A stretch of DNA of 64,000 bases. It comes from Flagellimonas nanhaiensis (lineage in GTDB: Bacteria > Bacteroidota > Bacteroidia > Flavobacteriales > Flavobacteriaceae). A program made the translations under genes and the position numbers. Shown here one piece after another: positions 1-64,000 of this stretch. Location of the stretch: positions 186,001 to 250,000 of the forward strand of contig NZ_QTJX01000003.1 of the NCBI RefSeq assembly GCF_003382275.1, written 5' to 3'. The notes beneath the pieces are model-generated. The model was not told the origin of the DNA and did not search any database. It saw nothing but the letters and a program-made list of their open reading frames with translations. Each line of letters opens with the position of its first letter. Positions within the stretch are counted from its first letter, which is position 1.

Positions 1-483
1 GGATACTTGGAAGATGTCAATGATAGCCATATCCATGATTTGGCAAAATTTATGTTCGGGATTAGTATTTTCTGGACTTACCTATGGTTTGCCCAGTTCA
101 TGCTGATTTGGTACGCCAATATTCCTGAAGAAGTCACTTATTTTGTGGCACGAATTGAAGATTATAAACTACCATTCTTTGGTATGTTGGCCCTTAATTT
201 TATCTTCCCGTTGTTGATATTGATGAACAGCGATTATAAGAGAGTAAACTGGTTTGTGATTATGACAGGCCTAGTGCTACTTTTTGGCCATTATTTGGAT
301 ATTTTCAATATGGTGATGCCAGCTACAGTAGGAGACCAATGGTACATCGGGTTACCTGAAATTGGTGGAATACTGTTTTTTGGAGGATTGTTTGTGTTCT
401 GGGTATTCAATACCTTAACGAAGGCCCCACTTCAACCCAAGCGCAACCCATTCATTGAGGAAAGTAGACAATTTCATTATTAA
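1..483 (+). CDS. actF: Alternative complex III quinone-binding subunit ActF (3' end only)
   Basis: The reading frame is open from base 1, so the gene begins upstream and only about the last 160 residues are present. They contain four strongly hydrophobic segments and end in a short polar tail (NPFIEESRQFHY). The sequence resembles the C-terminal part of ActF, the NrfD/PsrC-like integral membrane subunit of alternative complex III, which oxidises menaquinol and passes electrons to cytochrome c or directly to an oxidase. The position, 27 bp upstream of coxB, matches the usual Bacteroidota order act genes then coxBA, and this context supports the call. The N-terminal half is outside the window, so quinone-site residues cannot be checked. 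Confidence 0.8.
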   Translation, partial: GYLEDVNDSHIHDLAKFMFGISIFWTYLWFAQFMLIWYANIPEEVTYFVARIEDYKLPFFGMLALNFIFPLLILMNSDYKRVNWFVIMTGLVLLFGHYLDIFNMVMPATVGDQWYIGLPEIGGILFFGGLFVFWVFNTLTKAPLQPKRNPFIEESRQFHY

Positions 484-510
484 TACGATTAAGTCTTAGA
501 TAGATACACG

Positions 511-1569
511 ATGACGGCATTATTAACATTTACTGTTTTAGTACTGGTAGCAATTGCCATTTGGCAAATGACCAAGATTTTTGAATTGTCCCAGATTAAA
601 ACAGCGAACACGGAAATAGCAAATGATACCGATAACAAGTACAACGGATATCTTTTGTTCGCATTCCTGATTTTTATTTACGGAATCACCATATTCAGTT
701 TTGCAAAGTATTCCAAAATGTTGTTGCCCGAGGCTTCCTCGGCTCACGGTGGGGAGTATGACCAACTTATGTGGGTCTCCTTTGCCATTATCTTTTTTGT
801 GCAAACAATCACCCAGGCTCTATTGCACTACTTTGGTTACAAATACAGAGGGCAAAAAGGAAGAAAAGCGTTGTTCTTTGCAGATAATGACCGTTTGGAG
901 TTTATCTGGACAATTATCCCAGTTATAGTTCTAGCCGGGTTGATTCTTTGGGGATTGTACACATGGACAAACATCATGGATATAAATGATGAAGATGATC
1001 CATTGATTGTGGAACTTTATGCACAACAATTCAACTGGACGGCAAGATACGGCGGAGAGGATAATGTTTTGGGTGACGCAAGTGTACGATTGATTGATAT
1101 TAATAGAGCCAACATCCTAGGTTTGGATGAAGCCGACCCCAATGGTTCCGATGATATAATTGTTAAGGAACTACATTTACCTGTTGGACGAAAAGTAAAC
1201 TTTATGATGCGTTCACAGGATGTATTACATTCAGCATATATGCCACACTTTAGGGCACAAATGAACTGTGTCCCCGGAATGATTACACAATTTTCGTTTA
1301 CTCCAACAGTAACTACTGAGGAAATGAGATTGAACCCTGATGTGGTGGATAAGGTAAAAAGAACCAATGCCCTACGTGCCAAATGGGCTGCAGAAGGAAG
1401 ACCGGATTCAGACCCATGGGAGTTTGACTACGTATTGCTTTGCAATAAGATTTGTGGAAAATCGCACTATAATATGCAAATGAAGATTATAGTGGAGACT
1501 GAAGAAGAATACAATAAATGGATGGCGGAGCAAACCACATTCAAGGAAACTGTAGCCACAATTCAATAA
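511..1569 (+). CDS. coxB: Cytochrome c oxidase subunit II
   Basis: 352 residues. This subunit carries the CuA centre that accepts electrons from cytochrome c or alternative complex III and passes them to heme a of subunit I. The CuA ligand set is visible: H240 and then C311-x3-C315-x3-H319-x2-M322 in LCNKICGKSHYNMQM. Hydrophobic segments lie near residues 1-19, 45-65, 85-110 and 128-150, more than the usual two, which is common for flavobacterial CoxB. The soluble cupredoxin domain fills the C-terminal half. No heme c motif (CxxCH) is seen. It sits 27 bp after actF and 45 bp before coxA, consistent with one transcript. Confidence 0.95.
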   Translation: MTALLTFTVLVLVAIAIWQMTKIFELSQIKTANTEIANDTDNKYNGYLLFAFLIFIYGITIFSFAKYSKMLLPEASSAHGGEYDQLMWVSFAIIFFVQTITQALLHYFGYKYRGQKGRKALFFADNDRLEFIWTIIPVIVLAGLILWGLYTWTNIMDINDEDDPLIVELYAQQFNWTARYGGEDNVLGDASVRLIDINRANILGLDEADPNGSDDIIVKELHLPVGRKVNFMMRSQDVLHSAYMPHFRAQMNCVPGMITQFSFTPTVTTEEMRLNPDVVDKVKRTNALRAKWAAEGRPDSDPWEFDYVLLCNKICGKSHYNMQMKIIVETEEEYNKWMAEQTTFKETVATIQ

Positions 1570-1614
1570 AAAGGGCTAGGAAAAGAACACTTATACTAAA
1601 AACTTAAAAAGATT

Positions 1615-3429
1615 ATGTCAGCTACTGGACACGAAAACGGACACGAAGATCACGGACATCATCATAAAGAAACTTTCGTTACTAAATATATCTTCAGCCA
1701 GGATCATAAGATGATTTCCAAGCAATACCTGATTACAGGTCTCATCATGGGATTTGTAGGTATTGCAATGTCGCTGTTGTTTAGAATGCAGTTGGCTTGG
1801 CCAGGGGAGTCGTTTCCTATTTTTGAGGCACTCCTTGGAAAATGGGCACCTGATGGAGTTATGGATGCCGATATGTATTTGGCATTGGTGACCATTCACG
1901 GTACCATTATGGTATTCTTTGTATTAACAGCAGGTTTAAGTGGTACTTTCAGTAATTTATTGATTCCGTTACAGATTGGAGCACGAGATATGGCCTCAGG
2001 CTTTTTGAACATGGTATCATACTGGTTGTTCTTCCTGTCCTCTGTAATTATGGTAATTTCATTGTTCGTTGAAGCAGGTCCTGCGGCAGCAGGATGGACC
2101 ATTTACCCACCTTTGAGCGCATTGCCAATGGCCCAACCCGGTTCTGGTGCTGGTATGACCCTTTGGTTGGTTTCTATGGCTATATTCATTGCCTCTTCAT
2201 TGTTAGGTTCATTGAACTACATAGTTACCGTTATAAACTTAAGAACCAAGGGAATGTCCATGACTCGCTTGCCGTTGACCATTTGGGCGTTCTTTGTTAC
2301 AGCGATTATCGGGGTAATTTCTTTCCCGGTATTGCTTTCAGCCGCATTGTTGCTGATCATGGATAGAAGCTTCGGAACTTCCTTCTTCCTTTCAGATATC
2401 TTTATTCAAGGAGAAGTATTGCACTATCAAGGAGGTTCGCCAGTATTGTATGAGCACTTGTTCTGGTTCCTTGGTCACCCAGAAGTATATATTGTATTAC
2501 TGCCTGCATTGGGGATTACCTCTGAGGTAATGTCAACCAACGCCAGGAAACCAATATTTGGTTACCGTGCCATGGTTGCTTCCATTTTGGCAATTGCATT
2601 TCTATCCACCATTGTTTGGGGACACCATATGTTCGTTTCCGGAATGAATCCATTTTTGGGATCGGTATTTACATTCACAACATTGTTGATTGCTATTCCT
2701 TCCGCGGTAAAAGCCTTCAACTATATCACAACACTTTGGAAAGGAAACCTGCAGATGAACCCGGCCATGCTGTTTTCAATTGGATTGGTTTCTACATTCA
2801 TCACTGGAGGTTTAACAGGTATTATTTTAGGTGACAGTACGTTGGATATCAATGTGCATGATACCTATTTTGTTGTTGCTCACTTCCACTTGGTAATGGG
2901 TATCTCGGCACTCTACGGATTGTTTGCCGGAGTCTACCACTGGTTCCCTAAGATGTTCCAGGGAAGAATGATGAACAAGAACCTCGGCTATGTCCATTTC
3001 TGGATTACAGCAATATGTGCCTACGGGGTCTTCTTCCCAATGCACTTTGTTGGAATGGCTGGTGTACCAAGACGTTATTATCAAAATACGGCCTTTCCAA
3101 TGTTTGATGAGCTTACCAACGTACAAGTACTTATGACAGTTTTTGCTATTATTGCGGGAATCGCGCAGTTGGTATTTGTATACAACTTTATCAGCAGCAT
3201 TTTCTATGGAAAAAGAGGTCCTCAGAACCCATGGGGGTCCAATACTTTGGAATGGACTGCACCTCAAGAGCATATGCACGGAAACTGGCCTGGCGCTATT
3301 CCCCATGTATATCGTTGGGCGTATGACTACAGTAAAACTTATGAGAATGGAGAGTATATTATTCCTGGGCAGGACTTTGTTCCCCAGAATATTCCGCTTC
3401 AAGACAATGAAGAAGAACTCAACCATTAA
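1615..3429 (+). CDS. coxA: Cytochrome c oxidase subunit I
   Basis: 604 residues, the catalytic heme-copper subunit that reduces O2 to water and pumps protons. The metal ligands are all present: H95 (heme a, in TIHGT), H288 with Y292 (GHPEVY, CuB and the cross-linked tyrosine), H337-H338 (GHHMF, CuB), H423 (heme a3) and H425 (heme a) in VVAHFHLVMG. The GHPEVY motif with its tyrosine marks an A-type oxidase. About twelve membrane segments are readable. The first 20 residues are unusually histidine-rich (HENGHEDHGHHH), ahead of the first helix. Last gene before a strong terminator. Confidence 0.97.
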   Translation: MSATGHENGHEDHGHHHKETFVTKYIFSQDHKMISKQYLITGLIMGFVGIAMSLLFRMQLAWPGESFPIFEALLGKWAPDGVMDADMYLALVTIHGTIMVFFVLTAGLSGTFSNLLIPLQIGARDMASGFLNMVSYWLFFLSSVIMVISLFVEAGPAAAGWTIYPPLSALPMAQPGSGAGMTLWLVSMAIFIASSLLGSLNYIVTVINLRTKGMSMTRLPLTIWAFFVTAIIGVISFPVLLSAALLLIMDRSFGTSFFLSDIFIQGEVLHYQGGSPVLYEHLFWFLGHPEVYIVLLPALGITSEVMSTNARKPIFGYRAMVASILAIAFLSTIVWGHHMFVSGMNPFLGSVFTFTTLLIAIPSAVKAFNYITTLWKGNLQMNPAMLFSIGLVSTFITGGLTGIILGDSTLDINVHDTYFVVAHFHLVMGISALYGLFAGVYHWFPKMFQGRMMNKNLGYVHFWITAICAYGVFFPMHFVGMAGVPRRYYQNTAFPMFDELTNVQVLMTVFAIIAGIAQLVFVYNFISSIFYGKRGPQNPWGSNTLEWTAPQEHMHGNWPGAIPHVYRWAYDYSKTYENGEYIIPGQDFVPQNIPLQDNEEELNH

Positions 3430-3447
3430 CTCTTATTATAAGACGAT

Positions 3448-3478
3448 TAAAAAACCCATCCCTAAGGATGGGTTTTTT
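3448..3478 (+). terminator. Rho-independent terminator after coxA
   Basis: A perfect 7-bp stem CCCATCC (3455-3461) / GGATGGG (3466-3472) with loop CTAA is flanked by an A-run and followed by six T residues. It lies about 20 bp after the coxA stop and ends the act-cox transcript. Confidence 0.85.
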
Positions 3479-3547
3479 GATTATAGATCGGTACAATAAA
3501 TGTTATTGTTAATTGTAATATCTTTAATAACCCAAAACCGAGGACTT

Positions 3548-4375
3548 GTGAAAAACCTTATACTGTTATTCTTGTTACTGTTTCAAATCAGTTTATTGGC
3601 ACAAAGAAAACCTAGGATAAAAGGAAGTCGGATTGTCACCGAAGTGAACGAGGAACTCCCCGCATTTAATGCCATTCAATTAAATGATGACTTGGATATT
3701 GTACTTAAAAAGTCATTTGGACCAGGTTATTTTATCCAGGCCGATGACAACTTGATAGACATTTTGAAATTTAAGGTTGTGGACAGTACTTTGATCATTA
3801 GTTCGTTTTATGATGTCGCAGCAAAAAAACAATTCGATATTACGGTCAACTATACGGATTTAAGGGCAATTACTGTAAAGAATGGTAGTCTGGTTTCAAA
3901 AGACGTTATAGAAAGTGACGAGCTGTTTGTAGATGGCTTTGAAAATACACGTTTGGATATAAAGGCCAGTGCAGCTGTAATGGATATCAATCTAGAGAAT
4001 AATAGCAAAGGAGATTTCAATATTGATGTCGATTCCTTGAACATTGGCCTGAGCAATCGCGCAGAAGCCTATATCTATGCTGTAAACGAGACAGCTTTGT
4101 TGGATTTGGATGGAAATGTATCCCTGACCCTTGAAGGTACTTCAGATAGATTAGAGACCAATCTTCAGGATGACGCAAAACTGAAGGCCGAAAAAATGGA
4201 AGCGGCCAACATTTCTTTGAGATTGGAAAATAGTGCTAGTGCAAGAATAAATGCATATCAAACCTTGGAGTTGAGTGCTAAAGATAACACCAGGACCTAT
4301 CTTTACGGAAATCCCCAGATCAATATAACGGAGTTCATGAACAGTGCTCAACTCTTGAAGAAAGAAGAAGAATGA
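3548..4375 (+). CDS. GIN-domain (DUF2807) adhesin-like exported protein
   Basis: About 275 residues from the chosen GTG start. This gives a clean signal peptide ([19 protein letters not shown]) followed by the mature protein. An ATG at 3500 in the same frame would add 16 residues with a second hydrophobic run, which is a poorer signal peptide and lies close to the coxA terminator. The mature part is a repetitive beta-rich sequence ([56 protein letters not shown]) typical of the DUF2807 putative auto-transporter adhesin head GIN domain, a right-handed beta-solenoid family common in Bacteroidota. The biochemical function is unknown. It ends 10 bp before ruvB, so the two are probably cotranscribed, although nothing links their functions. 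Confidence 0.75.
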
Positions 4376-4385
4376 CAGAATAGGT

Positions 4386-5408
4386 ATGAACGAGAATCTA
4401 GACCCGACCGCAGACAATTTTTCCCAGGAGGAGCTCGATATTGAAAGAGCCTTAAGGCCTGTCACCTTTGACGATTTTACAGGTCAAGCTCAGGTATTAG
4501 AGAACTTGAAGATATTTGTGGAGGCCGCTAATTTGAGGGGAGAAGCTTTGGACCATACTTTGTTTCATGGCCCGCCGGGATTAGGAAAAACCACACTGGC
4601 GCATATTTTGGCCAATGAGCTGGGAGTGGGGATCAAGGTAACATCGGGCCCGGTATTGGACAAACCTGGGGACTTGGCCGGATTGCTGACCAATTTGGAA
4701 GAACGGGATGTACTCTTTATTGATGAGATCCATAGATTAAGTCCCATTGTTGAGGAATATCTGTACTCGGCCATGGAGGACTACAAAATAGATATCATGA
4801 TTGAGACAGGTCCCAATGCTAGGACCGTTCAAATAAATCTGAGTCCATTTACTTTGATTGGCGCAACAACAAGATCGGGATTGCTCACTGCTCCCATGCG
4901 AGCTAGGTTCGGGATTCAAAGTCGTTTACAGTATTATAATACTGAATTGTTGTCCACTATTGTAGAACGTAGTGCGGACATTCTTAAGGTTCCAATATCC
5001 CATGAAGCTGCAATAGAAATTGCGGGAAGAAGTAGAGGCACGCCCAGAATCTGTAATGCGCTGTTGCGCAGGGTAAGGGACTTTGCCCAGATCAAGGGCA
5101 ATGGAAACATTGATATGGAAATTTCCAAATTTGGCCTCAAAGCGCTCAATGTGGATACCCACGGATTGGATGAAATGGATAATAAAATTCTTTCTACCAT
5201 CATCGATAAATTCAAAGGTGGGCCAGTTGGGATTACTACATTGGCTACTGCTGTCTCAGAAAGTGCCGAGACCATTGAAGAAGTATACGAGCCTTTCCTG
5301 ATACAACAAGGATTCATAATGCGCACTCCAAGAGGACGTGAGGTTACTGAATTGGCCTATAAGCACTTAGGTAGGGTCAAAGGAGGAACACAAGGAGGAC
5401 TTTTTTAG
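4386..5408 (+). CDS. ruvB: Holliday junction branch migration ATPase RuvB
   Basis: 340 residues, full length for RuvB. The AAA+ core shows Walker [10 protein letters not shown] (62-70), Walker [10 protein letters not shown] with D111-E112, and the sensor/arginine stretch GATTRSG. The C-terminal winged helix ends in the usual region with TPRGRE. RuvB hexamers drive branch migration on RuvA-bound Holliday junctions. ruvA is about 8 kb away (13381) rather than adjacent, as is common in this phylum. The gene is followed directly by the GIY-YIG inverted-repeat element. Confidence 0.97.
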
Positions 5409-5437
5409 TAAATTGAAAATTTTCAAAATCTATGAGT

Positions 5438-5461
5438 GTCAGGCTGAGCGCAGTCGAAGCC
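5438..5461 (+). repeat. Left 24-bp terminal inverted repeat of the GIY-YIG element
   Basis: Begins GTCAGGCTGAGCGCAG and ends GAAGCC. It is the exact reverse complement of 5810-5833. It lies 29 bp after the ruvB stop. Internally only a weak GGCT/AGCC hairpin is possible. Confidence 0.9.
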
Positions 5462-5492
5462 ATTCTTTATGACAAATGCTTAAATTTACTAC

Positions 5493-5807
5493 GTGTACAC
5501 CTACTACGTTTACATTTTAAAATGTGCTGATGATTCCCTTTATACAGGAATTACCAATAATATTCAATTGCGATTGCAGCAACATCAATCTGGCTTCGAT
5601 AAGAATTCATACACATATCAAAGAAGACCTATTGAGTTGAAATTTCAACAAGAATTCAATCACGTGCTACAAGCTATTTCCTTTGAGAAAAAAATAAAAG
5701 GTTGGACAAGAGCTAAAAAGATTGCTTTAATAGAAGGAGATTTTAACAAACTTCAAGCTTTAGCAGAATGTAGAAATGCAACCCACTATAAGTATAAATC
5801 TAAATAA
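5493..5807 (+). CDS. Small GIY-YIG family endonuclease
   Basis: 104 residues. The N-terminus [20 protein letters not shown] shows the paired GIY-YIG strands (here YVY and YTG), followed by LRLQQHQSG, the arginine-helix region, and later [20 protein letters not shown] with the conserved catalytic-type glutamate of the family. This is the short stand-alone (UPF0213/YhbQ-like) type, not a UvrC fragment, because no UvrC domains follow. The start is GTG at 5493; no in-frame ATG precedes it. The gene is more AT-rich than the repeats around it and lies entirely between the two 24-bp inverted repeats, which suggests that the nuclease acts on or maintains those repeats. That role is inferred. Confidence 0.85.
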
Positions 5808-5809
5808 AG

Positions 5810-5833
5810 GGCTTCGACTGCGCTCAGCCTGAC
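5810..5833 (-). repeat. Right 24-bp terminal inverted repeat of the GIY-YIG element
   Basis: Exact reverse complement of 5438-5461. It starts 2 bp after the GIY-YIG stop codon and ends 3 bp before the queG ATG. Confidence 0.9.
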
Positions 5834-5836
5834 CCC

Positions 5837-6760
5837 ATGAATATCAAGGAAAAACATACCCAATTGATCAAGACCGAAGCCAAGCGCCTCGGTTTTTTGT
5901 CATGTGGAATCTCAAAAGCAGAATTTCTGGAGGAAGAGGCTCCTCGCCTAGAAAAATGGTTGGGGAAAGGAATGCATGGGGAGATGGGGTATATGGAGAA
6001 CCATTTCGATAAGCGTTTGGATCCCACTAAGCTTGTTGATGGCGCAAAATCTGTAATCTCATTGTTGTTGAATTATTTTCCTTCAGAGAAACAGGTTTCT
6101 GATTCCTATAAAATTTCCAAATATGCCTACGGAACGGATTATCACTTCGTGATAAAGGATAAGCTCAAATCCTTGCTGCAATTTGTTCAAGAAGAAATTG
6201 GGGAAGTCCATGGTCGTGCTTTTGTTGATTCAGCCCCGGTTCTGGATAAAGCTTGGGCTGCCCGCAGCGGACTGGGATGGATAGGAAAGCATAGCAATCT
6301 TCTTACCCAACAGGTAGGTTCGTTCTATTTTATTGCTGAGTTGATTGTTGATTTGGATTTGGAATATGATAGTCCAGTAACTGACCATTGCGGTACCTGT
6401 ACGGCATGTATTGATGCTTGCCCTACGGAAGCAATTGTGGAACCTTATGTGGTGGATGGAAGCAAGTGCATCTCATATTTTACCATTGAGTTAAAAAATG
6501 AGATTCCATCAGAATTTCAAGGCAAATTTGAGGATTGGATGTTTGGTTGTGATGTTTGCCAAGATGTCTGCCCTTGGAACCGTTTTTCAAAACCACACCA
6601 AGAACCTCTATTTAATCCGCACCCAGATTTGTTGTCCATGACAAAGAAAGATTGGGAAGAGATTACCCAAGAGGTATTTCAAAAAATATTCAAGAAATCG
6701 GCAGTTAAGCGAACCAAATTTTCTGGTCTACAAAGAAACATCAACTTCATTTCAAGCTAG
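5837..6760 (+). CDS. queG: Epoxyqueuosine reductase QueG
   Basis: 307 residues. QueG reduces epoxyqueuosine to queuosine in the anticodon of tRNAs with GUN anticodons, using cobalamin and two 4Fe-4S clusters. The two cluster motifs are complete: C185-x2-C188-x2-C191-x3-C195 ([12 protein letters not shown]) and C211 with C238-x2-C241-x3-C245 ([11 protein letters not shown]). The conserved aspartate of FVDSAP is D131. The start codon follows 3 bp after the right repeat of the GIY-YIG element, so its native leader appears to have been displaced. Its 3' end overlaps the convergent lacI-type gene by 9 bp. Confidence 0.95.
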
Positions 6761-7774
6761 GGTAGATTCTCTAGCAATTATTTCAGTGGGCAAAATAATG
6801 GTTTCGTGCTCCACATGTTGGTTTTCTTTATGTTTGTTCAACTCTGAAAATAAGGTGTTAAAGGCAATTTTGCCCATGGTATAGCTGGGTTGCTCCACCG
6901 TGGACAAAGAAGGAGTGATTACAGAGGATAAAAACCAGTTGCCAAACCCGATAATACGAATGTCTTCTGGGATGTTTATGCCATGTTCTTTCAATTCTGT
7001 AATGGCACCAACCGCAATCATATCGGTATTTACGAATATTCCGTCTACCCCATTTCTGTGGTTAAGGAGTTTTCTGGCATTTTCTTTTCCTATTTCAAAG
7101 CTCATTTCCTTACAGTGGTAGACATTGGATTCATCAAACTCCAGATTGTACTCCTCAAGGGCCTTTTTGTACCCATGATATCGATCTATGGAATTTTGGG
7201 AAGTCAACGGTCCTCTAAAATGGGCAATTTTGGTGCAGCCACAATCAATGAGGTGTTTGGTCGCTTCATAACCTGCCCTAAGATCATCAATAATCACTTT
7301 GGAACAAGGTACGGTCTTTCCAATTTTGTCGAACATTACAATCGGAAGGTCGATGGCTTGGGCTTCAAACAAATGATAATATTCTACGGTGTCGTCTGCA
7401 AGTGCAATGAGGATTCCATCAACCTGTTTATTTATAAGGAACTCGATTCTCTTTTTCTCAATTTCTGTATTTTGACTGGATTGTAGTACAATCACCGTAT
7501 ATCCATTTTTTTCAGCCTCTTCAATTACTCCCTTTACAACACTGGAAAAAAATTGATGCACAATTTCTGGGATTACCAAACCTATGGTTTTTGATTCTTG
7601 GGTCCTTAGGTTTACCGCAAAAGTATTTGGTTTGTAATTGAGCAATTCCGCTGCAGCTTTCACCTTTTCAATGGTCTTTTTGCTTACATCTGGATAGGAC
7701 CGTAGAGCTTTGGAGACAGTGGTCACCGAAATGTCCAAACTAAGGGCGATTTGTTGTAGCGTGGTCCTGCTCAT
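6752..7774 (-). CDS. LacI family transcriptional regulator of the sugar cassette
   Basis: 340 residues. An N-terminal LacI helix-turn-helix ([27 protein letters not shown], about residues 5-31) and hinge helix are followed by a periplasmic-binding-protein-like sensor domain (from [19 protein letters not shown] near residue 63). It is divergent from the sucrose phosphorylase gene. A perfect 14-bp palindrome in the shared intergenic region (7837-7850) fits a LacI-family operator, so it probably represses both itself and the phosphorylase/transporter genes until the sugar is present. The effector is inferred from the neighbours to be sucrose or a derivative. Confidence 0.92.
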
Positions 7775-7805
7775 CGTTCAGAAATAATAGGAAAGTAATC
7801 AAATA

Positions 7806-7833
7806 CAAAGGTACAAAAAAGGGATATTGACAG
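7806..7833 (-). promoter_or_regulatory. Putative lacI promoter
   Basis: On the minus strand a perfect TACCTTTG (7813 to 7806) matches the Bacteroidota -7 consensus TAnnTTTG. A CTG (7833-7831), one base off the -33 TTG, lies 17 bp upstream. The box is 31 bp from the lacI start, and the palindromic operator adjoins the upstream element. Confidence 0.45.
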
Positions 7834-7836
7834 AAT

Positions 7837-7850
7837 CGAAAACGTTTTCG
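7837..7850. promoter_or_regulatory. LacI-family operator palindrome
   Basis: CGAAAACGTTTTCG is a perfect 14-bp palindrome with a central CG, the usual form of LacI/GalR operators. It lies 62 bp upstream of the lacI start and 205 bp upstream of the phosphorylase start, just beyond the -33 element of the lacI promoter. Confidence 0.7.
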
Positions 7851-7979
7851 TTCAGAAAAACTGTCTAAAATACTTTACAAATCCTAAATTAGAGGATTGA
7901 TGATCCGTTAAGCGGGATTATTTGAGTTAGGTCAAGCGATTGTAGCTCAGCAAGTTTGGTGTAATGTAAGTTGATAAAG

Positions 7980-8008
7980 GAGTGAAAGTACTAAATACAC
8001 TTTCACTC
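7980..8008 (+). promoter_or_regulatory. Inverted repeat in the phosphorylase leader
   Basis: GAGTGAAAGT (7980-7989) and ACTTTCACTC (7999-8008) form a perfect 10-bp stem around a 9-base loop, 47 bp upstream of the phosphorylase start. It has no T-run directly after the stem, so it is more likely a second operator or a leader hairpin than a terminator. Its sequence differs from the 7837 palindrome. Confidence 0.45.
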
Positions 8009-8055
8009 TTTGCGTTTACATCTTTGGCATTGAAAAACAAAAAATTGGATACCCT

Positions 8056-9516
8056 ATGAAGAACCAAATACAATTGATAACCTATGTGGACCGTATAGGT
8101 TGTTCCAATTTTGAAGAACTCAATCAACTATTGCAACATGAACTTAGCGGACTGTTTGGAGGGGTTCATGTTCTACCTTTTTTTGACCCAATAGATGGGG
8201 AAGATGCCGGTTTTGATCCCATTGACCATAAAAAAGTGGACCCAAGATTGGGAGATTGGACGAATGTTGGAAACCTGGGTCAAAATATGGACATCATGGC
8301 AGATCTTATCGTAAACCATGTGTCTGCAGATTCTACCGAGTTCAAACACTTTTTGGAACATGGAGATGATTCAGAATATGCACCACTTTTTTTGACCTTT
8401 GAAAAAGTTTTTCCACAGGGAGCTAATGAAGAAGATTTACTGTCTATCTACCGACCGCGACCAGGTTTTCCTTTTACCAAATATCGCATGGCCGATGGAA
8501 CCCAAAGATTGATTTGGACCACATTTACTCCAAAACAGATTGATATCGATGTCAACTCAAAGTCCGGACTTGAGTATTTGGATTCTATTTTGGGTCTTTA
8601 TCAGCAAGCTGGCATCTCCATGATACGATTGGATGCTGCAGGATACGCCATTAAGAAACCGGGAACCTCGTGCTTCATGATTCCAGAAACCTTTGATTTC
8701 ATAGATGAGCTTACACAAAAAGCCAAAACCTATGGCATTGAAGTGCTGGTAGAGATACATTCATACTACAAGACCCAGATTAAGATAGCCCAAAAGGTAG
8801 ATTACGTTTATGATTTTGCACTACCGGTTTTGGTCCTGGATACCTTGTTCAACAAAACGGCCAAGAATTTAAAGCATTGGCTAGAAATAGCGCCTAGAAA
8901 TGTGGTGACTGTATTGGACACTCACGATGGAATAGGAATAGTGGATGTGGCTTCAGAAAATGGGCAAGAAGGATTGATTCCTGATCAGACTTTAGAGGGA
9001 ATAGTGGACCAAATTCATAAGAACAGCGAAGAAAGAAGTCGAAAGGCCACAGGGGCAGCTGCTTCAAATTTGGATCTGTACCAAGTAAATTGCACTTACT
9101 TTGAAGCCTTGGGAAAGAATGAAAATGCCTATTTGATAGCTCGAGCCATTCAATTTTTTGTGCCAGGTGTTCCTCAGGTATATTATGTTGGCGTGTTTGG
9201 AGATGAGAACGATATGGAACTTTTGGCCAGCACCAACGTAGGTAGAGACATTAATCGTCATTATTACACCAAAGATGAAATTCTAGATAAGATAGGAGGG
9301 GATCAATTCAAAAAGTTATCAAAGCTAATGAAGCTCAGGAATGGACATGAAGCGTTTAATGGCGAATTCAAATTGGGAGAAACCAATGAAGACAGTTTGG
9401 AAATAACTTGGACCAAGGAAATTGAATGGATATCCCTCAAGGTTAACCTAAAAAATGAAAAGTTTGAAATTAAGGGAACTCAAATGGGCAAAGCAGCAAC
9501 ATTGATGAGCAACTGA
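8056..9516 (+). CDS. gtfA: Sucrose phosphorylase (GH13 subfamily 18)
   Basis: 486 residues, no signal peptide, so cytoplasmic. It converts sucrose and phosphate to glucose 1-phosphate and fructose. The match to the characterised Bifidobacterium adolescentis enzyme, recalled from memory, is close along the whole chain (QLITYVDRIG, GFDPIDHKKVDPRLGDW, SIYRPRPGFPFTKY, ATGAAASNLDLYQVN). Catalytic residues align: nucleophile D193 in RLDAAGY, acid/base E233 in EIHSYY, transition-state stabiliser D291 in DTHDG. The substrate-shaping loops (YRPRPG and the ASNLDLYQVN loop) are kept, which favours sucrose over glucosylglycerate or glucosylglycerol, the alternatives in this subfamily. It is followed by a sugar permease and preceded by a divergent LacI regulator. 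Confidence 0.92.
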   Translation: MKNQIQLITYVDRIGCSNFEELNQLLQHELSGLFGGVHVLPFFDPIDGEDAGFDPIDHKKVDPRLGDWTNVGNLGQNMDIMADLIVNHVSADSTEFKHFLEHGDDSEYAPLFLTFEKVFPQGANEEDLLSIYRPRPGFPFTKYRMADGTQRLIWTTFTPKQIDIDVNSKSGLEYLDSILGLYQQAGISMIRLDAAGYAIKKPGTSCFMIPETFDFIDELTQKAKTYGIEVLVEIHSYYKTQIKIAQKVDYVYDFALPVLVLDTLFNKTAKNLKHWLEIAPRNVVTVLDTHDGIGIVDVASENGQEGLIPDQTLEGIVDQIHKNSEERSRKATGAAASNLDLYQVNCTYFEALGKNENAYLIARAIQFFVPGVPQVYYVGVFGDENDMELLASTNVGRDINRHYYTKDEILDKIGGDQFKKLSKLMKLRNGHEAFNGEFKLGETNEDSLEITWTKEIEWISLKVNLKNEKFEIKGTQMGKAATLMSN

Positions 9517-9639
9517 TATCATAACCATGATAATGATATGAATTCAATTTTCTAGGGAACCATTAAAACCCTATATTGTTGATGAATTGTGTATGCGGAC
9601 ATTCAATTCACCAACCAGAACAAACTAACATCTCAAATA

Positions 9640-10941
9640 ATGGCAAAAATCATAAAACCCCGGTTGAATTTCTGGCAAATATTTAACATGAATGTCGGAT
9701 TTCTCGGGATACAATACAGCTTTGGTCTTCAGCAAAGTGCAATAAACCCTATTTTTCTTTTCTTGGGAGCGGCAGAGGAGATTTTGCCCATCTTAAATAT
9801 TGCAGGTCCTGTAACAGGCTTGATTGTACAGCCCATAATTGGGGCCATTTCAGATAAGACATGGTCGCCAAGGTGGGGCAGAAGAAAACCTTTTTTCTTG
9901 ATTGGTGCTGTCTTGGGAAGTTTATGTCTGTTTGCGTTCCCTTTAAGTCCGGCACTTTGGTTCGCGGTTGGGTTATTATGGATTTTGGATGTTGGGAACA
10001 ACATGGCCATGGAGCCCTATCGTGCTTTTGTGGGAGATAAGTTGCCAGATAGCCAGTTGAGTATTGGTTATCAAATGCAAAGTTTGTTTGTGGGGGCCGG
10101 TATTCTTTTGGCCAATGCTTCTATTTTCTTGTTCCAAGATTGGTTTGGTGGAGGCCAGGAGGTAGAAGGAACAATCCCCAAATGGTTGTACTATTCGTTC
10201 TTTATTGGCTCGTTCCTGTCTGTTGCAACTATTTTATGGTCTGTATTGAAGACTCCGGAAATACCTCCGTCCGATGAGGAATTGGAAGAAATCAACAGGC
10301 ATAAGGCCATGCCGTTTATAGAGCGGTTTAAAATGCCTTTCAAGGAAATTGCAGATGCAGTAAAGGAAATGCCAAAATTCATGTGGAAATTGTCTGGAGT
10401 ATACCTGTTTCAATGGTATGCACTTTTCATTTATTGGCAGTTTATTACCCCTTTATTTAGGTCAACCATGGGGTTTGATACATCTGAGGCTGCGGCCCAA
10501 GCGGCAAAAATGAGTACCACATATAATGTGGTGACGGCGGTAGTCGCGTTGATTTTAGTACCGTTGACCATGAGGTTCGGAGGTAAAAAGATATACGCCA
10601 TCAGTTTGTTGGGGACTGGTTTGGCCTTGTTTGCCATTCCTAATATAGCTGACCCGGTCTATGTTTTGTTCCCAATGGTATTGTTCGGAATTGGTTGGGC
10701 AGCTATGATGGGTATTCCTTATAGCATGGTATCCAAAATAGTTCCTCAAGAAAGAAGAGGTGTTTATATGGGTATTTTAAATATGATGATTGTAATCCCT
10801 ATGGGGATTCAGACCTTGAGTTTTGGTCCGATCTTTAAAAACTTGCTGGGAGCCAACTCCGTTAATGCCATGTTCTTTGCTGGCGCGTGTTTTGTAGTTG
10901 CTTCCATTTTGGCCACAAGATTAAATACTTCTAAGGAGTAA
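9640..10941 (+). CDS. MFS/GPH-type sugar transporter (SLC45-like, probable sucrose importer)
   Basis: 433 residues from the ATG at 9640. An in-frame GTG at 9589 would add 17 polar residues not expected in the family. Twelve membrane segments are readable. The cytoplasmic loop GAISDKTWSPRWGRRKPFFLIG carries the RxGRRxP signature of the SLC45/plant sucrose-proton symporter group, and DVGNNMAMEPYRAFVGD matches the same family. It sits 123 bp after the sucrose phosphorylase, and the pair implies proton-coupled import of intact sucrose followed by intracellular phosphorolysis. A short inverted repeat TATCAT/ATGATA (9517-9532) directly after the phosphorylase stop may be regulatory or chance. Confidence 0.88.
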   Translation: MAKIIKPRLNFWQIFNMNVGFLGIQYSFGLQQSAINPIFLFLGAAEEILPILNIAGPVTGLIVQPIIGAISDKTWSPRWGRRKPFFLIGAVLGSLCLFAFPLSPALWFAVGLLWILDVGNNMAMEPYRAFVGDKLPDSQLSIGYQMQSLFVGAGILLANASIFLFQDWFGGGQEVEGTIPKWLYYSFFIGSFLSVATILWSVLKTPEIPPSDEELEEINRHKAMPFIERFKMPFKEIADAVKEMPKFMWKLSGVYLFQWYALFIYWQFITPLFRSTMGFDTSEAAAQAAKMSTTYNVVTAVVALILVPLTMRFGGKKIYAISLLGTGLALFAIPNIADPVYVLFPMVLFGIGWAAMMGIPYSMVSKIVPQERRGVYMGILNMMIVIPMGIQTLSFGPIFKNLLGANSVNAMFFAGACFVVASILATRLNTSKE

Positions 10942-11006
10942 CCGGGGTCACTGGATAAAAATCCAATCTTATAGAACTGCCCTTCAGTAAAGGACAGAAT
11001 TGTTTT

Positions 11007-11039
11007 TTGGTATTTATCTAAAGGAATGCCATAAATTTA
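11007..11039 (+). promoter_or_regulatory. Putative maeB promoter
   Basis: TTG (11007-11009), a 22-bp spacer, then TAAATTTA (11032-11039), one base off TAnnTTTG. The maeB start lies 18 bp downstream. Confidence 0.4.
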
Positions 11040-11057
11040 CCGATTCAAAATAGAGGT

Positions 11058-13352
11058 ATGAGCAAAGAGAAACAACGAAGGGAAGCATTACTCTACCATG
11101 CAAAACCCCAGCCTGGAAAGATAAAAGTAGTACCCACTAAACCATATGCCACGCAACGTGATTTGGCATTGGCCTACTCTCCCGGGGTTGCGGAGCCTTG
11201 TCTGGAAATTGAAAAGAACAAAGATGAAGTCTATAGGTATACCGCAAAAGGAAACATTGTAGCAGTAATTTCCAATGGAACCGCTGTTTTGGGATTGGGT
11301 AATATTGGGCCTGAAGCTTCAAAACCTGTCATGGAAGGGAAAAGCCTGCTCTTCAAAATCTTTGCAGATATTGACGGAATTGATATTGAATTGGATACCA
11401 CGGATGTGGAAAAATTCATTGAGACCGTGAAGACCATTGCGCCCACTTTTGGGGGTATTAATCTTGAGGATATTAAAGCTCCAGAAGCCTTTGAGATTGA
11501 AAAACGTCTAAAAGAGGAATTGGATATTCCCGTAATGCACGATGATCAGCATGGAACGGCAATAATTTCTGCAGCTGCACTCTTGAATGCCCTTGAAATT
11601 GCCGATAAAAAAATTGAAGATGTCAAGATTGTGGTAAGTGGTGCTGGAGCTGCTGCGGTATCCTGCACAAGGCTCTACAAAGCTTTTGGGGCCAGTGCCG
11701 AAAATATTGTTATGCTGGATAGCAAGGGTGTTATCAGAAAAGATAGAGAAGGACTGACCAAGGAGAAAGAAGAGTTCGCAACAGCCCGAAAAATTGATAG
11801 CTTGGGGGAGGCCATGAAGGATGCCGATGTGTTCATTGGGCTTTCCATTGCCGATATCCTTTCCCCTGAAATGCTCTTATCCATGGCTAAGGATCCAATC
11901 GTGTTTGCTATGGCAAATCCCGATCCAGAGATTGAGTACAATTTAGCTTGTAAGACTAGGGATGATATCATAATGGCCACTGGGCGATCTGACCATCCCA
12001 ATCAGGTAAACAATGTATTGGGATTCCCATTTATTTTTAGAGGAGCGCTTGATGTTAGGGCCACCAAAATTAATGAGGCGATGAAGATGGCAGCAGTTAG
12101 GGCCTTGGCGGACCTTACCCGGGAGCCAGTTCCAGAGCAAGTTAATATTGCATATGATGCCACACGCTTAACCTTTGGCAAAGACTACATCATACCTAAG
12201 CCTTTTGATCCCCGTTTGATTACAAAAATTCCACCCGCAGTAGCTAAAGCTGCTATGGAAAGTGGTGTGGCCAAAGAGCCTATTGAGGATTGGAAAAAAT
12301 ATGAAGAACAGCTCTATTTAAGGTCAGGTAACGATAACAAGGTGGTGAGGCTGTTGCACAACCGTGCCAAAATGAACCCAAAGCGGATTGTTTTTGCGGA
12401 AGCCGAGCTTTTAGATGTAATGAAAGCCGCCCAGATTGTATATGAAGAAGGCATTGCCCAACCCATTTTGCTAGGGAACAAGGAGACTATTGAGAACTTA
12501 AAGGAAGAACTCGATTTTGATGCAGAAGTGCCAATCATTGATCCTCGTTCAGATGAATTCAGTGATATGAGGACCAAATACGCACTTAAACATTGGGAAG
12601 CTAGAAAACGAAAGGGTGAAACCAAGTATAGTGCCCGTGTTAATATGGGTAAGCGCAATTATTTTGGCGCCATGATGCTGCTTGAAGGAGATGCTGATGG
12701 AATGATTTCTGGATACTCCAGGTCCTACCCTAAGGTACTCCGACCTGTTTTTGAAGTTTTAGGCCGTGCAAAAGGAGTTCAAAATGCCTCTACGGTAAAC
12801 ATAATGATTACGGAAAGAGGTCCACTTTTCTTGGCAGACACATCCATCAATGTAGATCCAAATGCTGAGGAGTTGGCGGAAATAGCCCAGATGACAGCCA
12901 ATGTAGCATCGACCTTTGGATTTAATCCAGTAATGGCCTTGTTGTCTTATGCCAACTTTGGCTCTTCAAGCCACCCAAATGCTCAAAAAGTTAAAGAAGC
13001 GGTTAGAATATTACATGAGCAGAACCCGGATTTGGTTGTGGATGGGGAAGTGCAGACAGATTTTGCACTTGATCAAGAGCTATGCCGTAATAATTTTCCA
13101 TTTTCCAAGCTTTCGGGCAAAAAGGTAAATACACTAATCTTTCCTAATTTGGACTCGGCAAATATTACCTACAAACTCCTCAAAGGATTGCACAATGCAG
13201 AGTCAATAGGTCCCATTATGGTTGGTCTGCGCAGATCTGCGCACATATTGCAGTTAGGGGCCAGTGTAGATGAAATGGTGAATATGGCAGCAGTTGCGGT
13301 GATTGATGCCCAAGAGCGGGAAAAAAGAAGAAAAGCCAAAATGGGAGAATAA
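11058..13352 (+). CDS. maeB: NADP-dependent malic enzyme with C-terminal phosphotransacetylase-like domain
   Basis: 764 residues, the length of the MaeB hybrid enzyme. Residues 1 to about 430 are the malic enzyme part (KVVPTKPYATQRDLALAYSPGVAEPC, AKGNIVAVISNGTAVLGLGNIGPEASKPVMEGK, MHDDQHGTA, and the Rossmann motif VVSGAGAAAVSC). Residues from about 430 form a phosphate acetyl/butyryltransferase-like domain that in related enzymes binds acetyl-CoA as an allosteric regulator. It decarboxylates malate to pyruvate with NADP and supplies NADPH and pyruvate. It is followed by ruvA 28 bp downstream, probably on the same transcript. Confidence 0.95.
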   Translation: MSKEKQRREALLYHAKPQPGKIKVVPTKPYATQRDLALAYSPGVAEPCLEIEKNKDEVYRYTAKGNIVAVISNGTAVLGLGNIGPEASKPVMEGKSLLFKIFADIDGIDIELDTTDVEKFIETVKTIAPTFGGINLEDIKAPEAFEIEKRLKEELDIPVMHDDQHGTAIISAAALLNALEIADKKIEDVKIVVSGAGAAAVSCTRLYKAFGASAENIVMLDSKGVIRKDREGLTKEKEEFATARKIDSLGEAMKDADVFIGLSIADILSPEMLLSMAKDPIVFAMANPDPEIEYNLACKTRDDIIMATGRSDHPNQVNNVLGFPFIFRGALDVRATKINEAMKMAAVRALADLTREPVPEQVNIAYDATRLTFGKDYIIPKPFDPRLITKIPPAVAKAAMESGVAKEPIEDWKKYEEQLYLRSGNDNKVVRLLHNRAKMNPKRIVFAEAELLDVMKAAQIVYEEGIAQPILLGNKETIENLKEELDFDAEVPIIDPRSDEFSDMRTKYALKHWEARKRKGETKYSARVNMGKRNYFGAMMLLEGDADGMISGYSRSYPKVLRPVFEVLGRAKGVQNASTVNIMITERGPLFLADTSINVDPNAEELAEIAQMTANVASTFGFNPVMALLSYANFGSSSHPNAQKVKEAVRILHEQNPDLVVDGEVQTDFALDQELCRNNFPFSKLSGKKVNTLIFPNLDSANITYKLLKGLHNAESIGPIMVGLRRSAHILQLGASVDEMVNMAAVAVIDAQEREKRRKAKMGE

Positions 13353-13380
13353 ATTTGTAAAGAAACACCAAGATTACACC

Positions 13381-13962
13381 ATGATAACCCATCTTAAAGG
13401 AAAATTGGTCGAGAAAAACCCAACCTATGTTATTGTAGAATGTAACGGGGTCGGTTATTTTTTAAATATATCCCTTCACACGTTTTCCCAACTCAAGGAC
13501 CAAGAAAACATATTACTTTTCACCCACTTGTTGGTCAAGGAAGACTCCCATACCCTGTTCGGTTTTGCAGAAAGATCGGAAAGGGAAGTTTTTAGGTTGT
13601 TGATCTCTGTTTCGGGGGTAGGTTCCAGCACCGCAAGAACCATGTTGTCCTCATTGACCCCTTCGGACGTAAGAGACGCAATAGCTAACGAAGATGTTCG
13701 TACTATCCAGGCAATCAAAGGAATAGGAGCCAAGACGGCACAACGTGTTATTTTGGACCTAAAAGACAAGATTTTAAAAGTCCAGGATATGGCAGAAGTT
13801 TCCCGCCAATCAAACAATACTGGCAAAGAAGAAGCGTTATCTGCTTTAGAGGTTCTTGGTTTCGTCAGAAGGCAGTCTGAAAAGGTTGTCGACAAGATAG
13901 TTTCTCAAGACCCTTCACTAAGCGTTGAGGACATTATAAAATTGGCGCTGAAAAATTTGTAA
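13381..13962 (+). CDS. ruvA: Holliday junction DNA-binding protein RuvA
   Basis: 193 residues from the ATG at 13381 (MITHLKGKLVEKNPTYVIVECNGVGYFLNIS), the canonical RuvA N-terminal OB fold. The open frame extends upstream to 13303 inside maeB but those residues are not RuvA-like. Helix-hairpin-helix motifs are visible (LLISVSGVGSSTARTMLSSL and IQAIKGIGAKTAQRVILDLKDK), and the C-terminal domain III that contacts RuvB closes the protein. It lies between maeB and sprA; the ruvA-sprA order recurs in Flavobacteriia. Confidence 0.95.
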   Translation: MITHLKGKLVEKNPTYVIVECNGVGYFLNISLHTFSQLKDQENILLFTHLLVKEDSHTLFGFAERSEREVFRLLISVSGVGSSTARTMLSSLTPSDVRDAIANEDVRTIQAIKGIGAKTAQRVILDLKDKILKVQDMAEVSRQSNNTGKEEALSALEVLGFVRRQSEKVVDKIVSQDPSLSVEDIIKLALKNL

Positions 13963-13967
13963 CTAGT

Positions 13968-16900
13968 TTGAAAAGAGGGGCAAAACCAATACTTAAACTT
14001 TCAAGTTTTAAGTACATTTTCTTTTTTGTATGTTTTCTGACCTTAACCACAATCAAGGCTCAGGAAACCAACGAGCAAGTCCAGGACTCAGTTCAGACCG
14101 GTGTTGCTTTGGGTCAATTAATTTTGGAGAACCCTGATAGCATCATTGCCAAGTATACTTATGATCCAAAATTAGACCGATACATATATACAGAAAGTAT
14201 TGGCGATTTCAATATCAACCATCCCATCATCCTTACCCCAGATCAGTACTATGATTTGGTCCGCAAGGAGCAGATGAAGTCTTATTTCAAGCAAAAAATT
14301 GATGCGTTTACCGGTAAAAAAGAAGGTAGTGAGGAAGCCAGAAAAAACCTACTGCCCAATTTCTATGTGAACAGTAACTTTTTTGAGTCCATATTTGGAG
14401 GAAATACCATTGAAGTGATTCCTCAAGGTTCCGTAGCTATGGACTTGGGAGTTTTGTGGCAGAAGAACGATAACCCTGCCCTATCCCCAAGGAACCGAAC
14501 CAACTTGTCGTTCGACTTCGACCAACGCATAAGCCTAAGTCTTCTGGGAAAAGTGGGGGAACGACTTCAGGTAACAGCCAATTATGATACCGAGGCCACT
14601 TTCGATTTTCAGAATTTGGTCAAACTGGACTATACCCCTACGGAGGATGATATTCTTCGAAAAATTGAAATAGGAAACGTAAACATGCCCCTGAACAGTT
14701 CCTTGATAACAGGAGCGCAAAGTCTTTTTGGCGTTAAGACCCAGCTGCAATTTGGTAAAACAACCGTAACCGCCGTTTTCTCGGAGCAGCGTTCACAAAA
14801 TAATACTGTAGTAGCTCAGGGTGGTGGAACTTTAAATGAGTTTTCGCTTACCGCCTTGGATTATGATGAGGATAGGCACTTTTTCTTGGCACAGTACTTT
14901 AGGGATAACTACGATCGTGCTCTTGAAAATTATCCATTTATACAAAGTCAGGTTCAAATTACACGACTAGAGGTTTGGGTGACCAACAGAAACCAGCAAA
15001 CCTTGAACGTCAGGAACGTGGTAGCCATCCAAGATTTGGGAGAAGCGTTGGAGGACAGAACTCGTATTGGAATCAATAATGGAGATCCAGCCGGATTTTT
15101 CGACCCAGGAGCAATTGCTTCAGGACTTCCACAAAATAGAGCAAATGCCTATGATCCTGATCAGATAGGAACAGGCGCATTGACACAATCCATTCGTGAT
15201 ATTGCAACAGTTGAGGCTGGCTTCAATATTCCAGGATATCAAGTAAACCAAGGTTTTGACTATGCCATTTTGGAGAATGCCAGAAAACTGGAGCAGGGAA
15301 GGGACTATCAGTTTGACTCCCAATTAGGGTATATTTCCTTGAACCAACGTCTGAGCAACGATGAAGTTTTGGGTGTGGCTTTCCAGTACACCATTAATGG
15401 TGAAGTGTTTCAGGTAGGTGAATTTGCCAATGGAGGAGTGGATGCCACAACAGTTTCAGGAGGCGTCAATCCAATCATTGAAAACAATACGTTGATTCTT
15501 AAAATGTTGAAAAGCAACATTACCAACGTAGATGATCCCATTTGGGATTTGATGATGAAGAACATCTATTCCACGGGAGCTTTTCAATTAGATCAAGAAG
15601 ACTTCAAACTAAATATTTTATACTCAGATCCAACACCAAGAAACTATATTACCCCGGTTGATCCCAATGCGGGTTGGCCCTCAGGCCTTGAAGAACAGAT
15701 TCTCTTGAGTGTATTCAATCTGGATAGACTTAATATTTACAACGATATACAGCCTGGCGGAGATGGTTTTTTTGATTTCGTTCCCGGTATAACAGTGGAC
15801 CCTCAGACAGGGAGAATAATCTTCACCAAAGTTGAACCTTTTGGAGAGTTTTTGTTTGACCGATTGGGAGGTGGAGTTTATGATGTGGAAAACGATCAAG
15901 GGTACAACGTAAACCAACAGCGTTATGTATTCCGGAACATGTATGCCAAGACCAAGGCGGCTTCTTTGCAAGATGCCGAAAAGAACCGTTTTCAACTAAA
16001 AGGGCGATATAAATCGCAAGGGAACAATGGTATTCCCATTGGAGCCTTCAATGTGCCTAGAGGTTCGGTGCGGGTAACCGCTGGAGGACGTCAGTTGCAA
16101 GAAGGAATTGACTATACGGTAAATTACCAGGCGGGTACCGTACAGATTTTGGACCCAAGTTTGGCCGCATCCAATACCCCGATCAATATTTCTGTTGAGA
16201 ATAATGCGGTATTTGGGCAACAGACCCGAAGGTTTACTGGAATCAATGTGGAACATAAGTTCAATGACAATTTTTTATTGGGTGGAACTATTCTAAATCT
16301 AAATGAACGACCGCTTACCCAAAAATCCAATTTTGGTGTAGAACCTGTAAACAATACCATTTTTGGACTCAATGGTAACTTCAGCACGGAGATTCCCTTT
16401 TTAACAAGGCTCGCTAACAAATTACCTAATATTGATACGGATGTGCCGTCTAACCTTTCCTTAAGGGGAGAAGTGGCATTTTTAAAGCCTAATTCACCTA
16501 AAAATGCTGATTTCCAAGGAGAAACTACCACTTATCTGGACGATTTTGAAGGTGCGCAGGCCCTTATTGATATTAGATCTTCACTTGGATGGACTTTGGC
16601 GAGCCCGCCAGTGGAGTTTTTACAGGATCGAACGGATATTGATGTAGGTTACGAAAGGGCCAAGTTGGCTTGGTATACCATCGACCCTATTTTTTATACG
16701 AACCAAAGACCTTCTGGACTTTCGGATAACGATATTTCCCTTAACTCAACCCGTAGGGTTTTCATAGATGAGGTGTTCACTGAAACCGATATTGCCCAAG
16801 GGCAAACACAGGTTCAAAGTACCTTGGACATTGTATATTATCCGAATCAAAAAGGACCGTACAATGCCAATCCAAATTTTGAAGCGGAAACTGATGAGGA

Positions 16901-19900
16901 CAAGTGGGCTGGAATCATGCGCCCATTGAGCAGTACCAATTTTGAGCAGTCCAATGTGGAATTTGTTCAGTTTTGGGTGTTGGACCCTTATGTGGACGGT
17001 CTGGCCAATGGAGCGAACGTTGGGGAGCTGGTGCTAAACCTTGGGAATATCTCAGAAGATATTCTTAAGGATGGAAGAAAGCAATATGAAAATGGATTGC
17101 CTGCCAGTACCAATAATGAAGTGCCAAGACCTACGATATGGGGTCAAGTACCCTCTACCCAGTCACTAGTGTATGCTTTTGATGCGGACGAAGCAAATAG
17201 AACTTTACAGGATGTTGGTCTTGACGGTTTGGATGATGCAGGTGAACAAGCCATTTATAATGGCCCTTCAGAAGACCCCGCGTTGGATAACTACCAATAC
17301 TATTTAAACAGGGATGGTGGTATTTTGGAACGTTATATCGATTTCAATAACCCAGATGGTAACTCACCAGTTTCTGTAACCAATACGGATAGAGGTTCCA
17401 CAACGTTACCAGATGTTGAGGATATTGACCGTGACCTTACCATGAATACGGTAAACAGCTATTATGAGTACCGAATCCAGATCAGGCCCAATACCACAAT
17501 TAATGATCAATATGTAACCGATATCCGCGAAGGGGAAACACCTACTTTGCCCAATGGAACACGATTGAACAGAAGATGGATTCAGTATAAAATTCCATTG
17601 AGTGATTTTACCGATGCCGTAGGTGGAATTACCGATTTTAGATCGGTTAGTTTTATGCGGATGTATCTCACCGGGTTCTCGGATGATGTGGTACTTCGTT
17701 TTGCCACATTGGATTTAGTTCGGGGAGATTGGCGTACCTATACCAATTCCTTGCAACCTGATGTGGATAACGATCCTTCGGATGATGGCACGGTGACCGA
17801 TGTGAATACGGTGAACATCGAGGAAAATTTTGGAAGACAACCCATTCCATATGTACTTCCTCCCGGAGTGGTCCGTGAGCAATTGAACAATAACAATACT
17901 ATTATTCGCCAAAATGAGCAATCATTGTCATTTGTGGTCGAAAATTTGGAGCCTGAAGATTCACGGGGAGTTTTCAAGAATGTAAATATAGATGTGCGTC
18001 AGTATGAGCGAATCAAAATGTTTATGCACGCCGAAAAAATATTGAATGGCGATTATTCTGATGATGATACACCTTTGGTCGGTTTCCTTCGGATAGGAAC
18101 AGATTTCTCAGAAAATTTTTATCAGATAGAATTGCCCCTTCAGTTTACACCTTTTAATGTGACTTCGCCAGATGAAATTTGGCCAGATGTAAACGAGATT
18201 GATATTGCCTTGAGTGATTTGAACAAGGTTAAATCCAGAGGAATAGCCGAACAGACGTTGAATGACATCAATTATTATGAGATTATTGATGGTGAAGCAG
18301 TTCCTGTGGATGAGTTTGCACCCACAACCTTGGGAAGACTTCGGATAGGAATTCGTGGTAACCCATCCTTGGGAAGTATTCGTGGTATGATGGTGGGTAT
18401 CAAAAACATTGATGACCTTCCCGCTAGGGGAGAGGTATGGTTCAATGAATTGCGCTTGGCCGGTTTGGACAACAACGGAGGTTGGGCTGCAATAGCCGCC
18501 TTGGACGCCAATATGGCCGATTTTGCCAATGTCACCGCAACAGGTAGCAAGAGTACATCCGGTTTTGGTTCCATAGATCAAATGCCCAATGAACGTTCCA
18601 GGGAAGATGCCATTTCCTACGATGTGGTGACCAATGTAAATGTTGGACAGTTGTTCCCTAAAAAATGGAACCTACAACTGCCATTTAATTATGGAATTTC
18701 CGAAACATTGATCACTCCCGAGTTCGATCCTGTTTATGATGATTTAAAATTGGACGATCGAATTGCGGCTGCCACCACAGCCGAGGAGGCAGAAACTATT
18801 AAAAAACAGGCAGAGGACTATACAAAAAGAACCAGCATCAATTTGATTGGAGTAAGAAAGAACAGAGGGGAAGAGGCCAAGGAAAATTTCTTTGATGTGG
18901 AAAACTTCACCTTCAATTATTCTTACAATGAAACTAATCACAGGGATTTTGAAGTTGCGGACCTTCGTGATCAAAATGTAACCACCGGATTTGTATACAA
19001 CCACAACTTTAAACCGGCTCAAGTGGCCCCGTTTGCAAAAAAGGATTCACTTTTCACTGGAAGATATTGGCAATGGCTCAAAGATTTGAACTTTAATATA
19101 TTGCCCACGAGTTTATCAGTAAATGCCAACTATAACCGATCTTTCAACCAACAGCGCTTTAGGGATGTGTTGGAACCAGGTGTTGAAGCATTGGAGCTTC
19201 CATTGCTACAACAGCGAAACTACCTTTTTAACTGGCAGTATGCCCTGAACTACAGCATTACAAAATCGTTGAGGTTGAACCTTACCAGCTCAAACAACAA
19301 TATTGTCCGTAACTATTTTAATTTGGACGATGACCCAGATTCTGGTATTAACCAGGCATTGGACCTTTGGGATGGTTTCTTTGATGTTGGTGAACCCAAC
19401 AGGCATTCACAACAAATGCAGTTGAACTATGAGCTGCCTTTCAGCAAATTCCCTTTCCTCAATTTTATTAATGCCCAATATACCTACACCAGTAATTTTG
19501 ATTGGCAAAGAGGAGGAGATGCCCTTAACGAGGTTGTTCAGGCGGAAAATCCAGGGGAGCAAATCAATACAGTACAAAATGCCAGCACACATAATTTGAC
19601 CGCCAACTTGGGCATGCAGCGTTTTTATGACTTTTTGGGGTTGAAAAAACGCGATGGGAAAATAACTGCGGCCCAGGCATCCGTTCGCAGGGATAAAGCT
19701 GGGAATCCAGCCAATGCAACTGATGAAAAACCACCTAAAAAGACGAGCAAGGCTTACAATACGTTGATAGATATTGTAACCATGGTGAAGCGAGTAAATG
19801 TAAACTATAGCGAAAATAGAGGAACTGTGTTGCCGGGGTATACCCAATCCATTGGATTTATTGGTACCACAAGACCAACATTAGGATTTGTCTTTGGTAG

Positions 19901-21116
19901 TCAGGCAGATGTTAGGTTTGAAGCTGCGCGTAGAGGATGGTTAACGGATTTCTCTGGATTCAACTCGCAGTTCATGCAAAATTCCACCAAACAGCTTAAC
20001 ATTACTGCAACCGCGCAACCTACTCCGGACTTAACGATTGATTTTACTGCAGATCGCCAGATTTCCAATAGTCTTCAGGAGAACTTTGTCATTGATGTTA
20101 CCGATCAGGACCAACCATATAGGTCACTGACGCCCAATAATTTTGGAAACTTCAGTATATCGACCTTGATGATCGGGACTATTTTTAATAAGAGCGATGA
20201 GTTTGATTCCAAGACTTTTGAGCAGTTTAAGGATAATAGAATCACTGTTGCCAATAGATTGGTGTCTGATAGAGGAGAAAATCCTGGTACTCTAGATCCA
20301 GATGGATTTCCAGAGCGATACGGAAAAACCCAGCAAGAGGTATTGTTGCCGGCATTCTTTGCGGCCTATACTGGTCAGGATGTGAACAGGGTGAATTTGG
20401 ATGCTTTCAGGGAAATTCCTATTCCAAACTGGAACATCAAGTATACTGGTTTAATGAAAAACCGATGGTTCAAAAAGAAGTTCAAACGATTTTCATTGAG
20501 TCATGGGTACCGCGCTGCCTATAGTATCAATTCGTTTCAGACCAATTTGGCCAGGCAGCAATTTTTGAATGAAGGATTGGCCCCGGTAGACCCTGAAACA
20601 GGAGATTTTCTACCTGAAAATATCATTAATAATGTAGTATTGACCGATCAGTTCAATCCTTTGGTGAGGATGGATTTTGAAATGAAGAATTCCTTTAGCT
20701 TTTTGGCCGAGGTAAGAACAGACAGAACACTTTCCCTCAGTTTTGATAACAATCTACTGACCGAAATCAATGGTAAAGAATATACCTTGGGATTAGGATA
20801 TAGATTTAAGGATGTAAAGTTTGTGACCAATATTGGTGGAGAAAAAACAAGGTTAAAAGGAGATTTGAATTTAAAGGCAGATCTATCCCTTAGGGATAAT
20901 ATTACCATTATCCGGAATCTGGATATAGATAATAATCAAATTACATCCGGCCAAAAATTGATGTCCATTAAGTTTACAGCGGACTATGCGTTGAGCAAAA
21001 GTTTGAATGCTTTGTTCTTCTACGATCATTCCTTTTCTGAGTTTGCCGTATCCACCGCATTCCCTCAAACTACCATCAATACGGGCTTCACCCTTAGGTA
21101 CAACTTTGGCAACTAA
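13968..21116 (+). CDS. sprA: T9SS translocon and gliding motility protein SprA
   Basis: 2382 residues, close to known SprA proteins (about 2400). SprA forms a very large single-chain outer-membrane beta-barrel that is the export channel of the type IX secretion system, binding plug and PorV partners. The start is TTG at 13968, 5 bp after the ruvA stop. It gives a basic N-terminus and signal peptide (KYIFFFVCFLTLTTIKAQ), and no closer ATG is available. The body shows repeated amphipathic strand patterns and the chain ends in an aromatic-rich barrel strand (FTLRYNFGN). It is followed by gcvH, a VanZ-like gene and tonB, an order I recognise from other flavobacteria. Confidence 0.95.
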   Translation: MKRGAKPILKLSSFKYIFFFVCFLTLTTIKAQETNEQVQDSVQTGVALGQLILENPDSIIAKYTYDPKLDRYIYTESIGDFNINHPIILTPDQYYDLVRKEQMKSYFKQKIDAFTGKKEGSEEARKNLLPNFYVNSNFFESIFGGNTIEVIPQGSVAMDLGVLWQKNDNPALSPRNRTNLSFDFDQRISLSLLGKVGERLQVTANYDTEATFDFQNLVKLDYTPTEDDILRKIEIGNVNMPLNSSLITGAQSLFGVKTQLQFGKTTVTAVFSEQRSQNNTVVAQGGGTLNEFSLTALDYDEDRHFFLAQYFRDNYDRALENYPFIQSQVQITRLEVWVTNRNQQTLNVRNVVAIQDLGEALEDRTRIGINNGDPAGFFDPGAIASGLPQNRANAYDPDQIGTGALTQSIRDIATVEAGFNIPGYQVNQGFDYAILENARKLEQGRDYQFDSQLGYISLNQRLSNDEVLGVAFQYTINGEVFQVGEFANGGVDATTVSGGVNPIIENNTLILKMLKSNITNVDDPIWDLMMKNIYSTGAFQLDQEDFKLNILYSDPTPRNYITPVDPNAGWPSGLEEQILLSVFNLDRLNIYNDIQPGGDGFFDFVPGITVDPQTGRIIFTKVEPFGEFLFDRLGGGVYDVENDQGYNVNQQRYVFRNMYAKTKAASLQDAEKNRFQLKGRYKSQGNNGIPIGAFNVPRGSVRVTAGGRQLQEGIDYTVNYQAGTVQILDPSLAASNTPINISVENNAVFGQQTRRFTGINVEHKFNDNFLLGGTILNLNERPLTQKSNFGVEPVNNTIFGLNGNFSTEIPFLTRLANKLPNIDTDVPSNLSLRGEVAFLKPNSPKNADFQGETTTYLDDFEGAQALIDIRSSLGWTLASPPVEFLQDRTDIDVGYERAKLAWYTIDPIFYTNQRPSGLSDNDISLNSTRRVFIDEVFTETDIAQGQTQVQSTLDIVYYPNQKGPYNANPNFEAETDEDKWAGIMRPLSSTNFEQSNVEFVQFWVLDPYVDGLANGANVGELVLNLGNISEDILKDGRKQYENGLPASTNNEVPRPTIWGQVPSTQSLVYAFDADEANRTLQDVGLDGLDDAGEQAIYNGPSEDPALDNYQYYLNRDGGILERYIDFNNPDGNSPVSVTNTDRGSTTLPDVEDIDRDLTMNTVNSYYEYRIQIRPNTTINDQYVTDIREGETPTLPNGTRLNRRWIQYKIPLSDFTDAVGGITDFRSVSFMRMYLTGFSDDVVLRFATLDLVRGDWRTYTNSLQPDVDNDPSDDGTVTDVNTVNIEENFGRQPIPYVLPPGVVREQLNNNNTIIRQNEQSLSFVVENLEPEDSRGVFKNVNIDVRQYERIKMFMHAEKILNGDYSDDDTPLVGFLRIGTDFSENFYQIELPLQFTPFNVTSPDEIWPDVNEIDIALSDLNKVKSRGIAEQTLNDINYYEIIDGEAVPVDEFAPTTLGRLRIGIRGNPSLGSIRGMMVGIKNIDDLPARGEVWFNELRLAGLDNNGGWAAIAALDANMADFANVTATGSKSTSGFGSIDQMPNERSREDAISYDVVTNVNVGQLFPKKWNLQLPFNYGISETLITPEFDPVYDDLKLDDRIAAATTAEEAETIKKQAEDYTKRTSINLIGVRKNRGEEAKENFFDVENFTFNYSYNETNHRDFEVADLRDQNVTTGFVYNHNFKPAQVAPFAKKDSLFTGRYWQWLKDLNFNILPTSLSVNANYNRSFNQQRFRDVLEPGVEALELPLLQQRNYLFNWQYALNYSITKSLRLNLTSSNNNIVRNYFNLDDDPDSGINQALDLWDGFFDVGEPNRHSQQMQLNYELPFSKFPFLNFINAQYTYTSNFDWQRGGDALNEVVQAENPGEQINTVQNASTHNLTANLGMQRFYDFLGLKKRDGKITAAQASVRRDKAGNPANATDEKPPKKTSKAYNTLIDIVTMVKRVNVNYSENRGTVLPGYTQSIGFIGTTRPTLGFVFGSQADVRFEAARRGWLTDFSGFNSQFMQNSTKQLNITATAQPTPDLTIDFTADRQISNSLQENFVIDVTDQDQPYRSLTPNNFGNFSISTLMIGTIFNKSDEFDSKTFEQFKDNRITVANRLVSDRGENPGTLDPDGFPERYGKTQQEVLLPAFFAAYTGQDVNRVNLDAFREIPIPNWNIKYTGLMKNRWFKKKFKRFSLSHGYRAAYSINSFQTNLARQQFLNEGLAPVDPETGDFLPENIINNVVLTDQFNPLVRMDFEMKNSFSFLAEVRTDRTLSLSFDNNLLTEINGKEYTLGLGYRFKDVKFVTNIGGEKTRLKGDLNLKADLSLRDNITIIRNLDIDNNQITSGQKLMSIKFTADYALSKSLNALFFYDHSFSEFAVSTAFPQTTINTGFTLRYNFGN

Positions 21117-21152
21117 AAAGGGCAGTCTGATTTAAAATTCTTGGCCCTTTGT
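21117..21152 (+). terminator. Possible weak terminator after sprA
   Basis: AAAGGGC and GCCCTTT pair across a 20-base loop just after the sprA stop, but no long T-run follows. A new promoter appears 60 bp downstream, which fits a transcript boundary here. Confidence 0.3.
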
Positions 21153-21183
21153 CGGGTCTTAACAATTTTGTTATCAAGATTCC

Positions 21184-21214
21184 TTGAAAAGCTATTCTCA
21201 AACAATTACATTTG
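21184..21214 (+). promoter_or_regulatory. Promoter of gcvH (TTG-N20-TAnnTTTG)
   Basis: TTG at 21184-21186, a 20-bp spacer, and TACATTTG at 21207-21214, a perfect match to the Bacteroidota -33/-7 consensus. The gcvH ATG is 33 bp after the -7 box. Confidence 0.65.
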
Positions 21215-21247
21215 TTCACGGACTAAGACTAATTCAAAGTTAAACGC

Positions 21248-21628
21248 ATGAACATACCATCAGAATTAAAGTACACCAAAGACCACGAGTGGATAAAGAT
21301 TGAAGGAGATGTGGCCACAGTAGGCATTACGGATTTCGCACAAAGCGAGCTTGGCGACATTGTCTATGTTGAAGTGGAAACCGTAGATGAAACATTGGAC
21401 AGGGAGGAAGTTTTTGGGACTGTAGAGGCTGTAAAGACCGTTTCCGATCTCTTTTTGCCCTTGAGCGGGGAAATCATTGAGTTCAATGAAGCACTTGAAG
21501 ATGAGCCTGAAAAAGTAAACTCTGATCCTTATGGTGAAGGTTGGATGATTAAAATTAAGATAAGCGACGATTCCGAAATTGGGGATTTAATGAGCGATGA
21601 AGATTACAAAGCATTGATAGGTGCTTAA
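21248..21628 (+). CDS. gcvH: Glycine cleavage system H protein
   Basis: 126 residues, full length. GcvH is the lipoyl carrier that shuttles the aminomethyl group between the P, T and L proteins of glycine cleavage. The lipoylation lysine is K63 within [19 protein letters not shown], the family signature. It has its own strong promoter and overlaps the next gene by 8 bp. The other gcv genes are not in the window. Confidence 0.97.
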
Positions 21629-22028
21629 AAGAAATAGGTATACCTTATTATTCATAAGCTGGGTGCTGTTCATTACATTGCTCAGCTTATTTTCTTTTTC
21701 GGGAATGGAGTTGGATAAGGGTAAAATTGAGATTCCCTTTGCGGACAAGATTACACATTTTGTTTTTTATTTAATTTTTAGCATTTTGGCATGCCTCTTT
21801 TTTAGAGAGCGCTCAAAAGGAAAAATACATATGGGCAGGGCCATTGGATATTCGGCTTTAATTGCGATTGTCTATGGCATATTTATTGAGATATTGCAGC
21901 ATACGGTGACGGTAGATCGTATGGCAGAATTTGGGGATATCCTCGCAAACACCATTGGCACAATTGCAGGAGTTGGGCTGATTTGGTGGTATTTTTCTAA
22001 GGAAAGGCAGTTAAAATGGAAAATTTAA
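21621..22028 (+). CDS. VanZ-like family membrane protein
   Basis: 135 residues from a GTG start that overlaps the end of gcvH by 8 bp. Four membrane segments are visible, with the VanZ-type motif [23 protein letters not shown] and a later [30 protein letters not shown], in which the glutamate/aspartate-rich helix ends are characteristic. VanZ-like proteins are named after a teicoplanin-resistance accessory protein; the molecular activity in flavobacteria is unknown. Overlap with gcvH implies translational coupling, though no functional link is evident. Confidence 0.8.
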
Positions 22029-22060
22029 TTGCTTATTTAATCAATTAAATATTAAATTAG
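22029..22060 (+). promoter_or_regulatory. Putative promoter of the tonB gene
   Basis: TTG (22029-22031), a 21-bp spacer, and TAAATTAG (22053-22060), one base off TAnnTTTG, 20 bp before the ATG. It begins right after the VanZ-like gene stop. Confidence 0.45.
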
Positions 22061-22080
22061 CAAACATTAAAATTGAAAAG

Positions 22081-22785
22081 ATGGAACTAAAGAAGAATCC
22101 AAAAGCAGATGTAGGAAAGAACAGTTCGCTCTATTTTGTTATAGGTTTGGCGGCTGTTTTGGGGTTGGTTTATGGAGCCATGGAGTGGAAAAAATATGAT
22201 AAGGCCAATGATTATGACATCGCTTTGAACGTTGAGGACCAATTGGATGAAGAGGTGCCAATGACAGAGCAAATAAAAACTCCACCGCCACCGCCACCAC
22301 CTGCAGCGCCAGAGGTAATCGAGGTTGTGGAAGATGAAGAAGAGGTTGAGGAAACTGTTATCGAATCTACGGAGACTAGCCAAGAAGAAGAGGTTATTGA
22401 GGTAGAAGAGGTAGAAGTGGAAGAGGTAGAAGAAGATATTTCGGTTCCATTTGCGGTTATTGAAGACGTTCCAGTATTTCCTGGCTGTGAAAGGGCAGGG
22501 GATAAAAAAGCATGTTTCCAAGAAATGATGCAGAAGCACATTCGTAAAAACTTCCGTTATCCAGAAATCGCACAAGAAATGGGAGTGCAAGGACGGGTGA
22601 ATGTAATCTTCGTTATTCAAAAAGATGGAAGTATAGGTAACATTAGAATGCGTGGTCCGGATAAAAACCTAGAGGCGGAAGCTTTGAGAATTATTCAAAA
22701 GCTGCCTAAGATGACTCCTGGAAAACAAAGAGGAAGAGCGGTAAAAGTACCTTTCAGTATTCCAATTACCTTTAAGCTACAGTAA
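22081..22785 (+). CDS. TonB family energy transducer
   Basis: 234 residues. One N-terminal membrane anchor (SLYFVIGLAAVLGLVYGAME, about 16-36), a proline run (TPPPPPPPAAP, near 67-77), a long Glu/Val-rich acidic linker (about 80-120), and a C-terminal TonB domain (about 155-234; RKNFRYPEIAQEMGVQGRVNVIFVIQKDGSIGNIRM). The protein passes proton-motive energy from ExbB/ExbD to outer-membrane receptors. No exbBD genes are nearby. The acidic instead of Lys-Pro-rich linker is common in Bacteroidota TonBs. It ends at a strong bidirectional terminator. Confidence 0.93.
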   Translation: MELKKNPKADVGKNSSLYFVIGLAAVLGLVYGAMEWKKYDKANDYDIALNVEDQLDEEVPMTEQIKTPPPPPPPAAPEVIEVVEDEEEVEETVIESTETSQEEEVIEVEEVEVEEVEEDISVPFAVIEDVPVFPGCERAGDKKACFQEMMQKHIRKNFRYPEIAQEMGVQGRVNVIFVIQKDGSIGNIRMRGPDKNLEAEALRIIQKLPKMTPGKQRGRAVKVPFSIPITFKLQ

Positions 22786-22821
22786 CAATATTTATAATTC
22801 CCTGTTGAGATGGGGAATTTG

Positions 22822-22857
22822 AAAAAGCCCTGATGTTTTTTCATCAGGGCTTTTTTA
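22822..22857. terminator. Bidirectional terminator between tonB and the MBL gene
   Basis: A GCCCTGATG/CATCAGGGC stem with a T-rich loop is flanked by an A-run on the left and seven T residues on the right, so it can act for the plus-strand tonB and the convergent minus-strand gene ending at 22863. Confidence 0.85.
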
Positions 22858-22862
22858 TTGAA

Positions 22863-23759
22863 TCATTTCTTTAGGCTGTTGTAGATGGTTTCCCTCATTC
22901 GGTCAGGTTTGATGTATCCATTGCCATGGGTGCTATCGTATTTTGATGTAAGGGAAGAATTTCCTTTTACATCTTCCAAGGACTTTCCTGCAGCTATTTC
23001 TTTTTGAACGAGAGAACGGAGGTCTTCCAAAATCTTTACATAAGCTTCAAGCTCGCTCTTGGTTGAAGGCCTTCCATGGCCAGGAATTATCTGGGTCTTT
23101 TCGTCAATAATGGGTAAAACCTTTCGATGTGCAGCGATATAACCGTCAATACTGCCACCATTGTTCAGGTCTATATAAGGATAGCGACCCGCAAAGTACG
23201 TATCTCCCATGTGGAGGACGTTCTCATTTACAAAATACACCATGGTATCCCCATCAGTATGGGCATTGTGCACATGAAAAAGCATAATGGTCTCTTCTCC
23301 ATCAAAAAAGGTCATGCCCTTGGAAAACGTAATTTCGGGGAGGCTCTTTTCGTAATCTTTTTGCGACATTTTTTGCTCAGAGACATTCTTAAGGCCACGT
23401 TCAATTAACCGTTTCCGTACATTGTCTTGGGCTACCAGGGTTGTGGTTTTAGAATTGAAGTTGCTGTTTCCACCAGTATGATCTCCATGCATATGGGTAT
23501 TTACCAAATAGGCGATAGGTTTATCCGTTAACGAAGAGATTGTTGTTTTGATTTTCTCGCTCAATGGAGCAAACTGATCATCTATCATAAAAACCTTATC
23601 GGCTCCTATGTAGATTCCAATATTGCCACCACGTCCGGTAAGCATATAAGTTTTAGTCGTTAAGGTGTCTACCGAAATGCTAACATTTTCATATTGGGCA
23701 TTAAGACATCCTGAAAAAATACAAAGGGCAAAGAGTGTAATTCTGTACATATTCATCAA
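22863..23759 (-). CDS. Exported metallo-beta-lactamase-fold hydrolase
   Basis: 298 residues. The zinc motif HxHxDH is intact (NTHMHGDHTGG). Downstream metal ligands are likely the histidine of HNAHTDGD, the aspartate of HMGDTYF and the histidine of PGHGRPS. The N-terminus MYRITLFALCIFSGCLNAQ can be read as a Sec signal peptide ending at NAQ or, because of FSGC, as a lipoprotein signal. The fold covers beta-lactamases, quinoprotein-associated hydrolases and other periplasmic enzymes; true beta-lactam activity cannot be judged from sequence. Three methionines near the start (residues 1, 2 and 4) leave the exact start open. Confidence 0.85.
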   Translation of the reverse strand: MMNMYRITLFALCIFSGCLNAQYENVSISVDTLTTKTYMLTGRGGNIGIYIGADKVFMIDDQFAPLSEKIKTTISSLTDKPIAYLVNTHMHGDHTGGNSNFNSKTTTLVAQDNVRKRLIERGLKNVSEQKMSQKDYEKSLPEITFSKGMTFFDGEETIMLFHVHNAHTDGDTMVYFVNENVLHMGDTYFAGRYPYIDLNNGGSIDGYIAAHRKVLPIIDEKTQIIPGHGRPSTKSELEAYVKILEDLRSLVQKEIAAGKSLEDVKGNSSLTSKYDSTHGNGYIKPDRMRETIYNSLKK

Positions 23760-23873
23760 TTTGGATTGGTCTTAGTTAAGACGTTGTCTTTCCTCAAAAA
23801 TAACACAAACACAGTCAACGGGTTGGAAAAGAATAGCATCGACCCTATCTTTGCCAGCCAATTAAGTTCGTGG

Positions 23874-24776
23874 ATGAAATCAGCCGTAGGCTCAGTAAAA
23901 AGCAATTCCCTCTCCTTTGTTCTATCTGAATTCAAGGAAATCACCAAAGCCAAGTTGGCAGTCAGTGTGGTATTTTCCTCTATTGCAGGATATTTCTTGG
24001 GTGCCACGAAATTGGATATTGTATCCATTGCACTACTTGCATTTGGTGGGTATTGTATGGTTGGTGCTTCCAATGCGTACAACCAAATTATTGAAAAGGA
24101 TTTGGATGCTATAATGAAGCGGACCAAGAATCGCCCTTTGCCTTCGGGACGGATGTCGGTTCGCACTGCTTTGACCATAGCAATATTAATGACTCTCTTG
24201 GGAGTGGTTACCTTATATATTCTTAACCCTAAAACTGCCATGTTTGGGGCAATATCCATTTTTCTGTACACCAGTGTTTATACCCCACTAAAGACAAAGA
24301 CGCCACTTTCGGTTTTTGTTGGGGCCATTCCTGGAGCTATCCCATTTATGTTGGGTTGGGTGGCAGCTACAAACGATTTTGGCATTGAGCCTGGAACATT
24401 GTTCATGGTCCAGTTTTTTTGGCAATTCCCTCATTTTTGGGCATTGGGATGGATGTTGGATGAAGACTACAGAAAAGGCGGATTTAAGATGTTGCCAACA
24501 GGAAAAAAAGATGCGGGAACGGCACTGCAAATAATCTTGTACACCATTTGGATGATAGTTATTTCCATTATGCCGGTCTTCGGATTTACTGGTAGATTGC
24601 ATCTGTCCATACCTGCAGCAGTAGTGGTTTTGATGGCCGGATTGGTCATGTTGGTTTTTGCATTTCGCCTTTACGAGAAGCGAGATAATGGTGCTGCCAG
24701 GCGATTAATGTTGGCCAGTGTCACCTATATTTCTTTAATACAGATTGTTTACGTTTTAGATAAGTTTATCAGTTAG
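23874..24776 (+). CDS. ctaB: Heme O synthase (protoheme IX farnesyltransferase)
   Basis: 300 residues from the ATG at 23874; an in-frame TTG at 23766 would add 36 residues not typical of the family. CtaB attaches farnesyl to heme b, making heme O on the way to heme A for cytochrome oxidase. The prenyltransferase motif is clear (NAYNQIIEKDLDAIMKRTKNRPLP, with the N-x3-D-x3-D type spacing) and the second conserved loop is DEDYRKGGFKMLP. Eight or nine membrane segments are readable. First gene of the second cytochrome oxidase cluster, 3 bp before a coxC gene. Confidence 0.93.
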   Translation: MKSAVGSVKSNSLSFVLSEFKEITKAKLAVSVVFSSIAGYFLGATKLDIVSIALLAFGGYCMVGASNAYNQIIEKDLDAIMKRTKNRPLPSGRMSVRTALTIAILMTLLGVVTLYILNPKTAMFGAISIFLYTSVYTPLKTKTPLSVFVGAIPGAIPFMLGWVAATNDFGIEPGTLFMVQFFWQFPHFWALGWMLDEDYRKGGFKMLPTGKKDAGTALQIILYTIWMIVISIMPVFGFTGRLHLSIPAAVVVLMAGLVMLVFAFRLYEKRDNGAARRLMLASVTYISLIQIVYVLDKFIS

Positions 24777-24779
24777 ATT

Positions 24780-25361
24780 ATGGATTTGACCCAGGGAACA
24801 GCGGAGGAAAAAAACAGACGGGCCAAGAAAATGATGCTCTGGTTTGGCATAGTTAGCCTGATTATGGGATTTGCCGGTTGGACAAGCGCCTATATTGTAA
24901 GTAGTAAAAGAGATGACTGGATAAGCGATCTGGAACTTCCCCAGGCCTTTTTTGTGAGTACTGCAATCATAATATTGAGTAGCATCACGTATTTTATGGC
25001 CAAACAAGCGGTCCGTAGAAATGGGCAACGGCAAGCGACCACTTTTTTAATAATTACCCTGCTTTTGGGGATTACATTTATTGTACTACAATTTTTTGGG
25101 TTCTCCCAGATGTTGGAAAACGGGTACTACTTTACAGGGCCCACAAGTAGTATTAAAATGTCCTATGTTTTCCTTATAGCTGCGGTCCACATTGTCCACG
25201 TGGTGGCCGGATTGGTCTCTTTGTTGGTGGTTTTTGTTCAGCAAATCAGGGGAAAATACATGCCCGATGACATGTTGGGATTGGAATTGGGTGCCACCTT
25301 CTGGCATTTCTTGGATTTTCTATGGATTTACCTAATACTATTTATGTATTTCGTGAAATAA
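24780..25361 (+). CDS. Heme-copper oxidase subunit III (short paralogue)
   Basis: 193 residues, five membrane segments. The COX3 features ALTF-like helix and the C-terminal LGATFWHFLDFLWIYLILFMYF are present, the latter being the subunit III/quinol oxidase CyoC signature. It lacks the first two helices of seven-helix COX3, as in short bacterial subunit III. It lies 3 bp after ctaB and about 95 bp before a second, longer subunit III gene. The two-gene arrangement is usual in flavobacteria, and both products may be in one oxidase. Confidence 0.9.
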   Translation: MDLTQGTAEEKNRRAKKMMLWFGIVSLIMGFAGWTSAYIVSSKRDDWISDLELPQAFFVSTAIIILSSITYFMAKQAVRRNGQRQATTFLIITLLLGITFIVLQFFGFSQMLENGYYFTGPTSSIKMSYVFLIAAVHIVHVVAGLVSLLVVFVQQIRGKYMPDDMLGLELGATFWHFLDFLWIYLILFMYFVK

Positions 25362-25417
25362 ATTTTTGTAGAAACAGTTTTACTTTAACTTTATCTTTTT
25401 CAATACATCAAAAAATG

Positions 25418-25425
25418 TAAATTTG
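25418..25425 (+). promoter_or_regulatory. Putative -7 element before the long subunit III gene
   Basis: TAAATTTG matches TAnnTTTG exactly, 31 bp before the ATG at 25457. No TTG is found at the expected upstream distance, so this is a partial match only. Confidence 0.35.
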
Positions 25426-25456
25426 TGAAAATTTTATTAAAAACGACCTTAGATAT

Positions 25457-26431
25457 ATGGATACAACGGTAACTACCGGTACAGAGGACAGTGTTTGGGG
25501 AGGCGGAAACCGCCCGTTGAACGCTAGTTATGGAAAAATGATGATGTGGTTCTTCATTGTCTCTGATGCCTTGACCTTCTCAGGTTTCTTGGTGTCTTAT
25601 GGTTTTTCTAGGTTTAAATTTATCGAGACCTGGCCTATAGCGGATGAAGTCTTTACTCACGTTCCTTTCTTCCACGGGAATTACCCCATGTACTATGTGG
25701 CATTCATGACCTTTATACTTATTATGTCTTCTGTGACTATGGTACTTGCTGTAGATGCAGGACACAAAATGATGCAGAAGAAGGTCATCCTGTATATGTT
25801 CTTGACTGTTATTGGAGGTGCAATTTTCGTTGGCTCGCAAGCATGGGAATGGGCAACCTTTATAAAAGGTGATTATGGTGCGGTAGAGACCAAAGGAGGA
25901 AGGATTTTACAGTTTGTAGATGCGGAAACCGGTGAAAGAGCTGCTCTGGCAGACTTTGCAAAGACATTACCGGAGGAGCGAGTTGAACATATGAAGAACC
26001 AAGGTGTTTGGTTCCAAGGAGAAGGTTATAAAACTTCGTTTTCCCTAAATGAGGTTGTGGAAGGATTTAAAGCAACCCCAAATATCCTTATTCGTACAGA
26101 AACTATTAATGAAGAAGGAGAGAAAACAGTATTGAATAGGCAAGAATCCCTATCAAAGCTTTCACAGGCCATGCAGGTTGTAGAGGGTGCAAACCTTATC
26201 CATAACGAATATGGTAGCCGACTGTTTGCAGACTTCTTCTTTTTCATTACAGGATTCCACGGTTTCCACGTGTTTTCTGGTGTAGTGATCAATATCATTA
26301 TTTTCTTCAACGTGATTTTGGGTACCTATGAGCGCCGTGGCCATTATGAGATGGTGGAAAAAGTCGGTCTGTACTGGCACTTTGTAGATTTGGTCTGGGT
26401 ATTTGTATTTACATTCTTTTATTTGGTATAA
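25457..26431 (+). CDS. Cytochrome c oxidase subunit III (long paralogue with hydrophilic insertion)
   Basis: 324 residues. Membrane segments flank a long hydrophilic insertion of about 115 residues (roughly 138-252) that separates AWEWATFIKGDYGA from the conserved FFFITGFHGFHVFSGVVIN helix. The C-terminus HYEMVEKVGLYWHFVDLVWVFVFTFFYLV is the classic COX3 ending. Length beyond the short 190-200-residue bacterial forms comes almost entirely from the insertion, which holds many charged residues and probably folds on one side of the membrane near the oxidase. It is followed 19 bp later by the subunit IV gene. Confidence 0.92.
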   Translation: MDTTVTTGTEDSVWGGGNRPLNASYGKMMMWFFIVSDALTFSGFLVSYGFSRFKFIETWPIADEVFTHVPFFHGNYPMYYVAFMTFILIMSSVTMVLAVDAGHKMMQKKVILYMFLTVIGGAIFVGSQAWEWATFIKGDYGAVETKGGRILQFVDAETGERAALADFAKTLPEERVEHMKNQGVWFQGEGYKTSFSLNEVVEGFKATPNILIRTETINEEGEKTVLNRQESLSKLSQAMQVVEGANLIHNEYGSRLFADFFFFITGFHGFHVFSGVVINIIIFFNVILGTYERRGHYEMVEKVGLYWHFVDLVWVFVFTFFYLV

Positions 26432-26450
26432 AACATTCTTTTTTAGATAG

Positions 26451-26834
26451 ATGGCACACGAACATAAACTCGAAATATTTAGAGGTCTTTTAAAATTTAA
26501 GTCCAATACCCAAAAAATATGGGGCGTATTGGTTTTCCTTACCATAGTAACCGCTGTTGAAGTAGGTTTGGGTATTTCAAAACCTCGTTTTTTAACCCAC
26601 AATTACTTTATAGGAATGAAACTCCTTAATTGGATATTCATCATCCTTACCTTGGTAAAGGCATACTATATTGCATGGGACTTTATGCATTTGCGCGATG
26701 AGAAAAGCTCCTTGAGAAGAGCTATAGTTTGGACGCCCATATTCTTGATCTGTTATTTGATATTCATTCTGCTTTTTGAAGCAGACTATATCTACAATGT
26801 ATTCAAGGACGGGTTTCTGGCTTGGAACTTCTAA
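26451..26834 (+). CDS. Cytochrome c oxidase subunit IV family protein
   Basis: 127 residues with three membrane segments (near 25-42, 55-75 and 90-113) and the sequence DFMHLRDEKSSLRRAIVWTP typical of bacterial COX4/CtaF-like small subunits, where the helical pair follows a conserved MHL motif. The role is assembly or stabilisation of the oxidase. The N-terminus MAHEHKLEIFRGLLKFKSNTQKIWGV is cytoplasmic. A terminator follows it closely, so most transcripts from ctaB to this gene may end here. Confidence 0.85.
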   Translation: MAHEHKLEIFRGLLKFKSNTQKIWGVLVFLTIVTAVEVGLGISKPRFLTHNYFIGMKLLNWIFIILTLVKAYYIAWDFMHLRDEKSSLRRAIVWTPIFLICYLIFILLFEADYIYNVFKDGFLAWNF

Positions 26835-26852
26835 AAGAGTATTAACATATGT

Positions 26853-26880
26853 AAAAGACGGTTTTCCAACCGTCTTTTTT
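26853..26880 (+). terminator. Terminator after the subunit IV gene
   Basis: AAAAGACGGTT (26853-26863) pairs with AACCGTCTTTT across a TTCC loop, followed by further T residues to 26880. It separates the oxidase structural genes from the SCO block. Confidence 0.8.
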
Positions 26881-26888
26881 TATTTTTG
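26881..26888 (+). promoter_or_regulatory. Putative -7 element of the SCO block
   Basis: TATTTTTG is an exact TAnnTTTG match directly after the terminator T-run and 16 bp before the ATG at 26905. No clear TTG lies at the usual spacing, since that region is the terminator stem. Confidence 0.35.
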
Positions 26889-26904
26889 CAAAGTTTGAAC
26901 ACGT

Positions 26905-27540
26905 ATGAAAAAGGCTTTTGTTTTAGTGGTCCTGTTCATTTTTCCGCTGGTGGCCTATCTGTTTTTTGCATCAGGGGTGAACAACTTTGGAAGACTTCCA
27001 GTTTTAACGGAACAAGTTCCCGCTCTATCGGATATTGATGAAAACGTGATATTGAAGGATAAGATTACCATTCTGGGATTCTTGGGAGGCGATGTGGAAC
27101 AAAAAAAGGGAAATGCCTTTAACCTCAATCAAAAAATATACAAGAGATTTAGTGAATTCATGGATTTTCAAATGGTAATGTTGGTTGAGGAAGGGGAAAA
27201 TGAGGCCATTGAAAACTTAAAGCAGGAGCTGGGTAAACTTTCCAATGTGGACAAATGGAACTTTGCTTACGGAACAAAAGAAGAGATCAGATTGTTTTTT
27301 GAACAACTTAAAACCAATCTAACCTTGGAGGATGACCTCTCTACACCTTATGTCTTCATTATAGATAAGGATAGAAACCTCAGGGGAAGAAAAGATGATG
27401 AAGATGAAGGGGTCAAATATGGATTCAACACTTCGTCAGTTGCTGAATTGAACAATAAAATGGAAGATGATGTTAAGATTATACTGGCTGAATATCGTCT
27501 TGCCCTAAAAAAGAACAATGCCAACAGGAGCAACCAATAA
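26905..27540 (+). CDS. Cysteine-free SCO/thioredoxin-fold-like membrane-anchored protein
   Basis: 211 residues. An N-terminal anchor (KKAFVLVVLFIFPLVAYLFFASG) is followed by a soluble domain whose pattern resembles a SCO or thioredoxin fold (ITILGFLGGDVEQKKGNAFNLNQKIYKRF, then TPYVFIIDKDRNLRGRKDD, which matches the late strand and DKxGxLRGR turn of SCO proteins). No cysteine occurs anywhere in the chain, so it cannot bind copper through CxxxC. It overlaps the genuine SCO gene by 23 bp, implying coupled translation. It may be a degenerate SCO partner or scaffold in oxidase assembly; that is inference. I do not know a described name for it. Confidence 0.7.
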   Translation: MKKAFVLVVLFIFPLVAYLFFASGVNNFGRLPVLTEQVPALSDIDENVILKDKITILGFLGGDVEQKKGNAFNLNQKIYKRFSEFMDFQMVMLVEEGENEAIENLKQELGKLSNVDKWNFAYGTKEEIRLFFEQLKTNLTLEDDLSTPYVFIIDKDRNLRGRKDDEDEGVKYGFNTSSVAELNNKMEDDVKIILAEYRLALKKNNANRSNQ

Positions 27541-28261
27541 GAAGAAGTACACTTACGTTTGGGTGTCTGCGATTATTCTGATTTTCGGGATTTTTGCGGT
27601 GTACGAGATTACGAAGAGGATAAAGGACGATACCGTGGTAAGCAATGACCGCATGAGCGGAGTCTCCATGCAAAAAGATGTTGGATTTATCCTAAACGAA
27701 GGTAAAAAAAGAAAAGTACCCCCTTTCTCATTCTTAAACCAAGACAGTGTAATGGTTTCTGATAAGGACTATCTGGGTAAAGTGTACGTTGTGGAGTTTT
27801 TCTTTACTACCTGCCCAACCATTTGCCCTATAATGACCAAAAACTTGGTAGAACTGCAGAATACCTTCAAAGACTATGATGAATTTGGAGTGGCCTCGTT
27901 TACTATTAACCCTAGATATGACACCCCATCGGTACTTAAAAAATACGCAGAAAAGTATAGTATCACAGACAAAGATTGGAATTTGATGACTGGGAATCAG
28001 TCCAAGATCTATGGTTTGGCCCAAGAAGGCTTTTATATTTTTGCCAGTGAAACTGAAGATGCTCCTGGAGGATTTGAACACTCCGGTATGTTCGCCTTGG
28101 TGGACAAAAATGGGTATATTCGCTCTCGAAGTGATGCCCATGGAAACCCATTGATTTATTATCGTGGTACGATTACCGAAAAACAGGGCGTAAATTCAGA
28201 AGGAGAACCTCAGCAGATTACCATACTAAAAGAAGACATTAAAAAATTATTGGCTGAATGA
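27518..28261 (+). CDS. SCO1/SenC-family copper chaperone
   Basis: 247 residues with one N-terminal membrane anchor (about 12-30) and a periplasmic thioredoxin fold. The copper ligands are present: C99-x3-C103 in FFFTTCPTICPIM and H188 in GGFEHSGMFAL. SCO proteins deliver copper to, or reduce, the CuA site of subunit II, here coxB at the start of the window. It starts within the preceding cysteine-free SCO-like gene and its stop overlaps the DUF420 gene by 4 bp (ATGA), so the block is translationally coupled. Confidence 0.93.
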   Translation: MPTGATNKKKYTYVWVSAIILIFGIFAVYEITKRIKDDTVVSNDRMSGVSMQKDVGFILNEGKKRKVPPFSFLNQDSVMVSDKDYLGKVYVVEFFFTTCPTICPIMTKNLVELQNTFKDYDEFGVASFTINPRYDTPSVLKKYAEKYSITDKDWNLMTGNQSKIYGLAQEGFYIFASETEDAPGGFEHSGMFALVDKNGYIRSRSDAHGNPLIYYRGTITEKQGVNSEGEPQQITILKEDIKKLLAE

Positions 28262-28794
28262 CAGAGGAATTTTCAATAAGGGAAAAAAGGTTCAACAGAT
28301 GGATCACCATTATATCCATTGCTATTCCATTGGTGGTTGTGCTTCTGTTCGCATATAAAATACCAAATGCAGAACCTTTAAGTTTTTTACCGCCCATTTA
28401 TGCTTCAATCAATGGTTTGACTGCGGTGCTTCTGATTATGGCCGTAGTGGCCATTAAAAAAGGAAAAAGAGAGCTGCATGAAAAACTAATGACAGCTTGT
28501 ATTCTATTATCCGCTCTATTTTTAGTGATGTACGTAGCGTATCACATGACTTCTGAAACTACTGTGTTTGGAGGGGAAGGGGCTATTAAGTATGTGTATT
28601 ATTTTTTACTGCTGACCCATATTGTACTTTCCATCTCTGTGGTTCCATTGGTTTTGATTACGTATTCCAAGGCCTATTTGGGAGATTATACCGTACACAG
28701 ATTATGGGCAAAATTCACCTTTCCAATATGGCTGTATGTGGCAATTAGTGGAGTGGTGGTCTATTTAATGATTTCTCCTTACTACCCCTATTGA
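28258..28794 (+). CDS. DUF420 domain membrane protein
   Basis: 178 residues and five predicted membrane segments. Sequence blocks such as PIYASINGLTAVLLIMAVVAIKKGKRELHEKLMTACILLSALFLVMYVAYH and YFLLLTHIVLSISVVPLVL match the DUF420 (CtaM-like) family, whose members sit beside cytochrome oxidase and SCO genes and are linked to heme-copper oxidase maturation in Firmicutes (YozB/CtaM). Conserved histidines in YVAYHM and LLTHIVL may bind metal or heme. Overlaps the SCO gene by 4 bp. Confidence 0.88.
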   Translation: MTEEFSIREKRFNRWITIISIAIPLVVVLLFAYKIPNAEPLSFLPPIYASINGLTAVLLIMAVVAIKKGKRELHEKLMTACILLSALFLVMYVAYHMTSETTVFGGEGAIKYVYYFLLLTHIVLSISVVPLVLITYSKAYLGDYTVHRLWAKFTFPIWLYVAISGVVVYLMISPYYPY

Positions 28795-28805
28795 GCTATT
28801 TGTTT

Positions 28806-29018
28806 ATGAAAGTCAGACTGGTAATCCTTTTTATTGCTGTTTTGCTGCTTCCTGAGGTAATGGATGCGCAATGTGCCATGTGTCGAGCAGTTGTGGAAAG
28901 TGAAGCTGACGGAAAAACTGCCGAAGGTCTCAACAATGGAATCGTTTATCTGATGGCTATTCCGTATGTTTTGGTAGCAGGTTTGTTCTATTTCATCTAT
29001 CGAAAGATGAGAAACTAA
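28806..29018 (+). CDS. Small exported CxxC membrane protein of the oxidase-assembly block
   Basis: 70 residues from the ATG at 28806; an in-frame TTG at 28791 overlaps the DUF420 stop and would add five residues. It has a signal peptide (VRLVILFIAVLLLPEVMDA), then QCAMCRAVVES with a CxxC pair right after the predicted cleavage site, a short polar stretch, and one C-terminal membrane helix (IVYLMAIPYVLVAGLFYFIYRKM). It is the last gene of the coupled SCO-DUF420 block. The CxxC on the outer side of the membrane suggests copper binding or thiol exchange during CuA assembly, but this is inference and I do not recognise a characterised family. Confidence 0.7.
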   Translation: MKVRLVILFIAVLLLPEVMDAQCAMCRAVVESEADGKTAEGLNNGIVYLMAIPYVLVAGLFYFIYRKMRN

Positions 29019-29129
29019 AAAAATCACAAGAATTTTAGTAAATTTCTATATAAAAGTGTAACAATCCAGGTCTTTGATTATCCTATAGAAGTACGTTCGC
29101 GTAATTCATCAATCATAACTAACTGACCT

Positions 29130-30374
29130 ATGTTCGATATAGAAAGGTGGCAAGAAATATTTGACACCATACGGAAGAACAAATTACGTACTTTTTTAAC
29201 TGGACTTTCCGTAGCTTCCGGAATATTCATCCTTGTTATTTTATTAGGTTTTGGCCAAGGTATGCGCAATGGTATTGAACACGAGTTCAAACAGGATGCA
29301 ACAACCAGTATTTGGGCGTGGCCCGAGGCAACATCAAAAGCCTATAAAGGATTAAATCCAGGAAGAAGGATTCAATTTAAAAGTAACGACTTTGAAACCG
29401 CAGGGAGAATGTTCAAAGAGGATATTGAGTACGAATCCCCAAGAGCCTTTGTCCGAGGTGTGAACATAAATTATGGCAATGAAGCCTTGGTCTATAGCAT
29501 ACAGGGAGTGTCCTCCGAATTTCAGTTTATTGAAGGGGTATCCACTATAGAAGGTCGATTCGTAAATTATAAGGATGAGATTTCATTGGGAAAAGTTGCC
29601 GTGATCGGCAAAAAAATCAAGGAGGATGTGTTCAAGGAAGTGGAGACGCCCGTGGGTGAATCTATCGACATCTCGGGAATTAGATTTACGATTATCGGGG
29701 TGTTCGTAGAACAAAACGAACGGGAAGAGGAAAGGATTTACATTCCGGTCACCACAGCGCAAAGGGTTTTCAATGGGGATGATAAGCTAAATACCTTGAC
29801 CTATACCCTTCCGCCCGTAGAGAATTTTGACCAGGCCGTGGCCCAAGCTGTGGCTTTTAAGGACAATCTTAGAAAGTTTTTAAAGGAAGAACATATTGTG
29901 GCACCTGACGATGAGTCAGGAGTTCGTGTTTGGAGCGCTATGGAAGAAGCCAAGCGATATTATGGCATAACCAACAATATGAAAATTTTCTTCTGGTTTG
30001 TAGGTGTATGTACCATCATAGCCGGAGTGGTAGGGGTAAGTAATATCATGCTCATTGTTGTAAAGGAGAGAACCCGGGAAATTGGGATACGCAAAGCTTT
30101 GGGGGCCAAACCATGGTCCATTGTGGGAATGATTTTGCATGAGTCCATTTTTGTTACGGCCATCTCGGGTTTCACGGGATTGATTTTTAGTATGTTGCTC
30201 CTAGAAATTGTTGGGCCGCACGTTCAAATAGACTATATCGTTAACCCATCGGTAAACTTCAATGTAGCCTTCACTACCGTATTGGTCCTGGTTTTTGCAG
30301 GGGCCATAGCTGGACTTGTCCCAGCCTTGAGGGCCGCAAGAGTGCAAGTAATAGAATCTTTGAGAGATGAATAA
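29130..30374 (+). CDS. MacB-type ABC transporter permease (1 of 4)
   Basis: 414 residues. An N-terminal cytoplasmic helix (RWQEIFDTIRKNKLRTFLTGLSVASG), a first membrane segment (about 25-45), a large periplasmic MacB_PCD domain (about 50-260), then three C-terminal membrane helices with the FtsX signature (GVVGVSNIMLIVVKERTREIGIRKALGAKPWSIVGMILHESIF) and a C-terminus ending in VIESLRDE. It has no nucleotide-binding domain, so it must use the separate ATPase at 32893. MacB-type permeases do not carry substrate through the bilayer but drive mechanotransmission, pushing periplasmic substrate through a TolC duct. First gene of the efflux locus. Confidence 0.9.
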   Translation: MFDIERWQEIFDTIRKNKLRTFLTGLSVASGIFILVILLGFGQGMRNGIEHEFKQDATTSIWAWPEATSKAYKGLNPGRRIQFKSNDFETAGRMFKEDIEYESPRAFVRGVNINYGNEALVYSIQGVSSEFQFIEGVSTIEGRFVNYKDEISLGKVAVIGKKIKEDVFKEVETPVGESIDISGIRFTIIGVFVEQNEREEERIYIPVTTAQRVFNGDDKLNTLTYTLPPVENFDQAVAQAVAFKDNLRKFLKEEHIVAPDDESGVRVWSAMEEAKRYYGITNNMKIFFWFVGVCTIIAGVVGVSNIMLIVVKERTREIGIRKALGAKPWSIVGMILHESIFVTAISGFTGLIFSMLLLEIVGPHVQIDYIVNPSVNFNVAFTTVLVLVFAGAIAGLVPALRAARVQVIESLRDE

Positions 30375-30397
30375 CAAACCTTTACAATATCACAGTC

Positions 30398-31657
30398 ATG
30401 TTCAGTAGGGATAGATGGCGGGAAATTTTAGAAGTACTTACCAGCAATATTGGACGCACGGTATTAACGGCCTTTGGGGTCTGTTGGGGCATATTTATAT
30501 TGATTATACTGCTGGCAGCTGGAAAAGGTTTTGAAAATGGCATCAGGGCCGATTTTGGTGACATTGCCACCAACACCATGTTTATGTGGACCCGTAGAAC
30601 CACAAAGCCTTATGAAGGCTTGCCAAAGGATCGGAGTTTTGAGTTTAAGGTGAGTGATGTCCAGGCCATTTGGGACAATATTCCCAACCTTAGATTTGTG
30701 TCCCCAAGAAACCAATTGGGAGGCTTTCGTGGCGGAGGAAATGTAATCCGTGGTATTCGCGTGGGCGCATATAACGTTTACGGGGATTATCCTGAAATTA
30801 TCAACCAAGATCCCATGACCGTTACTTCAGGACGCTTTATCAACCAAAATGATATTGAGGAAAAAAGAAAGGTCGCTATTATTGGACAAGGAGTGAAATC
30901 GGAACTGTATGAAAAAGGAGAAGAGGTCTTAGGAAGCTATATCAAGATTCAGGGAGTGAATTTTATGGTCATTGGTACCTACAAGAAAAAGAACAATGAT
31001 GGGGATGGGGAAGAGGCCCAAAAGGAAATTTTTGTTCCCTTTACTTCATTTTCCCAAGCGTTCAACAGAGGTGAAGATGTTGGCTGGATGGCCATTACCG
31101 CCCATGATGGCAGTTCCATTTCCCAGCTCAAAGAAAGTATTATAGATGTTATGCGAGAACGGCATAAAATTCATCCGGAAGATAAGAGGGCCATTGGATA
31201 TTTTGACCTTTACGAGCAGTTCAATAGGGTTGAAAGCCTATTTGTGGGACTCAAGGCAATAGCATACCTAGTGGGCATTATGGTGCTACTTTCTGGTATT
31301 ATCGGAGTGAGCAACATCATGTTGATCGTAGTCAAGGAACGTACCAAGGAAATTGGGATTAGACGGGCCTTGGGCGAACAACCATGGTCCATAAAAAAGC
31401 AGATACTTATGGAGTCCATCTTTCTTACGATTATTTCAGGGATGACAGGGATTATTTTTGGAACCCTGGTCATTTATGGCATTAATGCACTATTGGACAG
31501 TGTGGGTCCTGTGGATATGTTTATTAACCCAAGTGTTAGTGTGGGAGTGGTGACCGGTGCACTGGTCATATTGATGGTCTCTGGTCTTTTGGCCGGGTTC
31601 ATCCCTGCAAACAGCGCTATAAGGGTGCGTCCCATAGAAGCATTGCGAACAGAATAA
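30398..31657 (+). CDS. MacB-type ABC transporter permease (2 of 4)
   Basis: 419 residues with the same plan as its neighbour: N-terminal RWREILEVLTSNIGRTVLTAFGVCWGIFIL, a periplasmic domain, then SGIIGVSNIMLIVVKERTKEIGIRRALGEQPWSIKKQILMESIF and a terminal RPIEALRTE. It lies 23 bp after permease 1, and the two probably form a heterodimer. The periplasmic domain differs clearly from permease 1 (a GFRGGGNVIRGIRVG stretch), so the pair is diverged and not a recent duplication. No ATPase domain. Confidence 0.9.
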   Translation: MFSRDRWREILEVLTSNIGRTVLTAFGVCWGIFILIILLAAGKGFENGIRADFGDIATNTMFMWTRRTTKPYEGLPKDRSFEFKVSDVQAIWDNIPNLRFVSPRNQLGGFRGGGNVIRGIRVGAYNVYGDYPEIINQDPMTVTSGRFINQNDIEEKRKVAIIGQGVKSELYEKGEEVLGSYIKIQGVNFMVIGTYKKKNNDGDGEEAQKEIFVPFTSFSQAFNRGEDVGWMAITAHDGSSISQLKESIIDVMRERHKIHPEDKRAIGYFDLYEQFNRVESLFVGLKAIAYLVGIMVLLSGIIGVSNIMLIVVKERTKEIGIRRALGEQPWSIKKQILMESIFLTIISGMTGIIFGTLVIYGINALLDSVGPVDMFINPSVSVGVVTGALVILMVSGLLAGFIPANSAIRVRPIEALRTE

Positions 31658-31685
31658 AAATCAATCAGATCAAACAGAGAATAAA

Positions 31686-32795
31686 ATGAAAAAATCAGTA
31701 ACCATTATCATCCTTTTGCTCATAGTCATTGTGTTTGGGGGCTCTATGTACTATTTGTACCAAAAGAACTCCGAAGACCCTGTTGAGTATAAAACCGAAA
31801 TACCCGTTAAGCAGAACATCGTAAAAAAGGCCGTTGCCACAGGAAGTATTCTTCCCTTAGAGGAAGTGCTCATTAAACCAAACATTTCGGGCGTTATTGA
31901 GGAGATTTATGTAGAAGGGGGCGATTATGTGAAATCGGGTGATCTCTTGGCGAAAATTAAGGTAGTGCCCAACCTTAATGCGCTGAACGATGCCAGAAAT
32001 GCTATTGACGAGTCCAAAATCAACTTGGATGATCAAAAGAGGAACTATGAGCGTCAGCTTTCCCTTTTTGACAAGGGCGTAATTTCCAAGGCCGATTTGG
32101 AACGGGCCCAGGTAGCCTATGACCAGGCAAGACAATCCTATGGAGCTGCAAACAAAAGATATGACATTGTAAAAACAGGAACCACAAGCGGATTTAGAAA
32201 TTCCGCCAATACACTCATCAAAGCTACCGTAAGCGGGATGGTGCTGGAAGTTCCAGTTGAAGTGGGCAATCAGGTTATTGAGAGCAACAACTTTAATGAA
32301 GGAACCACAATTGCGGCCATCGCAGATGTGGAAAAAATGATTTTTGAAGGAAAAGTGGATGAATCTGAAGTAGGAAGGATAAAAGAGGACCTTCCACTTG
32401 AAATTACGGTTGGCGCCATTGAAGATCAAGTTTTTGATGCCGTTCTGGATTATATCGCCCCGAAGGGAAAAGAAGAGAACGGAGCTATCCAGTTCGAAAT
32501 CAAGGGAACCCTTAAAAAGCAAGATTCAACGTTCATTAGAGCTGGCCTTAGTGCCAATGCTTCTATTATTTTGGCACGGGCAGATGATGTGTTGGCATTG
32601 AAAGAGGCACTTGTTCAATTTGATGGAGAGACCAAAAAGCCCTTTGTAGAAATAGAAACTTCGGAGCAACAATTTGAGAGAAGAGATATTGAATTGGGCA
32701 TAAGTGATGGTATTTATGTGGAGATAAAATCTGGTATTGGTGCCGATGATAAGGTCAAAGTCTGGAATGCTATAGAAGAAGACGAGGCCAACTAA
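31686..32795 (+). CDS. MacA/HlyD-type periplasmic adaptor (1 of 2)
   Basis: 369 residues. One N-terminal membrane anchor (VTIIILLLIVIVFGGSMYYLY) and the usual adaptor domains: lipoyl half (VLIKPNISGVIEEIYVEGGDYVKSGDLLAKIKV), an alpha-hairpin (about 95-150), the second lipoyl half (IKATVSGMVLEVPVEVGNQV), a beta-barrel and a membrane-proximal domain (RRDIELGISDGIYVEIKSGI). It bridges the inner-membrane permease to the TolC channel. It ends 97 bp before the ATPase gene; that gap holds no consensus promoter. Confidence 0.9.
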   Translation: MKKSVTIIILLLIVIVFGGSMYYLYQKNSEDPVEYKTEIPVKQNIVKKAVATGSILPLEEVLIKPNISGVIEEIYVEGGDYVKSGDLLAKIKVVPNLNALNDARNAIDESKINLDDQKRNYERQLSLFDKGVISKADLERAQVAYDQARQSYGAANKRYDIVKTGTTSGFRNSANTLIKATVSGMVLEVPVEVGNQVIESNNFNEGTTIAAIADVEKMIFEGKVDESEVGRIKEDLPLEITVGAIEDQVFDAVLDYIAPKGKEENGAIQFEIKGTLKKQDSTFIRAGLSANASIILARADDVLALKEALVQFDGETKKPFVEIETSEQQFERRDIELGISDGIYVEIKSGIGADDKVKVWNAIEEDEAN

Positions 32796-32892
32796 TCATT
32801 TAACAAAATATTTCAATAATTCTTGTAACAAATTAACAACTTGTAAGTCCTATTGCAGGAGTTAATCCATTAGATAGCTAACATCACCAATC

Positions 32893-33597
32893 ATGATAGA
32901 AATCAAAGATCTACATAAGTCCTATAAAATGGGGAGCAACTCCCTTCATGTATTAAAGGGAATCAATTTTACAGCTGAAGAAGGAGAGTTGGTCGCCATT
33001 ATGGGATCATCCGGATCGGGTAAATCTACACTGCTGAATATCTTGGGGATGTTGGACGAAGCAGATTCCGGTGAATATACGTTGGATGGGGTTCCGATCA
33101 AGAACTTGAGCGAAACCAAGGCTGCCCAATATCGGAACAAATTTTTGGGGTTTGTCTTTCAATCTTTCAATTTAATAAACTATAAGAGTGCACTTGAAAA
33201 TGTAGCGCTTCCTTTATACTATCAGAAGGTTCCTAGAAAAGAACGCCAGGAAAAGGCATTGCAATATTTGGAAAGAGTGGGGCTCAAGGAATGGGCAACA
33301 CACTTGCCTAGTGAGCTATCTGGGGGTCAAAAACAAAGGGTGGCCATTGCAAGGGCAATGGCAGCTGAGCCCAAAGTTCTCTTGGCGGATGAACCAACAG
33401 GTGCTTTGGACAGCACAACTTCCTATGAGGTTATGGACTTGATTCAAAAAATCAATGACGAAGGAAATACAATTCTGGTAGTAACCCACGAGGAAGATAT
33501 TGCGCACATGTGCAAACGTATAGTGCATTTGAGAGATGGTGTGATTGTGGAAGACAAAAAAGTAAAACAAGTAAGGGCATCCGAATATGTTCAATAG
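32893..33597 (+). CDS. MacB/LolD-type ABC transporter ATPase
   Basis: 234 residues. Walker A GSSGSGKST (near 39-47), Q-loop in FVFQSFNLI, signature LSGGQKQRVAIARA, Walker B VLLADEPTGALD and the H-loop histidine in VVTHEEDIA are all present, in the LolD/MacB subfamily pattern. It is the only ATPase among four permeases in the locus, so it is presumably shared. Its 3' end overlaps permease 3 by 11 bp. Confidence 0.95.
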   Translation: MIEIKDLHKSYKMGSNSLHVLKGINFTAEEGELVAIMGSSGSGKSTLLNILGMLDEADSGEYTLDGVPIKNLSETKAAQYRNKFLGFVFQSFNLINYKSALENVALPLYYQKVPRKERQEKALQYLERVGLKEWATHLPSELSGGQKQRVAIARAMAAEPKVLLADEPTGALDSTTSYEVMDLIQKINDEGNTILVVTHEEDIAHMCKRIVHLRDGVIVEDKKVKQVRASEYVQ

Positions 33598-34816
33598 GGA
33601 TACATGGGGGGAAATATTTTTATCCATCAAAAAGAATAAGCTCCGAACTTTTCTTGCTGGTTTCACAGTAGCTTTGGGGATACTCATTTTTGTTACTTTG
33701 GTTGGGTTGACAAATGGACTCCGAAATACTTTTGAAGAGTTCTTTAATGATGATGCCACCAATACTTTCTTTCTTTTCCCAGGCAGGACTTCCTTGCCTT
33801 ATAAAGGTTATAAATCTAACAGGATTATTGAGTTTGATAATTCAGACTTAGCGGATATCGAAAAGAACTTCGCCATGTTCTTGGAATATGTCACCCCGAG
33901 AATATCCCGTTCTGCATTGACCAAATACAAAGAAGAGTCCAATAACTACAATACTCGGGCGGTGGCACCTGGTCATCAATTCAACGAAAAAACGATTATG
34001 ATGAAAGGTCGATATCTCAATGAACGAGATATCGAGGACAAAACAAAATATGCCGTGATTGGTCGTTTGGTAGAACAAGATCTGTTCGGCAACAAAAATG
34101 CCCTTGATAAATACATAGATATTGGAGGAAGTGTTTTCAAGGTGATCGGTGTCTTTCAAGATGACGGAGGAGACAATGAAGAACGCTACATCTATATTCC
34201 ATACACTACGAGACAACTTATTGAGAAGAATACGGATGAAGTTGATCAAATAATTTTAGGCTTCAAGCCAGAAATTGGATATGCGGGAGCTATGGCCTTT
34301 CAAGCTAGCTTGGACAAGTTTTTGAGGGACAAAAAATACATTAGCCCCGAAGACCCCAACGGATTGTTCATTCGGAATGTGGCGGATCAATTAAAGCAGA
34401 ACCAACAATTTGCCAATGTTTTGGCCATAATCGCATCAATTTTTGCATTGGGAACCTTGATAGCCGGTATTATTGGTATCAGTAACATCATGGTATTTGT
34501 AATTAAGGAACGAACCAAGGAAATCGGAATCAGAAAAGCTATGGGAGCCACTCCAAAGGCGGTTATTGGTTCTATTCTGCTTGAATCCGTATTCATTACT
34601 ACAATTTTTGGTTATTTAGGAATGTTGGTCGGTCTAGCCGTCCTCAATTCTATTGGAATCAAATTAGAGGACTACTTTATTAAAAACCCATATATAAATA
34701 CTACCGTGGCCGTAATTGCCACTGTGTTCCTGATCCTTTTTGGCGCTTTGGCAGGATATATTCCGGCTCGAAGGGCAGCAAAGATTAAACCCATAGTAGC
34801 ACTAAGAGACGAATGA
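33587..34816 (+). CDS. MacB-type ABC transporter permease (3 of 4)
   Basis: 409 residues: RDTWGEIFLSIKKNKLRTFLAGFTVALGILIFVTLVG at the N-terminus, a periplasmic domain, then GIIGISNIMVFVIKERTKEIGIRKAMGATPKAVIGSILLESVF and a terminal KPIVALRDE. It begins inside the last codons of the ATPase gene (11-bp overlap), which ties its translation to the ATPase, and ends 1 bp before permease 4. No ATPase domain. Confidence 0.9.
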   Translation: MFNRDTWGEIFLSIKKNKLRTFLAGFTVALGILIFVTLVGLTNGLRNTFEEFFNDDATNTFFLFPGRTSLPYKGYKSNRIIEFDNSDLADIEKNFAMFLEYVTPRISRSALTKYKEESNNYNTRAVAPGHQFNEKTIMMKGRYLNERDIEDKTKYAVIGRLVEQDLFGNKNALDKYIDIGGSVFKVIGVFQDDGGDNEERYIYIPYTTRQLIEKNTDEVDQIILGFKPEIGYAGAMAFQASLDKFLRDKKYISPEDPNGLFIRNVADQLKQNQQFANVLAIIASIFALGTLIAGIIGISNIMVFVIKERTKEIGIRKAMGATPKAVIGSILLESVFITTIFGYLGMLVGLAVLNSIGIKLEDYFIKNPYINTTVAVIATVFLILFGALAGYIPARRAAKIKPIVALRDE

Positions 34817-34817
34817 G

Positions 34818-36080
34818 ATGAGACTTTTATTTGATAGAAATACATGGCAAGAAATTTTTGGATCTATTCGGAAGAATAAGATACGTACCATCATTACTAT
34901 CATTGGGGTATTATGGGGTATTTTCGTCTACATAGCCATGTCGGGAGCGGCCAAAGGTATGGACAATGGTTTTGAAAAATCATTTGAAACAGTGGCTATG
35001 AACAGTCTTTTTGCATGGGCGCAAAGTACAAGCAAACCCTATTCGGGCTACAAGACCGGACGTCAGTTGCAGTTAAAACTTGGAGATGCCACAGTTTTGC
35101 AGAATCGAATTCCTGAGCTTCAATACATCGCCCCAAGAAATGTAAAAGGAACCTTTGGTTCAGCACCAGCTTCAATCACACGAGGTTCAAAATCCGGCAA
35201 CTACCCTGTATATGGCGATTTTCCGGTTTTTACCAAAATAGCCACCAAAAAAATATACGACGGGGGCAGGTTCGTGAATGATGACGATATAGAACAAGCT
35301 AGAAAAGTTTGCATCATAGGAGAACGTACCCAAAAAGAAATGTTCGAGGAGGATGAGGACCCCATAGGCGGATATATTCGAATAGATGGAATTTATTTTC
35401 AGGTGGTTGGCGTGCACAAATTTGTTCAGAATGCCCCGTTTGATTCGGATAGCGATATTTACATTCCATTTACCACCTACAGGAGATTGTACAATTCTGG
35501 AGAAAATGTAGGTTGGTTTTCGATGGCAGCTTTTGATGATGCCGATGTGATACAGGTGGAGGAAGATGTAAAATCTGTGCTTAAAAATATCCATAGAGTG
35601 GACCCAACAGATGAACGCGCCTTCGGAACGTTCAATCTAGGTGAAGTTTTCAGCAAGATTATGGGATTTTCAAAAGGTTTGACCTTTATTTCACTGATAG
35701 TGGGTATTGCAACCATTTTAGCTGGGATCATTGGTATTGGCGCCATTTTGTTGATTTCTGTGAAGGAAAGAACCAAGGAACTTGGAGTAAGAAGAGCCTT
35801 GGGAGCTACACCCGGGGAAGTGAGGACACTGATCATACTTGAGTGTTTGTTCCTAACATTGATTGCCGGAATCATGGGAATCATTCTTGGTGCACTAACA
35901 TTGAGTATCGTCAACAATGCAACACAGGGCATCGATTTCCCCTATACAAATCCAACTGTACCAATTCCTTTGGTAATGGGAGCTTTTGCACTCATGCTCA
36001 TTCTGGGAATACTAATAGGATTGATTCCTGCCCAAAGGGCAGTTAGCATTAGACCAATTGATGCACTTAGAGAAGAATAA
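34818..36080 (+). CDS. MacB-type ABC transporter permease (4 of 4)
   Basis: 420 residues with the same plan: RNTWQEIFGSIRKNKIRTIITIIGVLWGIFVYIAMSG, a periplasmic domain, then GIIGIGAILLISVKERTKELGVRRALGATPGEVRTLIILECLF and a terminal RPIDALREE. In its FtsX region SNIMLIV is replaced by GAILLIS. It lies 1 bp after permease 3 and likely pairs with it. Together the locus would allow two heterodimeric permeases on one ATPase. Confidence 0.9.
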   Translation: MRLLFDRNTWQEIFGSIRKNKIRTIITIIGVLWGIFVYIAMSGAAKGMDNGFEKSFETVAMNSLFAWAQSTSKPYSGYKTGRQLQLKLGDATVLQNRIPELQYIAPRNVKGTFGSAPASITRGSKSGNYPVYGDFPVFTKIATKKIYDGGRFVNDDDIEQARKVCIIGERTQKEMFEEDEDPIGGYIRIDGIYFQVVGVHKFVQNAPFDSDSDIYIPFTTYRRLYNSGENVGWFSMAAFDDADVIQVEEDVKSVLKNIHRVDPTDERAFGTFNLGEVFSKIMGFSKGLTFISLIVGIATILAGIIGIGAILLISVKERTKELGVRRALGATPGEVRTLIILECLFLTLIAGIMGIILGALTLSIVNNATQGIDFPYTNPTVPIPLVMGAFALMLILGILIGLIPAQRAVSIRPIDALREE

Positions 36081-36107
36081 AAAAGTTAAAACTAAATAAT
36101 CAATAAG

Positions 36108-37250
36108 ATGAAGAAAATTTTAAAATGGGTCGGACTTGGAGTACTAGTATTTGGTGCTTTGTGGGCTGCTACATTTTTTATAAAGTCCAATAGCAAATCC
36201 GCAATTGAATACGAAACCCATAAACCTTTCATTTCCAATATTGAAAAGAAAACTGTGGCCACTGGGAAGGTGATTCCTGAAGATGAAGTGGAAATCAAGC
36301 CACAAATTTCTGGGATTATCGACAAAATTTATTTGGAAGAGGGCAACCCGGTCAATGCTGGCGATTTGATTGCAGTGATCAAAGTGGTTCCCAATGAACA
36401 AGCATTAAATCAAGCAAGAGGTCGTGTGAGCAATGCAGAAATAGCATTGAACAACACTAAAATTGAGTACGATCGTAACAAGGCCCTTTTTGATAAAGGC
36501 GTTATCTCCAGCCAGGATTTCAACAATTTACAATTACAGTACGATCAGGCCATTCAAGAATTGAAAAATGCACGAGCGGACTATCAAATTATTCGCGTTG
36601 GTTCTGCTGGCGGTTCTTCTTCGGCCAATACCAACATTAGAGCTACGGTAGCAGGAACCATTTTGGAAATTCCTGTTGAGGAAGGAGATCAGGTCATCCA
36701 AAGTAACAATTTCAATGATGGTACCACAATTGCCTCCATTGCAGATCTAGGTAAAATGATCTTTGAAGGAAAGGTGGACGAAGGTGAGGTAGGGAAATTG
36801 GAAATAGGAATGCCACTAAAGATCAGTTTGGGAGCCATCGAAGACAAAGAATTCAATGCCGAACTGAAGTTCATCGCCCCAAAAGGAGTAGAAGAGTCAG
36901 GAGCAGTACAATTTAAAATAGAGGGCGATGTGTCCGTAGAGGATGATTTTCTGATCAGAGCAGGGTACAGTGCCAATGCTTCCTTGGTTCTTGAGAAAAA
37001 GGACAGTATACTGGTAATTCCTGAAGCATTGCTTCAATTTGATAAGGAAACGGACAAACCTTATGTAGAGGTTTCCATTGGAGAGCAGGAGTTTGAACGA
37101 AGAGATGTGGAAATAGGAATTTCTGATGGAATCAATGTGGAAATTGTTTCTGGTTTAGATGAAAATGATGAGGTAAAACAATGGAACAAAACAGAACCCA
37201 TAAAAAAAGGTCTAGAGGAAGGTGAGGAAGAATCAGACGAGGATGCCTAA
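36108..37250 (+). CDS. MacA/HlyD-type periplasmic adaptor (2 of 2)
   Basis: 380 residues, a clear paralogue of the adaptor at 31686 (VEIKPQISGIIDKIYLEEGNPVNAGDLIAVIKVVPNEQALNQARGRV and IRATVAGTILEIPVEEGDQVIQSNNFNDGTTIASIADL). It has an N-terminal membrane anchor, lipoyl, hairpin and beta-barrel domains. The C-terminus carries an extra acidic tail (EEGEEESDEDA). It probably serves permeases 3 and 4 while the first adaptor serves 1 and 2; that pairing is inferred from gene order. Confidence 0.9.
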   Translation: MKKILKWVGLGVLVFGALWAATFFIKSNSKSAIEYETHKPFISNIEKKTVATGKVIPEDEVEIKPQISGIIDKIYLEEGNPVNAGDLIAVIKVVPNEQALNQARGRVSNAEIALNNTKIEYDRNKALFDKGVISSQDFNNLQLQYDQAIQELKNARADYQIIRVGSAGGSSSANTNIRATVAGTILEIPVEEGDQVIQSNNFNDGTTIASIADLGKMIFEGKVDEGEVGKLEIGMPLKISLGAIEDKEFNAELKFIAPKGVEESGAVQFKIEGDVSVEDDFLIRAGYSANASLVLEKKDSILVIPEALLQFDKETDKPYVEVSIGEQEFERRDVEIGISDGINVEIVSGLDENDEVKQWNKTEPIKKGLEEGEEESDEDA

Positions 37251-37278
37251 TCTAATAACAACCAAAATCAAAAAACGA

Positions 37279-38607
37279 ATGAAAAGTAGAATAATCGCAA
37301 TCTTGTTGTTGCTATTCGCGGCACATACATCCTTTGGGCAAATGAAGAAATGGACGCTACAGGAATGTGTGCAATATGCGGTGGATAACAACCTGACCAT
37401 TAAACAGTTTGAGCTCGATTTGGAGAATGCCAAAATTGATGAATCTGATGCCATCGGAGCACTTATTCCAAATTTGAATGGTACCACAACAATTTCCTCA
37501 AATACTGGTCTGTCGTTTAACCCGGCAACCAACGAGCCAACCACCAACACCATTTTTAACGTTAATGCCAATGTGTCTTCAAATGTGGTTTTGTTTGATG
37601 GACTCCGAAATTTTAAAAGGATTCAAAGAGCAAGATTGAATGGAATTGCCAACCAATATCGGGTAGATGATATAAAAGACGATATTAGGTTGAATGTGGC
37701 CAATGCTTACCTTCAGGTGTTATCCAACAAAGAAACCTTGAAGACTTTTAGAGCTCAGTTGGCCGTTACCGAGCAGGATTTAAAACGTACCAAGGAATTG
37801 GTGGAATCCGGGGTTTCACCACGAGGGGATTTGTTGGAAATTGAAGCAACAGCGGCCAATCAAGAGCAGCAGGTGGTCAATGGGGAGAGCTTGGTGCTTA
37901 TCTCAAAGATCAATCTTGCCCAATTGCTGCAGATTACCGATTATGAGAATTTCGATATCGCTGAAGAATCCTTTGATATTCCAATCTCTGATATCCTATC
38001 CAATTCACCAAAGGTGATTTTTGACAAAGCCCTTACTTTTAGAAATGACATTAAATTTTCTGAAAGCAATGTGGAGCTGTCCGAAAAGGATTTGGAAATA
38101 GCAAAGGGTGCGCGTTACCCAACACTAGCTGGATTTTTTAACTATAACACCAGATACTCTGATCAAAACAACATATTTGGTAACTTTTTTGACCAGCTCT
38201 ACATTTTTGATGGTATCTCTTACGGAGTTCAGGTAAGCGTGCCTATTTTTAATGGATGGAGCACCAGAAACAACGTAAAACGTGCTAAGATCAACGTGGA
38301 CATTTCAAGAGTACAATTAGAGCAACAGAAGCTTGAGTTGGAAACAAACATTAACCAAGCGTATGTTGATGTTACTTCTTTCTTTAAAGCCTACGAAGCC
38401 GCTGAAAAAACATTGGAAGCAAGACGGTTGGCTTACGATTATGCCAGGGAACGATTTGATGTCGGTCTAATGAATGCTTTTGATTTTAGTCAGGCCCAAT
38501 CCAGACTGGACAACGCCGAGGCCGATGTGATCAGGACCAAGTATGACTATATTTTTAGATTGAAAATATTGGAGTTCTACTTCGGTATTCCAATAACCTT
38601 AAACTAG
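37279..38607 (+). CDS. TolC family outer-membrane efflux protein
   Basis: 442 residues from the ATG at 37279, which gives a proper signal peptide (MKSRIIAILLLLFAAHTSFGQ). The frame extends to a GTG at 37222 but that overlaps the adaptor gene and precedes the signal. Two OEP (TolC) repeats are visible with their helical hairpins (WTLQECVQYAVDNNLTIKQFELDLENA at the start, then YGVQVSVPIFNGWSTRNNVKRAKINVD). It forms the outer-membrane duct for the ABC efflux complexes. Only one TolC serves the two permease/adaptor sets in the locus. Confidence 0.93.
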   Translation: MKSRIIAILLLLFAAHTSFGQMKKWTLQECVQYAVDNNLTIKQFELDLENAKIDESDAIGALIPNLNGTTTISSNTGLSFNPATNEPTTNTIFNVNANVSSNVVLFDGLRNFKRIQRARLNGIANQYRVDDIKDDIRLNVANAYLQVLSNKETLKTFRAQLAVTEQDLKRTKELVESGVSPRGDLLEIEATAANQEQQVVNGESLVLISKINLAQLLQITDYENFDIAEESFDIPISDILSNSPKVIFDKALTFRNDIKFSESNVELSEKDLEIAKGARYPTLAGFFNYNTRYSDQNNIFGNFFDQLYIFDGISYGVQVSVPIFNGWSTRNNVKRAKINVDISRVQLEQQKLELETNINQAYVDVTSFFKAYEAAEKTLEARRLAYDYARERFDVGLMNAFDFSQAQSRLDNAEADVIRTKYDYIFRLKILEFYFGIPITLN

Positions 38608-38609
38608 CG

Positions 38610-38617
38610 TATATTTG
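38610..38617 (+). promoter_or_regulatory. Putative -7 element just before tsaB
   Basis: TATATTTG, an exact TAnnTTTG match, ends 8 bp before the tsaB ATG at 38626. A transcript from here would have almost no leader. No TTG lies at the usual distance, so support is partial. Confidence 0.35.
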
Positions 38618-38625
38618 TGGCCGCT

Positions 38626-39303
38626 ATGGCCAAGATACTCAATCTAGAAACCGCAACGACCAATTGTTCCGTTAGTATTTCCAACGGTACAGAAATCGTT
38701 GCCATAAAGGAAAACAATTCGTTGAACTATTCGCATGCAGAACAGCTGCATGTATTCATAAAAGAAGCCTTGGATGAGGCTTCTTTGCGTTTTTCGGATT
38801 TGGATGCCATGGCAATCAGTAAAGGTCCAGGGTCTTATACCGGGTTGAGAATAGGTGTTTCTGCTGCAAAAGGCCTTTGTTTTTCGTTGGATTTACCCTT
38901 GATTTCCGTTCCAACATTGCAAAGTATGGCATATCAGGCCAATGCTGGAGAGGGAGAAATCATTATTCCTGTTCTGGATGCACGAAGGATGGAGGTATAT
39001 TCCGCAGTATTTGATTCAGATTACCACGAAATAAGGGGGACAAGAGCCGAGATCATAGATGAAAACGCTTTTTCTGAATATGTTGCCAAACAAAAGGTGC
39101 ACATTGTTGGAAGTGGAGCCGCAAAGTGCAAAGAAGTTCTAGAGCATTCCAATTTTCATTTTGATAATTCGGTGTTGCCATCTTCCAGACAGATGGCCAT
39201 TTTGTCCCATGAAAAATATCAGGCAGGTCAATTTGAGGATGTTGCCTATTTTGAACCTTATTATTTAAAGGATTTTGTAGTGCACACCAAGAAGAAGGAC
39301 TAA
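38626..39303 (+). CDS. tsaB: tRNA N6-threonylcarbamoyladenosine biosynthesis protein TsaB
   Basis: 225 residues from the ATG at 38626 (MAKILNLETATTNCSVSIS); a GTG at 38617 is less likely. It is an ASKHA-fold pseudo-kinase that partners TsaD and TsaE in making t6A37 of tRNAs. Family features are present: the N-terminal LNLETATTNCSVSI, then LDAMAISKGPGSYTGLRIGVSAAKGLC, the signature of TsaB. Its 3' end overlaps the convergent MscS gene by 4 bp. It starts 18 bp after the tolC-like stop but is probably a separate unit. Confidence 0.92.
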   Translation: MAKILNLETATTNCSVSISNGTEIVAIKENNSLNYSHAEQLHVFIKEALDEASLRFSDLDAMAISKGPGSYTGLRIGVSAAKGLCFSLDLPLISVPTLQSMAYQANAGEGEIIIPVLDARRMEVYSAVFDSDYHEIRGTRAEIIDENAFSEYVAKQKVHIVGSGAAKCKEVLEHSNFHFDNSVLPSSRQMAILSHEKYQAGQFEDVAYFEPYYLKDFVVHTKKKD

Positions 39304-40127
39304 TCCCCATCCATGCTGTGAATAACACGCTGTGGGAAGGGAATTTCAATCCCAGCATTATCAAAACGTAGTTTTGTTTCTTCAATTACATAAAAGTGAG
39401 ACGCCCAGAAAACTTCATTTTTGGCCCAAAAACGAAGTGTAAGATTTACAGAGCTGTCCCCAAGTTGACCTACATATACCTCTGGAGCTGGATCGGTAAG
39501 TATGTCGGGGTAGTCCGCACAGATTTTTAGTAAAATGTCTTTGGCCTCTTTAATATTGGAGCCATATCCTATGCCAATATCAAATTTGTCCCTTCGGGTA
39601 TCTTCCATGTTATAGTTGACAATGCTCCCGTTTGAAAGCTGTCCGTTGGGGATTATGGCCACTTGGTTGCCAAAAGTGTTGAGTTTGGTACTAAAAATAG
39701 AAATCTCCTTAACACTGCCCTCGACCCCTTGGGCCGATATCCAGTCCCCAATCTTGAATGGTTTGAATATGAGGATCAATACCCCGCCTGCAAAATTGGC
39801 CAGCGAACCTTGAAGGGCCAATCCTATGGCAAGTCCGGCCGCACCGATCATGGCCACTAGTGAAGAGGTCTTTACTCCGAGTTGGGTTACCACTAAAACG
39901 AACAAAAGTACCTTTAGCGCAATGCTAATAAAGCTTTGAAGGAACGTTTCCAGAGTTTCGTCGTAGTCCTTGCGGTCAAAAAACCTTCTTACAATACGGT
40001 TTATAAAACGTATTACCCAAAGCCCAACTACAAAAATAATTATGGCCAATATAAGGTGGGGCAGCATGTTTATAAGCCAGTCTATGCTTTTATCAATGTA
40101 TTCTTGATAACCTTCCAACTCTTCCAT
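39300..40127 (-). CDS. MscS-family mechanosensitive channel
   Basis: 275 residues, the size of E. coli MscS. Three N-terminal membrane segments (about 18-36, 60-85 and the pore-lining helix SSLVAMIGAAGLAIGLALQGSLANFAGGVLILIFKPFKIGDWI near 88-130) are followed by the cytoplasmic beta domain (VKEISIFSTKLNTFGNQVAIIPNGQLSNGSIVNYN) and the C-terminal alpha-beta domain. It opens on membrane tension to release solutes during osmotic downshock. A near-consensus box TACATTTA on the minus strand (40162-40155) precedes the gene. Confidence 0.93.
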   Translation of the reverse strand: MEELEGYQEYIDKSIDWLINMLPHLILAIIIFVVGLWVIRFINRIVRRFFDRKDYDETLETFLQSFISIALKVLLFVLVVTQLGVKTSSLVAMIGAAGLAIGLALQGSLANFAGGVLILIFKPFKIGDWISAQGVEGSVKEISIFSTKLNTFGNQVAIIPNGQLSNGSIVNYNMEDTRRDKFDIGIGYGSNIKEAKDILLKICADYPDILTDPAPEVYVGQLGDSSVNLTLRFWAKNEVFWASHFYVIEETKLRFDNAGIEIPFPQRVIHSMDGD

Positions 40128-40196
40128 AACTAATATGTTTTTAAAAGATGATGTTAAATGTAGTTCCTTGTTGGTTTAAAAGCGACCAAAACTTGG

Positions 40197-42311
40197 TTAT
40201 TTGAAGGATTTAATTTGTTTTAAAGCATCCTGGGAAGTAGTTACGGGGAGTTTGCACGTTCCCTCAATACATACATACACAAAAGTTTCCCCTTCAACGT
40301 ACCTGTTCTGCAAAAGTTCAATACTGCCATCTTTTTTGGATCCAGTTAGAATACTATTGGGAAGGTAGTTTCCACTGATTTCCTTTCCTAAGGTTTTAAA
40401 ATCATCTCCAAGGATGGCTATTTCATAAAAATTCTGGTTTTCATAAAGTACCAGGTTCAACCAGTTGGCATAGCCCTGCGCTGTTTCATCAAAATTTTCC
40501 TGTACGTTTTTGAGCATTTGTTTGGCAATGTCCCCATATCCTTCCTGTGGAAAAAGTTTGTGGAATTTCAACAAGTTTTTGCCCATGATGGAATTGGAAG
40601 CCGAAATGACATTGTCATTGACCTCTATGCTCCTTCGTATTAATGAGTGGTCTTCATCTGAAGTGAAGAAGAACATACCTGAATCCTTGTCCAAAAAGTG
40701 TTTTTGAGTGTAATCCAACAAAGATTTGGCGTGATTCAACCACTTTTCGTCAAAAGTTACTTCGTAAAGCGCCAAATATGCTTCAATTACCGTAGCATAA
40801 TCTTCAAGAAAAGCGTTGATGGTACTCTCACCTTCTTTATGGTTACGGAAAAGGGAATAATCCTTTTTAAGCATTTCCTTTTCAATAAATTTAGCATTGG
40901 CCAAGGCTAAATCTAGATACTCTTGATTGCCCAAATATCGATAAGCATCTACAAGGCCTGAAAGCATCAATCCGTTCCAAGAGGTAAGGATTTTATCATC
41001 TAATCTTGGTTTGTTACGTTTTGCTCTTTCTTTTTTGAGCAAGCTGAGCGCTTCGTTCATTTTTTCTTTCAACACTGGAACGGAGAGATTGTGTTTCTCA
41101 GCAATTTCCGCATCATCCTTATCCCGAATAAGAACATAATTGCCTTTTTCCCAAAGGCCGTAGGAATTAATGTTGTAGTAATCTTTGAAAACTTCAAAGT
41201 CACTTCCCAACAATTGTTCGAGCTCCTCTTTTGTCCATACATAGTAGGCCCCTTCTTCAAGTTCCCCATTTTCATCCAGGCTATCTGCATCCAATGAAGA
41301 ATAGAACCCTCCATTTTTATCTAGAAGCTCTTCTTGCACAAAAGCAATGGTCTCCTCGACTACTTCTTTGTACAATTCGTTTTTGGTAACGGCATAGGCT
41401 TTGGCATATAAACTCGCCAATTGTCCGTTATCGTATAGCATTTTTTCAAAATGGGGGACATGCCATTTAGTGTCAACGGCATACCTGGAGAAACCTCCGC
41501 CAACATGATCGTAGACCCCGCCAAAGGCCATCCTCCTTAACGTAACGTTTACTTGCTCCAGGAGCTCCGGTTTGGAATTTGCAGTGGCATAGTGCAAGAG
41601 AAAATCCCAATTGTTGGGCATCATGAACTTTGGTGCACGTTTGTATCCTCCCAAGAAATTATCAAAATGTTGCGACCATTTAGCTACAGCTCCATCCAAC
41701 TGATCTAGATTGTAAATGTCCGAGTCCCCCTTGTTCTCTACCAGATTTATAGCATTGATTCCATTGGAAAGGTCTGCTGCATATTGGACTACCCTTTGCT
41801 TGTCTTCTTTGTAGAGTTTGGTGAGCTGCTCCAAGGATTTTATCCAGTTTTCCTTTGGAACGTAGGTCGCTCCCCAGAAAGGTCTTCCATCTGGCAAAGC
41901 CACAATGTTCAATGGCCATCCTCCGTTTCCGGATATCATCTGAATGGCATCCATATAGATTTGGTCTACATCCGGCCTTTCTTCCCTGTCTATTTTTATG
42001 TTGATGAAGTTTTCATTCATCATTTGGGCAACGGCCTCATCTTCAAAACATTCTTCTTCCATAACGTGGCACCAGTGACATGCGGCATACCCAATGCTTA
42101 TGAGCAGTGGTTTGTCCTCTTTTTGGGCGCGTTCCAATACTTCAGGTTTCCAGGCTTCCCAATTTACCGGATTATGTGCATGTTGCAGGAGGTAGGGGCT
42201 GGTTTCGTGAATAAGGGCATTGGTGTATTTGTGGCTCACTTTGTTTGTTTTTTGGGTACATCCATGTGTTAGAAACAACAGAATTGTTACGAAGGTGATT
42301 TTTTTGAGCAT
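40197..42311 (-). CDS. DUF255/thioredoxin-domain YyaL-like protein (SPATA20 family), predicted lipoprotein
   Basis: 704 residues from the ATG at 42311. This start gives a lipoprotein signal MLKKITFVTILLFLTHGC with lipobox LTHGC. An ATG six codons upstream (42329) directly abuts a terminator stem and is less likely. The thioredoxin-like domain carries YAACHWCHVMEEECF with a CxxC of the SPATA20/YyaL type, after NPVNWEAWKPEVLERAQKEDKPLL. The rest is an all-alpha six-hairpin glycosidase-like region (FFTSDEDHSL, GGVYDHVGGGFSRYAVD). Function is unresolved in the family; cell-surface or periplasmic anchoring is suggested by the lipobox. Confidence 0.88.
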   Translation of the reverse strand: MLKKITFVTILLFLTHGCTQKTNKVSHKYTNALIHETSPYLLQHAHNPVNWEAWKPEVLERAQKEDKPLLISIGYAACHWCHVMEEECFEDEAVAQMMNENFINIKIDREERPDVDQIYMDAIQMISGNGGWPLNIVALPDGRPFWGATYVPKENWIKSLEQLTKLYKEDKQRVVQYAADLSNGINAINLVENKGDSDIYNLDQLDGAVAKWSQHFDNFLGGYKRAPKFMMPNNWDFLLHYATANSKPELLEQVNVTLRRMAFGGVYDHVGGGFSRYAVDTKWHVPHFEKMLYDNGQLASLYAKAYAVTKNELYKEVVEETIAFVQEELLDKNGGFYSSLDADSLDENGELEEGAYYVWTKEELEQLLGSDFEVFKDYYNINSYGLWEKGNYVLIRDKDDAEIAEKHNLSVPVLKEKMNEALSLLKKERAKRNKPRLDDKILTSWNGLMLSGLVDAYRYLGNQEYLDLALANAKFIEKEMLKKDYSLFRNHKEGESTINAFLEDYATVIEAYLALYEVTFDEKWLNHAKSLLDYTQKHFLDKDSGMFFFTSDEDHSLIRRSIEVNDNVISASNSIMGKNLLKFHKLFPQEGYGDIAKQMLKNVQENFDETAQGYANWLNLVLYENQNFYEIAILGDDFKTLGKEISGNYLPNSILTGSKKDGSIELLQNRYVEGETFVYVCIEGTCKLPVTTSQDALKQIKSFK

Positions 42312-42330
42312 GTCTACTTTTTTGAACATA

Positions 42331-42359
42331 AAAAAAGCGCCAAATAGAGGCGCATTTTT
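42331..42359 (-). terminator. Terminator between the dodecin gene and the DUF255 gene
   Basis: GCGCC/GGCGC stem with a 7-base loop and A/T runs on both sides (42337-42341 and 42349-42353). On the minus strand it ends in a T-run and lies 19 bp beyond the dodecin stop. Confidence 0.75.
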
Positions 42360-42377
42360 AGGTGGCCTGCTAAAAGA

Positions 42378-42578
42378 TTATTTTACCTCAAAGGTAATTT
42401 TAACATTGACTCTATAGTCGTCAATTTTTCCATCCTTAACAGATGCACTTTGCTCGTTAATATATACCGAGCGAATATTCTTTACAGATTTGGAAGCTTG
42501 TTCCAAAGCGTTTTTTGCGGCTTGTTCCCAGCTTTCGTCTGAGTTTGCCAATACTTCAATTACTTTTAATACTACCAT
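42378..42578 (-). CDS. Dodecin family flavin-binding protein
   Basis: 66 residues from the ATG at 42578 (MVVLKVIEVLANSDESWEQAAKNALEQASKSVKNIRSVYINEQSASVKDGKIDDYRVNVKITFEVK), the standard dodecin size. An in-frame ATG nine codons upstream is unlikely because dodecins start at VxKVIEV. Dodecins form dodecameric shells that store or buffer flavins. The SW pair at DESW fits the family, in which an aromatic residue stacks on the flavin. It lies 69 bp downstream of the nfu gene on the same strand, and could be cotranscribed. Confidence 0.9.
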   Translation of the reverse strand: MVVLKVIEVLANSDESWEQAAKNALEQASKSVKNIRSVYINEQSASVKDGKIDDYRVNVKITFEVK

Positions 42579-42647
42579 GGTTAATGTTTTAAAAATTCCA
42601 TTCAATTTAGGAAAAAAAGGCGCAATGACCGAATGATATGCTGAAAA

Positions 42648-43544
42648 TCAACCATTGATGGCAACCACCTCGTTTACCTTATCTCCCATCATGTTTTTAA
42701 GCATGGTCTCAATACCATTTTTAAGCGTAAAAGTAGATGACGGACAGCCACTACAGGCTCCTTGAAGGACCACATTAACGGTGCCACTTTCCTTTTCGTA
42801 GGATTGGAACATGATATTGCCTCCATCACTGGCAACCGCTGGCTTCACGTATTCTTCTAAAATGTCAATTATTTGTTGGGAAGTTTCGTCCAGATTTACA
42901 TTGCCGACGGTTTCAGAAGCCTCTTCACGTGCTTTTTCAATGGCGGTTTCCGATACAACCTGTTTTCCATCGGCCAAAAAGTCGCGTATAAACTCCCTTA
43001 ACTGCATGGTGATTTCTTCCCATTCTGCAACATCGAATTTGGAAATGGAAACATAGTTTTCATCAAAAAACACTTCCTTGACAAAAGGGAAATGGAAAAG
43101 CTCCATAGCCAAAGGAGACTCCTTGGCATCATCAATGTTCTTGAATTCATAGCTGGTGGGAACAATTCGTTTATTGGCTACAAACTTCATTACTCCGGGA
43201 TTTGGAGTTACCTCTGCGTATACGGTTATGGGCTGCTTTTTTTGCGTGGATTCCTCATTTACTATGGGTTCTCCAGCATTTAAATACTCTACCAACTGTT
43301 GGGCCACTTCGTCTTTAACATCATCCCATTCTACAATGTCAAAACGCTCCATGGCTATGAAATTTCCGGAGATATAAACAGTTTTGATGAAGGGTAGGTA
43401 GAACAATTGCTGGGCCAATGGGGAATCCTTGGCTTCATCAATGTTTTTATATTCATAGTTTCCCTTTACCAAAAAATTATTGGCCTCAAATTTTAGTATT
43501 TTCGAGTTGTTGGTAGATGCAACCGTAATGTTGTATTCTTTCAT
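42648..43544 (-). CDS. NifU-like Fe-S scaffold with two tandem Nfu_N domains
   Basis: 298 residues from the ATG at 43544. The open frame continues to 43691, but that start would lie upstream of the promoter and overlap the divergent porP-like gene. Two copies of the Nfu N-terminal domain are visible (residues about 1-85 and 105-190; compare FVKGNYEYKNIDEAKDSPLAQQLFYLPFIKTVYI with VPTSYEFKNIDDAKESPLAMELFHFPFVKEVFF). The C-terminal NifU domain (about 215-298) carries the cluster motif GACSGCPSST (CxxC). It assembles and delivers 4Fe-4S clusters. The doubled N-terminal domain is more than the single one of typical Nfu proteins. Confidence 0.9.
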   Translation of the reverse strand: MKEYNITVASTNNSKILKFEANNFLVKGNYEYKNIDEAKDSPLAQQLFYLPFIKTVYISGNFIAMERFDIVEWDDVKDEVAQQLVEYLNAGEPIVNEESTQKKQPITVYAEVTPNPGVMKFVANKRIVPTSYEFKNIDDAKESPLAMELFHFPFVKEVFFDENYVSISKFDVAEWEEITMQLREFIRDFLADGKQVVSETAIEKAREEASETVGNVNLDETSQQIIDILEEYVKPAVASDGGNIMFQSYEKESGTVNVVLQGACSGCPSSTFTLKNGIETMLKNMMGDKVNEVVAING

Positions 43545-43558
43545 GGCAAATATTTTGA

Positions 43559-43589
43559 CAAAAATACCAATAGTATGGTTGAGGAACAA
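43559..43589 (-). promoter_or_regulatory. Promoter of the nfu gene (TTG-N20-TAnnTTTG)
   Basis: On the minus strand TTG (43589-43587), a 20-bp spacer, then TATTTTTG (43566-43559), a perfect -33/-7 match. The -7 box ends 14 bp before the ATG at 43544, which supports that start. Confidence 0.65.
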
Positions 43590-43669
43590 AATATAATAAT
43601 GTACCTCTTCGACCGTTATCTTAGTGTTTGATTGTCTTAAAAATCTAAACTTAAGCCCAAAATCGTCAC

Positions 43670-44701
43670 ATGAGACGCTATATAACCTCACTCATCATAA
43701 CCCTAATCTTTGGGCTGACCTGTAAGGCTCAAGAAGGAATACCCGTATATTTTGATTATTTGGCAGATAACTATTATCTCGTATACCCCTCTATGGCCGG
43801 TATAAGCGAAGGAGGTAAAATACGTCTTACTGCCAGAAAACAATGGTTTGATGTTGATGAGGCCCCTAGTTTACAGACTTTGAACGCCAATTTTAGGGTA
43901 GGTGAACGAAGCGGAGTTGGAGCAATATTGTTCAATGATGCCAATGGGTATCATTCCCAGACCGGTTTTAAGGGGACTTATGCCCACCATTTGCAGCTGG
44001 GAGGTGATTTTAGGACACTTAATCAAATCTCCTTTGGTTTAAGCGGGACAATCTTGCTGAGTAGCCTAGATGAAACAGAGTTTAGGTCGGTACTCCCTGA
44101 CCCTGCTATTTCCGGTACCAAGATTACAGCCTCTTATTTTAATGTGGATTTGGGTGTTTCATATAGTTTTATGGAGTTTTATGCCCATGCGGCTATCTTG
44201 AATGTTTTGGAAACATCCAGGGATTTATATCGAAGGGGTAGAACAGACGACCCCGATAATTTAGGGGTACCCAGAGTTGACAATTTACGTAGGTATTTGT
44301 TGTCCGCTGGATACGTTTTTGGAAGAAATACCCGGATAGAGCCTTCTGTACTTTTTCAGATGACCGATTTCACCAAGGAGAAGACCATTGACATAAACGC
44401 GAAGGTTTACAAGGATTTAAATGATGATACAACGCTTTGGGGCGGACTTTCCTATAGGAGAAGTTTTGATGGGGCGCAATTCATAAACAATGGGGGTTTT
44501 GGTGAACAGCGACTACAGCTTTTCACACCTATTGTTGGTGTCAATTACAAGAGGTTTTTGTTCTCCTATAATTATTCCTATCAGTCGGGGGATATTCGTT
44601 TTGACAATGGCGGTTTTCATCAGATTACCTTGGGTTACGACTTTGGTGAAACGGACCAAGGCAAACGCTATGATTGTTACTGCCCTGCGGCCAATAATTA
44701 A
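43670..44701 (+). CDS. PorP/SprF family type IX secretion system outer-membrane protein (orphan)
   Basis: 343 residues. A signal peptide (MRRYITSLIITLIFGLTCKAQ) is followed by the family opening GIPVYFDYLADNYYLVYPSMAGISEGGKIRLTARKQW, and the remaining sequence alternates as expected of an outer-membrane beta-barrel (LGYDFGETDQ near the end). PorP/SprF proteins anchor or help export large type B CTD adhesins. No adhesin gene adjoins it. It is divergent from nfu and convergent with the VWA gene, so it is an orphan copy. Confidence 0.9.
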   Translation: MRRYITSLIITLIFGLTCKAQEGIPVYFDYLADNYYLVYPSMAGISEGGKIRLTARKQWFDVDEAPSLQTLNANFRVGERSGVGAILFNDANGYHSQTGFKGTYAHHLQLGGDFRTLNQISFGLSGTILLSSLDETEFRSVLPDPAISGTKITASYFNVDLGVSYSFMEFYAHAAILNVLETSRDLYRRGRTDDPDNLGVPRVDNLRRYLLSAGYVFGRNTRIEPSVLFQMTDFTKEKTIDINAKVYKDLNDDTTLWGGLSYRRSFDGAQFINNGGFGEQRLQLFTPIVGVNYKRFLFSYNYSYQSGDIRFDNGGFHQITLGYDFGETDQGKRYDCYCPAANN

Positions 44702-44703
44702 AA

Positions 44704-44733
44704 TGGCCCGTTGTTTCCAACGGGACCACTTTT
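44704..44733 (+). terminator. Terminator after the orphan PorP/SprF gene
   Basis: CCCGTTG (44707-44713) and CAACGGG (44718-44724) form a perfect 7-bp stem with a TTTC loop, followed by ACCACTTTT. The T-run is short and offset, so moderate strength. Confidence 0.5.
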
Positions 44734-44753
44734 CCAAACAATAAAACAAGCGT

Positions 44754-45917
44754 CTAATCCCACTTATAATTCTTTTTGGAGGCTTGGGTTTTTATAGCCG
44801 ATAATAGTGCATTCTCCAACTCACCCTTTTCTTCTTTTTGGTTTTTGGCGATGAAGGCCTCTCGTTTAGCATTAAGTTCTTGAATCTGTTCTTGTATTTT
44901 TTTTCGTTCAGATTTCTTTTCTTTCACATAGTTTTTGATTTCTTCCTCAGATTTTCCTTGGAGCTCTGTTGGAAGATCTTTTTCCTTTATTTCTTCAAGG
45001 ACGCTCTCGTCATCTTCAACTGCATCTACTAAATCCCATTGCGAGTTTTTATACAATCTTGAGCTCTTACTCACTGACCTTTTTACCGCAACCGCTGCTT
45101 CCATCTCAGCTGCATTGTTATCCTGTGCACTTTGAAGCATTTTCTTTTGCCTACCCAAAGACCCGTAGGAAATATAAGTGTTGTTCAACTTTGAATTAAG
45201 TTGAATGATGATATCATCATATGGAGTGTCAATATGTACCACCTGTCTGTTGTGGTCTATGGCCATATATTCTCCTCCGGTGATTGCCGCACCGTTTTTC
45301 CACATGGTGGAAATACCTTGTTGGTAATTGCCACAGAAAATGGTGTTCACAATAACATCTTTTTCCTTGGCCTGGGAGGCAGCATCCTTATAATTTAATT
45401 TGCCTTGGGTGAAAGGCTCGTTACCGGCAATAAAAATCATTTTAAGGTCATCGGCATTTTTACCCCAATCTAGTTGCTTTAAAGAAGTTTGAATTACCTG
45501 CCCACAATACTCTTCTCCTCCATTTGTGGTCAGAGAAAATAGTTTTTCAGATATTTCATCCAAGTCATTGCTAAATCCAATTACTTGCCTGATATATCCT
45601 TCATTTGAAGAAAGGTTATCGTTTCCATACTCATATAGGGCAATTTTAAGGGAAGGTCTTGTATCGTTTCCGCACTTGGCATGGGTAAATTCATTTACAA
45701 TATCCCATAACTGTGCCTTAGCCTGATTGATAAGTCCATCCATACTGTTACTGGTATCCAGCAATAAGGCAATTTTCACATATTGTTTGGCGGGCTTTTC
45801 CATAGTTGTAAGAAGAGCTGTTGTCTGTGATTCTTTTGCTTTTAGATTGTAACCATAAATGGCTCCAATTGTCAAGGTAAAAAATGTTATTCCTAAAAAG
45901 TGTTTCAAATATTTCAT
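44754..45917 (-). CDS. Exported von Willebrand factor A (VWA) domain protein
   Basis: 387 residues. An N-terminal membrane segment or uncleaved signal (KYLKHFLGITFFTLTIGAIYGYN) precedes a VWA domain from about residue 45. The metal-ion-dependent adhesion site is visible (LLLDTSNSM, the DxSxS motif) and the later threonine/aspartate region is in TNGGEEYCG. Cysteines CGNDTR, EEYCGQ and TIFCGN occur in the domain. The C-terminal third is a long charged coiled-coil (KEKKSERKKIQEQIQELNAKREAFIAK). Binding partner unknown; no MoxR ATPase lies nearby, so it is not the MoxR-VWA chaperone type. Confidence 0.82.
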   Translation of the reverse strand: MKYLKHFLGITFFTLTIGAIYGYNLKAKESQTTALLTTMEKPAKQYVKIALLLDTSNSMDGLINQAKAQLWDIVNEFTHAKCGNDTRPSLKIALYEYGNDNLSSNEGYIRQVIGFSNDLDEISEKLFSLTTNGGEEYCGQVIQTSLKQLDWGKNADDLKMIFIAGNEPFTQGKLNYKDAASQAKEKDVIVNTIFCGNYQQGISTMWKNGAAITGGEYMAIDHNRQVVHIDTPYDDIIIQLNSKLNNTYISYGSLGRQKKMLQSAQDNNAAEMEAAVAVKRSVSKSSRLYKNSQWDLVDAVEDDESVLEEIKEKDLPTELQGKSEEEIKNYVKEKKSERKKIQEQIQELNAKREAFIAKNQKEEKGELENALLSAIKTQASKKNYKWD

Positions 45918-46124
45918 AGTTCAATGATTTTAAAAGTCGGGATAAAAGTAGGCTCAACTTTTTCGGATAAAAATCAAAAATGAGGGAAGTGTCCACTCCA
46001 ATGAGTAAACCGTAGAGTTGTCTTTGTAAGGTGGTTCATTTTGGTTGTTTTTAAGGAGTTTTGACAGCTATCTCATTTTTTAAAACGCTTAGGATGAACT
46101 AAGTTTACCGTAGTATTATTTAAC

Positions 46125-48335
46125 ATGGGTCTAAAAAAGTATGTCATATTTCTTTTCATGATGCTTGCCTGCACGGGATGGTCGCAAGTAGGCAATACCA
46201 CTGCACCATTTGAACTCAAAGGGTCTGTGAAGGGGAAGGAAAACTTTGAGCCCATTAAAGATGTCCAAATATCAACAGATAATGGAAGGTATACTACTAC
46301 GGATGTTTTTGGGGAATTTAAGATTCAAGTGTCCTTAGGAGACATTCTCATTGTGGAAAGCCCCGATTTTGAAACGGTAAGACATCGCATAACTTCTGAC
46401 GAGGATGTGGATATCTTGGTTATGGGATATGTTCCAAACAATTCCCCGAGAAAAGAAAAGAAAATAAGCTCAAGAAGTACGTTTGGTCACCAAAAATTCC
46501 TGGACTCTGCTAATTTTTACAAAAAAACGGATTTAGAGAAGAGTATCGATTTCATTGCAAAATCAATTGCCCCTCTTGGAAACCGAGGAAATAAAAAAGA
46601 GCTTTCCCTGTCCCTTACCACTTTAGGTGAGATCTACATGTACCACAAACAGTACGACCTGGCCATTGCAAATTACAAGGATGCCTTGGCTGCCAGGACT
46701 TCTAACCGAACAAAACTATTGTTGGGGAACACCTATATCTTAAACGGGGAATATAAGAATGCTGAAGAGGAGCTTTTACCATTGCTTAAGGAAAAACACA
46801 TGGTTCCCTATCAAAGGGTAGAGCTTCATGAAAACCTGGGAGATGCCTACAAAGGCTTATCGGATTTAAAGAAAGCATTGGATTTTTACCAAGAAGGGCT
46901 GCAAATAGCCGAAAAGAATCAAATTTCACCCAAGGTCATTGATCTAAATTCAAAAATTGCTGACACATACGCCAGTGAGAACAGGGTTATTGAAGCTGAA
47001 GGATTTTATCAAAACTCACTGAGTCTTTCCAAGCAAGTGGCCCCACAGAGGCAAATACAAGAAAATGAAAAGGTGGCGGATTTCTACAATCAAAAAAATA
47101 GGTACGATGACGAAATCCAGTTGCGCAAACAAAGTTTGAACGAGCTTCAACAGTTACGGGATACGGATGAAAAAAAGGAACAGCCAAGTAGCTTTGGGCA
47201 ACAAGACACAATTACTTCGCAGCGAATCAACTATAAAATAGCCAATGCGTACATAGCTCAAGATAGGTTGGATGAGGCCATTCCTTATTTGGAGAGAAGT
47301 ATTGTTGAGGCAGATGAAGAGGATGATCTGGTGGTGCAAAAAGACGCTACGCGTAAACTTTCCGAAGTTTATCGGTACAAAGGTGATTTTTCAAAGGCAC
47401 TGGAGTCTTATCAAGCTTACGTAACAGTGGTGGATAGTCTGTATGTTAGAAAGGAACAGGAAATAGGAAGAGCAGCTCGTCTTAATCGGGAAATTGCGAA
47501 TAAACAGAACCGTATTGCCAGTTTGGAACAAGAACGGGAACTTTCTCAAAGCAAATACAGTCTGGCGGTAACAGAACAGCAATTGTTCCAGGAAACCAGC
47601 AAAAGGCAAAAATGGATTATTTATTCGCTGATATTTGGCATCATTTTAATGTCCCTGACCACATTTCTTTACTATCGGAGCAACAAACAGCAAAAATTGA
47701 CCAATAATCTTCTTGCTTTGAGGTCGTTGCGCACCCAAATGAACCCGCATTTTATTTTTAATGCGTTGAATTCGGTAAATAATTTTATAGCCAGAAGCGA
47801 TGAGCGCAGTGCAAATAGGTTTCTAAGTGATTTTTCTGTGTTGATGCGCAGTGTGCTTGAAAATTCTGAAGAAGACTTTATCCCACTTTCTAAGGAATTG
47901 GAATTATTGGAGCTATATGTGAAATTGGAGCATTCAAGGTTCTCTGATAAGTTTGATTATGATATCCAAGTGGATGAAAAAATAGATGTTGATGCATTCC
48001 AAATTCCCCCTATGCTGCTTCAACCTTATATAGAAAATGCTATATGGCACGGTTTACGCTACAAGGAAGAAAAGGGATTCCTGAAAATTGGGGTTCATCA
48101 AATAACCCATGATTTGTTGGAAATAACCATTGTTGACAACGGAATAGGCAGGAAAAAATCAGCAGAGTTAAAGACTTCCAATCAAAAGAAGCAGAAATCA
48201 AAAGGAATGGGGAACATCAAGAAACGTATCAAGATTCTTAATGAAATGTACAAGAATAAGGTAGAGGTTTCCATTTCAAACCTGAATGATGACCAAACAG
48301 GAACCAAAGTTTCCCTTAAACTTAAAAAAGACTGA
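46125..48335 (+). CDS. TPR-containing LytS-like sensor histidine kinase with an N-terminal carboxypeptidase-regulatory-like domain
   Basis: 736 residues. In order: a signal peptide (about 1-22), a beta-sandwich region like CarboxypepD_reg (FELKGSVKGKENFEPIKDVQISTDNGRYTTTDVFGEFKI, about 27-100), tetratricopeptide repeats (about 125-430), a coiled segment, one membrane helix (about 496-516), then a His_kinase domain with phosphoacceptor H542 in RTQMNPHFIFNALNSVNNF and an HATPase (PYIENAIWHGL, VDNGIGRKKSAEL, GMGNIKKRI). It overlaps the LytTR regulator gene by 1 bp, so they form a two-component pair sensing an external or periplasmic signal. The extracytoplasmic TPR sensor is common in Bacteroidota. 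Confidence 0.9.
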   Translation: MGLKKYVIFLFMMLACTGWSQVGNTTAPFELKGSVKGKENFEPIKDVQISTDNGRYTTTDVFGEFKIQVSLGDILIVESPDFETVRHRITSDEDVDILVMGYVPNNSPRKEKKISSRSTFGHQKFLDSANFYKKTDLEKSIDFIAKSIAPLGNRGNKKELSLSLTTLGEIYMYHKQYDLAIANYKDALAARTSNRTKLLLGNTYILNGEYKNAEEELLPLLKEKHMVPYQRVELHENLGDAYKGLSDLKKALDFYQEGLQIAEKNQISPKVIDLNSKIADTYASENRVIEAEGFYQNSLSLSKQVAPQRQIQENEKVADFYNQKNRYDDEIQLRKQSLNELQQLRDTDEKKEQPSSFGQQDTITSQRINYKIANAYIAQDRLDEAIPYLERSIVEADEEDDLVVQKDATRKLSEVYRYKGDFSKALESYQAYVTVVDSLYVRKEQEIGRAARLNREIANKQNRIASLEQERELSQSKYSLAVTEQQLFQETSKRQKWIIYSLIFGIILMSLTTFLYYRSNKQQKLTNNLLALRSLRTQMNPHFIFNALNSVNNFIARSDERSANRFLSDFSVLMRSVLENSEEDFIPLSKELELLELYVKLEHSRFSDKFDYDIQVDEKIDVDAFQIPPMLLQPYIENAIWHGLRYKEEKGFLKIGVHQITHDLLEITIVDNGIGRKKSAELKTSNQKKQKSKGMGNIKKRIKILNEMYKNKVEVSISNLNDDQTGTKVSLKLKKD

Positions 48336-49066
48336 TGCAATTACAGGCAATCATAATAGAAGACGAAGCAAATAGTAGGGAAATCCTAAGAAATTATCTA
48401 GCTAAATATTGTGATGAGGTGAACCTTTTAGGTGAAGCGTCAAATATTAAGGAGGGTTTGGAATTGATTAGAAGATCAAACCTCGATTTGGTGTTTTTGG
48501 ATGTAGAAATGCCGTTTGGTAATGCATTTGACTTATTGGATAAGATTCCCGACCGCACCTTTGAAACAGTTTTTGTGACGGCCTACAATCAATATGCAAT
48601 GGATGCGCTGAACCATCATGCAGCCTACTATTTAATGAAGCCAATCAACATTGATGAATTGATTAAGGCGGTGGATTACGTCAAAGAGATTAAAACCAAA
48701 GAAAACGCGCTGGATGGTCAGGTATTGAGGGCAAATTCAATAAAAGCGGAAGGCAAGATAACCTTGCCACAACAAGATGGGTTTCAAGTTTTGGAAGTGG
48801 GGGATATCTATTTTTGCAAAGCGGATGACAATTACACCGAAATCTACTTGGAGCACAAAAAAATCTTGGTGAGTAAGACGCTCAAATATTTTGAAGATGT
48901 TCTAAAGCCTTACGCATTTGCCAGAATCCATAAATCCTATTTGGTAAATGTGGCGGAAGTTGTAAAGTACAAAAAAGGAAAGGGAGGCAGTGTAGTGCTT
49001 TCCAATGGAAAGGAACTCTCAGTTTCAGCCTCAAAAAAATCAACACTATTGTCTTATTTTCAATAA
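48335..49066 (+). CDS. LytTR-family response regulator
   Basis: 243 residues. Receiver domain with phosphoacceptor D56 in DLVFLDVEMPFG, the conserved acidic pair ED near residues 9-10, and K near YLMKPINIDEL. The C-terminal LytTR DNA-binding domain spans about residues 140-243 (ICKADDNYTEIYLEHKKILVSKTLKYFEDVL, FARIHKSYLVNVAEV). Its start codon overlaps the kinase stop by 1 bp. Targets are not identifiable from the window. Confidence 0.94.
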   Translation: MQLQAIIIEDEANSREILRNYLAKYCDEVNLLGEASNIKEGLELIRRSNLDLVFLDVEMPFGNAFDLLDKIPDRTFETVFVTAYNQYAMDALNHHAAYYLMKPINIDELIKAVDYVKEIKTKENALDGQVLRANSIKAEGKITLPQQDGFQVLEVGDIYFCKADDNYTEIYLEHKKILVSKTLKYFEDVLKPYAFARIHKSYLVNVAEVVKYKKGKGGSVVLSNGKELSVSASKKSTLLSYFQ

Positions 49067-49076
49067 ATCAACATAA

Positions 49077-49592
49077 ATGATAATCAAACCCGTAAGAGGA
49101 AAGGCCCCAAAAATTGGAAAGGATTGCTATATCGCAGAAAATGCCACTATAGTTGGCGAAGTAGATATGGGAGACCAATGTAGTATATGGTTCAACGCCG
49201 TAGTTAGGGGAGATGTGCACTATATTAAAATGGGCGACAAGGTAAACGTTCAGGATGGAGCTGTAATACACTGTACCTATCAAAAATCACCCACAACTAT
49301 TGGCAATAATGTTTCCATCGGACATAACGCAATAGTGCACGGATGCACCATAAAGGATAATGTATTGGTGGGAATGGGCAGCATCCTAATGGATGACTGT
49401 GTGGTGGAGTGCAATTCCATAATAGCAGCCGGGGCCGTAGTAACACAAGGCACCCATGTTGAAGCCGGAAGTATTTATGCCGGAATGCCAGCACGAAAAA
49501 TAAAAGATGTAAGTCCAGAGTTGACCTCTGGGGAAATTGACCGTATTGCAAATAACTATGTAACTTACTCCAGTTGGTTTAAGGAGGATTAA
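49077..49592 (+). CDS. Gamma-class carbonic anhydrase family protein
   Basis: 171 residues, left-handed beta-helix of hexapeptide repeats (IGKDCYIAENATIVGEVDMGDQCSIWFNAVVRGDVHYIKMGDKVNVQDGAVIHCTY). The three zinc histidines are placed as in the family: VIHC, then SIGHNAIVHGC. The VVRGD stretch is a family signature. Members include carbonic anhydrases and many proteins without proven activity (YrdA/PaaY-like). It lies 10 bp after the LytTR gene and 40 bp before fabD, apparently in one transcript. Confidence 0.9.
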   Translation: MIIKPVRGKAPKIGKDCYIAENATIVGEVDMGDQCSIWFNAVVRGDVHYIKMGDKVNVQDGAVIHCTYQKSPTTIGNNVSIGHNAIVHGCTIKDNVLVGMGSILMDDCVVECNSIIAAGAVVTQGTHVEAGSIYAGMPARKIKDVSPELTSGEIDRIANNYVTYSSWFKED

Positions 49593-49632
49593 AGAATCAT
49601 CCCTATTTTAGCACCACTCAAAACCGAACTAG

Positions 49633-50514
49633 ATGAAAGCATATATTTTTCCAGGACAAGGAGCACAATTTGTGGGAATGGGTTTAGATTTATATGAAAA
49701 TCACCCTGAAGCCCAAGAACTGTTTGAACAAGCCAATGATATATTGGGATTCTCCATAACGGATGTTATGTTTGAGGGGACTCCGGAAGATTTAAAACAG
49801 ACCAAGGTTACCCAACCTGCTATTTTCTTGCATTCTGTGATTCTCAGTAAAGTACTCGGAGATAATTTCAAGCCCGACATGGTTGCTGGACACTCCTTGG
49901 GGGAGTTTTCCGCATTGGTGGCCAATGGCACTCTTAATTTTGAGGACGGATTAAAACTGGTTTCCCAACGAGCTATGGCAATGCAAAAAGCATGTGAATT
50001 ACAACCCAGTACCATGGCAGCAGTTTTGGGATTAGATGATGATATAGTGGAAAAAATCTGCGCTGAAACCGATGGAATTGTGGTTCCTGCCAATTATAAC
50101 TGTCCAGGGCAATTGGTAATTTCAGGAGAAGTAGATGCCGTAAATCTCGCCTGTGAAAAATTAAAGGAAGCAGGAGCAAGAAGAGCTTTGTTGTTGCCAG
50201 TGGGAGGAGCTTTTCATTCGCCATTAATGGAACCTGCAAGAGAAGAGTTGGCCGCAGCTATTGAAAGTGCGGAATTCAATGCTCCTAGCTGTTCCATTTA
50301 TCAAAATGTGACCACTACGGCGGTCTCTAATGCCGATGAAATTAAAAAGAACCTGATCCTTCAATTGACCGCTCCGGTAAAATGGACCCAGAGTATTCAA
50401 CAAATGGTTAAAGATGGAGCAAAATCCTTTGTGGAAGTTGGTCCAGGTAAGGTGTTGCAAGGATTGGTTCGGAAGATAGAATCAGAGGTGGAAACAGCCT
50501 CGGCTGTCATTTAA
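49633..50514 (+). CDS. fabD: Malonyl-CoA:ACP transacylase FabD
   Basis: 293 residues. The active-site serine is S88 in VAGHSLGEFSAL, preceded by GQGAQFVGMG and followed by the histidine region GGAFHSPLMEPA. It loads malonyl groups onto acyl carrier protein for fatty acid synthesis. No signal or fusion. The remaining fab genes are not in the window. It is followed by a 157-bp gap before the adhesin, with no clear terminator. Confidence 0.95.
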   Translation: MKAYIFPGQGAQFVGMGLDLYENHPEAQELFEQANDILGFSITDVMFEGTPEDLKQTKVTQPAIFLHSVILSKVLGDNFKPDMVAGHSLGEFSALVANGTLNFEDGLKLVSQRAMAMQKACELQPSTMAAVLGLDDDIVEKICAETDGIVVPANYNCPGQLVISGEVDAVNLACEKLKEAGARRALLLPVGGAFHSPLMEPAREELAAAIESAEFNAPSCSIYQNVTTTAVSNADEIKKNLILQLTAPVKWTQSIQQMVKDGAKSFVEVGPGKVLQGLVRKIESEVETASAVI

Positions 50515-50671
50515 AATAGGGCTTTTCCTACCGAAAAGGTATTTCACCCAAGAAACTAAGATTTAATCCGTAAAGTTGCGGGCATTCCTTTGTTTTTTAG
50601 TAATATTGACTTCTCCCAAATAACCAACCAATTGACAAAAAAGAACGACACTGAAAATTATAGAATAGGTA

Positions 50672-53600
50672 ATGTTGCCCTTCCTTAAAAGAACCTCTCA
50701 AATGTCTTTTTCCAGCTATGGACAAGGAAGATTTCTGTTTTTTGTATTTGCATTTTTCGGTATTTATTTAGGATTTGGACAGATACCCTCGGGCTACAGT
50801 GTTACGATCGACCAGGACCCTATCAATGTGGGGAACCAGGGTGCGGTCGGCTTCACCTTTGCGGGAGCTGAGGTTGGCGCCACGTACTCCTATACCTTCA
50901 ACAGTGACGGTGGGGGCACACCGGTCTCGGACACGGGGGTTATCGCCACTGCCACGGACAATATCACGGGGATCGACCTGAGCGGCCTCTTGGATGGTAC
51001 GGTGACCTTGAGCGTCACCCTTGCCAATGGGGATGGCACGGGTGCTGCCGCCACGGACACCGCAACGAAGAACACTGCTGTTCCCTCGGGCTACAGTGTT
51101 ACGATCGACCAGGACCCTATCAATGTGGGGAACCAGGGTGCGGTCGGCTTCACCTTTGCCGGATCAGAGGTGGGCTCGACCTATTCCTATACCTTCAGCA
51201 GTGATGGCGGGGGCACACCGGTCTCGGACACGGGGGTTATCGCCACTGCCACGGACAACATCACGGGGATCGATTTGAGCGGTCTCTTGGATGGCACGGT
51301 CACTTTGAGCGTCACCCTTGCCAATGCCAACGGTACGGGTGCTGCCGCCACTGACACCGCAACGAAGAACACCGCTGTTCCCTCGGGCTACAGTGTAACG
51401 ATCGACCAGGACCCGATCAATCTGGGGAACCAGGGGTCCGTCGGCTTCACCTTTGCCGGAGCGGAGGTGGGCGCCACATATTCCTATACCTTCAACAGTG
51501 ATGGCGGGGGCACACCGGTCTCGGACACGGGGGTTATCGCCACTGCCACGGACAACATCACGGGGATCGATTTGAGTGGTCTGGCCGATGGCACGGTCAC
51601 TTTGAGCGTGACCCTTGCCAATGCCAATGGCACGGGTGCTGCTGCCACGGATACCGCGACCAAGGGCACCGCTGTTCCCTCGGGCTACAGTGTAACGATC
51701 GACCAGGACCCGATCAATCTGGGGAACCAGGGGGCGGTCGGCTTCACCTTTGCGGGAGCGGAGGTGGGCGCCACATACTCCTATACCTTCAACAGTGATG
51801 GCGGGGGCACACCGGTCTCGGACACGGGGGTTGTCGCCACCGCCACGGACAACATCACGGGAATCGACCTGAGCGGTCTCTTGGATGGCACGGTCACTTT
51901 GAGCGTTACCCTGACCAATGGGGATGGCACGGGTGCTGCCGCCACGGACACCGCAACGAAGAACACCGCTGTTCCCTCGGGCTACAGTGTGACGATCGAC
52001 CAGGACCCGATCAATCTGGGGAACCAGGGGGCGGTCGGCTTCACCTTTGCCGGAGCAGAGGTGGGCTCGACCTATTCCTATACCTTCAGCAGTGACGGCG
52101 GGGGCACACCGGTCTCGGACACGGGATTGATCGCCATTGCCACGGACAACATCACGGGGATCGACCTGAGCGGTCTCTTGGATGGCACGGTCACTTTGAG
52201 CGTCACCCTTGCCAATGCCAACGGTACGGGTGCTGCCGCCACGGACACCGCAACGAAGAACACCGCTGTTCCCTCGGGCTATAGTGTGACGATCGACCAA
52301 GACCCTATCAATGCGGGGAACCAGGGCGCGGTCGGTTTCACCTTTGCGGGAGCTGAGGTTGGCGCCACGTACTCCTATACCTTCAGCAGTGACGGCGGGG
52401 GCATACCGGTCTCGGACACGGGGGTTATCGCCACTGCCACGGACAACATCACGGGGATCGACCTGAGCGGGCTTTCAAATGGAACGATTACACTTAGTGT
52501 AACGTTGAGCAATACCAATGGAACAGGAGGAGCTGTTACCGATACAGCTACTAAAAATACTTGTTTTGCCGGTACAATCCCGCCCGTTTTTGTTGGCGGT
52601 TCCGTAACCACATTTTGTGATTCTTTCACCCAGAATTTAGATGACTATACAAACAGTGTACCTCCGGTAGGAGCTGTTTTAAGATGGAGTACGAATCCAA
52701 ATACTGCTGTAACGGGAGATTATTTGCCTACAAATACTGTAACTGTTCCAGATACTTATTACGGTTTTTTCTATGATGCGTTGAATAATTGTGCAAGCCC
52801 GACTTTAGAGGTTATTGTTGAACAGAATTTTACACCGAACCCTGGAGCTACCAATAATTTTGGAGTTTGCAACAATTCTTCTGATGGAAATACAACAGTA
52901 GATTTGGATGACAGGATTTCTGGAAATGATGCAGGAACATGGGCTTTAACAAATGCCCCAGGTGGAGCGTCTATCACGATTATAGGAACTGATGTGGATT
53001 TTGATGGACAACCCTTAGGGTTTTACACATTCACATATACCACTACAGGTGCTAGTTTGCCTTGTGTGAACCAGAGTGTTGATCTAACAATAACTGTAAC
53101 AGATTGTTCTATTCCATGTAATGCTGGAAATACTGCCCCTGAACTGGAAACTCCGGGACCAATAGAGTTTTGTTTCACACAGCAGGAAATTGATGATGGT
53201 CAGCCGACAGCGGTTAATCTTAATGATTTTTTGACAGCTGGCAGCATAGCTCCGGCTGGAAGCGAATTGACCTGGAGTACGAATCCAGACCCTTTACAGG
53301 AGTTGGCTCATCGATCTAACTTTGTTAATGCGGAGGCACCTGGAATTTATTATGGTTTTTACTATGACGATGTTAATAATTGTGCAAGTCCAACATTAGA
53401 GGTAACCTTGCAAAGAAATATAACCCCCACTATCGATAGCACCTCTGGGGACACAAGATGTGGCGAAGGAACTTTGATATTGACCGCTTCTGTAAGTGAT
53501 GGAAGTACATTGAATTGGTATGATAACCCAACGGGAGGACCAGTTAGGGGAACAGGAAGTAGCTTTCAGACATCAGTGATTTCAACCACAACTTCTTTTT

Positions 53601-54811
53601 ATGTGGAGGCTACTGCCAATGGATGTACTACCGAGCGTATAGAGGTAGTGGCGACCGTTAATGCCGAGCCTTCTGCAGGAACACCAACCAACACATTCGC
53701 GTGTAATGTAACAGGCAACGGAGGTCCATCAGTAATTGATTTGGATACCACCTTGACCGGTCAAGACCCAGGTACGTGGACAATCATAACAGACCCATCA
53801 AATGGCAGTCTTACTATTGGAGCGGAAAACAATGTAGATTTTGAAGGCTTGCCAGGAGGAAGTTATGTATTTGAATATACGACAACAGGAGCAACGGCTC
53901 CGTGTACCAATAGTTCTGTACAAGTTACGATTTCAGTAAGTGATTGTATTGTGGACACAGACGGAGATGGCTTGACTGATGGGGAAGAAAATACTTTGGG
54001 AACTGACCCTAATGATCCTGATACAGATGGAGATGGATTGACCGATGGAGAGGAAGTGTTGGTAGTAGATGATTCCAGCACCACGGCAGTGCCTGAAGCG
54101 GCTACAGATCCATTAGATCCTTGCGACCCGTTCCTAACACCTTCTTGTAATCCCGACCCAATCGATTTGGCTATTACCAAGGAAGTTGATAATGATCAAC
54201 CGTTACTAAATAGCAATATTACTTTTACAATCACTTTGGAGAACACTACTATGGACCGTGTTCTTGATATTGAAGTGAGTGATCTTCTTACTGAAGGGTT
54301 CCTGTACGTTTCCCATTCAACTGCAGAAGGTTCCTATGATGAAACTACTGGGATTTGGTCTTTGGATGAACTGACAGCGGAAGAAATCGTCACATTGGAA
54401 ATAACCGTTTCGGTGACAGCTTCGGGCCAATTGCAAAATACAGCATCTATAACTTCATCATTCCCTACGGATGGAGTAGCTGTTAACAACACGGCTTCAG
54501 TTTCTGTCCAAGTAAACCGCAGTCAATGTGAAGACCCCGGTACCATTTGCAATATTTTCTCGCCAAATGGCGATGGGAAGAATGATAGATTGATATTGGT
54601 CGGACATAGTCAATTTCAGGCTAATAGGCTTGAGGTGTTCGATCGCTATGGAAATAGTGTATTTGAAATGGAAGGCTACGACAGTACTTGGGATGGTACA
54701 GGAAGCAATGGCGAACTTCCCAAAGGAACGTATTTTTATATCTTGGATCTAGATACCACGGATAACAGTGATAACGACGTAGTAAAAGGGTGGATTCAAA
54801 TCATTAGATAA
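50672..54811 (+). CDS. Giant repeat adhesin with type B (gliding motility-associated) C-terminal sorting domain
   Basis: 1379 residues. A signal-like hydrophobic segment (FLFFVFAFFGIYLGFGQ) is followed by six near-identical 99-residue repeats (PSGYSVTIDQDPIN..., residues about 39-632), then several Ig-like modules with paired cysteines, two thrombospondin-3-like calcium loops (DTDGDGLTDGEE and DTDGDGLTDGEEV, about 1095-1125), a DUF11-like module (about 1155-1270), and a terminal CNIFSPNGDGKNDRLILVG...GWIQIIR stretch that is the type B T9SS C-terminal domain. It is exported by the type IX system, probably as a surface adhesin in gliding or biofilm. The repeat DNA is much richer in GC than the rest of the gene. 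Confidence 0.9.
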   Translation: MLPFLKRTSQMSFSSYGQGRFLFFVFAFFGIYLGFGQIPSGYSVTIDQDPINVGNQGAVGFTFAGAEVGATYSYTFNSDGGGTPVSDTGVIATATDNITGIDLSGLLDGTVTLSVTLANGDGTGAAATDTATKNTAVPSGYSVTIDQDPINVGNQGAVGFTFAGSEVGSTYSYTFSSDGGGTPVSDTGVIATATDNITGIDLSGLLDGTVTLSVTLANANGTGAAATDTATKNTAVPSGYSVTIDQDPINLGNQGSVGFTFAGAEVGATYSYTFNSDGGGTPVSDTGVIATATDNITGIDLSGLADGTVTLSVTLANANGTGAAATDTATKGTAVPSGYSVTIDQDPINLGNQGAVGFTFAGAEVGATYSYTFNSDGGGTPVSDTGVVATATDNITGIDLSGLLDGTVTLSVTLTNGDGTGAAATDTATKNTAVPSGYSVTIDQDPINLGNQGAVGFTFAGAEVGSTYSYTFSSDGGGTPVSDTGLIAIATDNITGIDLSGLLDGTVTLSVTLANANGTGAAATDTATKNTAVPSGYSVTIDQDPINAGNQGAVGFTFAGAEVGATYSYTFSSDGGGIPVSDTGVIATATDNITGIDLSGLSNGTITLSVTLSNTNGTGGAVTDTATKNTCFAGTIPPVFVGGSVTTFCDSFTQNLDDYTNSVPPVGAVLRWSTNPNTAVTGDYLPTNTVTVPDTYYGFFYDALNNCASPTLEVIVEQNFTPNPGATNNFGVCNNSSDGNTTVDLDDRISGNDAGTWALTNAPGGASITIIGTDVDFDGQPLGFYTFTYTTTGASLPCVNQSVDLTITVTDCSIPCNAGNTAPELETPGPIEFCFTQQEIDDGQPTAVNLNDFLTAGSIAPAGSELTWSTNPDPLQELAHRSNFVNAEAPGIYYGFYYDDVNNCASPTLEVTLQRNITPTIDSTSGDTRCGEGTLILTASVSDGSTLNWYDNPTGGPVRGTGSSFQTSVISTTTSFYVEATANGCTTERIEVVATVNAEPSAGTPTNTFACNVTGNGGPSVIDLDTTLTGQDPGTWTIITDPSNGSLTIGAENNVDFEGLPGGSYVFEYTTTGATAPCTNSSVQVTISVSDCIVDTDGDGLTDGEENTLGTDPNDPDTDGDGLTDGEEVLVVDDSSTTAVPEAATDPLDPCDPFLTPSCNPDPIDLAITKEVDNDQPLLNSNITFTITLENTTMDRVLDIEVSDLLTEGFLYVSHSTAEGSYDETTGIWSLDELTAEEIVTLEITVSVTASGQLQNTASITSSFPTDGVAVNNTASVSVQVNRSQCEDPGTICNIFSPNGDGKNDRLILVGHSQFQANRLEVFDRYGNSVFEMEGYDSTWDGTGSNGELPKGTYFYILDLDTTDNSDNDVVKGWIQIIR
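50786..52567 (+). repeat. Six tandem 297-bp repeats in the adhesin gene
   Basis: Repeat starts are 50786, 51083, 51380, 51677, 51974 and 52271, spaced exactly 297 bp (99 codons). Copies are nearly identical at the DNA level, including silent positions, with few substitutions (for instance LADGT in copy 3, TNGDG in copy 4, LIAIATDN in copy 5). The final copy is like the others up to about 52470 and then changes to AT-rich codons for a similar protein sequence. Confidence 0.95.
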
Positions 54812-54818
54812 ATAGAGA

Positions 54819-55808
54819 ATGCCAGAGAATATCAGATTACGGAACTTTGGAATAGCTTTGATTGCTATCATTGGTGGATTCTCTTTTTCCAATGCCCAAA
54901 AAGAACCCCAGTACACCCAGTACATGTACAATATAGGTAGTTTTAATCCAGCTTATGTAGGCACCGTGGAAAGTGCGGAGGCGGCAGGATTGTACCGCGC
55001 TCAATGGATAGATATTCCGGGAGCTCCCACAACCTTGCGGTTCGGTGCCAACATTCCCTTTGGGGATGACAAGATGGGGTTGGGACTCAATGTGGTCAAT
55101 GATGAATTGGGACCTTCCAATCAAACTTATCTGGATGTATCCTATTCGTATCAAATTAGCCTATCGGACAATACAAAATTATCCTTTGGATTATCAGCAG
55201 GAGGCTCCTTGTTAAGTTTGGACTATTCTGAGGGGTCATTTGTAGATCCATCGGACCCATCTATTTTAGGAGAGAATCTCAGTAACTTTTACCCAACCGT
55301 TGGAGCAGGCTTGTTCTTATATGGAGAGGAGGATTGGTACCTTGGGGTCTCTGTGCCCAATTTTCTGACCAATGGATTGTATAATGACGAAGTGGCCACC
55401 ATTGTTGAGGACAATATGCAGTTTAATGCGATAGGAGGGTATGTGTTCCAAATTGCGGATAGAACCAAGTTTAAACCTGCTTTTTTGATTAACTACCTGA
55501 CTGGTTCTCCAGTGAATGTCAATTTATCTGCCAATTTTCAATTTATTGATGCTTTGACCATTGGAGCATCATATAGATTTGATAATGCAGTGAGTGGCTT
55601 GGCAGGCTTTCAGATTTCCAATGGACTGTTCATTGGCTATTCCTACGATTACAACACCAATGGACTTAGTGAATATAGCGGAGGGTCTCATGAGGCCATT
55701 TTGAAATTCTATATTGGAAGGGGTGGTTTTGGATCTGGCAGTTCAAAAACAAAGACGAAAAAATTAAAAGGTAAGCCAAAACAAATAGATTCCCCAAGAT
55801 TTTTCTAG
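54819..55808 (+). CDS. PorP/SprF family outer-membrane protein partnered with the adhesin
   Basis: 329 residues. Signal peptide (FGIALIAIIGGFSFSNAQ), then QKEPQYTQYMYNIGSFNPAYVGTVESAEAAGLYRAQW, the defining N-terminal pattern of PorP/SprF. The rest is an outer-membrane barrel (YSYQISLSDNTKLSFGLSAGGSLL, then SYRFDNAVSGLAGFQISNGLFIGYSYDYN). It has a basic C-terminal tail (KTKTKKLKGKPKQ) before the last residues. It starts 7 bp after the adhesin stop and 1 bp separates it from the OmpA-family gene, so it almost certainly serves that adhesin, as SprF serves SprB. Confidence 0.93.
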   Translation: MPENIRLRNFGIALIAIIGGFSFSNAQKEPQYTQYMYNIGSFNPAYVGTVESAEAAGLYRAQWIDIPGAPTTLRFGANIPFGDDKMGLGLNVVNDELGPSNQTYLDVSYSYQISLSDNTKLSFGLSAGGSLLSLDYSEGSFVDPSDPSILGENLSNFYPTVGAGLFLYGEEDWYLGVSVPNFLTNGLYNDEVATIVEDNMQFNAIGGYVFQIADRTKFKPAFLINYLTGSPVNVNLSANFQFIDALTIGASYRFDNAVSGLAGFQISNGLFIGYSYDYNTNGLSEYSGGSHEAILKFYIGRGGFGSGSSKTKTKKLKGKPKQIDSPRFF

Positions 55809-55809
55809 T

Positions 55810-57756
55810 ATGAACACAGTAAAAAAAGTACACTCTTTTTCATTGATATTCCTTATGGGAATGGTCTTCTGTTTTGCTCAAGGCAAAAGGTCTAGTGGAG
55901 ATGATTACTTTTTTCAGTACCAATATCAAAGCGCCGTAAGAGCCTATGAGGCTGAGATGGTAAAAAATGCCTTGACCGATCAACAGTTATTGAACTTGGC
56001 GGATTCTTATTTTGAGACCAATAATTTTAATAAAGCTTCCGAAACGTATTTGGATTTGTTCAAAAAGGAAGTTGAAATGGGAACCCATCACTTCAACAAA
56101 CTCTTGCAAAGCTTGGCAAAGACATCGGATAAAGAAAGGATGGATGCATTTTTGGCAACCATGTCTACCCAATTTCAAAGGGAGTTTTTGGAAAATTTTG
56201 AGTTCAACACCCAATTATTGGAGAATGGGAATATGAGGAAAGAAATGGACTTTCAAATCTTCAATCTTACCGGAAATAGTCCTCAATCAGATTTTGCGCC
56301 TTCATTTTACAGGGAAAAACTGTTGTTCTCCAGCGGAAGGACCTTGGATAAAAAGAGACGGTACGAACCTGCTGGGGAAGGCTATCTCAATATTTATGAA
56401 GCGAATTTGAGGCCCAATGGACAAGTGGTCAGTGCGCTACCATTTAAAGGTATTCCCAGTTCTAATTACCACAAGGCCACGCCATTTTATTCTGAAAGGT
56501 TGAACAGTGTCCTTTATGTGCTTTCCAATACAGAAGATGGTGAGCTGGCATTTGATGACAATGGAAAGAATGCACTATCCATTGGAATGCAGACAACAAA
56601 TGGTGCGTTTAGACTGTTGTTGAAAGATTTAAGTACTTCCTTTTACTATCCATTTTATGATGAAGCTAGCGGGAAACTCTATTTTTCTGCCAATTTTGAA
56701 GATGGCTATGGGGGAACGGATATTTATTACGTCTATACCAATAATGGACAGATTATGTCTGCACCAATAAACTTGGGACCTAGGATTAATTCGCCTGGCA
56801 ACGAGATTGCCCCCTTTGTTTTTGAAGACAGCTTCTATTTTTCTTCCGATGTTTTTTATGGGCTTGGCGGTATGGATATCTACAAATCCACTGTTCAAGG
56901 AGAAAGTTTTAGTATTCCCATTAATTTGGGGAATCAGATTAATTCTTCCGATGATGATTTTGGTCTGATCATACGAAACGAAGGAGAGGGGCTTTTGGGC
57001 TATTTTGCCTCAAACAGACCTGGAGGTAAGGGAGGAGATGACCTGTATGGGTTTAAAGTGAATGAAAAACCTGGACTGAGAACTTTGACCTTCAAAGGAA
57101 AAGTGGTAAAACCCTATGATAACTCTAGCACTGTGGACAGGGCCGCCGTAAGATTGTGGAGCTCCAATGGTACTATGTTGGCGGAAACCTATTCTGATGA
57201 CAAAGGCAATTATAGAATGGAAATTCCTTGGGAGGAAGAAGTACTTTTGGAGTCATCCAAAGAACGGTTTTCGACCTTCTCCAAAAAATTGAGTTCGGAA
57301 GAACTGGAGGGTTTACAGAACTCCTCTTATGATATTGAAATTTCTTTATATGATGATTTGGTAGAGGAAAAAGAAGGACAAAAAGTGGTGAAGATGGGGA
57401 AATTCCTCTTTGGAAAGTCACAAACTGCCCTTACCGATGAGATCAAGAAGGAATTGGACAAAGTAGTCACCTTCGTTGAACAGTTTCCATCTGCCCAATT
57501 ACGAATTGAGACCTATACCGATAGCAGAGGGGGGAGCAGTACCAATTTTAGATTGACCCAAAGTAGATCGGATGCCATAAAAAGATATCTGATACAACAG
57601 GGTGTTCCCAATACAAGCATTTTGTATTCTATTGGTTATGGCGAAGATAAGATCTTGAACAACTGTACCAATGGAGTATTCTGTCTAGAAGTACTGCATC
57701 AACAGAATCAAAGGTCTCTGGTGGTAGTGCTCAATGATAATGTACTCTTCAACTAG
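55810..57756 (+). CDS. OmpA-family protein with TPR and PD40-like repeats
   Basis: 648 residues. A signal peptide (VHSFSLIFLMGMVFCFAQ), a TPR-like segment (about 28-100), WD40-like PD40 beta-propeller repeats (FAPSFYREKLLFSSGR, FYFSSDVFYGLGGMDIYKS, GYFASNRPGGKGGDDLYGF), a carboxypeptidase-regulatory-like module (about 415-495), and a C-terminal OmpA peptidoglycan-binding domain (LRIETYTDSRGGSSTNFRLTQSRSDAIKRYL). The domain set resembles PorE/SprE-type T9SS proteins, which tie the outer-membrane assembly to peptidoglycan. Third gene of the adhesin unit and nearly abutting the convergent Nramp gene. Confidence 0.92.
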   Translation: MNTVKKVHSFSLIFLMGMVFCFAQGKRSSGDDYFFQYQYQSAVRAYEAEMVKNALTDQQLLNLADSYFETNNFNKASETYLDLFKKEVEMGTHHFNKLLQSLAKTSDKERMDAFLATMSTQFQREFLENFEFNTQLLENGNMRKEMDFQIFNLTGNSPQSDFAPSFYREKLLFSSGRTLDKKRRYEPAGEGYLNIYEANLRPNGQVVSALPFKGIPSSNYHKATPFYSERLNSVLYVLSNTEDGELAFDDNGKNALSIGMQTTNGAFRLLLKDLSTSFYYPFYDEASGKLYFSANFEDGYGGTDIYYVYTNNGQIMSAPINLGPRINSPGNEIAPFVFEDSFYFSSDVFYGLGGMDIYKSTVQGESFSIPINLGNQINSSDDDFGLIIRNEGEGLLGYFASNRPGGKGGDDLYGFKVNEKPGLRTLTFKGKVVKPYDNSSTVDRAAVRLWSSNGTMLAETYSDDKGNYRMEIPWEEEVLLESSKERFSTFSKKLSSEELEGLQNSSYDIEISLYDDLVEEKEGQKVVKMGKFLFGKSQTALTDEIKKELDKVVTFVEQFPSAQLRIETYTDSRGGSSTNFRLTQSRSDAIKRYLIQQGVPNTSILYSIGYGEDKILNNCTNGVFCLEVLHQQNQRSLVVVLNDNVLFN

Positions 57757-57757
57757 A

Positions 57758-59011
57758 TTAGACAATTATTTCCCAACAATAGTACAGCGCAAAAAGGGAA
57801 AGAAACACAATACCTAAATAGGTCAAGATTTTAAGTCCCAGTTTTGGTCTATACGGTTCAGGGACATCCTTTCCAACAACGGTTTTCAGATTCATCCACC
57901 CAAGCAAGGGAGCAAAAACAAAGGAAACAAAAGTGGCCAAAGCCACAAGGTTGGCCATATTGGCGCTAAAGCGGTCTATTACCACCCAATTGACAAGGGC
58001 CATTAGAATAACGGTAACTGCAAACGTATTTTTGCCCTTAAATGCTTTTTGCGTGGGAAAGAGCTTTTCCAAAACATCAATACTTACTCTTGAGACTGCA
58101 TCATGAGCGGTCATACACGTACTGAACATGGTGGTAAAGGCAGCTACGGCAATTAAGATATAGGCCCAATTTCCAATATGCACCGTGAAAAGAGATACCA
58201 CCTGATCGGCAAATACAACGGCGCTGCCGCTGAGCTCCGTGCCAGTGCCATACAAGGTCATCCAGCCAATGATCATAAAGAAAACGGCAAGAAGCGCGGT
58301 TAGAAAATAGCCAACATTGAATTCTTGAAGCGCTAGTCCCAATGAAGGCTTGTTTTTCATGGTCTTGAGATTTTCAATGCTCCATAGACTTACCCAACCA
58401 GAGGCCTCAACCGCTGTCGGCATCCATCCCATTAGACCAATTAAGAAGAGGATGCCAGTTTCATTAAAAATTTCTGGTCGCTGGTAACTTTCAGAACCTG
58501 GAACCACACCTTTTTGAAGTACCATGACCGTGGTAATCAGTAAAGCCACAAACAAAATGGAAATGACCGCTTTAAGCGAATCTTCCAGGAATTGATATTT
58601 TCCAATGATGAGCAACAAGCTGATAAGTAAAAAAAGACATAAGGCAATCATACTGACACTCATGCCGGATATACCGAACAAGTTCATAAAAAGTCCCGCA
58701 GTGACCACATAGAGTGCGGCCAAAATAGTGAAAGTGGATATCAGGGTTACAAAAGCATAGATCCAGAGATATTTTTTTCCTAGATTCAAATACCCTTCCA
58801 CTAAAGTTTTTTCAGTGACTGTAGTATAGCGGATTCCAAATTCAAAAAAAGGATATTTAAACAGATTGGCCAGTATTATGGGAATTACCATTACCCATCC
58901 ATATTGTGCGCCGGCTTTTGTAGAAAGTACCAAGTGAGAGGTTCCAATGGCCATACTGGCAAATAATAACCCGGGACCAAGAACTTTGAGCAGAGTCTTT
59001 AGTTTTGTCAT
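57758..59011 (-). CDS. Nramp family divalent metal transporter
   Basis: 417 residues with eleven readable membrane segments. The first helix GPGLLFASMAIGTSHLVLSTKAGAQYGW shows Gly and Ser where classical MntH has the metal-binding DPGN motif, so metal selectivity may differ from MntH. A second family region is AFTTMFSTCMTAHDAVSRVSI. Members without the DPGN aspartate exist (Nramp-related magnesium or other transporters). The transported ion is therefore uncertain. No Fur or MntR box is recognisable upstream. Confidence 0.8.
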   Translation of the reverse strand: MTKLKTLLKVLGPGLLFASMAIGTSHLVLSTKAGAQYGWVMVIPIILANLFKYPFFEFGIRYTTVTEKTLVEGYLNLGKKYLWIYAFVTLISTFTILAALYVVTAGLFMNLFGISGMSVSMIALCLFLLISLLLIIGKYQFLEDSLKAVISILFVALLITTVMVLQKGVVPGSESYQRPEIFNETGILFLIGLMGWMPTAVEASGWVSLWSIENLKTMKNKPSLGLALQEFNVGYFLTALLAVFFMIIGWMTLYGTGTELSGSAVVFADQVVSLFTVHIGNWAYILIAVAAFTTMFSTCMTAHDAVSRVSIDVLEKLFPTQKAFKGKNTFAVTVILMALVNWVVIDRFSANMANLVALATFVSFVFAPLLGWMNLKTVVGKDVPEPYRPKLGLKILTYLGIVFLSLFALYYCWEIIV

Positions 59012-59098
59012 CGAAAATAAGAAGTACGTTGCCTAAAATAGTATATTTATTGCACTCCAAAAAAACTTCTAAATAGCTAGGTCAATTTAAAGAGATAA

Positions 59099-60151
59099 AT
59101 GAAACTGATTTCAAGATTTGTTAAAGGCCTGCTGATTGTTTTAATTATTCTTATTGTACTATTCTTTGTAGGTCCTAGGGTGGAAAAACCAAATTTGGAC
59201 AGGACATTGCCGGAGGTGAATACAAATTTGGAAGAACTGGAGGATTGGATAAACAACAAGGAAAAGACCGTCCCTAACATTAAATCAAACAATGAGGCTC
59301 GAATAGTTTGGTTTGATAGTATCCCCTCCAAAACAGAATACAGCATAGTCTATTTACATGGATGGTCCGCGAGCCAAATGGAAGGACACCCTTTGCATAC
59401 GGATATAGCAAAAAAATACGGTTGTAATTTATACCTACCGAGATTGGCTGGCCATGGATTGGATGAGGAAGAAGCAATGTTGAATTTAACGGCAGATATG
59501 GTGCTGGACTCTGCTAAGGAGGCCATTGCTGTGGCCAAACAATTGGGAGATAAAGTTATTGTCATGGCAACTTCTACAGGAGGTACTTTGGCCTTGCACC
59601 TAGTGGGAGGAGACAAGGACATTGTTGGGCTGTTGTTGTATTCTCCCAATATTGAGATTTATGATAAAAACGCGAAATTGTTGACTGGACCGTGGGGACT
59701 TCAATTGGCCAAGATGGTCAAGAAAAGTGATTATCATGAATTTGACGCCAATGAAGAAAAGAAAAAGTACTGGACCACCAAGTACAGGGTAGAAGCCTTG
59801 ACCCATCTTCAAGCTATGGTGGACAATACCATGAAGCCTGAAACTTTTCAAAAAGTTGAGCAACCTGTGTTCATGGGATACTTTTATAAAAATGATTCCA
59901 TTCAGGACAAGGTGGTTTCTGTTGCCGCTATGCTTAAAATGTTTGATGAATTGGGAACACCTCAGGATAAGAAGAGGAAAAAGGCCTTTCCGGAGACAGG
60001 AGACCATGTAATGACATCGTATGTCACTTCCAAAGATTTAGAATCTGTTCAAACGGAAACGGAAAACTATTTGGAAGAAATAATAGGATTAGAAAAGGTT
60101 ACGTTTTTAGATGCTGTTGGTACAAAAGCCGAAGATTTGATAAGGATGTAG
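59099..60151 (+). CDS. Membrane-anchored alpha/beta hydrolase
   Basis: 350 residues. An N-terminal anchor (FVKGLLIVLIILIVLFFVG) is followed by an alpha/beta-hydrolase fold from about residue 80 (YSIVYLHGWSASQMEGHPLHTDIAKKYGCNLYLPRLAGHGL). The nucleophile elbow reads ATSTGG, so the usual Gly at its first position is Ala/Thr and the serine is probably the nucleophile. The candidate catalytic histidine is in ETGDHVM. Substrate unknown; lipid or ester is likely. It lies 61 bp before the tetR gene, in the same direction, upstream of the RND transporter block. Confidence 0.85.
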   Translation: MKLISRFVKGLLIVLIILIVLFFVGPRVEKPNLDRTLPEVNTNLEELEDWINNKEKTVPNIKSNNEARIVWFDSIPSKTEYSIVYLHGWSASQMEGHPLHTDIAKKYGCNLYLPRLAGHGLDEEEAMLNLTADMVLDSAKEAIAVAKQLGDKVIVMATSTGGTLALHLVGGDKDIVGLLLYSPNIEIYDKNAKLLTGPWGLQLAKMVKKSDYHEFDANEEKKKYWTTKYRVEALTHLQAMVDNTMKPETFQKVEQPVFMGYFYKNDSIQDKVVSVAAMLKMFDELGTPQDKKRKKAFPETGDHVMTSYVTSKDLESVQTETENYLEEIIGLEKVTFLDAVGTKAEDLIRM

Positions 60152-60175
60152 AAATGTTAAAATTCACTAAGAATT

Positions 60176-60205
60176 TTGGTCGCTAGACGACTGGTCATAT
60201 ATTTG
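60176..60205 (+). promoter_or_regulatory. tetR promoter (TTG-N19-TAnnTTTG) with operator in the spacer
   Basis: TTG at 60176-60178, a 19-bp spacer, and TATATTTG at 60198-60205, perfect at all consensus positions. The -7 box ends 7 bp before the tetR ATG, so the transcript would be nearly leaderless. The spacer holds the TetR operator-like site 60184-60197, so binding there would block the polymerase. Confidence 0.65.
60184..60197. promoter_or_regulatory. TetR operator-like site 1
   Basis: TAGACGACTGGTCA, matching site 2 (60833-60846) at 13 of 14 bases. It sits between the -33 and -7 elements of the tetR promoter. Confidence 0.6.
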
Positions 60206-60212
60206 CAATGTG

Positions 60213-60812
60213 ATGGAGAGTAAAACGGAGAAAGGAGAAAGAAAATGTCATGATTTATTGGAGAAGGGAATGGAAATCCTTTGGTCCAAGGGCTACAATG
60301 CTACTAGCGTAAATGATATAGTACAAGCTGCTGGGGTACCTAAGGGGTCCTTTTACTTTTATTATGACAGCAAAGAGGATTTTGCCGTAAAAGCGATAGA
60401 GTATTATTTCGGGGAACGTTTTGGATGTGCCAAGAAAATTTTGGAAGACGCCAGTATACCCCCAAAACAACGTTTGTTGGATTTCAATGAATTTCGCTGT
60501 AAGATTCTTAAAGAGGAGCTTAATTGCCAAATGGGTTGTTTGGCCAGTAACCTTGGAAATGAGATGGCGGAACACAGTGAGAAGATTAGGAAGGTCATTG
60601 TGGTGAAGGAAGCCATTCTTAAAGAATCCATTGCAAAAGTGGTGAAAGAGGCGCAGGAGAAAGGAGAAATCGATAGTTCTATGGATCCCATGGATATTGT
60701 CACTTTCTTTGAAGACGCAGGTAAAGGAGCCATGACCTCGATGAAAGAGTTGAAAAGCTCTTATCCAATTGACAACTATTTAAACATGGTGAGAAGATAT
60801 ATGTTTTCATAA
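60213..60812 (+). CDS. TetR/AcrR family regulator of the RND/LolA-like operon
   Basis: 199 residues from the ATG at 60213; a GTG one codon earlier is also possible. The N-terminal helix-turn-helix is clear (MEILWSKGYNATSVNDIVQAAGVPKGSFYFYYDSKEDFAVKAIEYY), and the C-terminal ligand-binding half matches TetR_C family members with the LNCQMGCLASNLGNEMAEHSEKIRKV stretch typical of YbiH/AcrR-like groups. Operator-like sites lie in its own promoter and before the RND gene, which indicates auto-repression and control of the transporter. The ligand is unknown. Confidence 0.93.
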   Translation: MESKTEKGERKCHDLLEKGMEILWSKGYNATSVNDIVQAAGVPKGSFYFYYDSKEDFAVKAIEYYFGERFGCAKKILEDASIPPKQRLLDFNEFRCKILKEELNCQMGCLASNLGNEMAEHSEKIRKVIVVKEAILKESIAKVVKEAQEKGEIDSSMDPMDIVTFFEDAGKGAMTSMKELKSSYPIDNYLNMVRRYMFS

Positions 60813-60832
60813 ATTTTTTTTTGCCGTTTGTA

Positions 60833-60846
60833 TAGACGACCGGTCA
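60833..60846. promoter_or_regulatory. TetR operator-like site 2
   Basis: TAGACGACCGGTCA, containing the palindrome GACCGGTC, lies 21 bp after the tetR stop and 154 bp before the RND start. Confidence 0.6.
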
Positions 60847-60901
60847 ATTAAGTAAAACTTAAACAGGAAGATAATCTTAGGATTATTTGGTTTTATTAAA
60901 A

Positions 60902-60915
60902 GTTGACCGGACAAC
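60902..60915. promoter_or_regulatory. TetR operator-like site 3
   Basis: GTTGACCGGACAAC is an imperfect palindrome (only positions 5 and 10 break it) whose reverse complement shares CCGGTCAA with site 2. It lies 84 bp upstream of the RND gene. No clear -7 box is found near it. Confidence 0.55.
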
Positions 60916-60999
60916 TATTAATCAAAATATTTAAAAATATTGTCCAATCCAATCAAAACAAACCGTCAAAAAACAAAACATCAAATTAAACCTTAATCA

Positions 61000-63378
61000 A
61001 TGAACGCAATCAAGAAAACCAAAAATGCAACCAATGCATTTGCCAAGAACTGGGCCAATTTTATCATTAAATTCAAGTGGCCCGTTTTACTGCTCACCAT
61101 TTTACTGGCCTTAGGACTTGGTTCCCAGGGCAAAATGGAATTCGATGGAGACTATCATGTCTTTTTTAGTGAATCCAATCCGGAATTGGAAGCTTTTGAT
61201 GCCCTTCAGGAGAAATACACCAAGGACGACAACGTAATCATAGTGCTTGCTCCCAAGAATGGAGATGTTTTCACTCGAAAGAACCTGATAGCTATTGAGG
61301 AGCTCACCGCTGAAGCCTGGAATACACCATACTCGTCTAGAGTGGATGCAGTCACCAACTTTCAACATACCAGCGCTAATGGTGATGATCTTTATGTGGA
61401 CGACCTTTCCTATGACTCGGCCAATAAAACTGATGCCGAAATCAGGGAAATTAGGGAAAAGGCCCTAAAGGAGCCTTTATTGGTCCATCGAATCATCAAT
61501 ACTGAGGGGAGTGTAACTGCAATCAATATCACAGTACGTCTACCCGGCGAGAACAGTGCGGCGGAGATTCCAGAGGTTACAATAGCCACGAGGGAGATGA
61601 TTGCCAAATTCCAGGAAAAACATCCAGAATTTGACGTGTACACCACAGGTTTGGTACCGTTGAACACGGCATTCTTTGAATCGGCCCAAAAGGACTTGAT
61701 GCTTACTATGGTCATGTTGTTGATTGTGGTAATCGTTACCCTGATTCTGACCCGAAACCTTTTTGCCACCTTGGCTACACTCATCGTGGTTATCTTTTCA
61801 ATAATAAGCGCGATGGGCTTTGTAGGGTTGAACGGAATTAAACTGACCCCACCATCCGCGGTGTTCCCGACCATGATTTTAACCTTGGCCGTTGCAGACA
61901 GTATCCACATTCTCATCACCTTTTTACAAAAGGTCAGAAAAGATGGTCTGGATAAAAAAGCTGCATTGGTAGAGTCCATGCGAATGAACTTTATGCCGGT
62001 TTTCATTACCAGTTTAACCACAGTAATAGGTTTTTTAACCCTTAACTATGGCGATGTGCCTCCATTCTGGGATTTGGGAAATACTGTGGCATTTGGAATG
62101 TGTATGGCATTTTTGTTTTCCACTACCACATTGCCTGCGTTGATGGCCATTTTTCCTATATGGAAATCTAAAAAGGTTCAAAAACAGACCACACCAAAAA
62201 TTAGCGGATATACCAGATTGGGTGAATATGTGGTTGGGCAACCAGTTAAGTTGACCGTTATTTCCCTTGCCGTAATTGGAATGTTGGCCTATTTGGCCAG
62301 TAAGAATGTCTTTAATGATGAGTTTGTGGAATATTTTGACACTACCGTTCAGTTTAGACAAGACAGCGACTTTATCAATGAGAACCTCACTGGATTCTAT
62401 AATGTTGAATTTTCAGTGGGAAGTGGAGAAAGTGGCGGAATTAACAATCCGGAGTATCTACAAAAACTCAATCAGTTTGAAGATTGGTTGAATGAACAAC
62501 CAGAGGTGGTCCATGTAAATGCCTTTAGCGAAGTGGCCAGAAGGGTGAATCGATCAATGCATGGTGATGATGAATCATTCTATCGGGTACCGGACAACAG
62601 GGAAGAGGCTGCACAATATCTGTTGCTATATGAGCTATCCCTTCCGTTTGGACTGGATTTGAACAATCAAATCAATGTGGACAAGTCGGAATCTAGGGTT
62701 ACGGTAACATTAGAAAACAACTCCAGCGCAGAAATGATAGCTTTTGCAGAACGCTCAGAAAAATGGTTGCGAGACAATGCACCTGAAGCTATGCATTCGT
62801 TGGGGGTGAGTCCAACTTTGATGTTCTCCAAATTGGGTTTCCGACAAGCAGAGAGCATGTTCAAAGGAAACATTATCGCACTATTGCTTATTTCTTTGGT
62901 ACTCATGATTGCCTTGAGGAACGTTAAGCTGGGACTGTTGAGTATCATTCCCAATGTAACGCCTGTACTGGTAGGATTTGGACTATGGTATCTCCTCAAA
63001 GGAACCATCAACACGGGAATGGTGATTGTTTTTGGTATGACACTGGGAATCATTGTTGATGATACCGTACACTTCATGAGCAAGTTCCTGCGTGCACGAA
63101 GGGAATTGGGTTACGATGCCAAGGATGCAATCATCTATGCTTTTGAAACCGTTGGAAAAGCATTGGTAACAACTACTGCGGTACTTCTTGCTGGTTTTGT
63201 GGTACTGTCCACATCCTCGTTTGCCTTGAACAGTTATATGGCCCGTATTACCGTAATCATCATTGTGGCGGCATTGATCATAGATTTCATCTTGTTGCCC
63301 TCACTTTTGATTTTGGTCAGCAAAGAGAAAAAGGAAGCTGTTTCAGCTTCCAAAGTACAAGTTCAATTAGATAAATAA
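61000..63378 (+). CDS. RND/MMPL-family inner-membrane transporter
   Basis: 792 residues, twelve membrane segments in two halves, each with a large periplasmic loop. Family features: ESNPELEAFDALQEKYTKDDNVIIV in the first loop, then SAVFPTMILTLAVADSIHILITFLQKVRKDGLDKKAALVESMRMNFMPVFITSLTTVIGF (first half) and GMTLGIIVDDTVHFMSKFLRARRELGYDAKDAIIYAFETVGKALVTTTAVLLAGF (second half, with acidic DD in a helix as in proton-driven RND pumps). The MMPL/HpnN type moves lipids or hydrophobic compounds. It is followed 25 bp later by a LolA-like gene, the usual periplasmic partner. Confidence 0.93.
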   Translation: MNAIKKTKNATNAFAKNWANFIIKFKWPVLLLTILLALGLGSQGKMEFDGDYHVFFSESNPELEAFDALQEKYTKDDNVIIVLAPKNGDVFTRKNLIAIEELTAEAWNTPYSSRVDAVTNFQHTSANGDDLYVDDLSYDSANKTDAEIREIREKALKEPLLVHRIINTEGSVTAINITVRLPGENSAAEIPEVTIATREMIAKFQEKHPEFDVYTTGLVPLNTAFFESAQKDLMLTMVMLLIVVIVTLILTRNLFATLATLIVVIFSIISAMGFVGLNGIKLTPPSAVFPTMILTLAVADSIHILITFLQKVRKDGLDKKAALVESMRMNFMPVFITSLTTVIGFLTLNYGDVPPFWDLGNTVAFGMCMAFLFSTTTLPALMAIFPIWKSKKVQKQTTPKISGYTRLGEYVVGQPVKLTVISLAVIGMLAYLASKNVFNDEFVEYFDTTVQFRQDSDFINENLTGFYNVEFSVGSGESGGINNPEYLQKLNQFEDWLNEQPEVVHVNAFSEVARRVNRSMHGDDESFYRVPDNREEAAQYLLLYELSLPFGLDLNNQINVDKSESRVTVTLENNSSAEMIAFAERSEKWLRDNAPEAMHSLGVSPTLMFSKLGFRQAESMFKGNIIALLLISLVLMIALRNVKLGLLSIIPNVTPVLVGFGLWYLLKGTINTGMVIVFGMTLGIIVDDTVHFMSKFLRARRELGYDAKDAIIYAFETVGKALVTTTAVLLAGFVVLSTSSFALNSYMARITVIIIVAALIIDFILLPSLLILVSKEKKEAVSASKVQVQLDK

Positions 63379-63403
63379 ATCAATTCAAATACAAACAGAT
63401 CAG

Positions 63404-64000
63404 ATGAGAAAAAGTAAATTTTTAATAGCGATTTTTAGTGCCTTCTTTACGGTTGCCGTTGGGTTTTCACAATCGGCGGAAGAACGTGGATTGCAAATTG
63501 CCAAAGCGGCAGAAAAGGCAGACGAAGGATTTGGAAGCTCCATTGTAGAGCTCAAAATGACCTTGAAGAACAAGAACGGTCAGACTAGTGAGCGTTTTTT
63601 GACCACACAGACATTGGAACTTACCGAAGATGGGGATAAATCCCTGATTGTTTTTGAAAGCCCAAAAGATGTTAAGGGAACGGCAACCCTGACCTTTACC
63701 CACAAAGTGGGAGCAGATGACCAGTGGCTGTATTTGCCGTCCATCAAAAGGGTGAAGCGGATATCTTCCAATAATAAATCAGGCCCTTTTGTAGGAAGCG
63801 AGTTCGCCTATGAGGACCTTTCTTCCCAAGAGGTGGAAAAATATGCATACAAATTTCTGAAGGCAGAAGGAGAATTGTTGCTAGTGGAACAAGACCCTGT
63901 AGATCCAAAGTCGGGGTACACTAGAAGAGTGGTTACCTATAATAAGGACAAAGGATATCGTCTAGAAAAAGTTGAATTCTATGACCGAAAAAATGCCTTA
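63404..64000 (+). CDS. Outer-membrane lipoprotein-sorting (LolA-like) protein, 3' end missing
   Basis: The first 199 residues are present; the frame is still open at the end of the window. A signal peptide (KFLIAIFSAFFTVAVGFSQ) precedes a LolA/LppX-like fold (SSIVELKMTLKNKNGQTSERFLTTQTLELTEDGDKSLIVFESPKDVKGTATLTFTHKVGADDQWLYLPSIKRVKRISSNNKSGPFVGSEFAYEDLSS), the COG2834 type commonly coupled to MMPL/RND transporters. It would carry a lipid or similar hydrophobic cargo across the periplasm to the outer membrane. The ATG at 63404 is the first in frame and follows the RND stop by 25 bp. Confidence 0.85.
   Translation, partial: MRKSKFLIAIFSAFFTVAVGFSQSAEERGLQIAKAAEKADEGFGSSIVELKMTLKNKNGQTSERFLTTQTLELTEDGDKSLIVFESPKDVKGTATLTFTHKVGADDQWLYLPSIKRVKRISSNNKSGPFVGSEFAYEDLSSQEVEKYAYKFLKAEGELLLVEQDPVDPKSGYTRRVVTYNKDKGYRLEKVEFYDRKNAL

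Follow-up and report, generated by a model that had tools for sequence, protein, structure and literature searches.

We identified a compact unit between ruvB and queG of Flagellimonas nanhaiensis in which a small GIY-YIG nuclease gene stands between two perfect inverted repeats. Our sequence comparisons make it likely that this unit is a nuclease/hairpin module, made up of a GIY-YIG enzyme, two cognate tagged hairpins, and solo copies of the hairpin dispersed in the genome. The nuclease/hairpin module is real and widespread, and it appears to be mostly inherited and sometimes gained by recombination.

The unit and its nuclease

The window is the whole stretch of DNA analyzed, 64,000 nucleotides of contig NZ_QTJX01000003.1, and positions refer to it unless another locus is named. 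The left tagged repeat (GTCAGGCTGAGCGCAGTCGAAGCC; 5438 to 5461, plus strand) reads GTCA followed by GGCT-GA-GCGCAGTC-GA-AGCC, with a TGTCA tag that begins at 5437 and points outward from the nuclease gene. The nuclease gene (5493 to 5807, plus strand), recognized as an open reading frame with a PF01541 match, has a GTG start and encodes a stand-alone protein of 104 residues. The right tagged repeat (5810 to 5833, minus strand) is the exact reverse complement of the left one, the 24-bp pair matching perfectly over both arms, and its GTCA tag, read on the minus strand, is 5830 to 5833. Upstream lies ruvB (4386 to 5408, plus strand; NCBIfam equivalogs NF000868 and TIGR00635) and downstream lies queG (5837 to 6760, plus strand; NCBIfam equivalog TIGR00276), with a 3-bp gap (CCC) between the right repeat and the queG ATG at 5837. 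The sequence-only reading that had drawn attention to this unit gave the perfect 24-bp repeats, the 104-residue reading frame, and the 3 bp to queG with the right coordinates and lengths. A search of the window with the 16-bp repeat core, allowing up to 3 mismatches, returned 2 matches versus 0.14 expected, and 1 of 100 shuffles reached 2.

The window nuclease matched the GIY-YIG domain PF01541 with 60.2 bits against a cutoff of 22.6, over profile positions 2 to 76 of 78. This was the sole Pfam family matched, and there was no match to an HUH tyrosine (Y1) transposase. Thirteen residues were invariant in 48 aligned relatives (C11, Y17, G19, R27, H31, G34, T41, P46, E65, K69, W71, K75, and K76), among them the tyrosine, arginine, and glutamate that we take to be part of the GIY-YIG active site. 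An AlphaFold2 model had a mean pLDDT of 91.1, and a fold search gave the UPF0213 proteins 1zg2 and 1ywl as the best matches, followed by the branched-DNA nuclease Slx1; the likeness to the UPF0213 proteins extends to both fold and sequence. No PADLOC or NCBIfam family named the nuclease at the thresholds used, and plasmid and phage searches returned nothing of at least 60% identity (18 and 16 records, all below). The nuclease is single copy in the F. nanhaiensis genome at an E value of ≤1e-15. That genome has 10 GIY-YIG loci, and three of them (L008, L009, and L011) have an accepted repeat pair.

The tagged repeat and its association with the nuclease

We examined the best 80 of 364 nuclease relatives for flanking repeats. 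In 74 of them, an inverted pair lay no more than 200 bp from the gene, versus 9 of 143 shifted places 1,500 bp away; a few of the 74 pairs (L029, L033, L047, and L074) lack the tagged form and could have arisen by chance. A larger set of 137 distinct nuclease sequences, with some genomes counted more than once, had 129 of 143 loci flanked. For a second group, that of a distant paralogue in the F. nanhaiensis genome, the numbers were 23 of 30 loci versus 2 of 57 shifted places. Flanking repeats were also present at 18 of 24 GIY-YIG loci from 18 genomes, a figure that we leave out of the evidence because the sample has no control and many of its loci are those by which the genomes were chosen. 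TGTC-tagged repeats flank GIY-YIG nucleases in several phyla. Since the related nucleases lie mostly between hairpins of their own kind, the window pair looks like one working unit.

The repeats share a common form. Out of 258 possible arms from 129 loci, 199 (158 of them unique) fit the pattern of a tag, four bases, GA, G...C, GA, and four bases. Of the 158 unique arms, 117 carry the tag GTCA and 108 the longer TGTCA. The outer stem is Watson-Crick at 598 of 632 positions (1,000 permutations: mean, 266; maximum, 318). This excess is somewhat inflated, since pairing was one of the criteria for choosing the register and the arms were read only outward. The register is mostly secure because the center GCGCAGTC, found in 95 of the 158 arms, fixes it in most arms. 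Among the unique arms, the stem covaries, with several pair types at each position. When the best pair of each of 124 distinct loci was considered, the tags pointed outward in 94, inward in 9, and both ways in 2, and the remaining 19 had another core. In the single-strand hairpin of the window repeat, the GA/GA step constitutes two mismatches, which we infer to form stacked G-A pairs. By nearest-neighbor folding, the window repeat is not an unusually stable hairpin (z of 0.02), and the repeat of the F. nanhaiensis paralogue is unusually stable (z of −5.1).

Solo copies without the nuclease, which the sequence-only reading had suggested counting, are present in the F. nanhaiensis genome, which comprises 4.03 Mb in 19 contigs. 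When up to 3 mismatches were allowed, the 20-bp core was found there four times, twice in the flanking pair and twice as a solo copy (control, 0), and the looser pattern GTCANNNTGAGCGNAGTCGAA, with up to 1 mismatch, occurs 10 times, flanks included (reversed control, 0). The same reading had suggested that such repeats are frequent in Flavobacteriaceae. This holds in part only: their presence in the family is borne out by a stricter pattern, with no control matches, and their frequency comes to 43 of 199 genomes. Close inverted pairs of solo repeats (REPIN-like, <200 bp) are few, with 1 among 48 repeats in G265, 2 among 35 in G273, 3 among 16 in G196 (one with its tags inward), and 0 among 10 in F. 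nanhaiensis (G000). Tandem arrays of the tagged repeat were seen at L210 (2067 to 2252), L211 (2931 to 3218), and L212 (7369 to 7822), with five repeats at 46 to 47 bp, six at 54 to 71 bp, and four at 151 bp, respectively. An open frame of 233 codons contains one solo window-class repeat (L204 position 2750, G000:C15:151249).

Repeat number was associated with the nuclease at the levels of both genus and family, in tests that ignore shared descent. In a sample of 60 genomes of the genus, with a close nuclease defined as a best match of at least 130 bits, the median was 10 repeats in genomes with a close nuclease (n = 19), 4 in those with distant ones only (n = 20), and 4 in those with none (n = 21). 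The comparison of close nuclease with none gave a P value of 1.7e-5 with the carriers' own flanking repeats included; deducting 2 repeats per carrier lowered the median to 8 (P = 3.4e-4), and deducting 4 lowered it to 6 (P = 7.4e-3). Of the 199 genomes of the family, 62 had the nuclease (E ≤ 1e-20) and 137 lacked it. At least one stricter repeat was present in 27 of the former and 16 of the latter, and at least three repeats were present in 13 and 5, respectively (P = 2.1e-4). The nuclease was absent at this E value from 16 of the 43 repeat-bearing family genomes. Two genomes are exceptions to the association: G001 has 44 repeats and a distant nuclease only, and in G273 there are 35 repeats, possibly an orphaned population, with the nuclease missing at an E value of ≤1e-15.

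The kind of repeat also follows the kind of nuclease. We defined classes by the same repeat on both sides, with patterns written after the repeats had been inspected; a class could be assigned to 90 of 173 loci, and the thinning of close sequences left 48 of these. On the tree of these 48 nucleases, the seven repeat classes require 6 changes, which is the minimum, versus a mean of 18.5 after shuffling, with 0 of 200 shuffles as low. Of the individual classes, A, B, D, and E each require one change and C, F, and G each require two, and class F (2 rows) is not clustered. Some repeat classes are confounded with taxonomy. Two genomes, G071 and G060, each appear in two repeat classes on the nuclease tree, and the F. 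nanhaiensis genome itself holds two classes, that of the window and one reading GTC(A/T)TTCCTGC...GCAGGAA with CCA tails at its paralogue C8:127894; different classes on paralogues within one genome argue against mere taxonomy. The paralogue repeat, with up to 3 mismatches, has six matches in the F. nanhaiensis genome (control, 1), of which two are the flanking pair and two overlap at one place. The claim of the sequence-only reading that nuclease and repeats belong together is thus upheld by the flanking counts, the covarying stem, the agreement of class with clade, and the repeat-number association.

Descent of the ruvB-queG locus and traces of entry

We compared 30 queG loci in the genus, that of F. 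nanhaiensis and those of 29 relatives. The nuclease stands beside queG at two of them, those of F. nanhaiensis and G005, and no nuclease match adjoins queG at the other 28. Empty ruvB-queG sites, which the sequence-only reading had proposed to look for, were found in 7 of the 29 relatives' loci, where ruvB abuts queG; ruvB is 0.8 to 1.4 kb off in 9 and outside the flank compared in 13, including G005. A nuclease search added two further queG-linked carriers in the genus, G265 and G266. The ruvB-queG gap in the genus thus holds nothing, about 0.8 to 1.4 kb of other sequence, or the nuclease, and one such insert, in L117, reads by eye like a cytochrome P450. Within the 5′ coding part of queG in the window (5873 to 5898), there is an inverted repeat followed by T's (ACCGAAGCCAAGCGCCTCGGTTTTTT), which is nearly constant in the queG loci inspected for gene remnants (see below) and has a loop too long for the terminator scan used.

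The four genus carriers need 4 changes on a queG tree of 32 rows, at least 3 of them forced by well-supported branches, and the F. nanhaiensis sister on that tree, G015 (87/95, not among the best-supported forks), has an empty site. The neighborhood itself recurs. After four duplicated genus loci were dropped, ruvB and/or queG lay near the nuclease at 23 loci, four of them in the genus and the others in, among other genera, Seonamhaeicola, Marixanthotalea, Flavivirga, Mariniflexile, and Gelidibacter; at several of the 23, ruvB or queG is 1.4 to 2.4 kb from the element, and L147 has ruvB on the other side. Where the nuclease, ruvB, and queG were all present (17 loci, 16 of them different), Mantel tests gave a correlation of 0.55 between nuclease and ruvB distances, with 0 of 2,000 permutations as high, 0.40 between nuclease and queG (P = 0.0005), and 0.64 between ruvB and queG. 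Pairs of nucleases with at least 90% identity shared a neighbor in 22 of 23 cases, and pairs with 60 to 70% identity did so in 66 of 2,151. The ruvB-queG neighborhood in other genera and the nuclease-ruvB correlation therefore point to a mainly inherited, patchily kept locus. These comparisons suggest that the position of the nuclease between ruvB and queG is old and for the most part inherited, that the nuclease has been lost there at times, and that it was replaced from outside at least once. In L017, which is titled Rhodobacteraceae, ruvB and queG group with a Flavobacteriaceae genome, and this is probably a misbinned contig.

Two loci carry clear traces of how the nuclease may have entered. 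In G266, the sequence left of the element agrees with the empty G001 locus across the intergenic region and roughly 20 codons of queG; the agreement stops 8 bp short of the left repeat, or continues up to it when a small deletion is assumed. To the right of the element follows a complete queG whose first codons resemble those of G005. In G092, a methyltransferase remnant of 25 to 27 codons plus a stop, flagged by the search for relatives of that gene itself, lies directly before the element (0 bp) and the complete gene lies after it. In G072, a relative of G092, the two neighbor genes are separated by about 25 bp and the element is absent, and in G064 the same gap contains, by eye, inverted repeats of the same general kind and no nuclease. 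Set against free-standing homing endonucleases, which invade empty alleles of a single target gene, both empty alleles and truncated gene remnants were observed. The remnants in G266 and G092 are compatible either with the joining of a tag-terminated donor end within the resident gene or with a long duplication of the target.

We regard a homing-like gain with end joining as quite possible, if somewhat short of probable. Here, a donor segment consisting of the nuclease and its downstream gene would enter by way of homologous sequence in the downstream gene, and the left end of the segment, produced by a cut at the TGTCA tag, would be joined illegitimately in the 5′ end of the resident gene. 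Such a gain would be a route into new genomes and is compatible with the nuclease/hairpin module reading. It is favored by the G266 and G092 remnants, including the complete queG start in G266 and the element-free G072, and by G265, whose nuclease groups with Gelidibacter (93/89) and whose ruvB and queG group with their own genus (100/100). However, the 118 distinct loci yielded only two clear and two weak cases (G005 and L168), a long target duplication would look alike, and inspection of the left flanks of the F. nanhaiensis and G265 copies revealed no convincing queG remnant. Long target duplications were also considered as a general signature and rejected. About 15 initial candidates were found, of which only G266 and G092 were kept as clear; many of those dropped consisted of the repeats themselves (L138, L152, L029, L027, L036, and L058) or another repeat family (L179 to L181), and L168 (22 bp) and G005 were weak.

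The sequence-only reading had taken the unit for a small self-mobile or non-autonomous repeat system. An autonomous mobile element, in which the nuclease would cut both hairpins and the 396-bp unit would excise or copy into new sites, is unlikely. The empty junction in 7 of 29 relatives' loci, the scatter of the four genus carriers over the queG tree instead of forming a clade (4 changes, at least 3 forced), the scarcity of shared neighbors at 60 to 70% identity, and the truncated 5′ target-gene remnants left of the element, at 8 bp in the G266 queG and 0 bp in the G092 methyltransferase, would all suit mobility. Against it stand the one nuclease copy in the genome at an E value of ≤1e-15, the shared neighbor in 22 of 23 pairs with at least 90% identity, and the recurrent, inherited ruvB-queG neighborhood with its vertical signal. 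There was also no clear target-site duplication at the window copy, where a 4-base ATGA seen by eye on both sides (5432 to 5435 and 5837 to 5840) does not abut the repeats and is within chance. An insertion sequence was rejected on the single copy and the lack of a clear target duplication, and a freely jumping element is weakened by the recurrent position. It is very improbable that the repeats are merely hairpin transcription terminators around a small UPF0213-type repair gene: the repeats do lie at gene ends here and UPF0213 proteins are the closest solved relatives, but a scan of 5300 to 5950 found 0 terminator-like sites (0.6 in shuffles), repeat class follows nuclease clade, and solo copies occur elsewhere, one of them inside the 233-codon frame (L204 position 2750).

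Comparison with known systems

The Ssn enzymes, reportedly described in Nat Commun in 2025, are said to be site-specific single-stranded GIY-YIG nucleases with a cognate repeat, NTS, in Neisseria. They reportedly cut DNA only when it is single-stranded, at this repeated sequence, and modulate natural transformation in Neisseria. Many homologues with differing cognate sequences are said to exist, and NTS copies are said to number in the hundreds in Neisseria. By analogy, the window nuclease is probably an Ssn-kind enzyme. The two are alike in being small stand-alone GIY-YIG proteins with a cognate repeat dispersed in the genome; the 10 copies in F. nanhaiensis are modest beside the hundreds reported for Neisseria. 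Set against the description of Ssn, the window unit has an inverted motif pair flanking the gene and a recurrent ruvB-queG locus.

The comparison with REP sequences and their RAYT transposases that the sequence-only reading had drawn proved apt. RAYT genes have flanking REPs, with one REP family per enzyme (a passage of PMC6006769), and show vertical inheritance, with more REPINs where the enzyme is present (a passage of PMC8049555). The enzymes cut the single-stranded REP at its tag (a passage of PMC3733652). The nuclease/hairpin module resembles this system in having the enzyme gene between inverted tagged hairpins of its own class, several such pairs per genome, repeats that are commoner in enzyme-bearing genomes, and largely vertical inheritance. 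It differs in that the window enzyme is a GIY-YIG protein, not an HUH tyrosine transposase, and the tag is TGTCA, not GTAG.

REPs with a CGTC tag form a second point of reference. These were stated in 2013, in a passage of PMC3733652, to "apparently lack a dedicated transposase," and the same paper equates the CGTC-1 REPs of Neisseria with the dRS3 repeats. Judged by its tag, the window module is probably related to the CGTC REPs, which had no known dedicated enzyme in 2013. The left arm of the window unit has TGTC at 5437 to 5440 and the right arm GGTC, which is similar to the CGTC REPs, whose tag reads CGTC or TGTC; however, the window repeat has a 4-bp stem, a GA/GA step, and a fixed center, whereas those REPs have an 8- to 9-bp stem, a 4- to 5-base loop, and a CCA tail.

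Because Ssn enzymes reportedly cut in this manner, the module is built like REP/RAYT, and the dRS3 repeats of Neisseria are CGTC-1 REPs, we expect that the hairpin would be cut in single-stranded DNA at the tag. The nuclease would bind the repeat as single-stranded DNA and cut at or beside the tag, as RAYTs do on GTAG-tagged REPs and as Ssn reportedly does on its target. It would most likely act on single-stranded intermediates, either incoming transforming DNA or the lagging strand. In this way, it may shape DNA import and occasionally spread repeats, and the module would move between species mainly by recombination in flanking genes. A ComEC-domain gene is present in the F. nanhaiensis genome; it lends weak support to the transformation reading because 10 of 14 control genomes also have one.

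Tentatively, and with more doubt than confidence, we extend this proposal to suggest that small GIY-YIG single-strand nucleases may be the dedicated propagating enzymes of the TGTC/CGTC-tagged half of the REP world. This would be an invention independent of REP/RAYT, in which tagged hairpins are cut in single-stranded DNA, solo repeats spread, and the cassette enters through tag-defined ends joined inside a neighbor gene. The 2013 question of an enzyme for the CGTC REPs becomes testable because TGTC repeats flank GIY-YIG nucleases and the classes of repeat track the clades of nuclease. Should the predicted cutting occur, each locus would also provide an enzyme that cuts single strands at a specific sequence, together with the target of that enzyme. 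A literature search that is poor on subscription papers, and so says little about what is in print, found no link of GIY-YIG to such repeats; PMC9465073, the one listed paper to contain GIY-YIG along with RAYT and "repetitive extragenic," simply names both in a gene table.

The F. nanhaiensis paralogue at C8:127894 (L008/L244) resembles the CGTC REPs in form as well as tag, with repeats that have TGTC/GGTC tags, an 8-bp stem, and a CCA tail. Another GIY-YIG gene of this genome, L009 (G000:C8:1065310), is flanked on either side by TGTCATTTCGA-type repeats, which may represent a third class in this genome.
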